Below the pieces are notes generated by a model. That model saw only the letters and a list, made by a program, of their open reading frames with translations, was not told the origin of the DNA and did not search any database. A stretch of 35,979 nt of DNA from the IMG/VR virus record IMGVR_UViG_3300038441_000844, positions 1 to 35,979 of that record. One strand, given 5' to 3'. The stretch's first letter is position 1. Each line of letters begins with the position of its first letter. The stretch comes from a virus. The position numbers and the translations under genes are program-made. Positions 1-35,979 of this stretch are shown in pieces.

Positions 1-55
1 TACGGCCCTATAGTGGGTTGCATACGATTGCTCCAGTACACTTACGAGGTTCTCC

Positions 56-2227
56 ATGACCATCTTTAACAAAATTGTTCCGGGGAAAGTTGTCAACCGG
101 GGGATTAAGGATAACTCCGTCCCCGACTATGTCGTCAACTATCCTGTCTACCCGCTGCACGCGCCGGTCATCTCGATTGTCACTCCGAAAGGTGAACTGG
201 CAAGCGAGAAAGGCACGCAGTGGATCTCTGTCAGCGACTTCACCGCGATGTTCGGCGATGTGATGGACTACAAGACTCCGTACTACAACCCAACGTCTTT
301 GCTGATCCAGCAATTGACTCGTGGTGGTCAGTCGGTGATCGGTATCCGTCGTCTGTCGGCGAACAACGAAGTGTCCCGCGTGGCCTTCTCCGCTTTCGTT
401 CAACAGGTCCAAGTGCAGGATTACCAGCGTGACCTCGCCGGTAATTTCAAGCGCGACCCTGATACCGGTTTGAAAATTCCGAATGTCGGTGTCACCTACC
501 CTGGCCTGAAAGTTGTCATCCGTCCGGACGACACTGCCAAAGCTAAAGGCTACGGCAAGTTGGTTCACCGCGTGATCCCGGGTACCCCTGCTGACGGTCA
601 GACTCCTGCTGTTCCAGAAACCCTGGTTTACCCGCTGTTCGAGTTGGCTGCTGGTGTGGGCGATGCCTACAACGCCGGTGGTATCAACATGGGTATCAAC
701 AACAATACCCTGAACTGGCGTTCGATCTCCGCCTTCGTTAAATCGACTGGCGTGTTCCCGTTCGACCTGCGTATGTTCACCGACTCGGCCACCGGTGTTC
801 GCACCTACGCCAAGACCACTGACCGGAAAGAGACAGCAACCTTCACGCTGTTCCCAACCGAAGCTGGTGGTGAGCAGTTCAGCGTTAAGCGCGCTGTCGG
901 TGCCTTCACCGGTACCAACGTCAACCGCAAGATCGTCCCGATCCCTCAGCCGTTCAAAGACGCCCACGTCTACGCGGATGACATCGACACGCTTTGCCAA
1001 CTGATGTACATGGTTGAGAAAGACGTGAACGAAAGCCTGGTTGAAGTGGGTGCTCGTCCATACCAGCAGATGAACCCGTTCACCGCTACCAACCACGTTG
1101 GTGCTCCGTACTTCGCCATCCAGACCGACGACGCCACTCTGTGGGATCTCAGCGGTGCTGTGAAAGCGGCTTACGGCGTGAACCCGTTCTACCTGGCCAA
1201 CGGCGACATGCCTGCTGGCGTGACCCCAGTTGTTCCGAACGACCCGTTCGGTCTGCTGGCCGACACCAAGTTCCCAATGACCACTGGTCAGGCATGGGAA
1301 GTGACCAACAGCTTGATGGCTGCGGATCTGACGACTTACGTCAACGGTTCCGAGATCAAGAACTACACCCGTAACCGCCAGTCGGTTTTCTGGGACGTTG
1401 GTTACACCAAAGAAGTTAAAGACATCGCTGCTCAGTTGCTCGGTCAGCGTAAAGACGTCTTCTTCTTCGGTGACGCAACTGTTTGGGAACCAGGCACCCC
1501 GAACGACCTGGGTACTGTCTACTCCCGCATGGCATCGCTCGTGGCTTCGCTGCGCCTGACGCCGGAATCGGAACAGTGGGGTACTCCGACTGTGCGTGCG
1601 TCGATCAACCTGATCGAAGCGAAACTGATCAACGAAGTGACCGGTGGCTACTTCTCCGGCAACCTCGACCTGGCTTACGCGTTCGCGCTGTTCGCCGGCA
1701 ACAACAGCGGTATCATCACTGCTTCGGCTTCGCCGGACCACGGTGACAACCGTATCCTCCGCACCATGCACTCTCCGAACATCGAGTTCGAAGAAGACGA
1801 CGTGGCCAACGACAACTTCGAGAACGGCGCGATCACTCTGCGTCCGTACGACGTTGAACAACTGTATCGCCCAGCTCTGATCACCGTTTTCAACAACGTT
1901 GACTCCGTGCTGAAAGATGCGGTGACCGCGTTCCTCTGCGTGTGCATGGAGAAGATCCTGCAAGACGAATGGAACACCGTCTGCGGTGACACCTCGATCT
2001 CGGCCGCCAGCTACGCTGCGCTCGTGAAAGACGGTGCCGAACGTAAGTGCCGTGACCGCCTTGGCGGGCTGGTGAAGAACATCACCGTTCTGACTTCCTA
2101 CGACGAAACCCGTCCTGGTGGTCGTGCTGTGATGAACGCCATCGTGAATGGCTACTTCAACAAGGGCAAGTACATGATGAACCTGGATCTGTTCGCCTAC
2201 AACGAACAAGATGCAGCCACTGCTTAA
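56..2227 (+). CDS. Contractile tail sheath protein (phiKZ gp29-like)
   Basis: Predicted to form the contractile sheath around the tail tube that drives DNA injection. The 723-residue product has the length of jumbo-phage sheaths (about 700). It carries the late aromatic block expected in this group around residues 440-480 (NRQSVFWDVGYTKEVKD, then the stretch with DVFFFGDATVW), which is the most family-like part I can see. A GAGG ribosome site lies 6 bases before the ATG at 56. The tail tube gene follows after 10 bases, the usual sheath-tube pairing of myoviruses, and supports the call more than any single motif. Codon use is strongly biased to C/G third positions, as expected for an abundant virion protein. 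That bias also produces a long meaningless antisense frame. Family assignment is from recognition, not search. Confidence 0.88.
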   Translation: MTIFNKIVPGKVVNRGIKDNSVPDYVVNYPVYPLHAPVISIVTPKGELASEKGTQWISVSDFTAMFGDVMDYKTPYYNPTSLLIQQLTRGGQSVIGIRRLSANNEVSRVAFSAFVQQVQVQDYQRDLAGNFKRDPDTGLKIPNVGVTYPGLKVVIRPDDTAKAKGYGKLVHRVIPGTPADGQTPAVPETLVYPLFELAAGVGDAYNAGGINMGINNNTLNWRSISAFVKSTGVFPFDLRMFTDSATGVRTYAKTTDRKETATFTLFPTEAGGEQFSVKRAVGAFTGTNVNRKIVPIPQPFKDAHVYADDIDTLCQLMYMVEKDVNESLVEVGARPYQQMNPFTATNHVGAPYFAIQTDDATLWDLSGAVKAAYGVNPFYLANGDMPAGVTPVVPNDPFGLLADTKFPMTTGQAWEVTNSLMAADLTTYVNGSEIKNYTRNRQSVFWDVGYTKEVKDIAAQLLGQRKDVFFFGDATVWEPGTPNDLGTVYSRMASLVASLRLTPESEQWGTPTVRASINLIEAKLINEVTGGYFSGNLDLAYAFALFAGNNSGIITASASPDHGDNRILRTMHSPNIEFEEDDVANDNFENGAITLRPYDVEQLYRPALITVFNNVDSVLKDAVTAFLCVCMEKILQDEWNTVCGDTSISAASYAALVKDGAERKCRDRLGGLVKNITVLTSYDETRPGGRAVMNAIVNGYFNKGKYMMNLDLFAYNEQDAATA

Positions 2228-2237
2228 GGAGTAATTC

Positions 2238-3188
2238 ATGGCTACCACCCCAATTCCGGGCACCTCCGCTGGCGGTTCTTCGCCGGCAACGAACTACCCG
2301 CACCGCGACGCGAACACACTGCTGCCAGAGAGTGATGCCTTCGTCCAGGCGCTGGACCTCGCCAAACGTCCTGTCATCAACGCCGAATCCGGTGGCATGT
2401 ACGGTTGGGCAGGTAACGTCTTCGAGTACATCAGTGCTCAGCCTCACGTTTCGCAACAGAGCTGGTGCATCATGCTCAGCACGCCGATGATGTTCTCCCG
2501 CCTCCCAGGTGGCGATCGTCTGCACGCACTGTGCAAAGCGTTCTTCGAGAACCGCTCGCAGTCCTTCGAAGGTCTGCAAGATCGTACCGAACACGCCTTC
2601 GGGCGTATGGAATGGACTGGCCACGTCATGTCCATCCCTACCGGCGCGACTCGTACCCTGGGTAGCGTGACTCATACCGTGATCGACGTAGAAGGTGAAT
2701 CTTTCACCAAGCTGCTGAAGATCTGGGGTCAGTGGGGCGTGATGGATCCAGAAATCATGAACGCCAAACTCGTGATCCTCGACGAGCCAGGTGACATGCT
2801 GCTGGACGAAGTGTCGGCTGCGGCTTGCTACTTCGAACCAACTCGCAACATGCGTGACATTGCTCACGCCGCGATCGTTGTTGGTATGATGCCTAACGGC
2901 ACTGTGCCAATCGAGTTGAAGCGCAACAAGGCCGAAGAGAACACCATCCGCACCATTCAGATGGAGTTCACCGGTGTTGTTGAATTCGACACCCTGGCAG
3001 TGAAGCAAATCGCTCGCGAAATGCTGGCACTCCTGCCGCTGTACAACCCGGACGCTATCGACGCGCCTGAGGGCTTCAAGTCTCGCACCTCGACTCTGGA
3101 AGCGCTGACCAACGCCGGTACCATCGAGCGTATGACCACGCAGAAAGAATCCGTGAGCGAAACTGCTTCTGGCCAGTACATGGGCTAA
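2238..3188 (+). CDS. Tail tube protein (phiKZ gp30-like)
   Basis: Predicted to polymerise into the inner tail tube through which DNA and injected proteins pass. The 316-residue protein begins with a Ser/Gly/Pro-rich N-terminus (about 20 residues). A compact mixed region follows, containing WCIMLSTPMMFSRLPGGDRL around residues 76-95. An AAGGAG ribosome site precedes the ATG, and the gene starts 10 bases after the sheath stop, so the two are surely co-transcribed. A very strong hairpin follows. Size, position and highly expressed codon choice fit a jumbo-phage tube protein. No catalytic motif is visible. The main alternative is another abundant tail protein. Confidence 0.8.
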   Translation: MATTPIPGTSAGGSSPATNYPHRDANTLLPESDAFVQALDLAKRPVINAESGGMYGWAGNVFEYISAQPHVSQQSWCIMLSTPMMFSRLPGGDRLHALCKAFFENRSQSFEGLQDRTEHAFGRMEWTGHVMSIPTGATRTLGSVTHTVIDVEGESFTKLLKIWGQWGVMDPEIMNAKLVILDEPGDMLLDEVSAAACYFEPTRNMRDIAHAAIVVGMMPNGTVPIELKRNKAEENTIRTIQMEFTGVVEFDTLAVKQIAREMLALLPLYNPDAIDAPEGFKSRTSTLEALTNAGTIERMTTQKESVSETASGQYMG

Positions 3189-3207
3189 GTAGCGAAAGCG
3201 GAATAGA

Positions 3208-3246
3208 CCCCTACCCCACGCCCCTTATGGAGGCGTGGGGTAGGGG
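3208..3246. terminator. Bidirectional terminator between convergent units
   Basis: A perfect 15-bp stem (3208-3222 with 3232-3246; CCCCTACCCCACGCC) closes a 9-base loop. It sits between the stop of the tail tube gene (plus) and the stop of the 145-residue gene (minus), so it can end transcription from both sides. The plus side is followed by GTATTT. Confidence 0.85.
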
Positions 3247-3270
3247 GTATTTCTGCGCTCTTATAAAGCA

Positions 3271-3708
3271 TTAAGGTCGTTTGTCCCTTCTACGGTCTTC
3301 CGTATACAACACGCCTCGAATGCACGTAAGGGCGTAGTTATTCATCAGCACCACCTGCCTGAAGACTTCCAGGTCTTTTGAGTGGGACTTGTTCTTGCCG
3401 TCAGTCGGGTTGGCCCGCATGATAAACTTGTAAACCTGTTGGTCAGTGTACCAGCCTGGGAAGACGATCTCCCAACCATCCGCTTTTCGCAGTATGTTGG
3501 GATACTCCAGACTCCAATCCCTGGTAATTCTGACGCAACCCGCGTAGATACCCAACTTGTAGGTAAACACCATACCGTTGACGGTTCTCTCGACGTGGTA
3601 GGAGAACGCTCGACTTTCCATCACTCGTTGGATAACCAGAATGATTAGCACCGCATAGATAATCAACAGTGCAAAGTTAACTCCGATATCGTACGTAGTT
3701 TTGGACAT
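3271..3708 (-). CDS. Small membrane-anchored protein of unknown function
   Basis: Not recognised. The 145-residue protein has a clear N-terminal hydrophobic helix at about residues 10-27 (VNFALLIIYAVLIILVIQ). A soluble, basic domain of about 115 residues follows, ending in a charged tail (EDRRRDKRP). This looks like a single-pass protein with a short N-terminal segment, with the bulk on one side of the inner membrane. AGGAGG lies 6 bases before the ATG. It is the last gene of a minus-strand unit with the 246-residue gene, whose stop is 10 bases upstream. A superinfection or host-takeover role is possible, but nothing in the sequence proves it. Confidence 0.75.
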   Translation of the reverse strand: MSKTTYDIGVNFALLIIYAVLIILVIQRVMESRAFSYHVERTVNGMVFTYKLGIYAGCVRITRDWSLEYPNILRKADGWEIVFPGWYTDQQVYKFIMRANPTDGKNKSHSKDLEVFRQVVLMNNYALTCIRGVLYTEDRRRDKRP

Positions 3709-3718
3709 ATTGGGCCTC

Positions 3719-4459
3719 CTAAGCGAATATGTGCTTAGCGTTTTGGTTAATGAGGTTCTTGATGAGTTCTTGGTTTTCAGCTATGACGTTGAACTTATGA
3801 ATTTCCTCTCGATACACCTCCTTAGCAACTTGGGATACTGCATTCCAGATGCTTCCTTTATAGCCGTAACGGCCGGTGAATTTAGCTGCTAATGAGTTCA
3901 CCCACTCTTCAAGATCAATGGGGTCGTCATTATCAACCGCGCTTGGGTCTTTGTTCGCTTTGACAAAGACGGTTACCAGCTTGGCTGGATTCGGATACAC
4001 GACATCGACAAGGGTCCTGACGTTGTGCACAAGAATGGTAATACGAGTACGGTCCGACAACTTCATGCTGTGCGGGTATACCGGTCGACAGCTACGACTG
4101 ATGAACCGCTCGTCAACGGCATTAAAGAACCCGGGTGCGTGTTGCTTTAAGAACGGGTAGGTTAAGCCAGGCGAAACTTCATAGGGGAACTCAGCGGAGT
4201 AAGCGTGTCCGGTTTCCATCAGGAAAACAATGGCATACGCGATGGATAGCTCGTCCTGAGTCAAGTCCTGTCGGCTCGAAAGCTGCCGAGTAAGCCTTAT
4301 AGCATTGAGCAAAAACACATGGTCATAGTCGCCCATTTGAACTTGTCGCAGGTGCTGAAACGCCGCAATAACAAAGTTCATCGGAAGGTAAGGTCCGGTT
4401 ATGGATAACAGTTCCGAGAAGGTCTCGAAGTCCTTTCGATCACTACTGGTCAGGGGCAT
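3719..4459 (-). CDS. Hypothetical 246-residue protein, mostly helical
   Basis: Not recognised with confidence. The frame is open further upstream to 4525, but that would run through the terminator hairpin and has no ribosome site. The ATG at 4459 is preceded by GGGAG at correct distance and gives 246 residues starting MPLTSSDRKD. The middle holds helical segments with ISRSCRPVYPHSM and ITILVHNVRTLVDVVYP. The His-Asn pair and spaced acidic and His residues loosely resemble a degenerate HD-type phosphohydrolase, but no proper HD doublet is present, so I do not assign it. It is first in a two-gene unit with the membrane protein downstream. Confidence 0.7.
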   Translation of the reverse strand: MPLTSSDRKDFETFSELLSITGPYLPMNFVIAAFQHLRQVQMGDYDHVFLLNAIRLTRQLSSRQDLTQDELSIAYAIVFLMETGHAYSAEFPYEVSPGLTYPFLKQHAPGFFNAVDERFISRSCRPVYPHSMKLSDRTRITILVHNVRTLVDVVYPNPAKLVTVFVKANKDPSAVDNDDPIDLEEWVNSLAAKFTGRYGYKGSIWNAVSQVAKEVYREEIHKFNVIAENQELIKNLINQNAKHIFA

Positions 4460-4473
4460 AGTAAATCTCCCAC

Positions 4474-4512
4474 AAAAAAATAAGAGAAGAAGGGGAGGGG
4501 CGAAACCGCCCC
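4474..4512 (-). terminator. Rho-independent terminator
   Basis: Read on the minus strand, GGGGCG-GTTT-CGCCCC forms a short GC-rich stem (4497-4502 with 4507-4512). A pyrimidine-rich stretch and a run of seven T follow (A run at 4474-4480). It starts right after the stop of the secreted 147-residue gene. Confidence 0.7.
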
Positions 4513-4517
4513 ACCTC

Positions 4518-4961
4518 TTAATCAACTTCGGTCATATTTTCAAACAGTTCGTAGTCGTCAAACTTTGAACGCATCGACTTGGGGTCGCAGTTCTCGTAAG
4601 ACTTCTCAACACCACCAGACATGATTTGCAGGTAACCGGTTTTCGATCCCTGCTTGTCCATGAAGCCAATGTTGTAGAACTTATCTCCGTCCGTAACATA
4701 CATCTCACGGCTCAGAGAACCTTCTTCCTTGGACATCCGACCGGAGGTGCCGAGGTTGTTGGAACGTTTCATGATGGTCACATCCGGTATATCCAGATTC
4801 TGGCCGTAGCTGAATGTGAACACATCAGTACCTGGGTTGTGCTCGACCAACACATGTTCCCCTTTAGGCAGGTCACATACGAAGACCACTTCATTACTTG
4901 CTGCGTGTGCGGTACCCAGCATCAACGACACCAGTACGAACAGACCTGTTACATATTTCAT
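4518..4961 (-). CDS. Secreted (periplasmic) small protein of unknown function
   Basis: The first 20 residues form a textbook Sec signal peptide: Met-Lys, a hydrophobic core GLFVLVSLML, then GTAHA-A as a type I signal peptidase site. The mature part, about 127 residues, has two cysteines (one in FVCDLPKG, one in ENCDPKS) that could form a disulfide in the periplasm. The rest looks beta-rich and polar. The start overlaps the stop of the upstream 120-residue gene in an ATGA arrangement, so translation is coupled. Phage genes exporting a soluble periplasmic protein are uncommon. An envelope-acting role (exclusion, lysis control) is plausible but is inference only. Confidence 0.78.
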   Translation of the reverse strand: MKYVTGLFVLVSLMLGTAHAASNEVVFVCDLPKGEHVLVEHNPGTDVFTFSYGQNLDIPDVTIMKRSNNLGTSGRMSKEEGSLSREMYVTDGDKFYNIGFMDKQGSKTGYLQIMSGGVEKSYENCDPKSMRSKFDDYELFENMTEVD

Positions 4962-5320
4962 GCGTTAACTCCTTGTGGGATGCGTAGATCCTTTCTTATT
5001 TGAAAGGTGGTTTTATTTACGAACTGTTGGAATTCCGGAATGCCTTCTTGTGCCACGCGAGCTGCGAGTGCATCAGCAAACAGAACGAAAGCCTTCAGGA
5101 TATCGCTATCCCGAAACCACGCGTTGTCGAAGATGAGGAACTGATTCACCACAGGGCAAATAGTTCCAACCGTCTTGTCACCGCGGTGGATCAGAATGGT
5201 TGGAACCGCCGTTGTGAAACTCCAACCCTCGTGTTTAAAACTTACACTGAACCCACGTTTAGCTTGGGTGTTTACTTCCGTTGCCAAGGACATCAGGCAA
5301 GCGTGATGTGGTGCGAACAT
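4958..5320 (-). CDS. Hypothetical 120-residue protein
   Basis: Not recognised. The start at 5320 is fixed by a strong AAGGAGG four bases before the ATG. The product is a small soluble alpha/beta protein with a hydrophobic central strand pattern (TAVPTILIHRGDKTVG) and an alanine-rich helix (AFVLFADALAARVAQEG). It is the middle gene of a tight three-gene minus unit: it begins 12 bases after the GNAT-like gene and overlaps the secreted-protein gene by 4 bases. No signal peptide or membrane segment is visible. Confidence 0.72.
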   Translation of the reverse strand: MFAPHHACLMSLATEVNTQAKRGFSVSFKHEGWSFTTAVPTILIHRGDKTVGTICPVVNQFLIFDNAWFRDSDILKAFVLFADALAARVAQEGIPEFQQFVNKTTFQIRKDLRIPQGVNA

Positions 5321-5332
5321 AAGGCCTCCTTA

Positions 5333-5662
5333 TCAAGCGGCGAGTTTACCGTTGAAGTCCATGCCAAAATTGAATGCCTTCTTGTGCATAAAGAAGTCAC
5401 CAGTCAGTTTCTTTACCGAACCAAATGTACGTTCCGACGGGGTGATGTAAACAGCACCGGTCCGCCAGAAGCCATCGGGGTCTTGACGCGGGATAACAAA
5501 GCCAACAGCCTTGCCACCTTTAACAAACACATACAGCTCGTGGAAGTGACGGATCCAAGAGCTGACGTCGCCTAACCAACGATCCTGTTTGGATTCGTCA
5601 ATCAGCCATTTGTCAGCTTCTTCGCCACGCCTAATGAAGCCAACTTCAGTCTTGTATTCCAT
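5333..5662 (-). CDS. Small GNAT-acetyltransferase-like protein (degenerate or truncated)
   Basis: The 109-residue sequence resembles the core of a GNAT N-acetyltransferase. A strand VFVKGGKAVGFVIPR is followed by FWRTGAVYITPSERTFGSV, which matches the family pattern of beta-4 leading into the acetyl-CoA pyrophosphate loop (R/Q-x-x-G-x-G/A). Here the loop reads R-T-F-G-S-V, lacking the last small residue, and the protein is shorter than a full GNAT (about 150). It may be inactive or a binding derivative. The C-terminus FNFGMDFNGKLAA resembles that of the 57-residue gene at 7440-7613. It is the first gene after the promoter-like block at 5707-5760, with AGGAG before the ATG. Confidence 0.6.
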   Translation of the reverse strand: MEYKTEVGFIRRGEEADKWLIDESKQDRWLGDVSSWIRHFHELYVFVKGGKAVGFVIPRQDPDGFWRTGAVYITPSERTFGSVKKLTGDFFMHKKAFNFGMDFNGKLAA

Positions 5663-5686
5663 GATTAATCTCCTGATTAGTTAAAC

Positions 5687-5706
5687 TGCCTTTGATCCCA
5701 AAGGCA
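5687..5706 (-). promoter_or_regulatory. 5' leader hairpin
   Basis: TGCCTTTG and CAAAGGCA form a perfect 8-bp stem with a 4-base loop. On the minus strand it lies between the promoter-like block and the ribosome site of the gene starting at 5662, so it would be in the transcript's 5' leader. It may protect the 5' end or modulate translation. It has no T tract and is not a good terminator. Confidence 0.45.
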
Positions 5707-5760
5707 TTTGTATTGCTTACTAACCGGGTAATATAGGTCTGAGATCGAATGTAAGTTAAA
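5707..5760 (-). promoter_or_regulatory. Promoter-like block, copy A
   Basis: Read on the minus strand, this block holds TTTAACTTACATT, 11 bases, CTATATTAC, then AGTAAGCAATACAAA. A second copy with exactly the same internal spacing stands at 7325-7378; 42 of 54 positions are identical with no gaps. TTAACT and TATATT are 18 bases apart, so it could act as a sigma70-like -35/-10 pair. AT-rich early promoters used by the injected phage polymerase are known for phiKZ relatives and are the alternative. The first downstream start codon is at 5662. Confidence 0.65.
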
Positions 5761-5786
5761 TTCCGACAAAACAAATAAACCGTGTA

Positions 5787-5819
5787 ATAACCTCCTACCC
5801 GTAATGGGTAGGAGGTTAT
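5787..5819 (-). terminator. Hairpin terminator
   Basis: A perfect 14-bp inverted repeat (ATAACCTCCTACCC, 5787-5800 with 5806-5819) with a 5-base loop stands 10 bases after the stop of the 180-residue gene and upstream of the next promoter-like block. The minus-strand tail is TA-rich but lacks a long pure T run. Confidence 0.78.
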
Positions 5820-5828
5820 ACGGCTTAC

Positions 5829-6371
5829 TTAGTAGTGCGCGGTTGATTGGTGAGGAGGGCGATGCGCGTTACTGAACAGTTCCGCCTCTTCAGCCTTTTC
5901 CATTGCACGAGTCTTCACCCGACGATGGACAGCCATCACACGTTCCAGCCGGGCCATGTGGTTGCCGATGTTGTGCGAAGAGTTGTGCTGGCTTACTACC
6001 CGAGTCAGCACTTCCAACGTTACCAGATCACCGGCCGCAGCACCGATGAAGAAGTCGAGGGATTCCGGTGCGATCACATCGAGACTGAATGGACCGTGAC
6101 CCAGCGGATACATCTCAGTGACGGCCACAACACCTACGCGCGTACCGACCATGATGATGCGACGCCCATCCTCGGCCTGCGACTTACACACTTCACCGAT
6201 CTCCATCGGGTGATGGATGATGGCGAAGATGTATTTATCACCTTCGTCTTCCACAACCCAGTCTTCACTGAATGGAGTGAAGTCCAGAATCTTGGTGAGG
6301 GTGTTAGTGAATGCATCTTGCAGCTGGCGTTCGTTGAAAGCTTGTTGCTGTACTGCGGTCAAATCGTTCAT
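5829..6371 (-). CDS. Hypothetical 180-residue protein
   Basis: Not recognised. The N-terminal 30 residues are Gln/Asn-rich and helical. A compact domain follows (about residues 35-115) with alternating hydrophobic strands (KYIFAIIHHPMEIGEV, RRIIMVGTRVGVVAVTEMYP). The last 65 residues are a charged helix with many His, Arg and Glu (LERVMAVHRRVKTRAMEKAEEAE, partly). A CAGGA ribosome site is about 9 bases before the ATG. It is the final gene of a four-gene minus unit that starts with the lipoprotein-like peptide at 7304. Confidence 0.72.
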   Translation of the reverse strand: MNDLTAVQQQAFNERQLQDAFTNTLTKILDFTPFSEDWVVEDEGDKYIFAIIHHPMEIGEVCKSQAEDGRRIIMVGTRVGVVAVTEMYPLGHGPFSLDVIAPESLDFFIGAAAGDLVTLEVLTRVVSQHNSSHNIGNHMARLERVMAVHRRVKTRAMEKAEEAELFSNAHRPPHQSTAHY

Positions 6372-6413
6372 GCCGTCAAATCCTGTACAAGAGTGTAAGA
6401 GTGTTAGGGAGGA

Positions 6414-6800
6414 TTAGAACTTTACAACATTGGTCAGTTGACCGCTGCTGAATGGGAAACCTGCTTGCTCGGCGTTGTATTGCTCAACGCCGTCTTCTAC
6501 TGGAGCACCGTGCAGCTCGATGGTGCCGCCTACCGAATTGGTAGACAGGTGAACACCACCACGGGTATCCATGTAAACCGAGTTCAAGCAGAAGTAACGC
6601 GCATCGATCAGGGCAACAACAGTTTGCTTGTCGCCTTTCTCGATGGTGGCCAGACCCCACAGCTGCATGGTCTTGCCGGCGCCGTGGTCATCGGCGACCA
6701 AACCATTAACAGCTTCAGCCGCCGCATAGATCAACGCATTACCTACTTTCAGGTTAGGGTTGGTAGCAACAGATACAACAGCAACGTTTGCATTAGTCAT
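6414..6800 (-). CDS. Hypothetical 128-residue beta-rich protein
   Basis: Not recognised. Alternating short hydrophobic strands and glycine turns suggest a beta-sandwich: NVAVVSVATNP near the start, then WGLATIEKGDKQTVVALIDA, then GGVHLSTNSVGGTIELHG. One cysteine is present. A GAGKT tetrad-like string near residue 40 looks like a P-loop but is not correctly spaced. AAGGA lies upstream of the ATG. It is flanked by two other small unknown genes in the same orientation; the gaps are about 40 bases. Confidence 0.72.
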   Translation of the reverse strand: MTNANVAVVSVATNPNLKVGNALIYAAAEAVNGLVADDHGAGKTMQLWGLATIEKGDKQTVVALIDARYFCLNSVYMDTRGGVHLSTNSVGGTIELHGAPVEDGVEQYNAEQAGFPFSSGQLTNVVKF

Positions 6801-6838
6801 GATTCAATTCCTTGTATTTCAGGGTAGGTAGTTTGTTA

Positions 6839-7159
6839 TCAGTTTGTAGCGTCGTCTAACGCTTTGGTCAGACGTTCGATCACTTTGTTAACATCGGCGG
6901 TTTCGTAGATAACGAATAGCCCGCCCGGAGCGATGTCGCTATCAGCCCATGGATTGTCCGTTTCGAGGGGAAAGGAATTTCCAGTGATACCCATGTCGAT
7001 ATCGAACAGTTCCTCATGCCCAGCGCCAGATGCATCGGAAAGATGCTGGACCGTGGCACCAGGACCCTTGATAAGCATTTCGTACAGACCCAGTGGATAC
7101 CGGGTAAACACTGTGCCCTCTGGGAGGGATTGCAGTACATCCATACCAACTACTTTCAT
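6839..7159 (-). CDS. Hypothetical 106-residue acidic protein
   Basis: Not recognised. The protein is acidic, starts MKVVGMDVLQSLPEGTVF, and has an Asp/Gly-rich centre (EELFDIDMGITGNSFPLE). It ends with a short amphipathic helix (VNKVIERLTKALDDATN). AAGGAA precedes the ATG. The start is 13 bases after the stop of the 43-residue lipoprotein-like gene, so the two share a transcript driven from the promoter-like block at 7325-7378. Confidence 0.7.
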   Translation of the reverse strand: MKVVGMDVLQSLPEGTVFTRYPLGLYEMLIKGPGATVQHLSDASGAGHEELFDIDMGITGNSFPLETDNPWADSDIAPGGLFVIYETADVNKVIERLTKALDDATN

Positions 7160-7172
7160 GTTCGGTTCCTTG

Positions 7173-7304
7173 TTAGCGGGAAGTCAATGCGTTGCTAATA
7201 CCGTTAGAGATGTATTGCGAACTCGTCCCGGCGTCAGTACCGGAGCAAGCTGCACAAATCCCAACGATAGCAATAACGAGACCGATGAGTGTAAGTGCTT
7301 TCAT
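7173..7304 (-). CDS. Small lipoprotein-like or secreted peptide (43 residues)
   Basis: The peptide starts MKALTLIGLVIAIVGICAAC and continues SGTDAGTSS, ending NALTSR. A single Lys, a hydrophobic core, then Cys-Ala-Ala-Cys followed by Ser-Gly-Thr resembles a lipoprotein signal peptide with the lipidated Cys at residue 20. The -3 position is Cys rather than the usual Leu/Val, so the lipobox is imperfect. I chose the ATG at 7304 because AGGAG lies 7 bases before it; an in-frame ATG two codons earlier sits only one base after that site. It is the first gene after promoter-like block B. Small outer-membrane lipoproteins are used as outer spanins or exclusion factors; neither role is shown here. 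Confidence 0.7.
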   Translation of the reverse strand: MKALTLIGLVIAIVGICAACSGTDAGTSSQYISNGISNALTSR

Positions 7305-7324
7305 TTGCATGCTCCTAAAAGTTA

Positions 7325-7378
7325 TTTGTATTACTTACTGAAATGGTAATATAGACTTGAAACTTAATGTAAGTTAAA
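7325..7378 (-). promoter_or_regulatory. Promoter-like block, copy B
   Basis: This is the second copy of the block at 5707-5760, with identical spacing of its three conserved parts (minus strand: TTTAACTTACATT, 11 bases, CTATATTAC, 6 bases, AGTAAGTAATACAAA). It lies 21 bases upstream of the start codon at 7304, immediately downstream of a terminator. The CTATATTAC core ends about 42 bases before the gene. Confidence 0.65.
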
Positions 7379-7400
7379 AAGAAAGAAAGCAAACATAACC

Positions 7401-7432
7401 CTATCCCCAGCACCCGAAGGCACTGGGGATAG
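7401..7432 (-). terminator. Rho-independent terminator
   Basis: CTATCCCCAG and CTGGGGATAG (7401-7410, 7423-7432) form a 10-bp stem. The loop can pair further around a UUCG tetraloop when read on the minus strand. It follows the stop of the 57-residue gene by 7 bases. A TTATGTTTGCTTTCTTTC tail follows. Confidence 0.8.
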
Positions 7433-7439
7433 TAACGGG

Positions 7440-7613
7440 TTACTTCTTGGGTACAGACAAGTCCATGCCGAACTCGAAATGCTTCGGTGGTTCAGCAGGC
7501 TTGATGATACCCTGAGACTTGCTCAGGTAAGACGGGCGTTCTGGAGGAACAGTCTCATGGCGACGACCGAGTCCTTCCAACAGTTTAGGATCAATAACAA
7601 CGTCGTTGCTCAT
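7440..7613 (-). CDS. Hypothetical 57-residue protein
   Basis: This is a short real gene: AGGAG lies 7 bases before the ATG, it begins 15 bases after the upstream stop, and a strong terminator follows directly. The peptide is polar, Pro/Lys-rich and probably unstructured in the middle (ETVPPERPSYLSKSQG). It ends HFEFGMDLSVPKK. The F-x-FGMD element near the C-terminus also ends the GNAT-like protein at 5333-5662. Function unknown. Confidence 0.65.
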   Translation of the reverse strand: MSNDVVIDPKLLEGLGRRHETVPPERPSYLSKSQGIIKPAEPPKHFEFGMDLSVPKK

Positions 7614-7627
7614 GACACTTCTCCTGG

Positions 7628-8239
7628 TTACGGAAACACTTTCTTGCGGAAGTCGCTGCCGATCTTCAGCTCATTAACTTCCCTAACGATGATTTGGCCA
7701 CCTTCAGGATACAGCATGAGATGAGGAACATTAGCAGCATACTTGTTGTAGCCATACTGGAAGTCCTCGCGTTGGCTGGCGGCTATAAAGCAGGAAGCAG
7801 TGATCCCGGTGTTTTTACTGATTTGGATTTTCAACCGGGTCCGGGATCGACCTGCCTCACCAGCTTTTAATGTTTCGCCGGCAATCAGGTTCTCCCACTT
7901 CCTCAGGAGAGCTGGGTCATCGTCCACCCAATTATGCTCTTCACTGAACTCATCCAACAGCTTGGTCTTCATCAAGCTTTCAACGACGTGGAAACGGATA
8001 CCGTCATCCAGTTCATTGACATCAATGATGTGCTCGTAAATGCGGTGACCGGAATACCAGAAGGGATGACCCTTGCTGAAAACCTCCGGCATGATCTTCG
8101 ACGGAATCGGATCAAAGAAGAAGGAGATGTGGTCCATGTAATCTTCGGATACTTTAACGCCCTCCAAAGGTTTAGACCCAGAAGCGCGTCGAGTTAGGAG
8201 GACGTCGTACTGGGCGTCGGAATAGTGATACAGTTTCAT
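7628..8239 (-). CDS. Hypothetical 203-residue protein
   Basis: Not confidently recognised. It begins MKLYHYSDAQYDVLLTRR, with HISFFFDPIP at about residues 37-46. An N-terminal LYHYS-type strand is seen in several ADP-ribosyltransferase-like and related folds, but no complete catalytic triad could be matched, so this is only a lead. The C-terminal half is basic and mixed alpha/beta (RSRTRLKIQISKNTG, PHLMLYPEGGQIIVREV). The ribosome site is weak. It lies 16 bases downstream of thymidylate kinase in the same minus-strand unit. Confidence 0.68.
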   Translation of the reverse strand: MKLYHYSDAQYDVLLTRRASGSKPLEGVKVSEDYMDHISFFFDPIPSKIMPEVFSKGHPFWYSGHRIYEHIIDVNELDDGIRFHVVESLMKTKLLDEFSEEHNWVDDDPALLRKWENLIAGETLKAGEAGRSRTRLKIQISKNTGITASCFIAASQREDFQYGYNKYAANVPHLMLYPEGGQIIVREVNELKIGSDFRKKVFP

Positions 8240-8255
8240 GGTGTACTTGCTCGAA

Positions 8256-8912
8256 TTAGGTTGTCGGTCGTGGGATCATGAGGTTCTTGATCTTCATCAG
8301 GGTAGGGAGCATTTGCGCGAACACTTGATCACGCGGTTGGTTGGCGTCGACTACAAGGTAAGACTCGGGTTTCGCCTTCGCTTGGTCCAGGTAGGCCTCA
8401 CGAGCGCGCTCATAGAACGGAAGCCCGAGCTTGTCGTACTTGTTCACCTCGTCGCGATCTTCGCTCTGCATGCGCTCTAGGAAGGTCTCAGGAGGACCGT
8501 CCATCAACAGCGTCATATCAGGGTACATGCCGATCGCCAACTCGTGAATACCACGCAGGGTCTTTTGATCAACACCCATGCCAGCGCCTTGATAAGCGAT
8601 AGTGGTGTCGAAGAAGCGGTCACACAGAACAACCTTACCTGCTTCCAATGCGGGACGTATCTTCAAAGCGACATGCTGAGCACGAGCAGCGTTAAACAAC
8701 AGCATCGCTGCAACAGGATCAACATCTTCCTGAACACCTTCAAAGCCGTGACGCAGACCTAGGCGGATGAATTCAGCCAGATCAGTGCCACCGGGCTCAC
8801 GGGTAACAACGTGCGGTACTTTTGCTTCATCAAACCAGCGACTGATGCGAGTCACCGTGCCAGACTTACCAGCGCCATCAATCCCATCAACTACAAGTAG
8901 CAGGCCCTTCAT
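8256..8912 (-). CDS. tmk: Thymidylate kinase (dTMP kinase)
   Basis: Phosphorylates dTMP to dTDP with ATP for DNA synthesis, in the cytoplasm. The 218-residue length is typical. The P-loop GIDGAGKS is at residues 10-17, followed by the dTMP-binding REPGGT at 38-43, DRF at 98-100 and the T-x-AYQG element ending at 109. A lid region follows with Arg-rich ERMQSEDRDEV near residue 166. All key family motifs are present, so it should be active. The start is within the 3' end of the PP-loop gene (26-base overlap), with AGAGGA upstream, so translation is coupled. It belongs to a small nucleotide-metabolism group. Confidence 0.95.
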   Translation of the reverse strand: MKGLLLVVDGIDGAGKSGTVTRISRWFDEAKVPHVVTREPGGTDLAEFIRLGLRHGFEGVQEDVDPVAAMLLFNAARAQHVALKIRPALEAGKVVLCDRFFDTTIAYQGAGMGVDQKTLRGIHELAIGMYPDMTLLMDGPPETFLERMQSEDRDEVNKYDKLGLPFYERAREAYLDQAKAKPESYLVVDANQPRDQVFAQMLPTLMKIKNLMIPRPTT

Positions 8913-9900
8913 GCTCTTTCCTCTTTGCTTCGCGGAGTTCTTCTTTTGTCGGCAATTTCGCCATCAATTGAGCCGACCTAATAAGATCGCTGACTCGGTT
9001 AGTAATGTCGTTTTTGATAGCGCTTACGTCACGAGGACGAATGAGAGTACGACCTTTACAGAAGAAGGGAGCTACAAGGTTCAGTATTTCACGAGTATGA
9101 GGTGTATCTTCGAGCTCAACATCCTGAGGAAGGAGAGTACCAGAACAGTAACGGCCCAGCCAGCTGGCCTCTTCAATGTTGAAAACGTATTCCCTCTGCG
9201 AAGGAATGCCCGCCGCTTTCCACTCATCCACCTTGTGTTCAAAAGGAACGTGGGTGACAGTTAGGTTAGACCAGTTGATATACCCCGTGCCGTTAGGAAT
9301 GAGGAGTGGTTTCACTTCATCAATGATCGAGTCGTAAATCACACTCTTTGGCATGTCCCACAGCGGAGCACGGAATTCAATCCCGATGTTGTCAGCGTTG
9401 CTCAGAGGACCGATGATCTTAGGCAACTTCAACAGCTGCTGGTATTCATCTTCCGTGAAGTCGACTTCGTTAAACGAGGTTTCCGCAGCGTCCTGTTTAA
9501 TCCAACCGATCCAGCACGACGGAATGCTGGTGTCCATGTATTCCCGACGGATCATCAGCATACCCAAGACAGCGGCGAACTGTTGAGTCACGTCAAAGGT
9601 GACCACTGACCTGAACTTGTCCTGACGTGTTGGGAAAGGACAAACTGGCATGTGCATGATGTCATTGATCTTACCCTTGAACCTCTGTTTGGCTCTGGGT
9701 AGATACTCCTGGTCATCAAAGATCTTTTCATTGAACACCTTGATGATCTTCTCCATGGCAAGAATCTCACCAATACGGGTGTCCAGACTGTTATTCACGT
9801 TGATCATGCAGATGTTGACCTTGAATCCCCGTTCCAACGCCATCTGCAACAAGTAGACCGATTCGACCCCGCCACTGAATGCAATATTGACTGTTGTCAT
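8887..9900 (-). CDS. PP-loop ATPase (QueC-like/N-type ATP pyrophosphatase family)
   Basis: The N-terminus MTTVNIAFSGGVESVYLL matches the PP-loop SGG-x-[DE]-S at residues 9-14, which binds ATP and adenylates a substrate. Relatives include QueC (7-cyano-7-deazaguanine synthesis), tRNA thiolases and GMP synthetase. The segment FRAPLWDMPKSVIYDSI at about residues 192-208 fits the tPL-x(3)-K pattern of QueC-type enzymes. The four-cysteine zinc cluster of QueC near the C-terminus is absent, and the usual Asp of SGGxDS is Glu. At 337 residues it is longer than QueC. The substrate is unknown. Some phages make deazaguanine-modified DNA, but no QueD/E/F or transglycosylase partner is in the window. It overlaps tmk and the upstream 53-residue gene. 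Confidence 0.75.
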   Translation of the reverse strand: MTTVNIAFSGGVESVYLLQMALERGFKVNICMINVNNSLDTRIGEILAMEKIIKVFNEKIFDDQEYLPRAKQRFKGKINDIMHMPVCPFPTRQDKFRSVVTFDVTQQFAAVLGMLMIRREYMDTSIPSCWIGWIKQDAAETSFNEVDFTEDEYQQLLKLPKIIGPLSNADNIGIEFRAPLWDMPKSVIYDSIIDEVKPLLIPNGTGYINWSNLTVTHVPFEHKVDEWKAAGIPSQREYVFNIEEASWLGRYCSGTLLPQDVELEDTPHTREILNLVAPFFCKGRTLIRPRDVSAIKNDITNRVSDLIRSAQLMAKLPTKEELREAKRKEHEGPATCS

Positions 9901-10058
9901 TTCTTCATGATCTCCACTACCTTGTCCTGCATGATGTCAAAGCCCCCTGACACCATAATCGAAAGAATGATTACAACGAATATTAACGAACTCCATTCAA
10001 GGAGCAGCCAACGAAATTTAGGTGGCTTGTAGCCAGGCGGTTTATTAATCACGTCCAT
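9897..10058 (-). CDS. Small single-pass membrane protein (53 residues)
   Basis: A short gene with a basic Pro-rich N-terminus (NKPPGYKPPKFRW), one transmembrane helix at about residues 18-37 (LLLEWSSLIFVVIILSIMV) and a short amphipathic tail (DIMQDKVVEIMKK). Its TGA overlaps the ATG of the PP-loop gene as ATGA, which argues for real coupled translation. The ribosome site before the ATG at 10058 is only a G-rich stretch (TTGGGG) lying close, so the start is less certain. The size and single-helix topology would suit a small lysis or membrane factor. No function is assigned. Confidence 0.62.
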   Translation of the reverse strand: MDVINKPPGYKPPKFRWLLLEWSSLIFVVIILSIMVSGGFDIMQDKVVEIMKK

Positions 10059-10066
10059 CCCCAATC

Positions 10067-10100
10067 AAAAATAACCCCCTCCCCACCGAAGCAGGGAGGG
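10067..10100 (-). terminator. Rho-independent terminator
   Basis: CCCTCCC (10077-10083) pairs with GGGAGGG (10094-10100). On the minus strand the stem is followed by GGTTATTTTTG. It ends the unit containing the Nudix-like gene, 13 bases after its stop. Confidence 0.75.
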
Positions 10101-10113
10101 AATTGAACAACAG

Positions 10114-10959
10114 TTACGCAGTAGCTTCGGCTGGAGCGCCCTGTGTGGACATCAACAGCTTGTGGAAGGTGTTCAGGATGTAGGCTTCCAGCGCCTTGGC
10201 CTGATCCACGATCATCTTCGACCATGGCTCGAACGGCACTTCAGGATCGTTGAACATGGCGTTGTTTTGCAGTTCGTCAACCCCAGCCCATGCAACGGCT
10301 TCGTTCTGCGGTTCGCGCATTTGGAACGAGGCGACGTCGTTTGGAGCTTCCAGTGCGTAGACCACGCCGAAGTGGATGTTGCCCACGTAACCAGGTTCCG
10401 GCTGGCTGTCCATTACGAAACCGACCTTCTGGAAACCAGTAGCGTTGGCCGCACCCAGGAGTGCTTCGGTCATGTCGTGGTTTTCACGGCTGGCCAGTTC
10501 GACTTCTTCGCCGTATTCGCGGATGTAGGAGTCGTCGATGGTTTCCAGCATGTCGATGGCTTGGGTTGGGATGATCTCGTCGTTGTCTTTGATGACGTGG
10601 TACGAAACGTCGTCACCCTCGATGTGACCACCGGCGCCCAGGGACAGCTTGGAGCTCAGCTGACCTTCGTTATTACGCTTGTTGCGTTTGTACACCGCGA
10701 ACAACAGACGAGGAGCGCCTGGTACCGTGAAGTCAACCCGGTAGGTCAGACCGTAAGCAATACCTTGACGCAGGAGTTCCAGTGCGTGGTTCAGAGCTCG
10801 TACAGAGCCCATGACGCCACCGTCCAGTTGACGAAGTGCTTCGTTCAAGGGCTCTTGTTCCATGATCGTGAAAGCGTTATCAGGAGCAACGCGAGCCAGT
10901 ACGTCCTTGTGAACGCCGTAGGTGAATTCGGAGTTTTTGGCGAGAGCTTTAAGAAACAT
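10114..10959 (-). CDS. Nudix-superfamily protein (COG4112-like predicted phosphoesterase)
   Basis: Residues 83-203 follow the pattern of MutT-related predicted phosphoesterases. There is a strand RLLFAVYKRNKR, then SLGAGGHIEGDD at about 106-117 (the G-G-H-I/V turn), an acidic helix with REYGEE at 147-152 (core of the Nudix box RE-x-x-EE), and VGFVMDSQPEPGYVGNIHFG at 179-198. The Nudix glutamates are kept, but the spacing between the GG and the RE..EE is stretched, and Gly of EExG is Glu. Hydrolysis of a nucleoside diphosphate derivative is likely but the substrate is unknown. AAGGA lies before the ATG. A Nudix enzyme near tmk and a PP-loop enzyme suggests nucleotide metabolism. Confidence 0.7.
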   Translation of the reverse strand: MFLKALAKNSEFTYGVHKDVLARVAPDNAFTIMEQEPLNEALRQLDGGVMGSVRALNHALELLRQGIAYGLTYRVDFTVPGAPRLLFAVYKRNKRNNEGQLSSKLSLGAGGHIEGDDVSYHVIKDNDEIIPTQAIDMLETIDDSYIREYGEEVELASRENHDMTEALLGAANATGFQKVGFVMDSQPEPGYVGNIHFGVVYALEAPNDVASFQMREPQNEAVAWAGVDELQNNAMFNDPEVPFEPWSKMIVDQAKALEAYILNTFHKLLMSTQGAPAEATA

Positions 10960-10972
10960 GAAATATCCTTAA

Positions 10973-12064
10973 TTAACGGGATTGATTAAGTTGTTCGATC
11001 TTTGACAGGCCGTAGGTGTGGGCTTCGTCCCAGGACATATTGCGGCTGTAGCGCATATGGATAACATACCCCAGTGAGAGCTTACCGTCAGAGGTCTGTA
11101 TCTCAAAGGGCACACACTCCCGATCGGCTTGAGAACGGTACTTCCCGTAACCCAATCGCTCAAGAAGAAAAACCCGCTGCACGGTTGCAGAACCCACATC
11201 AGGGCCTTCGCCACCAGGCTGTTTACGCTTCCACACCACCCATGGATTATCGACGTAGCCCCTTTGATCGTGACCAAACGGACTAGGTTCATCTTTGTCC
11301 GGGATATAATGACCTAGGTCAGCGAGGGTTGACTGCATTGTGTTACCCATGACCAACCTGTCTTCGGTGTCGATGACGTTGGGTACCAACCTCGCATGCT
11401 GAGGGTAGATCTGTTCCAGTTCTTGTGCCGATCGCTTGGAGTCAATCACGAACTCTTCAGGCGACATCTCCTGCAACTGGATAAGGCGCTGAAGATACTC
11501 AGCGTATTTCTTATCGTCAGCAAAGGTCATGCGAAGCTTCACTTCCAGAGAGCGGACATAATCGTCCTCTGTCAGACTAGCGCGTAGCTTACCAAGCTGT
11601 GTTGGTTCACCCTCCCGCAGTTTGCTAAGAGTTGCGCTCAGGCTGATGCGACGCATCATTCGGCTGATCAAGCCACCCTTTCCTTCTGCGAGTTCAAGCA
11701 GGTTACCTTTACCATCGTGGAAAAGCTCTGGCTCACCAGTAGGGGGTCTGCGGGCTTCCAGCAAGGTGATGATCTCGGTAAGAATCCCCTCTACAAACTG
11801 GGAGTCGTAATTGCTCGCTTCACCGGTCCACACGACAGAACCCGAACGCAGGTGGCAGATACGAGTGAATCCATTACCGCCACCCATCATGCCTGGAAGG
11901 ATACGGGACAAGTCACCGCCGTTCTCACAGATGGAGATCAGCTGCGTAGTCTTGTCGAAGAATGCGATGTACTTTTTATCGAGTGTAATGTAGGGTAACA
12001 AATGACATTCAAACAAACCCAGTTCTTTCAACCGGTTCAACAACTTAGGAATCAGACTTTCCAT
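10973..12064 (-). CDS. Hypothetical 363-residue protein
   Basis: Not recognised. I start it at 12064, where AAGGAG stands 7 bases before ATG (MESLIPKLL); the longer frame to 12082 lacks a site. The protein has an N-terminal alpha/beta part (CHLLPYITLDKKYIAFFD) and a glycine patch PGMMGGGNG. A charged helical middle follows (residues about 150-230), then a C-terminal domain rich in aromatics and Arg (NPWVVWKRKQPGGEG, IHMRYSRNMSWDEAHTYG). It overlaps the 111-residue gene by 20 bases and precedes the Nudix-like gene by 13, so the three form one unit. Confidence 0.75.
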   Translation of the reverse strand: MESLIPKLLNRLKELGLFECHLLPYITLDKKYIAFFDKTTQLISICENGGDLSRILPGMMGGGNGFTRICHLRSGSVVWTGEASNYDSQFVEGILTEIITLLEARRPPTGEPELFHDGKGNLLELAEGKGGLISRMMRRISLSATLSKLREGEPTQLGKLRASLTEDDYVRSLEVKLRMTFADDKKYAEYLQRLIQLQEMSPEEFVIDSKRSAQELEQIYPQHARLVPNVIDTEDRLVMGNTMQSTLADLGHYIPDKDEPSPFGHDQRGYVDNPWVVWKRKQPGGEGPDVGSATVQRVFLLERLGYGKYRSQADRECVPFEIQTSDGKLSLGYVIHMRYSRNMSWDEAHTYGLSKIEQLNQSR

Positions 12065-12380
12065 CTTGGTACTCCTTAACAATCAAAGCTTCGGTGGCCT
12101 CTAAGAGCCGTACGAATTTACTCATCCACTCGTCAGTCCGTGGGACCGCCGTCCATGAGCACCCTCTTGGGTAGAACGTGGCGATCTGGACGTACAGGGG
12201 TTTACTGGGTTTATCGATATCAAACGTCTTTATCCAGATACTGGCGGTCTTCACATTGAAGTTGAAGTTAACCTTGAAGTCGTCGACATCGTGAATTTCG
12301 TATTGCCGCTTAGGAACATCCGTCACACCCGCTTCAGTCAGTCGGGTAAAGATGTTCTCAACATGGATTACGATTGACAT
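12045..12380 (-). CDS. Hypothetical 111-residue protein
   Basis: Not recognised. The open frame extends to 12413, but that part overlaps the terminator and its Phe/Trp-rich peptide looks like noise. The ATG at 12380 (MSIVIHVENIF) is the likelier start, although its ribosome site (TTGGTG) is poor. The product looks like a small alpha/beta fold: strands KVNFNFNVKTASIWIKTF and LYVQIATFYPRG, then a C-terminal helix EWMSKFVRLLEATEALIVKE. It is the first gene of the unit that continues with the 363-residue and Nudix-like genes. Confidence 0.65.
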   Translation of the reverse strand: MSIVIHVENIFTRLTEAGVTDVPKRQYEIHDVDDFKVNFNFNVKTASIWIKTFDIDKPSKPLYVQIATFYPRGCSWTAVPRTDEWMSKFVRLLEATEALIVKEYQDGKSDS

Positions 12381-12412
12381 AGAACACCAACGAAAAATAA
12401 AGAAAGCGGACA

Positions 12413-12440
12413 TAAGGCTAGGGTGTTACCCCTAGCCTTA
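12413..12440 (-). terminator. Rho-independent terminator
   Basis: TAAGGCTAGGG and CCCTAGCCTTA pair over 11 bp (12413-12423 with 12430-12440). On the minus strand the stem is followed by TGTCCGCTTTCTTTATTTTTC. It ends the unit of the 146-residue gene. Confidence 0.82.
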
Positions 12441-12451
12441 CTTAGCGATGC

Positions 12452-12892
12452 TTAACCGAACAGCTTAGCTGCCAGTTCGTGGTTGGCCTGGCGCTGGGTA
12501 TCGAGCCAGCCGGCTTGTTCGCTGCTGTGAACGTAGTCGACGGCAGTGGTAGAGTGCCCGAACAGGAAATCTTCGCCGACTTGTTGACGCAGGTGATGCT
12601 GGGTGTTGATGTTGAACGCGCCCATGTTCAGGGTGCCGTCGATGGTGGTCAGCTTGTCGTTATCGGCAAACTGGGTACGGCCGATTTCAGCAGTGGCTTG
12701 TTCGGCAACAGCGCTCAGGTCGTTGAAGTAATCGACGTGAGTTTGAATCGATTCGGTAGTGACACCTTCAGGCATTTCCAGTTTCTCTGGATTGAAGGTG
12801 ACGTGGTTGGTTGCTTTGTCGTAGTCGGCAAATTCAACCATGTTCTTAACAGCCAGGTCCATGACTTCACCGTAAGTTTTATTAACGCTCAT
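12452..12892 (-). CDS. Hypothetical 146-residue protein, probably abundant
   Basis: Not recognised. The start at 12892 (MSVNKTYGEVMDL) has AGAGG upstream; a longer frame to 12955 has no site and a noise-like N-terminus. The protein is acidic, helical and very polar (HVDYFNDLSAVAEQATAEIG; NTQHHLRQQVGEDF). Codons are biased to C/G-ending forms as in the sheath and tube genes, suggesting high expression and possibly a virion component. It stands alone between a promoter-like box at 12990 and its own terminator, a monocistronic arrangement that fits an abundant product. Confidence 0.72.
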   Translation of the reverse strand: MSVNKTYGEVMDLAVKNMVEFADYDKATNHVTFNPEKLEMPEGVTTESIQTHVDYFNDLSAVAEQATAEIGRTQFADNDKLTTIDGTLNMGAFNINTQHHLRQQVGEDFLFGHSTTAVDYVHSSEQAGWLDTQRQANHELAAKLFG

Positions 12893-12989
12893 AACTAACC
12901 TCTTTGTTTTGAATGAAAGGATACAATGATGTAACAAACAAAGGAATGTGTTCACTCCTCCCCAGGTATGAGCCTGCGTTGTCCTAAAA

Positions 12990-12998
12990 GTAATATAG
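12990..12998 (-). promoter_or_regulatory. Promoter-like CTATATTAC box
   Basis: This is the same nine-base box (minus strand CTATATTAC) that forms the core of the blocks at 5707 and 7325. Here it lies 12 bases beyond a terminator hairpin and about 98 bases before the start codon at 12892. The TTTAACTTACATT part is missing, so it may be a different promoter class or a weaker site. Confidence 0.45.
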
Positions 12999-13010
12999 GT
13001 GTGAAATATT

Positions 13011-13042
13011 CCAGCCCGAGCAACGTCAATTACTCGGGCTGG
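13011..13042 (-). terminator. Hairpin terminator
   Basis: CCAGCCCGAG (13011-13020) pairs perfectly with CTCGGGCTGG (13033-13042) around a 12-base loop, 9 bases after the stop of the 339-residue gene. The T tail is poor (AATATTTC). Confidence 0.68.
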
Positions 13043-13050
13043 GCCCGGTG

Positions 13051-14070
13051 TTACAACAGGTGTGCAGCACCCAGCGATTGGATCGGCGCGGTGTAGTTGT
13101 AGGCCGAAGCAATTTGACGGACGCTGAAAGGACGGCTAGCCTTTTCTTGCTTGGCGGCGAACTCGATCAACCACTGCTTGAACTCGCTGGAGTAGTCGAT
13201 GTCTTTCGGCAGGACTACTTCCAGGCCAGGGTACTGCTGGGAGCAGACTTCGATGGTGGTCGAAGGATCCGGATCATCTTGGTCGATCAGCAGTTCGAAC
13301 ACGCTGGCGTCAGGCGCAGCAGCAGCGGCCGCAGCAGTGGTCAGCTCGTCGTACAGCTTCGAGGTGTCGGCGTGTTCTTGGTTAACCTGAACAACCACGT
13401 CGAGGATGTCGAACAGATCCCAGTGGTTCATTGCCACGCCTTCGAACGCTTCGAAGTACTTCATCGCTTGGTAGAGATGAGCGGCGAAGAACTCAGGAGT
13501 AAACCCGTCAGTCTTCAGCAGGATGGACAGATCAACCGTTTGGTCGATGTACATGGTGTGAGGCTTTTCAGTCCCCACCGACAGATCGAACTGAGCGGAC
13601 AGGTAGTCCATCATCAGTTTGGCGCGGGTGTCGACGTCGTCTTCCAATGCGAAAGCGATCAGTGCGTCGTCGAAGCCCAGAAGGCGGCTTGCTACAATCT
13701 TGAACAGCTCACGGTTGTTCTTGAACTCGATGGCCGCGATACGGTTGCTGATAGCAACGTTGGTTGGGTTCTCACCCGCCACGGTATCTTTGGTCCAGGC
13801 CGTCAGACGGCTACCGGTGGAGATCATGTGCAACTTGACGATCTTGGCGATGTAGATACGGACCGCTTCAGATTTCTGTGGGCTGGTGAACACACCCTGA
13901 ATGAGGTGACGGTCACGGTCGTTAGCGTCGAAAGAACGATCCCATTCTTCCTGCGAGGTCCGGAACAGCGCCTGAATCACTTTGGAGCCGTTGACCACAT
14001 CACGCATGTGAAGGATGAACGACTGGTAATCCAGAAAAGGAATCAGGTTGGCTTGTGGAACTGCACTCAT
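13051..14070 (-). CDS. Hypothetical 339-residue protein, probable virion protein
   Basis: Not recognised. AGGAG lies upstream of the ATG at 14070 (MSAVPQANLIPFLDY); the longer frame to 14139 runs into a terminator. The protein is largely helical and acidic, with a run of eight alanines at about residue 255 (TTAAAAAAAAPDAS) that probably links an N-terminal domain of about 250 residues to a C-terminal domain of about 80. Strong C/G third-position bias and single-gene packaging between two terminators resemble the abundant structural genes. It follows the prohead protease unit, so a head or inner-body component is a reasonable guess but not shown. Confidence 0.74.
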   Translation of the reverse strand: MSAVPQANLIPFLDYQSFILHMRDVVNGSKVIQALFRTSQEEWDRSFDANDRDRHLIQGVFTSPQKSEAVRIYIAKIVKLHMISTGSRLTAWTKDTVAGENPTNVAISNRIAAIEFKNNRELFKIVASRLLGFDDALIAFALEDDVDTRAKLMMDYLSAQFDLSVGTEKPHTMYIDQTVDLSILLKTDGFTPEFFAAHLYQAMKYFEAFEGVAMNHWDLFDILDVVVQVNQEHADTSKLYDELTTAAAAAAAPDASVFELLIDQDDPDPSTTIEVCSQQYPGLEVVLPKDIDYSSEFKQWLIEFAAKQEKASRPFSVRQIASAYNYTAPIQSLGAAHLL

Positions 14071-14102
14071 TAAAATTCTCCTAGGAATGGTCGTGTTGCT
14101 CT

Positions 14103-14128
14103 GCAATATAAAGGATGCACGGTACATA
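14103..14128 (-). promoter_or_regulatory. Promoter-like region (TATG and TATATT boxes)
   Basis: Minus-strand text between a terminator and the start codon at 14070 contains TTTTTATG (CATA at 14125-14128). TTTATATTGC lies 15 bases further on (14103-14112), close to the CTATATTAC box seen elsewhere. phiKZ late promoters are known to carry TATG; which box is used here cannot be told from sequence. Confidence 0.35.
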
Positions 14129-14137
14129 AAAATAGAC

Positions 14138-14165
14138 AAGGCCGATGGGTTGCCCCACCGACCTT
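14138..14165 (-). terminator. Strand-specific terminator after the protease unit
   Basis: On the minus strand AAGGTCGGTGGG pairs with CCCATCGGCCTT over 12 positions using two G-U wobbles. On the plus strand the same positions become C-A and A-C mismatches. The hairpin is therefore built for leftward RNA, matching the gene direction. A GTCTATTTTTATG tail follows. Confidence 0.8.
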
Positions 14166-14177
14166 ATCCACCCGGGT

Positions 14178-15026
14178 TTAACCGAAGACGCCCAGCGAGT
14201 TGGATTGGATCAACTGGATAGGCTTCTTGACTTGCAAGCGCTTCAGTTGTTCTACCATCTCGCTAACACGGTTGAAGCTTTCCGAACCTTCGAAACGAGC
14301 CAGAAGGATTGGGTCCTTCATGTTCTTCTCGCAGGTGAAGATCACTTCGTCGATGGTGGTCGATACTTCCACCATTGGAGCACCCTGCACTTCCTGGATG
14401 TAGCTCTCCAGACCGGCGGTGAGGTGTTTGCAAGCGCGCAGTACGCCCTGCTCTACCACAACGTCGTAAGTACTGTGATACTCGACCTCACGCACCATGT
14501 CACCCATGCGTTGCGGTTTAGTCACAGAACGGAGGCTCAACGCGAAGTTGATGTCGGGGTTAGCCAACGCATCAGCCGTCCAATCCTTGTAAGGACCGAA
14601 TGGAGCCAACTCAACTTCGTTGTACACCGGTGCGGAATCGTTACCCGTCATGATCCAGTGGATCTTGCGGATGTGAGCACACACGTTGGCCATCTCGATC
14701 GTGCGCAGACGGTTGATCCATTGAAAGACCTCCGTGATCTGCGTACGAACGATTTGACCGTTGATGCGTTCCATGAAGTACTGAGGAGGGTGCCCCAGCT
14801 CACAATACACCTGGCCTTCGCTGACGCGACGGTTCAGGTCACTCTCGGGAGCCATGCACTCCTTCAAGTACTGATTGAGGCGATACGAAATGCCGCCGCG
14901 GTTTGGGATGTTGAACCCACCCGCGTTCATCCGGGTATACCCGGAACCGTCGCTCATCGGCTTGAGAATGCCACGCTTGCCAGATTCGGCCAGCATGATG
15001 TTCCCAAAAGAAATGACCTGACTCAT
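14178..15026 (-). CDS. Prohead maturation protease (phiKZ gp175/T4 gp21-like)
   Basis: Cuts scaffold and inner-head proteins during capsid maturation. The 282-residue protein shows the assemblin-type serine protease pattern. GQVYCELGHP at residues 71-80 gives the catalytic His79 (family: GE-x-x-HP). NVCAHIRKIHW at 114-124 carries a conserved second His (His118 or nearby). A glycine-turn region follows, then NFALSLRSVTKP at 160-171, with the likely nucleophile Ser164 (family: hydrophobic-x-S-x-R). AAAGGAG precedes the ATG, which overlaps the stop of the 241-residue gene as ATGA. T4-like and phiKZ proteases cut after small residue-x-Glu sites in head proteins. It closes the long unit that begins with the RNA polymerase genes. 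Confidence 0.82.
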   Translation of the reverse strand: MSQVISFGNIMLAESGKRGILKPMSDGSGYTRMNAGGFNIPNRGGISYRLNQYLKECMAPESDLNRRVSEGQVYCELGHPPQYFMERINGQIVRTQITEVFQWINRLRTIEMANVCAHIRKIHWIMTGNDSAPVYNEVELAPFGPYKDWTADALANPDINFALSLRSVTKPQRMGDMVREVEYHSTYDVVVEQGVLRACKHLTAGLESYIQEVQGAPMVEVSTTIDEVIFTCEKNMKDPILLARFEGSESFNRVSEMVEQLKRLQVKKPIQLIQSNSLGVFG

Positions 15027-15748
15027 TTTGGAACTCCTTTAATGATCTCTTCGAGATCCGTGACTTTGGTGTCAGGGTTAACGATAGCCGCCAACGTGTT
15101 GTCCTGAAGATACCCGCCCAACAGCTTAGAGAAAGTACCGTCAATCAACATTGCACTGTTGTTGAGCCCCACGATCGCAGGAGGTCGACCTTCCAGCATA
15201 GCTTTACTGTGCCGATAAGCGACGTCCAAGTTATCAGGGTCCCGGAACTGCAACGAGTTGAACACACGCATGACTTGTGGACTGCTACCGACTTTACCGC
15301 CGCACTCATACTGCGCGTAGTCATAGAGGGAAGTCAGGTCATCCTTGTTCATATACCAAGGCTTTTTGGAGTACAGGTTGAACTCCAGGTAGTACTGGTG
15401 AGGTTTGTTGGGGTCTTGCAGCACATCGAGGTTTTCAATCAGGGTATCACCCTTCTGGAATTCCAAGATCAAGTACTGCACCCCTTCAATGGCCGCTTCA
15501 CGGATGCTGAGAGGCACCAGTGTAATGTCCATCAAAGCCAAAAGGGGAGCGTAACACTCCCCCGGAATGACCAGCCCCAGCACAGCCGAAGTCCAGACTG
15601 TCTCCCCCACGACCGCCATACCGTTTTCCACAAACCGTTTAGGGATATGGATTTCCATTGGACGGTTAGCAATAACACTGCCGTCCTCCAGAACGGTATA
15701 AGCTTTATGGATGCGAGCATCGTCTCTGACTAGGTGGCTGATTTCCAT
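15023..15748 (-). CDS. Hypothetical 241-residue protein, upstream of the prohead protease
   Basis: Not recognised. The protein looks like a mixed alpha/beta globular domain with two halves. The N-terminal half is beta-rich (AYTVLEDGSVIANRPMEIHI; AVVGETVWTSAVLGLVIPGE). The middle half is aromatic and Asp-rich (YYLEFNLYSKKPWYMNKDD), ending in helices with GTFSKLLGGYLQDNTL. The ribosome site is weak, and the start lies 5 bases after the 518-residue gene's stop, so translation is probably coupled. Tight linkage to the protease (ATGA overlap) suggests a head-assembly role, by position only. Confidence 0.74.
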   Translation of the reverse strand: MEISHLVRDDARIHKAYTVLEDGSVIANRPMEIHIPKRFVENGMAVVGETVWTSAVLGLVIPGECYAPLLALMDITLVPLSIREAAIEGVQYLILEFQKGDTLIENLDVLQDPNKPHQYYLEFNLYSKKPWYMNKDDLTSLYDYAQYECGGKVGSSPQVMRVFNSLQFRDPDNLDVAYRHSKAMLEGRPPAIVGLNNSAMLIDGTFSKLLGGYLQDNTLAAIVNPDTKVTDLEEIIKGVPK

Positions 15749-15753
15749 ACTGC

Positions 15754-17310
15754 TTACGCCCCGATGGAGTGCTTAACGATCAGTTTGATCAGGGCTGCGT
15801 GCAGACGCTGACGTTTGGCCGCGGTGTCTTCCTGCGTCTCAACAGAAACGTAGGTAGCCTCCACGATGTCAGCAGCCAGGTTGCATTCAACAGCGCGCAG
15901 GAACGCAGGCACCAGACCACCGGCCATCAGCGCTTGCAGAACCACACCGTCGTGCTCACCTTCAACAGCCAGCATTTCACCGCTGTTATCGCCACGACGA
16001 GCAGCGAGCGCACGAGATACAGCGTAGTACGCCTTCTCGTATTCGTCACCCATCTTGACCGAGAACCACTGGTCGACCATGAACTTGCCATTAACCAGGC
16101 TACCGACGCGATCGTTCAACTTCGGGGTTTCCAGCAGGAACTTCAGAGCACGCTCACGCGCAGCCTTGATGAACAGTTGCTTGGCCTTGCTGCTCAGCGA
16201 GGTATCGATGGACTTGTAGTAAGCGCCCGCCCATTCCTTCACGAAGTCAGGAGTGGTGAGTGCCGACGCAGGGTTCACGTCAACCTTGTTGAAGCGAGCG
16301 AAGGTAACAGCCACCAGCCACTCTTTGAAGCTGATGCCGTGTTCTTCCAGCAATGCCAGCGATTGCGCCGTGTAGAAGATCTGCACGTTGCCGGACATGA
16401 ACTTGGCGCCTTCGTAGTCCTTGTTCGGGTGGTCGGCCAAACGGATTGGCTCGAGTTCACCGATGGCTACAACGCGGCTCTTGTAAGCAGTCGCGATCTG
16501 CTTCAAGCTGATGAGGTAACGGGTCATGCCGTTCCACAGCAGGTTCACGTACTCGCGGTAGTCCGACAGCTTACCGCCCGACAGCCACTTCACTGGGTTC
16601 TCGTCGGTAACCATTTTGGTCAGGACGACATACATCTTGAGCAGGCGGTTGATTTCCAGGCTCTTGATGACACCGAAGTTGAAGACGCTGTTCTTCACGC
16701 TGAAGATGTTCTGCAACTCGTAGATGTCGGTCACCGAGTTCGCAGCGCGCGACAAGTCGTACTCGTCGTTGCTCAGGATCTCGACCACGTCAGGGTGCGA
16801 CGTGTTGACGTATTCCTTGATCTCTTCCGAGCTGGCGTAGTTGAACTGAAGACGGTTCAACGCTTCCAACGAGATGTTGGAGAAGTCCAGGGCGCTGTTC
16901 TTCACTTCGGTCGGGTAGATCTGCGACTCGAAGAACGGATCGTCAACGTTGACGAAGTTGTAGGTCATACGGCTGAAGCTCAGGTCTTGCAAGCGATCAG
17001 ACGTATAAAGGAGACCCAACTCAGCAGCCAACGACTTGGCAAATGGAACGCCGAAGTCCTTGATCATGTCGAAGCCACCACGGATCACAGCAGCCAGACG
17101 GTCGCTGGTAGCGTCCATGACTTGGCTGTGTGGGGTGATCTCGCCAGTCACACGAACGATCTCGTCGCGGAAACCAGCAGGGGTGTAAGCGGCAGAACCG
17201 TAGCTCTGTTCGTTCAGACCGACGACCAGGTTCTTAACGCGGATCGGGGTATCGGAGTTGTGGGCAACCGCGATGGATTCAGCGAGTGCAAGGCTCGAAC
17301 GACTGATCAT
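15754..17310 (-). CDS. Hypothetical 518-residue virion or head-assembly protein
   Basis: Not recognised. This is a long helical protein without signal or membrane segments. Segments include GFRDEIVRVTGEITPHSQVM near residue 50, an acidic middle around residues 150-200 and a basic C-terminus (AAKRQRLHAALIKLIVKHS). Codons are strongly C/G-ending, like the sheath. The start overlaps the upstream 57-residue gene's stop as ATGA. Its place between the endolysin/RNA polymerase genes and the prohead protease, and its apparent high expression, make a virion component likely. No motif supports a more precise role. Confidence 0.74.
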   Translation of the reverse strand: MISRSSLALAESIAVAHNSDTPIRVKNLVVGLNEQSYGSAAYTPAGFRDEIVRVTGEITPHSQVMDATSDRLAAVIRGGFDMIKDFGVPFAKSLAAELGLLYTSDRLQDLSFSRMTYNFVNVDDPFFESQIYPTEVKNSALDFSNISLEALNRLQFNYASSEEIKEYVNTSHPDVVEILSNDEYDLSRAANSVTDIYELQNIFSVKNSVFNFGVIKSLEINRLLKMYVVLTKMVTDENPVKWLSGGKLSDYREYVNLLWNGMTRYLISLKQIATAYKSRVVAIGELEPIRLADHPNKDYEGAKFMSGNVQIFYTAQSLALLEEHGISFKEWLVAVTFARFNKVDVNPASALTTPDFVKEWAGAYYKSIDTSLSSKAKQLFIKAARERALKFLLETPKLNDRVGSLVNGKFMVDQWFSVKMGDEYEKAYYAVSRALAARRGDNSGEMLAVEGEHDGVVLQALMAGGLVPAFLRAVECNLAADIVEATYVSVETQEDTAAKRQRLHAALIKLIVKHSIGA

Positions 17311-17480
17311 TGTTTATCCCCTGTCACAGCAGCGTTGATGGCTTTGCTGATGTGTTCGTCCTGGATGGCAGGAGGCATTGGAGCGATGAACTCCAAACCA
17401 ACCTTGTTGATAGTGCTCTTCACGAGTTCCACCGTGTTGGCGATAGACACCGTGTCTTGAATGAAAGTTTGCTGGTTCAT
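17307..17480 (-). CDS. Hypothetical 57-residue protein
   Basis: This small gene fits exactly between the endolysin and the 518-residue gene, overlapping the latter by ATGA. The peptide (MNQQTFIQDTVSIANTVELV at the start; ends AVTGDKQ) is a polar amphipathic helix followed by FIAPMPPAIQDEH and a second short helix. No membrane segment is present, so it is not a holin despite lying next to the endolysin. AAAGGG stands about 9 bases before the ATG. It may be a small partner or chaperone of the downstream protein. Confidence 0.68.
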   Translation of the reverse strand: MNQQTFIQDTVSIANTVELVKSTINKVGLEFIAPMPPAIQDEHISKAINAAVTGDKQ

Positions 17481-17509
17481 GGTGAACGACCCTTTACGGA
17501 AGAATGGGA

Positions 17510-18385
17510 TTAAGCAGCGGTCAGGACACGATTGACTGTGTCCATCCCTTTGTAATACGTGTCGTACAAGCGAGCGTTGATTTCGCCCACAGTGATCTGC
17601 CCGTCCTTGTCGTAGTCGAAGCCAGAGTTCTGACGATAGCCAGTAGCCTCAACGTCCTTACGGAAGATAACGGTATCAGCGGACAACCCAACCGCTTTCG
17701 GGTAGAAGATGGTCAGGTAGAAGTCTTCCAGCTGCGTGTAGGTCTTGCCACGCTTCGCCCACATGTCGAAGTAAGCGAACACCCACTTGAGTTGTTCGAT
17801 CTGTGGCAGAACCCGCAGCGATGCGGTGGTGGTCTTGAGGTCAGCAGCCGCCATGTCGCCGAACTGGATCAAGCCGAAGTACTTGGCCCCTGCACCGTTC
17901 TGAATGGTCGGGCTGAACGTACCACCCGTTTCAAAGCACATGCAGGACATCAGCCAGTCCACAGCTTCATCAGGCCAGTTGCGGGCTTTGCAACCCGCGA
18001 TGACCGCGTCCAGAAACTCCTTCGATACCTTGGTACTCCAGGCTGCCTTATAACGAGGCAAACGGTGTTGTTGGATATAGCCATCGAGTGCTTTACGGAC
18101 ACCCGATTTAGTGCCTTTACCGTAGACACCATCCACCTTACCGTCGTACAGCCCAGCCGCCTTCAGCAGATCCTGAATGCTTACAATGGCTTTCACCGTT
18201 GCATCACCTGGAATCGTCGAAGGAGGAATGTTCGGTAGGTCCATGCGTTTGTACGCGGTGAGCAGGGACATCATGGCGAACAGACTGCCGCCTCCCCATG
18301 CACCGTCGATACCGGAAGTGTAGAGACCACTTTCCTTCAGCATTACCTGAACGTCTTTGATACCGTTGGAGTTTCTGTAGTTCAT
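17510..18385 (-). CDS. Modular endolysin: two peptidoglycan-binding repeats plus lytic transglycosylase
   Basis: Degrades host peptidoglycan at the end of infection. The order is: wall-binding repeat 1 at about residues 8-45 (IKDVQVMLKESGLYTSGIDG), repeat 2 at about 65-105 (SIQDLLKAAGLYDGKVDGVY), then a transglycosylase domain from about 115. CFETGGTFSP (150-159) supplies the catalytic Glu152, and YFGLIQFGD (169-177) the next family block. The 291-residue length is close to EL188 (292) and the architecture matches phiKZ gp144/EL188/OBP-type lysins. An EF-hand-type calcium loop (DYDKDGQITVGE, 257-268) lies near the C-terminus. No signal peptide, so it needs a holin or similar. It starts one base after the beta-subunit stop. 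Confidence 0.9.
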   Translation of the reverse strand: MNYRNSNGIKDVQVMLKESGLYTSGIDGAWGGGSLFAMMSLLTAYKRMDLPNIPPSTIPGDATVKAIVSIQDLLKAAGLYDGKVDGVYGKGTKSGVRKALDGYIQQHRLPRYKAAWSTKVSKEFLDAVIAGCKARNWPDEAVDWLMSCMCFETGGTFSPTIQNGAGAKYFGLIQFGDMAAADLKTTTASLRVLPQIEQLKWVFAYFDMWAKRGKTYTQLEDFYLTIFYPKAVGLSADTVIFRKDVEATGYRQNSGFDYDKDGQITVGEINARLYDTYYKGMDTVNRVLTAA

Positions 18386-18386
18386 G

Positions 18387-21300
18387 TTACTTACCTCGAT
18401 AGATGGCGATGGCTTGTTTAGTGACCGCGATGGTGAGTTCGCAACTGACCAGCTTGTTACGGAAACTCAACACCATTCGGTTAAACATACCTTTAAGACT
18501 GGTTTTGATCAGAACTTCACGACCATCTTCGGTCATCAGGGGCTTGTGCATGATGCGACCCACTGTGCCTTTCATCTGGTTCGCGATAACGTATTTGTCC
18601 GCGTTGGTACTTGGATCCATGGACTCCACCAAGATGGTGACGAACGCTTTACCAGGCGACAGAATCGGCTTGTTAACGTTCAAGCTGTTAGACACAGCTC
18701 CCTTTACAACATCGGACCCTTCAATCTCTGCGGTTCTCTTGCGGGCTTTGTCCTGAGAGGTGATGAACTTCTTCACCGTCTCCGACATATCTTCGGGTGC
18801 AGAGTTATACACCACGTCGATTTTGATGACCTTGCCGTGATGCTTGGAACGAACTTGCCGGATACCCAGTTTGTTCATTTCCGTGGCGAGACTAACTTCA
18901 GCAACATCGCCCACCAAGTGAGCGTCTTCAACGTTGCATAAAATCGAGTCATAGTCAACAGAATCGCCCACTTTAACTTCGAGGCTGATGTTCTGTACCA
19001 CGTCGATCGCGAAACGCATACCTTTGATGTACGGAGTAACACCTTCCATAGCCAGTTCTTTCGCAATGGCGATGGAGTCTTCGTACACGTCCTGGTCTTC
19101 CACCATGGCAATCCGCACCATGCGCCCTGCTTTCCAAGCCACTTGACCTGGGCAGAAAGCGTCTCGAGCAAACCACTGCTCATCCCAACCAATCACATCA
19201 CCCTTATTAAAGCTATCGCCAACCTTGAGGTCAGTGATCCGGGTATGTCGATGGTATTCACCTGCTGCCTCACCGATAGCCAACCCGAGAGGGTAGACGT
19301 CAGTGGTGCCGTCCTTATACGTCACTCTGAGAGCGTCCTCAGTGACTTCTGTGACCTTGCCAGCGTCAGTAGCTACCTTGCTGTACAGATCGGACGTACG
19401 GTGCGCTACGACGTTCTCGTAGCCGGTACGGAGGATGTTCGGCGTGTAGTTCATTGCACTGACCGCCTGACTCGCTTGAGTCGAGGTAAAGGTCGAACGT
19501 TTCGGGTCATCGTGACCCACGCCGTACTGCAAGTTACCCGTAACCGATACCAAACCCGAGTTGGACGGTTTCTCACCCAGAGCGATGTTACCCCGGAAGT
19601 CTTTGATGCTAGGGTCAGAGGTCAGGTAGGTTACGAAGCCTACTTTACCGCTGTCCTTGTTCGCCTCCGAGATCTTGCCCTTGTAAGTGTCCAGCTGCTG
19701 ACGAGCGCGTTTCACCATGGTGATCTCACTACGACCACCCACACCGCCGAAGGTTACTTCTTCCTGATCCTTCAACTGGTGAATCGGGTTCACCTCTTCC
19801 ACCAAGTTCACCGAGGTATCGGTAATGATGTTGAGGATAACCGCTTCAGGGTTGATGTCGATGGTGTGCTTGCGCTCTTTGCCTTTGTTCCGGTACATGC
19901 GAATGGCTTTCACCAATTCCCGGTACACATGACCCGCAAACCGCTCGTAACCCACGATGCGTTGTTCTTCAATCTCTACTTCATGACGCGAGTAGTCCGT
20001 CTCCAGCAACTTCACAGCGTCGATCAGCAGATAGTGGAAGGACGTCGCATAACCCAACTTCGCCAGCTCTTCCTTGGTCACCGGGTCGATGAACAGGTCG
20101 AACAGGTTCTTCATTTCCTTGAACTGCTGAGGCTTAACCTTTGGATCGCCCATCAATGGAACCCAGATACCTTTCTCGTTGAGATCGGTGCGACTGAAGT
20201 TACTGATGTTGTTCAGCTTCGGCATACCACCGAAGATCAGGCTGGCCAGTTTCTCACGACGGTTGAAGATCAGGTACTCGTCGTTGAAAGCAATAGCGTA
20301 CTCATCTTCACTGAGCTTAGGACGGGTGCCCATTGGAACAGTGCGAGTGGTCGCCTTGGTAACTTGGATCAGCTTGTCGATACCGAAGTAGTAGCAGAGC
20401 ACCACACCAATCGGGAAGTGATACCCGCTGATGTTGATGACCGCGTACTCGATAGGCGCCTTGGCCAAAGACACACCGCACAGACCCTCTAGGGTGCCCA
20501 TCTCGGTGTCGCCGTGGTAAAGGTTACCGTAACTGTCAATCCACAGCGGCTTGCCCGCCTTAACGCCCACCAGGAAGCACTCCTTCTTGGTGTACTTCAA
20601 GCGGTAATCAGGATACTTCTCCAGCAACTCGTCAATACGGAAGTCGAGAGTAACGTCGCCAACAGTAATGAACGTGAACTTCTTCGCCAGAATGCTGTAG
20701 ATCCGTGGGGAGATGTAGTCAGGGTTGTAACCCGAACCTTGGCTGTAAGTCAGGAAGGCAGCCTCACCTTCTTTCTTCATGCCACGGGTACGGATCTGTT
20801 TCACCAGCCACAGACCGTAGTCGTCCACCACCTTCTGGCTACGCAGCACCATGAGCTTGCGGTCATAGTAGCTGGTCAGAGCAACCTTGAAAGCGTTGAT
20901 CTTGCGGATCGGCAGTTCCATGCGTTGCAGTTGCATGTGTTGCTTCACACCGTCAACAGTGAAAGACCCATCCTTCTGCACTTTAGGCAAACGGATCTGG
21001 TGGGTACTTTGAGCGCCGTCTACAGGGTGAAGCTGAATGCGCAGTACGTCGTAGGCACCTTCAACACCGGAAATCGATTCGGTCTTGTAGTCAGCTACCG
21101 CAACACCGGCGTTCTGCACACCCACTACCATCTTGGCAATGTCTTTGTGCAGGAAGCGCTGAGCGTACTCTTGTTTCAATACAGCGGAGCGGCTACGGAG
21201 CATGCTCTCGTCAAGCACGGTGATGAAGTTACCTTCGATCTTGCCGTCCAACGAGTTGATCTCTTCTTGAGAGATGTGCATGTATTCGCCCAGTGTCTGA

Positions 21301-22703
21301 CCGTTCTCCATTTCAATGTGCTGGAAGGCAGTGCCCTTGCGCATGAAGAAGTTTTGTTCAGAGACTGTCAGAACGCCATCACGAGCACGTTCTTCCAAAG
21401 CCGCACGGATGCCAGACTCAGGGGTAGGGAACGCATCCTTGTTGGTCGAGATCTCCACCGAAGTGGTTTCAACGTCCAACAGGGAGTCATCTACGTTACT
21501 TGTCCAATCCCCAGCAGCTTCATCAGCTGTATGTTCTGCCGCATCTCCTTGCCCTTCCACCAGTGCGCCGTTATGTCCCGCGTCACTGCTGAAAACATCA
21601 AGGATGCTACTATCAGCAGAATGATCATCCACAGGCGCATCTTTGCCAGCAGGCGAGGTTGCTTCTCCGTTACCGGATGCTCGTCCTTGCCCTTTCGCAG
21701 CTCCCGCCTTTCCTTGAGCCACTGAAGCGTCGTTTTCCGCTCCACCGGATCCGTTGGCTCCTGTTCCATCTTTCTTCTCCTCGTCGGTAATATCCTTTTC
21801 ACTTACCGAACCACGGGACAAGTTCATCAACGCCAAGTAGAAACGCTTGGTTACGTTGAGACGCTTGGGAGAAACTGCTTCAGTCTTGTCCTTCGTGTTC
21901 AGCTCGTCAAGCCAGGACTTGATCGTTTTAACGTTGATGATCAATGCCTTGCTGTTCGAAGTAAAGATGAAGTGCAGGTCGTCTTCCGCCTGAGGGCTCA
22001 ACTTACCGAACAAACTGTACTCGTACTGTCCCTGTAGGAAAGCCAACAGATCCAGCAACCAGTATGTCCCCTCGGCTTTAGTTACCCGAAGAGATTGGTT
22101 ACTAGGAACTGGAAGACCTTCTTTAAAGCTTCCGATATACTTTTCATAATCGACCATCAACTCTTTGTAAGAGGGAACGTTGATCGGGAGTTCCATTCGC
22201 AGGAACTGTTTACGGGTCTGTGTGCGGGCTGCCTCCTCATTCGCACCCTCAACCAACATGTTCAGCCGGTTGTAATGGATTTCGAAGTTAACGAAGGTCG
22301 CTGCACGTTGAGCCCAGGTTTTGTCCGCAATGCCGTAGTTCTTCACAACCAGCACATCGTTTCGGCGATACACCGTGTTGATGTCTTTGGTCCAGTTGTA
22401 GTTGTAGTGGCTGGCGCGATACGCTTGAATCGCTTTCTTGATGTCGAACGCCAACACACGACCATGCCCCAACACCGGAGTGAAACGAGGCACGAACTCA
22501 ACGAACACGTCTTCTGGGAAGTTAGAGATAAACGCTTCCGACACAGAAGGACCGTACTCACTCGCCAGCTTCGGTACAAAGTGCACCAAGGCTTGCTTCG
22601 GCATGACAATCTCGCTCACGCCGATAAAGTTGGGCTCTATGAGCTCCTGTTTCTTCCGTTGTACAAACAGCTTGAAAAACTCACTGTACGTAAGAAGCCG
22701 CAT
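18387..22703 (-). CDS. Phage RNA polymerase beta subunit (virion RNAP, phiKZ gp178-like)
   Basis: This is the beta-type subunit of a multisubunit RNA polymerase, probably packaged to transcribe early genes. The C-terminal third shows beta motifs. VGDSFNKGDVIGWDEQ followed by RIAMVEDQDVYEDSIAIAKE at about residues 1190-1235 matches the family's YEDS-x-x-I element. NADKYVIANQMKGTVGRIM at about 1367-1385 corresponds to the GDK-x(2)-GRHGNKG block near the active centre. The N-terminal part is a lobe/protrusion-like domain. Residues about 298-425 form an acidic Ala/Gly/Asp/Ser-rich stretch with unusual codons (many GGA, GCA), which coincides with a second open frame (see 21491-21769). It begins 2 bases after the beta' stop (GAGGAGTAACAATG), so the two are coupled. 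Confidence 0.88.
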   Translation of the reverse strand: MRLLTYSEFFKLFVQRKKQELIEPNFIGVSEIVMPKQALVHFVPKLASEYGPSVSEAFISNFPEDVFVEFVPRFTPVLGHGRVLAFDIKKAIQAYRASHYNYNWTKDINTVYRRNDVLVVKNYGIADKTWAQRAATFVNFEIHYNRLNMLVEGANEEAARTQTRKQFLRMELPINVPSYKELMVDYEKYIGSFKEGLPVPSNQSLRVTKAEGTYWLLDLLAFLQGQYEYSLFGKLSPQAEDDLHFIFTSNSKALIINVKTIKSWLDELNTKDKTEAVSPKRLNVTKRFYLALMNLSRGSVSEKDITDEEKKDGTGANGSGGAENDASVAQGKAGAAKGQGRASGNGEATSPAGKDAPVDDHSADSSILDVFSSDAGHNGALVEGQGDAAEHTADEAAGDWTSNVDDSLLDVETTSVEISTNKDAFPTPESGIRAALEERARDGVLTVSEQNFFMRKGTAFQHIEMENGQTLGEYMHISQEEINSLDGKIEGNFITVLDESMLRSRSAVLKQEYAQRFLHKDIAKMVVGVQNAGVAVADYKTESISGVEGAYDVLRIQLHPVDGAQSTHQIRLPKVQKDGSFTVDGVKQHMQLQRMELPIRKINAFKVALTSYYDRKLMVLRSQKVVDDYGLWLVKQIRTRGMKKEGEAAFLTYSQGSGYNPDYISPRIYSILAKKFTFITVGDVTLDFRIDELLEKYPDYRLKYTKKECFLVGVKAGKPLWIDSYGNLYHGDTEMGTLEGLCGVSLAKAPIEYAVINISGYHFPIGVVLCYYFGIDKLIQVTKATTRTVPMGTRPKLSEDEYAIAFNDEYLIFNRREKLASLIFGGMPKLNNISNFSRTDLNEKGIWVPLMGDPKVKPQQFKEMKNLFDLFIDPVTKEELAKLGYATSFHYLLIDAVKLLETDYSRHEVEIEEQRIVGYERFAGHVYRELVKAIRMYRNKGKERKHTIDINPEAVILNIITDTSVNLVEEVNPIHQLKDQEEVTFGGVGGRSEITMVKRARQQLDTYKGKISEANKDSGKVGFVTYLTSDPSIKDFRGNIALGEKPSNSGLVSVTGNLQYGVGHDDPKRSTFTSTQASQAVSAMNYTPNILRTGYENVVAHRTSDLYSKVATDAGKVTEVTEDALRVTYKDGTTDVYPLGLAIGEAAGEYHRHTRITDLKVGDSFNKGDVIGWDEQWFARDAFCPGQVAWKAGRMVRIAMVEDQDVYEDSIAIAKELAMEGVTPYIKGMRFAIDVVQNISLEVKVGDSVDYDSILCNVEDAHLVGDVAEVSLATEMNKLGIRQVRSKHHGKVIKIDVVYNSAPEDMSETVKKFITSQDKARKRTAEIEGSDVVKGAVSNSLNVNKPILSPGKAFVTILVESMDPSTNADKYVIANQMKGTVGRIMHKPLMTEDGREVLIKTSLKGMFNRMVLSFRNKLVSCELTIAVTKQAIAIYRGK
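21491..21769 (-). CDS. Candidate overprinted membrane protein nested in the RNAP beta gene (92 residues)
   Basis: A second frame on the same strand as beta. The ATG at 21769 has GAGGAG exactly 7 bases upstream. The product has a charged, helical N-terminal segment of about 44 residues (TTLQWLKERRELRKGKDE within it), one transmembrane helix at about 46-63 (RLWMIILLIVASLMFSAV) and a 28-residue tail (DITAHWWKGKEMRQNIQLMK). Its codons look normal for this phage (CTG for Leu, AAG for Lys, C/G third positions), while the beta frame over the same DNA turns low-complexity. It lies in the transcript that carries the endolysin next downstream. Single-pass topology would fit a class III-type holin, an inner-membrane spanin-like or another lysis factor; this is inference. 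A chance open frame is the alternative. Confidence 0.6.
   Translation of the reverse strand: MEQEPTDPVERKTTLQWLKERRELRKGKDEHPVTEKQPRLLAKMRLWMIILLIVASLMFSAVTRDITAHWWKGKEMRQNIQLMKLLGIGQVT
21777..21782 (-). promoter_or_regulatory. Shine-Dalgarno of the nested gene
   Basis: GAGGAG on the minus strand, 7 bases before the ATG at 21769. In the beta frame the same bases encode Asp-Glu-Glu-Lys-Lys, so the site is inside coding sequence. Its quality equals or exceeds that of ordinary genes in the window and it decides the start of the nested frame. Confidence 0.6.
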
Positions 22704-22705
22704 TG

Positions 22706-24322
22706 TTACTCCTCAAGACCACTCGTAGCGGCCTTCAACATAAACAGAATCGGTTCGTTGACAGGGTCATAAAGGAAACGACCGCTGCCACTGATGTAGT
22801 ACTCGCGCTTGCCGAACAGATCCCGAACTTCGGACTTACTGTCTTCGGCGTTCACGCTGTTGCTGTTCAACTGGTCACCGTCGTGGTCGGAGTCATAGCC
22901 CGCTTCACGAGAAGGGTCAACCGACATGGCATCGAAGTAGTCAGGGGTTTCCGTCCGGTGCGGGTAACGGGAACAGGTTTCCATTACTTCCCAATCAGGG
23001 GTGCGAATGGTCCGAGGCTTAGCCCCAGTGATCGTCACCAAGTTCACCTTGGCAGGAACGATAGAACCGATACCAATGATCGGGTAACGTGTCTGCTGGG
23101 TGATCTGATCCATGACTGTGGCTTGACACGACAGGTAGAACAGCTCCATGTACGTGATTGGACGAACCAGTTTACGGTCCTTATCCTTGGGGAGATCGTT
23201 GATGTCATGCAGCACACAAACGTCCTCACCATCGTCATAGACTAGGGCGAGGTAGTGTTTTTCAACGATGATCTCCTTGTTCCGCAGATGCACGTTGGAG
23301 AAGCCGTTGAAGAGTTTGTTCAACCCAGTAAAGGTCGACCACTTCTCAACCACATACGGTGGCACTTCGACGTACTCGTATTCGAGGGTCTTGGTGTTCA
23401 CCAGCTTCACGGTCTGCGAACCAGGAGTAAAGATGTTCTGCAAGTACTTGCTCAGAAGAGCGTGCACACAGACGTACTGGTTGTTCAGCAGCGCTTGATA
23501 CAGACCGATGTCCGTGGAGTTAGGGTTAACCCCGTTGGTCTTGAACAAGTCTGCCCGAGAGACCTTACGCGCAGTAATAACGTTACGGGTACCCGACACC
23601 ACACCACGAGTAGACAAACGCTTCTGGAACAAACCCCCTTTACCTTCAGTCAAACCGAAGAGGTATTGGTCGATGTCGTTGAAGGCACTTTGCAGGGACC
23701 AACGCACGTTGTCGTACAGTGGGTTCTCCGCATCCCGTTGACTACCCAAACTGATGACTCGAGTCTTGAAGATCAGCTTCCTATATAGGTCGGTGATCTC
23801 GGGCTCAGTCGGAGCACCGCTCGGTTGGAACTGAATGTCCCGCAGACCCGCCGGAATCACCAACACTTTATTGCTGACGGCGATGTCACGGAACTGAGTG
23901 ACCAACTTCACCCGCTGCTTACGTTTGTAGGAATCCGTCGTAGCAGGAACGATTTCGTGGAAGTGACGCATAAAGAAAGCAAAACCCGTCTCCCCGTCGA
24001 GGAGGTTGGATTTTATGAAATCTTTAGCCACAGGATCCCATACCGCGTATTCCGTTCCTTTCAGAATACTGAGGTACAAGGATTTTATTTGCGTCAGTGC
24101 TTTGAAGTAAGTTGGGTTGAAGAGCCCGAGCTTTGTGTCAATGTACGCTTCAGTTCTATCGCGCTCTTTGCTACCCAGCTTGCCGAAAATCTCTAGGGAA
24201 TAAAGACCCTCGTCATTCAAGTTCTGGGTCATCCCTTCAAAGGCGTCCGTGGACGTTACTTCTTTGAAGACGCCCGGCAGAATAGTCTTTGGATCTAACA
24301 ACTTAAGGTTTGTGGGCTTCAT
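22706..24322 (-). CDS. Phage RNA polymerase beta' N-terminal half (phiKZ gp180-like)
   Basis: The 538-residue protein carries the universal catalytic signature of beta' near its end. YDSDHDGDQLNSNSV at residues 476-490 corresponds to NADFDGDQM, with the magnesium-binding Asp479, Asp481 and Asp483. Upstream, FQKRLSTRGVVSGTRNVI at about residues 233-250 fits the family's K-R-V-D-F-S-G-R-S-V-I block. Only about 55 residues follow the signature, so the bridge helix and trigger loop half must be made by another gene not in this window, as in the split polymerases of phiKZ relatives. AAAGGG precedes the ATG. Only 29 bases separate it from the divergent giant gene, so its promoter must lie inside that gene's 5' end. 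Confidence 0.88.
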   Translation of the reverse strand: MKPTNLKLLDPKTILPGVFKEVTSTDAFEGMTQNLNDEGLYSLEIFGKLGSKERDRTEAYIDTKLGLFNPTYFKALTQIKSLYLSILKGTEYAVWDPVAKDFIKSNLLDGETGFAFFMRHFHEIVPATTDSYKRKQRVKLVTQFRDIAVSNKVLVIPAGLRDIQFQPSGAPTEPEITDLYRKLIFKTRVISLGSQRDAENPLYDNVRWSLQSAFNDIDQYLFGLTEGKGGLFQKRLSTRGVVSGTRNVITARKVSRADLFKTNGVNPNSTDIGLYQALLNNQYVCVHALLSKYLQNIFTPGSQTVKLVNTKTLEYEYVEVPPYVVEKWSTFTGLNKLFNGFSNVHLRNKEIIVEKHYLALVYDDGEDVCVLHDINDLPKDKDRKLVRPITYMELFYLSCQATVMDQITQQTRYPIIGIGSIVPAKVNLVTITGAKPRTIRTPDWEVMETCSRYPHRTETPDYFDAMSVDPSREAGYDSDHDGDQLNSNSVNAEDSKSEVRDLFGKREYYISGSGRFLYDPVNEPILFMLKAATSGLEE

Positions 24323-24351
24323 TCAAATTTCCCTTTATTAGGAGTTAGCAC
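24323..24351. other. 29-base divergent gap between RNAP and giant tail protein genes
   Basis: The only divergent gene pair in the window. The gap holds the plus-strand AGGAG of the giant gene and the minus-strand AAAGGG of beta', and little else. There is no room for two separate promoters, so at least one must overlap coding sequence. Confidence 0.7.
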
Positions 24352-27300
24352 ATGGCTGACGATTTTGATATGGATTGGGGCGACGACCCCTTTTCGGGGG
24401 ACATGAGTTTTGACAGTGATTTTGACACCCCGTCCAACCATGGCTTCCTGCGTTCGTTCACCACGGGGTTTCTGAGCGGTTTGGTGGAGAAGACCGTCGG
24501 TGATACTGACGCTCGAATCGACACCTTAAAGATGGTGTTGCCGCGCAGTTACCTGGGAGCGTTCAGCACATTAAGTGATCTGAACCGCCGTCGTGCAGAA
24601 TTGATGCAAGAGATCAAAGGCGACTCCTACGAGTCTGTCAAAGATCTGCAATACCTCGCTGGGCGCGCTGCGGATAAGCTCCGCAAGATTGCCCCTAATA
24701 AGATCGCTGACGGTTTTCAGAACTTTAGCCAAAATGATTTCAGTGATTGGGAGAAGGCAAGCAGTGGTGGTCGTGATTCCGGACCAAGTCTTTCCGACAC
24801 CACCGAAGACGAAATAAAATCAGCCATTGACAACGCCGACGCCAACTCCGTGCTTGAACGGGAGACGATGATCGGTTCGGCTGGCGCTATCACGGACATG
24901 ATGGCAAACGTCGGTGGTCGTACTCTGGCTAACTTGCAGGCCATGGGTCAAGGGACGGTACGTACTAACCAGCTGTTGGAGCAGATTGTTGACTTCCAAC
25001 GTCGGGTTCAGGCGCGCAACGATGCCTTGAAACTTAACATCATGACCCGCTCGTATTTGACGGACGCTAAGTTCTACAAGTTCGTTGAAGCGAGTAACCA
25101 CCGTATTGTTGAAGAGCTGAAGAAGATCAGCGACAGTTCTGCCAAGTCTGACTACGAAAAGACCACACACTCCCAAGCGGTGCGTAAGACTATCCGGGAA
25201 TCCGTGTTCAGTTCGGTCAAGAGCAAGATCGGCGGTATTTCTGGTTTCATCGATGATCGTTTTGGCAAGAACGCTCGTGGCGAGTTCACTGGCGGCTCAA
25301 ACGAGCTGATCAGTTCGATTCGCATGGCTGCCGAGATGACCGAGGGGATGGACCTTAACCTCGGGCAGATGTTGGGTAACGCTGCTGCGGGTATCTTCAT
25401 CAACAACCTCCCCCGGATGCTTAAATCGGGCAAGGCGAAGAAGTACCTTGACGACTTCAAGAAGAAGTTCCCTGCACAGGCTAAGTGGGCGGAAGATGCT
25501 TACATCCGCATCACTGACTTGGGTAACGTGGCGTCGTACGGTCTGACCAACGCCGAAGGCCTGACCAACACCATGGCGAAGTATTACCAAGGTGGCCAGA
25601 CGTGGAGCGAAGCCGAGGATTACGAACAGTATCTCGACCTGCTTCCTGAGGGTGAGCAGAAGCTCAGCAAAGTTGAGTGGACTCTCATCAGCAACGCTCG
25701 CAAGATTGGTAACAAAGCGTTTGCAGGTGTGTTCGACAACATGAGCCGTTCCAACGGTACTCAGTACACCTTAGCGCGGCGTACGTTGGACAATGGTCAC
25801 GAGCAAGCTTTGTGGAACAACCGCTCCGACCGTACCCTCAACGAAGTGTTGCCACAATGGCTGAGTCAGATCCACTTGTCTCTTGAGAAGTTCCGGACAG
25901 GCGATGATGACATGCGGGCTATGACCTACGACTATGTCAAGGGTAAGTTCAACAGCCATGATCAGAAGATCTCCACCGTTCTCAACCAAGTGTTGGACAA
26001 ACGTCAGTTCAGTAACCAAGCGACAATGGCGAACAATTTGGCGGAACAGATCGATGCTGATGGTGCCCTGACTCCGGAGGCTAAACGAGAGTTGGCGTTC
26101 CTTCTGGCGAAAGACACTGATGCGGACATGGGTTTCAGTCCTTACAACTACCTGCACGCCGATAAGGAGCACGGCGTGCCTCCTGCATTGGCGGCTGAGA
26201 TCAAGCGCATGATTCAGGTGCAGTTTGGTATCAGCGACGATCACATCAAGGCCTTTAATGAAGGTACTGATGTAGACCGCTCGAAGGCTTTGATTTACAT
26301 GCCGACTGAAAAAGGTCGTCAGCGAGTGGCAGAACTGGCGCCTTCGGCCAAATCGCTGGGTGCTTTCGCCCCTGACATCACCAACCGACTGGATGTCCTT
26401 AAGTCGAGCGGGTATTACGATGCAATGAAAGAAGCGGGTATCGTCACTACAACGGACGGTCAAGACAACGTCGACATGGAGAAGATCTGGGGTACGCTGA
26501 AAAGCTTCATCCAAGACACCAAGCGTGAGACCGCCCCACGCGTTCCTGACGCCGTTCCGTTGCCAAGCCGCGCCTTCGGTGGGGGTTATCCTCCGCAACC
26601 TGCTCCGCCTACCCCAGGACCTCTCCCACTGCCTGGTCCTACTCCCGTTATTCCGGAGTCGATCAAGCTGGATGGTTTGGAAGACCTGACCAAGTCCATG
26701 AGCGGTATGGAGGGCTTGAAGGAGACCATGGAACAGCTGGGCAAGTCCTTCTCGGGATACCGTCCTCCTGATGCACCTCCGACGGTGGACATCGTTCCTA
26801 TCACCACAGGGCTCGAAGGGATCAGTGCTAAGCTTGAGCAGATGCTTGCTCTGGGGACTACTCGTAACCAGATCCTGACCGACATCCTCCTGCGTCAACC
26901 GGCTGAAGCCAAGCCGTTGTCCGAGAGTGATGAGAAGGAAGTGTCTCGTGAGAAGAAAAGTCTCCTTGATAAGCTGAAGGGAACTTCGTTCAAGGATCTC
27001 TTTAACAGTGGCGTTGAAAAGCTGATGGACAACCAACCGCTGATCCTGGGTGGGTTGTTGGGTGGTCTGGCTGGCTTGGCGGTCTACGATAAGAAGAGCG
27101 CTGCGTTGCTGGCGGGTGGCGCGATTATCGCTGGCGGCTACATGAAGCTGAAAAGCCTCAAGTCCAAAGAAGCTGACGATACACAGGACCTTTACGAGGA
27201 AGGGGCAGAGAACCCTATTCTGGAGGCGTCCAAGCTTCAGAACGGCGATTACTACGATGCCACTAAGGGCTTCTTGATCAAGTCCTGGAAAGACATCACT

Positions 27301-30300
27301 GGCAGTGTTGTGGACAACGTCACCAAGGTTGTGATTGGTGCTCGTCGTTTGGCCGGTAAACTCTTCACTTCGGAGAATAAGGAAGTCTTCCTGAGTGGTC
27401 TGGACAAGGTGCGGGAATACCTGCTCAAGGCGTACCACTTCATCGATCCGTTCAAACGGGTTAAACGTTGGGGTAATGCGCTGCGTACTCGCTTCTACCA
27501 GATGGACGTGTATAAGGAAGGGGAAGATTCACCGACACTCGTTGGGAAACGTTTTGAGTCGGGCGCTTATTGCAAGCGTAACGAATCGGGTGAGTTGGAG
27601 GTCATCAACGGCTGGAACGAGATTGATGGTCCGGTCTACACGCCTGAGGGTGAGGTCATCATTACTCAGGACGAGTACGACCGTGGGTTGCGTACCTCGA
27701 TGGGGGTCAGTGTTAACAAGCTGCAAGAAGGCTCCAAGAAATTGGGTCGACTGGGCTTGGACTTCCTCGGTAAGGTGAAAGACAAAGCCTTGCCAATGAT
27801 GGGAATGGCCGCGGATAAAGCGAAAGGTGCGATGACTGTTAGTTACGCGCCGATTGTGAACTCCGTAGATCGCATCTACAACCTGTTGCTCAAACACTGG
27901 GGCTACCAGCAGGAAGTAGACATTGAACTGCCTGAGCCGACCGTACAGCCTGTGGCAGGTCCTACCAAGGATCAACCAGGTACACCAAAGGGAACCCTCA
28001 TCCCTACCATCGTGGAGAAACCCGAAGCGGATGTTGTTGATCCGAACAGGCCTTTCCCGAAGAACCCTTCCATCAAGCCTAAGACCCCAATGGAGAATGC
28101 GGTCGAGAAGGTTAAAGAGGATCTCGAAAGCAATACCCCTCAGGGTCGTCTGAACTCCCTTGCTGACAAGAAGGAGAAGAGTGAAGAGAAACGGAAAGCG
28201 GACTCTGAAGAAGCTCTGATCTACATGGCCAAGAACTTTGGCTTCGGTGCTAAGCCGGGTGAAGAGGAGAAGAAAAAGAGTCAAGGTCTGTTCGGTCTGC
28301 TGGCCAGTGGCTTTGGCGCTATCGCCAGTGGCATTGCTGGGATCACTACTTTCTTCACCAAGCGACTGTTCAGTGGTTTCCAAACCCTGTTCAGGTTCGG
28401 CTCTCTTGGTTTGAAGGTATTCCCTATCTTGGCGACCGGTATCACTGCGGTTGCTAAAGGGATCTTCACCCTCATTAAAACTCGCAGCGTTACTGAAGCT
28501 GGTGGTTCGGTATGGGATACTCTCACCGGGGGTGGTGAAGAAGATGCTGGTGAAGGCAAGAAGGGCAAGGGTAAGAAAGGCAAGAAAGGCAAGAAGGGTG
28601 AGAAAGCCCCTCGAACCGCGGGCAGTCGTTTGAAGACCGGTGTCAAAGGCGTTGGGTACGGCATGGCGGCTGGGATGGCTACTGACTTCCTGATGGATAG
28701 CGGTATTGTCGACGAAGACTCGGCTACCGGGACAGTGTTGGATGCGGCGAGTACGGCGGCCACTGCTTACGGCGGTTACCAAATGGCCGCTGGTGTTGCG
28801 ACAGCCGCTGGTCTTGACATCAGTGCAGGTGCTGTAGCGACGGGCGTGGCTGCTGGCGGTGCTGCTGCTGCTTCTTGGGTGGGTGGTACAGCTGCGGCTG
28901 GTATGGTGGCGAACCTCGGCATTGCCGCGCTCCCTATGCTGTTGAACCCGTATGTCTTGGGTGCGATTGCTGTGGGTGCTGTTGGTTACGGGATCTACCG
29001 TTTTGTGAACCGTGGCGAAGGGAAACAGTTCGAACTTCGTATGGCTCAGTACGGTGTCTCTGACCCGGATTCCGATCTGGCGAAGAAGATCCTGAAAGCG
29101 GAAGAGATGCTTCTTTCCCATGTCGTCATCGGTAACGGTCGCGCTTCGTTCTCGAAGCAAGCCCCTATCAGTGAAGTGATTCAGATGTTTGTAAGCGATC
29201 CGAAGAACAACAAGGAAGTCGGTGACGTCTTTACTTGGTTCAACGGTCGTTTCAAGCCTGTGTTGCTGACGTACATGGCTTGCCTTGACACCATCAAGAT
29301 GAAGTCCTTGAAGGAATACGACGAGGGCAAAACGCAAGACATCTACAAGGTGGCGAAGCAGACGCACGCGGCACTGAACGGGGTTCAACCTTACCCGTAC
29401 TCCATCACGGCGAAGATCGATGCCGATACCCCTATCCTCGGTGAGAAGGCAACCCTGATCCGGGTTAACAACTTGCTGGGTGAGCTGAAGGATTACATCG
29501 ACCGCAAGACACCATCTGAAGACCTGAACCCTATCACCACGCCTAAGGCTCAAAGTAAGGCGGGGCTTGAGAAGGAGAAGGCTGAGCTGAAACAAACCGT
29601 GGAAGGACCACGCGGTTTCTTTGACAGCAAAGAGAAGATGGCTCGGGTAGCCAAAGCTGAAACCCGCCTGCAACAGGTTGACGAGGAAATCAAACGCCTC
29701 AACGACTCTTACAAAGCTGGTGGAATTGTCGCTCAGATCTACATCAAGGATTTGATGCCGGACGACAAGGCAATGGACCTGATGACCGCCATCCGCGCTG
29801 CCTGCTACGGCAACGAGGAAGATGTTACATGGCGTGTCGAAGCGGTGATGAAGCTGGAGCGTTACTGCGAACCTTTGTTTGCTGATCGTGGGGAGTCGAT
29901 GGAGTTCACTGGCCAGATTGGTCAGATCTTCAGTCTGTTCAAAGATTCCTTCCGGGTTAGCGATGGTGATGCAGACGATTGGTGCCTGTGGTTCCGTGAC
30001 CGGTTCTTGCCGGTTCTGACGACCTACATGAACACCATGAAGACCTATCGCCGTGGACGCCCTGCCGTGGTGTGGAAGACCCTGTCGGCAACGGCTCGGT
30101 ACGAAATCGCCAAGGCATTGGTTGAAACGAAAGGTAAGGGTACGCTGTGGTTTGACTTCTCCATCTGGACTGTACGGGCATCTCCTTTCAAAGGCACTAA
30201 GTCTCCCGCTAAACCTGACAAGGTAGATCGGATGCTGAAGCTGCTGGGTGAAGCCAGTACTGCGGCGAAGTTAAAAGATCCTGAAGCAGAGGCCGGTAAA

Positions 30301-32391
30301 ACCAACGCACAAACTTGGGCGAAGACTGTATCCCCGCACAAGGTCGGTGGCGACTTCCAACCTGAGGCGCCTAACGTCGATGACGTGAGCAAAGCCAAAA
30401 CCCGTGGTGAAGTAGCGGGCGGTGGTCAGTTCGGTACCAATGGGTCTGGGACAGGCAACACGTACTCGGCAGGCGGTGTGTATCAAACGCCTTCCAACAA
30501 GTACGGGTTCGTTCCACTGGGTGGTGACTCCGATACCAGTCACTTGGACATGTCGGGTGTTAAAGCTCAGGAAGGGAATGACAAAGGGGTTAAGGTTCCC
30601 AAGAAGCTGGCTCAACAAATCCTGATTCGGGAAATGCTGAAACAAGGCTTTACGGATCCTCGGGAGATTGCGGAAGTACTGGCGCTGACGGATTACGAGT
30701 CGGGCGGTTATCAGAACACCACTGAGAGCCTGAAGTACTCTGATCCGAAACGTTTGGCGAGCATGTTCAGGGAAGTGAAGAGCGTCGAACAAGCGCGCAT
30801 GCTGATTGACCAAGGTGAGGTGGCCATTGCCAACACTGTTTACGGTGGCGGTAAAGGTGCATCCATTGGTAACCGTGAACCAGGAGACGGTTGGAAGTAT
30901 CGTGGGCGTGGTTTCATTCAGCTCACGGGTAAAGCGAACTACGCCAAGACCGGACAAGAGTTGGGGATTGACCTGGTTAACAAACCGGAACTCGCCTCCA
31001 ATGACCCTAACGTCATGGCCGCTGTCGCTGTTAACTTCTTCAAGAACAGCAAGCTTCTGCGCAGTATCAGTCAGACCGGCAACTTCGGTGAAGCCGCAAA
31101 AGGACTTAACGGCGGTAACGAACTTCCAGGGATGCCTAAACGGTATCAGTTGTACCTGTCTTACCTGGAACAGTTGCAGAAAGGCGAACTCTCCACGGAA
31201 ACCAGTACTGCCGAGGACCCAGCAGCTGCCGAAGGGCAAACGGCTGGTCAGATGTACGGTGGTGGCGGTTCCAGCGGTGGTGGCTCTACAGGGGCTCCTG
31301 CGGCAAGTGGTGGGGGTGGCGAAGCTCCAATGATGGGAAGCGGTAATCTGCCTTCTCTCGCTAACGCACCTGCGGGTGGCGGAGCATCTGGTAACTATCA
31401 GACTCCAGCTCCAGCGGGCGGTGGTGGGTACGGTAGTAACCCTGAGATGGATCCAGCCGCTGTTCCGTTCAGCGGGCCATACCAAGACTCCGACTTGCTG
31501 GTTAACAGCAATGCTTCGGGGACTAGTGGGCTTCGTCTGAAATCGGCTGAGTCGGTTGCTGGTGGTAAGGCTCACCCGGGTCTTACAGCGTTGTGCAAAA
31601 TGATTCAACAGCGAGTACCGGGCTTCAAGGTGTTCACTGCTCTGAACGACGCGTACCACGTTAACAAAGGTTCTAAAGGGGCTCACCCTAAAGGACTGGC
31701 GGCTGACTTCACGTTGACCAATGGCATTGCAGGCAGTGATCGTGCTGCGACGATGGTAACGGAGATTCTGCGTCAAGCAGGTCTGCAACCCGGTGCCGAG
31801 TTCTTGGTCATCAACGAGTACAAGCGGAAAACTGCCATCGGTACAGGCGGTCATGTTCACGCGGGCTTTAAGTCGCCAGCGGCAGCACAGAAGTTCTTGG
31901 ATGCAGCAGGTGGTACCCAGACCAACGGTCAGGACACTACCGGTACTGGCGGTGGAGCGGAAGTAGCGCCTGAAGAGGCACCAAACCGTGCACAGCCAAC
32001 CCTGCCACCAGGTAACCCAATGTCTGCACCGGATGAAGAAGGCGGTGCCGCAGCTCCAAGCGCACAACCAGCTTCTGCTGCACCGGGTGCTGGCTTCACA
32101 GGCTTGCCTCTTCCTAATCAGCCACCTCCTCAGCAACCGCTTCCAGAGGGTTACAAAGGACCGGCGCCAGCTCCTCAGGCGCCAGCACCTGTTGCTCAAG
32201 CACCGAAGGCAGCTCCGGCTCCTGCGACGCCTGATAACAGTGCTCAAGTGGCTGAGCTGATGAAGAGCTTGATTGCCGCAACACAATCTTCTGGGGGTGA
32301 CAACGCGCAGTTGTTGAAAGCCGTCCTAGATCAACTGGTTCAACTGAACAAGAAAGGGGAGAAAACTCCTCAAGGCGTGAAGGTGAACTAA
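24352..32391 (+). CDS. Giant virion protein with GH19-type lysozyme and M15-like peptidase domains (phiKZ gp181 position)
   Basis: This 2679-residue tail protein is likely to open the cell wall during DNA entry and may also act as tape measure. Order: very acidic N-terminus (1-26); helical region to about 720; Pro-rich linker (730-765); Gly/Ala hydrophobic segments at about 896-934, 1313-1376 and 1464-1553; Lys/Gly run at about 1400-1418; two copies of a diverged domain (about 1577-1720 and 1804-1973). A GH19-like domain follows at about 2075-2265, with YESGG (Glu2116), TESLKYS (Glu2125) and YRGRGFIQLTG (2183-2193). After a Gly-rich linker comes an M15-like peptidase domain at about 2405-2520, with AHPKGLAADF (His2445, Asp2452) and GGHVHAGF (His2501, His2503). 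The tail is Pro/Ala-rich. AGGAG precedes the ATG. Confidence 0.85.
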   Translation: MADDFDMDWGDDPFSGDMSFDSDFDTPSNHGFLRSFTTGFLSGLVEKTVGDTDARIDTLKMVLPRSYLGAFSTLSDLNRRRAELMQEIKGDSYESVKDLQYLAGRAADKLRKIAPNKIADGFQNFSQNDFSDWEKASSGGRDSGPSLSDTTEDEIKSAIDNADANSVLERETMIGSAGAITDMMANVGGRTLANLQAMGQGTVRTNQLLEQIVDFQRRVQARNDALKLNIMTRSYLTDAKFYKFVEASNHRIVEELKKISDSSAKSDYEKTTHSQAVRKTIRESVFSSVKSKIGGISGFIDDRFGKNARGEFTGGSNELISSIRMAAEMTEGMDLNLGQMLGNAAAGIFINNLPRMLKSGKAKKYLDDFKKKFPAQAKWAEDAYIRITDLGNVASYGLTNAEGLTNTMAKYYQGGQTWSEAEDYEQYLDLLPEGEQKLSKVEWTLISNARKIGNKAFAGVFDNMSRSNGTQYTLARRTLDNGHEQALWNNRSDRTLNEVLPQWLSQIHLSLEKFRTGDDDMRAMTYDYVKGKFNSHDQKISTVLNQVLDKRQFSNQATMANNLAEQIDADGALTPEAKRELAFLLAKDTDADMGFSPYNYLHADKEHGVPPALAAEIKRMIQVQFGISDDHIKAFNEGTDVDRSKALIYMPTEKGRQRVAELAPSAKSLGAFAPDITNRLDVLKSSGYYDAMKEAGIVTTTDGQDNVDMEKIWGTLKSFIQDTKRETAPRVPDAVPLPSRAFGGGYPPQPAPPTPGPLPLPGPTPVIPESIKLDGLEDLTKSMSGMEGLKETMEQLGKSFSGYRPPDAPPTVDIVPITTGLEGISAKLEQMLALGTTRNQILTDILLRQPAEAKPLSESDEKEVSREKKSLLDKLKGTSFKDLFNSGVEKLMDNQPLILGGLLGGLAGLAVYDKKSAALLAGGAIIAGGYMKLKSLKSKEADDTQDLYEEGAENPILEASKLQNGDYYDATKGFLIKSWKDITGSVVDNVTKVVIGARRLAGKLFTSENKEVFLSGLDKVREYLLKAYHFIDPFKRVKRWGNALRTRFYQMDVYKEGEDSPTLVGKRFESGAYCKRNESGELEVINGWNEIDGPVYTPEGEVIITQDEYDRGLRTSMGVSVNKLQEGSKKLGRLGLDFLGKVKDKALPMMGMAADKAKGAMTVSYAPIVNSVDRIYNLLLKHWGYQQEVDIELPEPTVQPVAGPTKDQPGTPKGTLIPTIVEKPEADVVDPNRPFPKNPSIKPKTPMENAVEKVKEDLESNTPQGRLNSLADKKEKSEEKRKADSEEALIYMAKNFGFGAKPGEEEKKKSQGLFGLLASGFGAIASGIAGITTFFTKRLFSGFQTLFRFGSLGLKVFPILATGITAVAKGIFTLIKTRSVTEAGGSVWDTLTGGGEEDAGEGKKGKGKKGKKGKKGEKAPRTAGSRLKTGVKGVGYGMAAGMATDFLMDSGIVDEDSATGTVLDAASTAATAYGGYQMAAGVATAAGLDISAGAVATGVAAGGAAAASWVGGTAAAGMVANLGIAALPMLLNPYVLGAIAVGAVGYGIYRFVNRGEGKQFELRMAQYGVSDPDSDLAKKILKAEEMLLSHVVIGNGRASFSKQAPISEVIQMFVSDPKNNKEVGDVFTWFNGRFKPVLLTYMACLDTIKMKSLKEYDEGKTQDIYKVAKQTHAALNGVQPYPYSITAKIDADTPILGEKATLIRVNNLLGELKDYIDRKTPSEDLNPITTPKAQSKAGLEKEKAELKQTVEGPRGFFDSKEKMARVAKAETRLQQVDEEIKRLNDSYKAGGIVAQIYIKDLMPDDKAMDLMTAIRAACYGNEEDVTWRVEAVMKLERYCEPLFADRGESMEFTGQIGQIFSLFKDSFRVSDGDADDWCLWFRDRFLPVLTTYMNTMKTYRRGRPAVVWKTLSATARYEIAKALVETKGKGTLWFDFSIWTVRASPFKGTKSPAKPDKVDRMLKLLGEASTAAKLKDPEAEAGKTNAQTWAKTVSPHKVGGDFQPEAPNVDDVSKAKTRGEVAGGGQFGTNGSGTGNTYSAGGVYQTPSNKYGFVPLGGDSDTSHLDMSGVKAQEGNDKGVKVPKKLAQQILIREMLKQGFTDPREIAEVLALTDYESGGYQNTTESLKYSDPKRLASMFREVKSVEQARMLIDQGEVAIANTVYGGGKGASIGNREPGDGWKYRGRGFIQLTGKANYAKTGQELGIDLVNKPELASNDPNVMAAVAVNFFKNSKLLRSISQTGNFGEAAKGLNGGNELPGMPKRYQLYLSYLEQLQKGELSTETSTAEDPAAAEGQTAGQMYGGGGSSGGGSTGAPAASGGGGEAPMMGSGNLPSLANAPAGGGASGNYQTPAPAGGGGYGSNPEMDPAAVPFSGPYQDSDLLVNSNASGTSGLRLKSAESVAGGKAHPGLTALCKMIQQRVPGFKVFTALNDAYHVNKGSKGAHPKGLAADFTLTNGIAGSDRAATMVTEILRQAGLQPGAEFLVINEYKRKTAIGTGGHVHAGFKSPAAAQKFLDAAGGTQTNGQDTTGTGGGAEVAPEEAPNRAQPTLPPGNPMSAPDEEGGAAAPSAQPASAAPGAGFTGLPLPNQPPPQQPLPEGYKGPAPAPQAPAPVAQAPKAAPAPATPDNSAQVAELMKSLIAATQSSGGDNAQLLKAVLDQLVQLNKKGEKTPQGVKVN

Positions 32392-32397
32392 CCGGTA

Positions 32398-32427
32398 AAC
32401 AGGGGAGGCAACTCCCCTGTTCTTTTT
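32398..32427 (+). terminator. Rho-independent terminator with GCAA loop
   Basis: AACAGGGGAG and CTCCCCTGTT (32398-32407, 32412-32421) form a perfect 10-bp stem with a GNRA-type GCAA loop, followed by CTTTTT. It stands 7 bases after the giant gene's stop and only 14 bases before the next plus-strand ATG, so it must attenuate read-through into the downstream gene. Confidence 0.9.
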
Positions 32428-32440
32428 AGAGAGATTGTCT

Positions 32441-34609
32441 ATGGCTACGGTATCCACACGAGATCGGGACATTATCACGAAATCGTTTCGTATGCTGACC
32501 CGAGGGATTCCTCCAAGTCAGCTGTTGGAAAAGTTGGACTGGGATAACTACTTCAACGTATTTTCCAGTGCAACAGGCGACAACCGTTACATCAACCCGA
32601 TTGCACAATTCAGTCCTGCAACAGATCCACGTTACGGCCGTCTCATGGTTACCTCCGAAGGTGGCATGGGCAGCATGTGGAAGGACATGTACGAAGACAA
32701 CGTCACCCTGCTCACCTTAACAGCAGGCGTGCCACAATTTGCGGGGCTGCTCAGTTTTATCACCAACATGTTCAGCCCTACTGCGGCGATCATTGCGAAC
32801 AAAGGTCGCGCACCCGGCTTGGCGTTCTACATGGGCCAAGCGGCAGGCTCCATCGCGTTTGCCGGCATTCAGATGATGTCGATCAGCGTTCAGTTCTTGG
32901 CGTTCATCATGGACTCCCCAAGAAACAACTTCTACACTATTAAACCGTCAATGGGTGCTTACACCATGGCGGCAACAGGCGTGCTCAACGACCTGATGGT
33001 GAAGCTGGGTTACATCGATCCAATCCTGCCGAAGCGTGCTCAGGAACAGCAGGACCCGTTGTACGGTCTGAAGCCTGACTACGACAACAGCAACTCCGTG
33101 GCCAGCCTCAGTCTGTTGATGCCTGACGTGGTTAACAGCGACGGCACCATCGATTTGATGCGTCTGGTAATGAAGGGGACGCGTAAGCATCGCAAGATGC
33201 TGAAGAAGCTGACAGAGCTGGACAACGAGACTCTGAGTACACCGGACGAGAAATTGGTCCGGGCTCAGCAGTTGATGGAAGAGATTACGTTTGGTCAAGA
33301 CGTGATTTCGGGTTCTCCTTCTCAGAGCTACATTGAAGCCGAGATGGGAACCGTTGGTAAGGTCCGTGGTGAAGACGAAGGTAACTTCAGTGAGCAGGAC
33401 AGCGCTTACACCAACAGGGCGGCTTACGAGAACACCAGCAACGCTGGCGTGGGTGTGGCTGACTTAGGTGTGGCTGGAGCTGCTGCTGCGGCTGCTGGCG
33501 GTGGCGCTAGTCCTCAGGGCATGGGCGAGACGACCTCTTACGGTTCAGGTCCCGCCATTAACCCGAACGAGAACGCGGGTCGTCCTCAGACTGCTACACC
33601 AGGGGCTAACCCTAACGTGGCGGGTGGTCAACAAGAGTACTACGCGGATGACCCGAACGACCGTACGTGGGCGGGTGATGTTTATGACCTTGTTCAAACA
33701 GCAATCTACGGTGGTATGGATGCGCTCACTTTCCGTGTTGAGACCAGTTCTGGCTCTATTACTGACAGCTTTAGTAGCAACCACGGGCCTTCACCAATGG
33801 CGGAGAAGTTCAACTCCATTGTGTCTTCGGCTAACGACTTCAAATTCGACGTGGCTGGTGGTGCAACGGGGATCGGCATCATCGACTCCGTGGTTAACAC
33901 AATCAAGGAAGGTGCAATTGGTGCCTTGTCAGGTTCCGTTATTGGGAACATTCCACTCGCGCTAGTGAACAACTCGTACGTGAAGATCCCGGACCACTGG
34001 ACTGGGGCCACGAGCAACCTGCATACTGAAAGTTACGAAATGAACTTCCAGTGCAACTACGCTCACCCGTACGAACAGATCATGAAGATCTGGGTGCCGT
34101 TTGCGTTGATCCTCCCACTGGTGGCTCCATTCAGTTCGGGCGGTTCGATGTACACCGCTCCGTTCTACGTGAAAGCCTTCTGCCAGTCTCGTTCGATTAT
34201 TCGGACAGGTCTGGTGAGTTCTGCTCGCTTTGTATTCGGTGATGGTGAAGCCGGTTGGACCAAAGACCGTAAGCCGTTGAACCTCAAGATCACTCTTGAG
34301 ATCGCGGACATGGAGCCTCTGGTGTCTGTCCCAATCGACCGCTCCATGAGCCTGCTGCGTCTGACCAACCCAGCCGACGTTGCGCAACGTATCTTCTCTG
34401 ACGATACCGCGTACAACAACTACCTCAGTCGTTTGACCGGTGTAAGTTACCTCGACACCGTAATGCGTTATTCCCGTATCAACCGTCAACTGACGGGTGT
34501 GGTATTGGACATGAAGCAAAGCATCCGGGCTGACAACATCGCCGCGAAGATCTCTGACTCCGTAGTGGCTGACTTGGCGCGTATCTTCACCAAGCCTATT
34601 TCCCGATAA
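32441..34609 (+). CDS. Hydrophobic virion structural protein, 722 residues
   Basis: No family name is certain; the position after the giant tail protein suggests the structural cluster following phiKZ gp181. The ATG at 32441 is chosen over an in-frame TTG two codons earlier. AGAGAG lies upstream. Two long hydrophobic segments stand near the N-terminus: about residues 90-112 (LTAGVPQFAGLLSFITNM) and about 129-157 (GSIAFAGIQMMSISVQFLAF). A third is at about 551-567 (WVPFALILPLVAPFSSG). A Gly/Ala/Pro/Asn-rich, presumably disordered linker occupies about 340-405. The C-terminal domain has DRKPLNLKITLEIADMEPLV, a beta-rich block. Hydrophobic helices in a virion protein suggest membrane insertion at injection, or a packed baseplate or head-neck core. 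Confidence 0.72.
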   Translation: MATVSTRDRDIITKSFRMLTRGIPPSQLLEKLDWDNYFNVFSSATGDNRYINPIAQFSPATDPRYGRLMVTSEGGMGSMWKDMYEDNVTLLTLTAGVPQFAGLLSFITNMFSPTAAIIANKGRAPGLAFYMGQAAGSIAFAGIQMMSISVQFLAFIMDSPRNNFYTIKPSMGAYTMAATGVLNDLMVKLGYIDPILPKRAQEQQDPLYGLKPDYDNSNSVASLSLLMPDVVNSDGTIDLMRLVMKGTRKHRKMLKKLTELDNETLSTPDEKLVRAQQLMEEITFGQDVISGSPSQSYIEAEMGTVGKVRGEDEGNFSEQDSAYTNRAAYENTSNAGVGVADLGVAGAAAAAAGGGASPQGMGETTSYGSGPAINPNENAGRPQTATPGANPNVAGGQQEYYADDPNDRTWAGDVYDLVQTAIYGGMDALTFRVETSSGSITDSFSSNHGPSPMAEKFNSIVSSANDFKFDVAGGATGIGIIDSVVNTIKEGAIGALSGSVIGNIPLALVNNSYVKIPDHWTGATSNLHTESYEMNFQCNYAHPYEQIMKIWVPFALILPLVAPFSSGGSMYTAPFYVKAFCQSRSIIRTGLVSSARFVFGDGEAGWTKDRKPLNLKITLEIADMEPLVSVPIDRSMSLLRLTNPADVAQRIFSDDTAYNNYLSRLTGVSYLDTVMRYSRINRQLTGVVLDMKQSIRADNIAAKISDSVVADLARIFTKPISR

Positions 34610-34615
34610 GGCGGT

Positions 34616-34660
34616 TATAACCCCCTACCCACCCTGAGAAGGAGTGGGTAGGGGGTTATA
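34616..34660. terminator. Bidirectional terminator between convergent units
   Basis: A perfect 17-bp stem (34616-34632 with 34644-34660; TATAACCCCCTACCCAC) with an 11-base loop that can pair a little further. It separates the stops of the 722-residue (plus) and 367-residue (minus) genes. The core CCCCTACCC resembles the hairpin at 3208-3246, which also separates convergent units. Confidence 0.87.
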
Positions 34661-34669
34661 GTTGCTTGC

Positions 34670-35773
34670 TTACAAATCGATCTGAGGTGCGTTCTTCAAT
34701 ACACGCTTCAATTCAAACACCGCATTGCGTTCGGTAAACATACCGGCGGTGGCAATCATCGGGATCAAGTAATCAACGGTGCTCAACAGTTCGATCATGT
34801 CAGAGCTGGCCGTGTTGATCAGTGTCAAGTCATACGCCATACCGAATTGGGTATACGCCATCCACCAGTCCGGACCACACACCTTGGTCAGGATAAACAA
34901 CAGCTTGTCCCGGAGGATAGGGTAGTCTTCCGGATACACGTCATCGTCGAAGCGGAAAGAACGGAAGATGGTCTTGATGAACTCAGGGTAACCGGCATTG
35001 ATTGCGTTGATCCCGCTTTGGTCCAACAGCGCCAGCACTGCATCAATACTTTCGATGTCACCGTTGGCGATCATGGTCCGAACACTGTCCACCATGATCT
35101 GCTGAGCAGTACGACGATCCTTATAAAGGTCGTAGATGGACTTGTAGCTGTCCTTCATACCCAACTGAGCGGCCATCTGCATAACCGAGTTGTACATGGC
35201 ATGCTGAACACTGGTGTCAATGAATTCGTTGATGCCCGTGAACTTGTTGATCAGGCTCAGAGTTTCACGACCTACTGAGGTACGCCAGTTCTGGTTAACC
35301 CGGAAACCTTTACCGTCCGATGTAATCAGACCGTTGATGTTGGTACCCGTGATGTTCTTGAACTCAGTGGAGATCATCGAAGCCAGCTTACGCATAGCCG
35401 ATGTCTTACCGCTAACAGGAACACCCATCTGACCCGAAGCAGACGACAGGATCGAGTCATCACTCAGGGTTACACCGTTGGGACCGATCTTGATCGCCTT
35501 GGTGATCGCCTTGGTGTTCAACAGACCACCGGACAACATACCGATGATACCGTCCAACTCAGACACCGCACTGGACTTGTACTTGGTGATTGTGCCTTTA
35601 ACCGAAGTGTCCTGTGGCTTAACCAGTGCCACGCCTTCCTTGAGCTTATCACCCGTTACATCCATCGGGGTGAGAACGCCTTCCTTCACCGTACCCATCT
35701 GGGTGTTGGTTTGTTTCTTAAACATGCTTAGGCTGTTGCCAAGATCCAGCCCGTCGAAAATGCCACCAGCCAT
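34670..35773 (-). CDS. Hypothetical 367-residue protein, probable virion protein
   Basis: Not recognised. The start at 35773 (MAGGIFDGLDLGNSLSMFKK) has AAGGAG 6 bases upstream; the longer frame to 35791 lacks a site. The N-terminal 150 residues are polar, Ser/Thr/Lys-rich and probably extended. The C-terminal 200 residues are helical (YNSVMQMAAQLGMKDSYKSI; ESIDAVLALLDQSGINAINA) and end EFLKR-like (VFELKRVLKNAPQIDL). No signal peptide. It lies opposite the 722-residue gene within the structural region and is flanked by strong terminators on both sides, so it is expressed alone. Confidence 0.73.
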   Translation of the reverse strand: MAGGIFDGLDLGNSLSMFKKQTNTQMGTVKEGVLTPMDVTGDKLKEGVALVKPQDTSVKGTITKYKSSAVSELDGIIGMLSGGLLNTKAITKAIKIGPNGVTLSDDSILSSASGQMGVPVSGKTSAMRKLASMISTEFKNITGTNINGLITSDGKGFRVNQNWRTSVGRETLSLINKFTGINEFIDTSVQHAMYNSVMQMAAQLGMKDSYKSIYDLYKDRRTAQQIMVDSVRTMIANGDIESIDAVLALLDQSGINAINAGYPEFIKTIFRSFRFDDDVYPEDYPILRDKLLFILTKVCGPDWWMAYTQFGMAYDLTLINTASSDMIELLSTVDYLIPMIATAGMFTERNAVFELKRVLKNAPQIDL

Positions 35774-35788
35774 AACAGACTCCTTGAA

Positions 35789-35834
35789 CAAAAAATAAAA
35801 GAAGTAGCAGGTGGGCAGCCGAAGCCACCCACCT
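35789..35834 (-). terminator. Rho-independent terminator
   Basis: On the minus strand AGGTGGGTGGC-TTCG-GCTGCCCACCT forms a stem of about 11 pairs including G-U wobbles around a UUCG tetraloop (35809-35834). TTTTATTTTTTG follows (35789-35800). It ends the 43-residue gene's unit, 5 bases after its stop. Confidence 0.82.
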
Positions 35835-35839
35835 TTTAC

Positions 35840-35971
35840 TCATGCTTTAGGATCTTCGGACTCGTCGTGCTTTTTGCCCCGATGACTACCCATGACCCCG
35901 ATGACTTCTTCAACGGTATGGACGTTCCCCTCTTCGTCGGTAACCGTGATGGTAATCACACATGACTTCAT
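35840..35971 (-). CDS. Hypothetical 43-residue peptide (start near window edge)
   Basis: The frame reads MKSCVITITVTDEEGNVHTV, ends KHDESEDPKA, and is closed by a strong terminator just after the stop. Its beta-strand start and acidic turn look like a real small protein. The ATG at 35971 is only 8 bases from the window end, no ribosome site can be checked, and the frame is still open upstream, so the true start may lie outside the window. Confidence 0.55.
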   Translation of the reverse strand: MKSCVITITVTDEEGNVHTVEEVIGVMGSHRGKKHDESEDPKA

Positions 35972-35979
35972 ACGTAAAA

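Follow-up and report, generated by a model that had tools for sequence, protein, structure and literature searches.

In the viral DNA analysed here, a stretch of 35,979 nucleotides that we call the window, the gene for the beta subunit of the virion RNA polymerase (vRNAP) contains a second open frame, and we regard it as almost certain that this nested frame is a genuine protein-coding gene. Its predicted product is a small protein with one transmembrane (TM) segment. The nested proteins make up a conserved protein family, annotated in none of the 19 carrier records read, that is spread over many sequenced phages, the models EL and OBP among them; the gene for an endolysin lies directly beyond beta. 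We put at about even the chance that the nested gene is both real and the holin of the clade that carries it. The features on which the argument depends, with window coordinates, are the following.

18387..22703, minus strand: vRNAP beta subunit, 1438 aa, within whose gene the overlap lies (PHROG 3148, E=0)
21429..21809, minus strand: acidic low-complexity linker of beta, probably disordered, about residues 299-425 (AlphaFold pLDDT 23-34)
21491..21769, minus strand: nested gene, 92 aa plus stop, with one hydrophobic (transmembrane) segment, in the +1 frame of vRNAP beta
21777..21782, minus strand: Shine-Dalgarno (SD) motif GAGGAG, 7 nt 5' of the nested ATG; the same bases encode Glu-Glu in beta (from the sequence)
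21581..21634, minus strand: predicted transmembrane segment, nested residues 46-63 (Kyte-Doolittle)
22706..24322, minus strand: gene for a polymerase subunit (beta' part) upstream of beta, 538 aa, in the same direction (from the annotation of relatives' gene at the same place)
17510..18385, minus strand: endolysin, EL188-like, without a strongly hydrophobic segment (PG_binding_1, PHROG 4928 and endolysin families; highest KD18 1.18)

The nested frame and the beta linker

A preliminary description of this DNA had reported a 92-residue frame on the beta strand, a GAGGAG seven bases 5' of its ATG and a helix at about residues 46-63, and all three are borne out. The frame begins with the ATG at 21769, runs to 21491 on the minus strand in the +1 frame of beta, and spans beta residues 312-404 of 1438; the GAGGAG is present in the sequence, and the hydrophobic segment is placed by the Kyte-Doolittle scale at residues 46-63. 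The protein is free of cysteine, and 29 residues follow its single TM segment. AlphaFold predicts a helix at residues 37-86 in a model of modest quality (mean pLDDT 67.6), and the charge flanking the segment shows a small bias, +3 on the N-terminal side against +2 on the C-terminal side. The codon-position GC of the nested frame is gene-like (0.59/0.36/0.73, compared with 0.54/0.35/0.65 for beta elsewhere), and that of the beta frame within the overlap is displaced (0.73/0.58/0.35).

Over the overlap beta is rich in Ala, Gly, Asp and Ser, as had been claimed. The accompanying claim of rare codons stands for GGA, which encodes 10 of 17 glycines there and 3 of 89 elsewhere in beta (Fisher p=1e-7), and is weaker for GCA, where the rise is mild only (4 of 19 alanines, against 10 of 87). 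The unusual stretch of beta had also been said to match the nested gene exactly; the two do overlap, but the nested gene covers residues 312-404 and the linker about 299-425. This linker is probably disordered according to its AlphaFold model, which is poor for beta overall (mean pLDDT 44), the conserved C-terminal part scoring nearly as low as the linker; in comparisons of beta with solved structures, matches to bacterial beta were weak only. A scan of five neighbouring genes for overprinting returned nothing comparable to the nested gene.

Conservation and selection in the second frame

The nested gene is present in 28 of the 36 beta genes analysed and absent in eight, phiKZ among them. Of 27 named phages fetched for beta, 19 carry it: EL, RisingSun, Miami, pTD1, N1M2, FishSpeaker, OBP, pEt-SU, Survivor, AH04, SXP01, Kc263, PS1, AhC3_1, D3, VP4B, 2 TSL-2019, PDCC-1 and Aphrodite1. 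These are dsDNA phages of 203-285 kb, and in none of the 19 regions is the nested gene annotated. The eight non-carriers are phiKZ, phiLGB22, Eowyn, SURPRISE13, Ea35-70, Asesino, pVp-JHP1101 and pEa_SNUABM_54. IMG/VR supplied 16 beta loci, 13 of which reach the region (L008, L012 and L014 stop short of it); together with L021, whose hydrophobic segment is marginal (KD18 1.42), this gives 14 of 14 distinct contigs with a hydrophobic frame. The 28-row set excludes the copies and near-copies L001, L002, L004, L006, L011, L016 and L017-L020 but retains the near-copies L005 and L039; L047 duplicates the pEt-SU genome. Alignment A1 comprises 26 of the 28 rows, without L005 and L039. The preliminary description had held that close relatives with stops or no start in the second frame would speak against the gene, and none of the 28 carrier rows is of that kind.

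The carriers occupy one side of a branch (support 100/100) in a tree of the 36 beta rows, a distribution that is consistent with one origin of the nested gene; Ea35-70, on a long branch, joins beside the carriers under the midpoint root. Profile HMMs trained without the group being tested recovered the nested frame as the best six-frame open reading frame in 27 of the 28 loci (E 5e-5 to 5e-20). The remaining locus is that of D3, which keeps the hydrophobic frame but has it ranked second (E 0.12). Among the eight non-carrier loci the best match reached E 0.045, and none fell below E 0.04. The groups held out were EL-like (10 rows), Vibrio (five), OBP-like (seven) and six single phages; PS1, AhC3_1 and D3 are one clade on the tree, so for these phages relatives stayed in the training set.

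Searches of 50,697 phage records by tblastn with four members yielded 16, 14, 18 and 9 records, with the match inside beta in 14, 14, 15 and 9 of them respectively, and no convincing stand-alone copy. We take the matches outside beta for chance; the one in pEa_SNUABM_17 lies antisense to another gene. Weak profile matches to the nested family occur elsewhere in EL, pEt-SU, G002 and phiKZ (E 0.01-0.08). Against Pfam and PHROGs, 26 members gave no convincing family match, and there were no holin families among the families matched.

Substitutions within the overlap follow the nested frame, whose third position is codon position 1 of beta. Between the window and its closest partner, L003, changes at beta positions 1/2/3 number 24/9/5 in the overlap and 98/59/401 outside it, and the beta codons that encode the same amino acid in both are unchanged at 63 of 63 sites in the overlap compared with 842 of 1175 outside. 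Synonymous-site variation was a check that the preliminary description had proposed; beta-synonymous change in the overlap is scarce, in favour of the nested gene. All 12 pairs examined shift the same way inside the overlap, with p from 2e-19 to 5e-5, and the same-codon test falls below 0.05 in nine of the 12, the exceptions being L007/L021, OBP/N1M2 and L013/window; the p-values are given uncorrected, for pairs that are not independent of one another. Along the whole beta gene, the lowest share of position-3 changes falls on the overlap in six of six pairs. A purely relaxed linker would be expected to show equal thirds, and three of these six pairs (window/L003, 2TSL/Aphrodite1 and pTD1/VP4B) reject equal thirds toward beta position 1, with a pooled count of 78/35/20. 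The nested protein is also the better conserved of the two: in the window/L003 pair its identity is 92%, as against 71% for beta over the same bases, and it exceeds that of the beta segment in 295 of 378 row pairs, although in comparisons against the Vibrio phages it is not clearly higher. On these comparisons, the second frame is under purifying selection.

Translation signals point the same way. In 21 of 28 carriers the open frame's first ATG is preceded by an SD match of at least 4 nt, compared with 185 of 981 background ATGs, taken out of frame elsewhere in the same beta genes. With the starts finally chosen, which were partly picked by eye, the figure is 23 of 28, leaving five without. 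By these counts, the nested start with its ribosome-binding site is conserved. The predicted carrier proteins are 66-108 aa long, each of the 28 has one hydrophobic segment (KD18 1.42-2.83), and 27-64 residues follow it. The N-terminal flank of the segment is the more positive in 26 of 28, EL and PS1 being the exceptions, so that by the positive-inside rule the topology is probably N-in/C-out.

These results bear directly on whether the frame could be a by-product of beta, in which the codons of an acidic linker, often T-ending, yield a hydrophobic +1 frame with no product. Length is no evidence against such a chance origin, since 337 of 500 synonymous shuffles of the window beta gene had a +1 frame as long; only one of 500 was as long and about as hydrophobic, but in the other carriers 0 to 60 of 500 shuffles matched on both counts (60 in OBP; the L009 figure refers to a different frame), and the test is weak for any single genome. 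Length and hydrophobicity are thus uneven evidence, and it is the comparative evidence that decides. A chance origin would draw further support from the age of the linker, which probably predates the nested gene, from the pairs window/L015, N1M2/SXP01 and pEt-SU/Survivor, in which the overlap shows no departure from equal thirds, and from the non-carrier pEa_SNUABM_54, whose linker contains a +1 frame of 83 codons that reaches KD18 1.73. That frame, though, lacks an ATG before codon 42 and is not matched by the HMMs; in another non-carrier, phiLGB22, +1 frames of 88 and 65 codons (KD18 0.98 and 1.92) likewise have no HMM match. Given the excess of changes at beta position 1 with scarce synonymous change, the better conservation of the nested protein, its recovery by HMMs across groups and the SD enrichment, we find a chance frame hardly credible, and reject it on the substitution pattern, the identities and the HMM recovery. 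The view that the gene overprints beta, with the linker as its shadow, is strongly supported by the substitution pattern, the codon-position GC and the conservation across a large clade.

Another way to obtain a hydrophobic stretch on the same strand and in the +1 frame would be a frameshift during translation of beta, producing a membrane-anchored N-terminal fragment of the polymerase. In Miami, FishSpeaker and 2TSL the open frame starts just 2-4 codons before the ATG, and in most carriers an SD precedes the nested start. A frameshift fusion is disfavoured by the short open stretch in those three phages, and we consider it highly improbable.

The preliminary description had raised the possibility that the linker is an insertion that arrived with the nested gene. 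We reject this: the non-carriers phiKZ, phiLGB22, Asesino, JHP1101 and others have a similar acidic linker but no nested gene. The beta linker is therefore probably older, and the nested gene was probably born in a linker that already existed. It offers a clear case of gene birth inside a probably disordered linker, and anyone who mutates or annotates these vRNAP genes must reckon with a second protein.

The neighbouring endolysin and the role of the nested protein

The gene next downstream of beta had been called an endolysin, and rightly so: 17510..18385 on the minus strand matches PG_binding_1 and endolysin families. An endolysin-like gene lies directly 3' of beta in 28 of 28 carriers, whereas in seven of the eight non-carriers a tblastn search with six endolysin-type proteins (E 1e-4, within 2.6 kb of beta) found no match, Ea35-70 being the exception. 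The queries came from the window, OBP, pTD1, Miami and AhC3_1 (five of the 28 carriers) and from Ea35-70, and these match themselves; their identity rests on families. For the pTD1 protein the Pfam SLT match falls just short of the cut-off, and the function of PHROG 4928 is given as unknown. The OBP protein matches endolysin families other than the EL188-like ones, and AH04 and SXP01 resemble OBP, so the nested gene persists across different catalytic families of endolysin (OBP type and EL188 type). The lytic activity of the EL188 and OBPgp279 endolysins is described in PMC3352856; both genes lie, as in the window, directly 3' of beta in EL and OBP, and they differ from the nested gene in encoding an enzyme rather than its membrane partner. 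None of the six endolysin-type proteins has a strongly hydrophobic segment. The highest KD18 is 1.48, at the N-terminus of the pTD1 protein, which may be a weak export signal. In Ea35-70 the endolysin-like protein beside beta is gp164 (L041:7109-7819), annotated as hypothetical, and the AhC3_1 gene (L035:6751-8673) encodes 641 aa with a weak LAGLIDADG match that suggests an intein-like insert.

The presence of the linker in carriers and non-carriers alike, of the endolysin in the carriers and Ea35-70, and of the nested gene in carriers only gives a testable order of birth. We suggest, at slightly less than even probability, that the holin of this clade of giant phages arose as an overprint on the disordered linker of vRNAP beta after the endolysin had settled alongside, so that polymerase production and the timing of lysis share message and DNA. 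Under this model the nested gene would be translated by internal initiation from the GAGGAG and the ATG at 21769, on one message common to beta, the nested gene and the downstream endolysin. Its product would be a small inner-membrane protein with one helix, the N-terminus cytoplasmic and the C-terminus periplasmic. It would accumulate late and oligomerise in the inner membrane, which it would open at a fixed moment, giving the endolysin access to the cell wall. Translation, common message, topology and hole formation are all inferred.

A putative holin is the likeliest reading of one apparent N-in/C-out helix, small size and an adjoining endolysin. A small protein with a TM segment (66-108 aa) is predicted in 28 of 28 carriers, in each of which its gene lies beside an endolysin-like gene; the six endolysin-type proteins checked have no evident export signal, as judged from hydrophobicity (highest KD18 1.48, in pTD1). 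The nested protein is thus a concrete holin candidate for EL and OBP. The adjoining endolysin favours a role in lysis, but since the carriers are one clade, the adjacency amounts to about one event, and the two genes may have come together once by historical accident. Ea35-70, with an endolysin-like gene and no nested gene, must achieve lysis in another way; of the two genes, the endolysin may be the older. Holins are very diverse. The class III holin T of phage T4 has one TM segment, N-in/C-out, about 218 aa and a large periplasmic domain; the nested proteins share its probable topology and differ in length (66-108 aa), and PF11031 has no match in 11 genomes. Nor does the holin family PF16083, the other of the two searched genome-wide, and these negatives count in favour of the nested protein as the holin. 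Small single-helix membrane proteins also act as antiholins or superinfection blockers.

A regulator of lysis of this kind, or a membrane protein directed against superinfecting phages rather than a hole-former, seems to us distinctly improbable: one of 26 members matches a SieB superinfection-exclusion PHROG, at the chance level of E=0.16, and the clade-wide conservation would better fit a core function. Somewhat less improbable, though still unlikely, is a real membrane protein with a role outside lysis that works with the virion polymerase or the virion, for example as a membrane tether or in early infection. Such a partner would be expected to be co-expressed with the packaged enzyme, and all 28 carriers do have the nested gene within that of a vRNAP subunit, with no convincing copy elsewhere in the tblastn searches with four members. 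Against it, the polymerase is present but the nested gene absent in phiKZ, Eowyn, SURPRISE13, Asesino and JHP1101, and the endolysin neighbour better fits lysis.

Overprinted lysis genes have precedents. In phiX174, E overprints D, and in MS2, L spans coat and replicase. These resemble the nested gene as small membrane-acting proteins overprinted on an essential gene, which for MS2 L also includes a polymerase gene, but they are single-gene lysis systems of ssDNA and ssRNA phages without an endolysin, whereas the named carriers are dsDNA phages with an endolysin adjoining. The Rz/Rz1 pair of lambda provides a small lysis gene wholly within another gene in the +1 frame (PMC6139136). There the host gene is itself a lysis gene, here an RNA polymerase subunit, and Rz1 is a lipoprotein, whereas the window protein has no cysteine and one TM segment.

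This likeness raises the question of whether the nested protein could be an Rz-like i-spanin, disrupting the outer membrane. A single N-in/C-out TM segment would suit an i-spanin, and the same spanin survey records embedded +1-frame spanin genes and names EL and OBP among the phages with overlapped i-spanin/o-spanin pairs (PMC6139136). It also lists pairs for phiKZ, 201phi2-1 and Ea35-70 (PMC6139136), and phiKZ and Ea35-70 have no nested gene. The 27-64 residues after the TM segment (29 in the window, where the AlphaFold helix continues to residue 86) are short for an Rz-like periplasmic domain, and when the other frame and nearby +1 frames were loosely scanned for a lipobox, candidates turned up at four of 28 loci, none of them in EL or OBP. 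Because phiKZ and Ea35-70 are without the nested gene and EL and OBP without a lipobox partner near the overlap, the nested gene is probably not one of the surveyed spanins, and we consider a spanin role very unlikely, disfavoured by the short part after the TM segment and the missing partner.

Searches of an open-access library turned up no title or displayed abstract that describes such a nested gene. Neither the ZPAH34 paper (PMC10321303) nor the nucleus-forming phage core-genome paper (PMC10299810) uses the word holin in its main text; the word is also absent from PMC8545117, and in PMC3352856 it appears in a reference title only. A putative holin of AR9 is reported to have no homolog in phiRP12/31 (PMC5468394).

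Neighbouring polymerase genes

Several features of the surrounding genes vary among the relatives. Beta is split by an insertion near residue 1067 in EL, FishSpeaker and PS1 (L022, L027 and L034) and is uninterrupted in the window; in EL and FishSpeaker the polymerase genes also have an HNH endonuclease gene next to them. In the window a divergent gene of 2679 aa (24352-32391, plus strand) adjoins the polymerase genes, and its counterpart in relatives is annotated as a lysozyme-domain, tape measure or tail fiber protein. Genes of 162-180 bp are annotated between two polymerase genes, just upstream of beta, in PS1, VP4B, 2 TSL-2019 and PDCC-1 (L034, L037, L038 and L039), and are possibly remnants of a split upstream gene.
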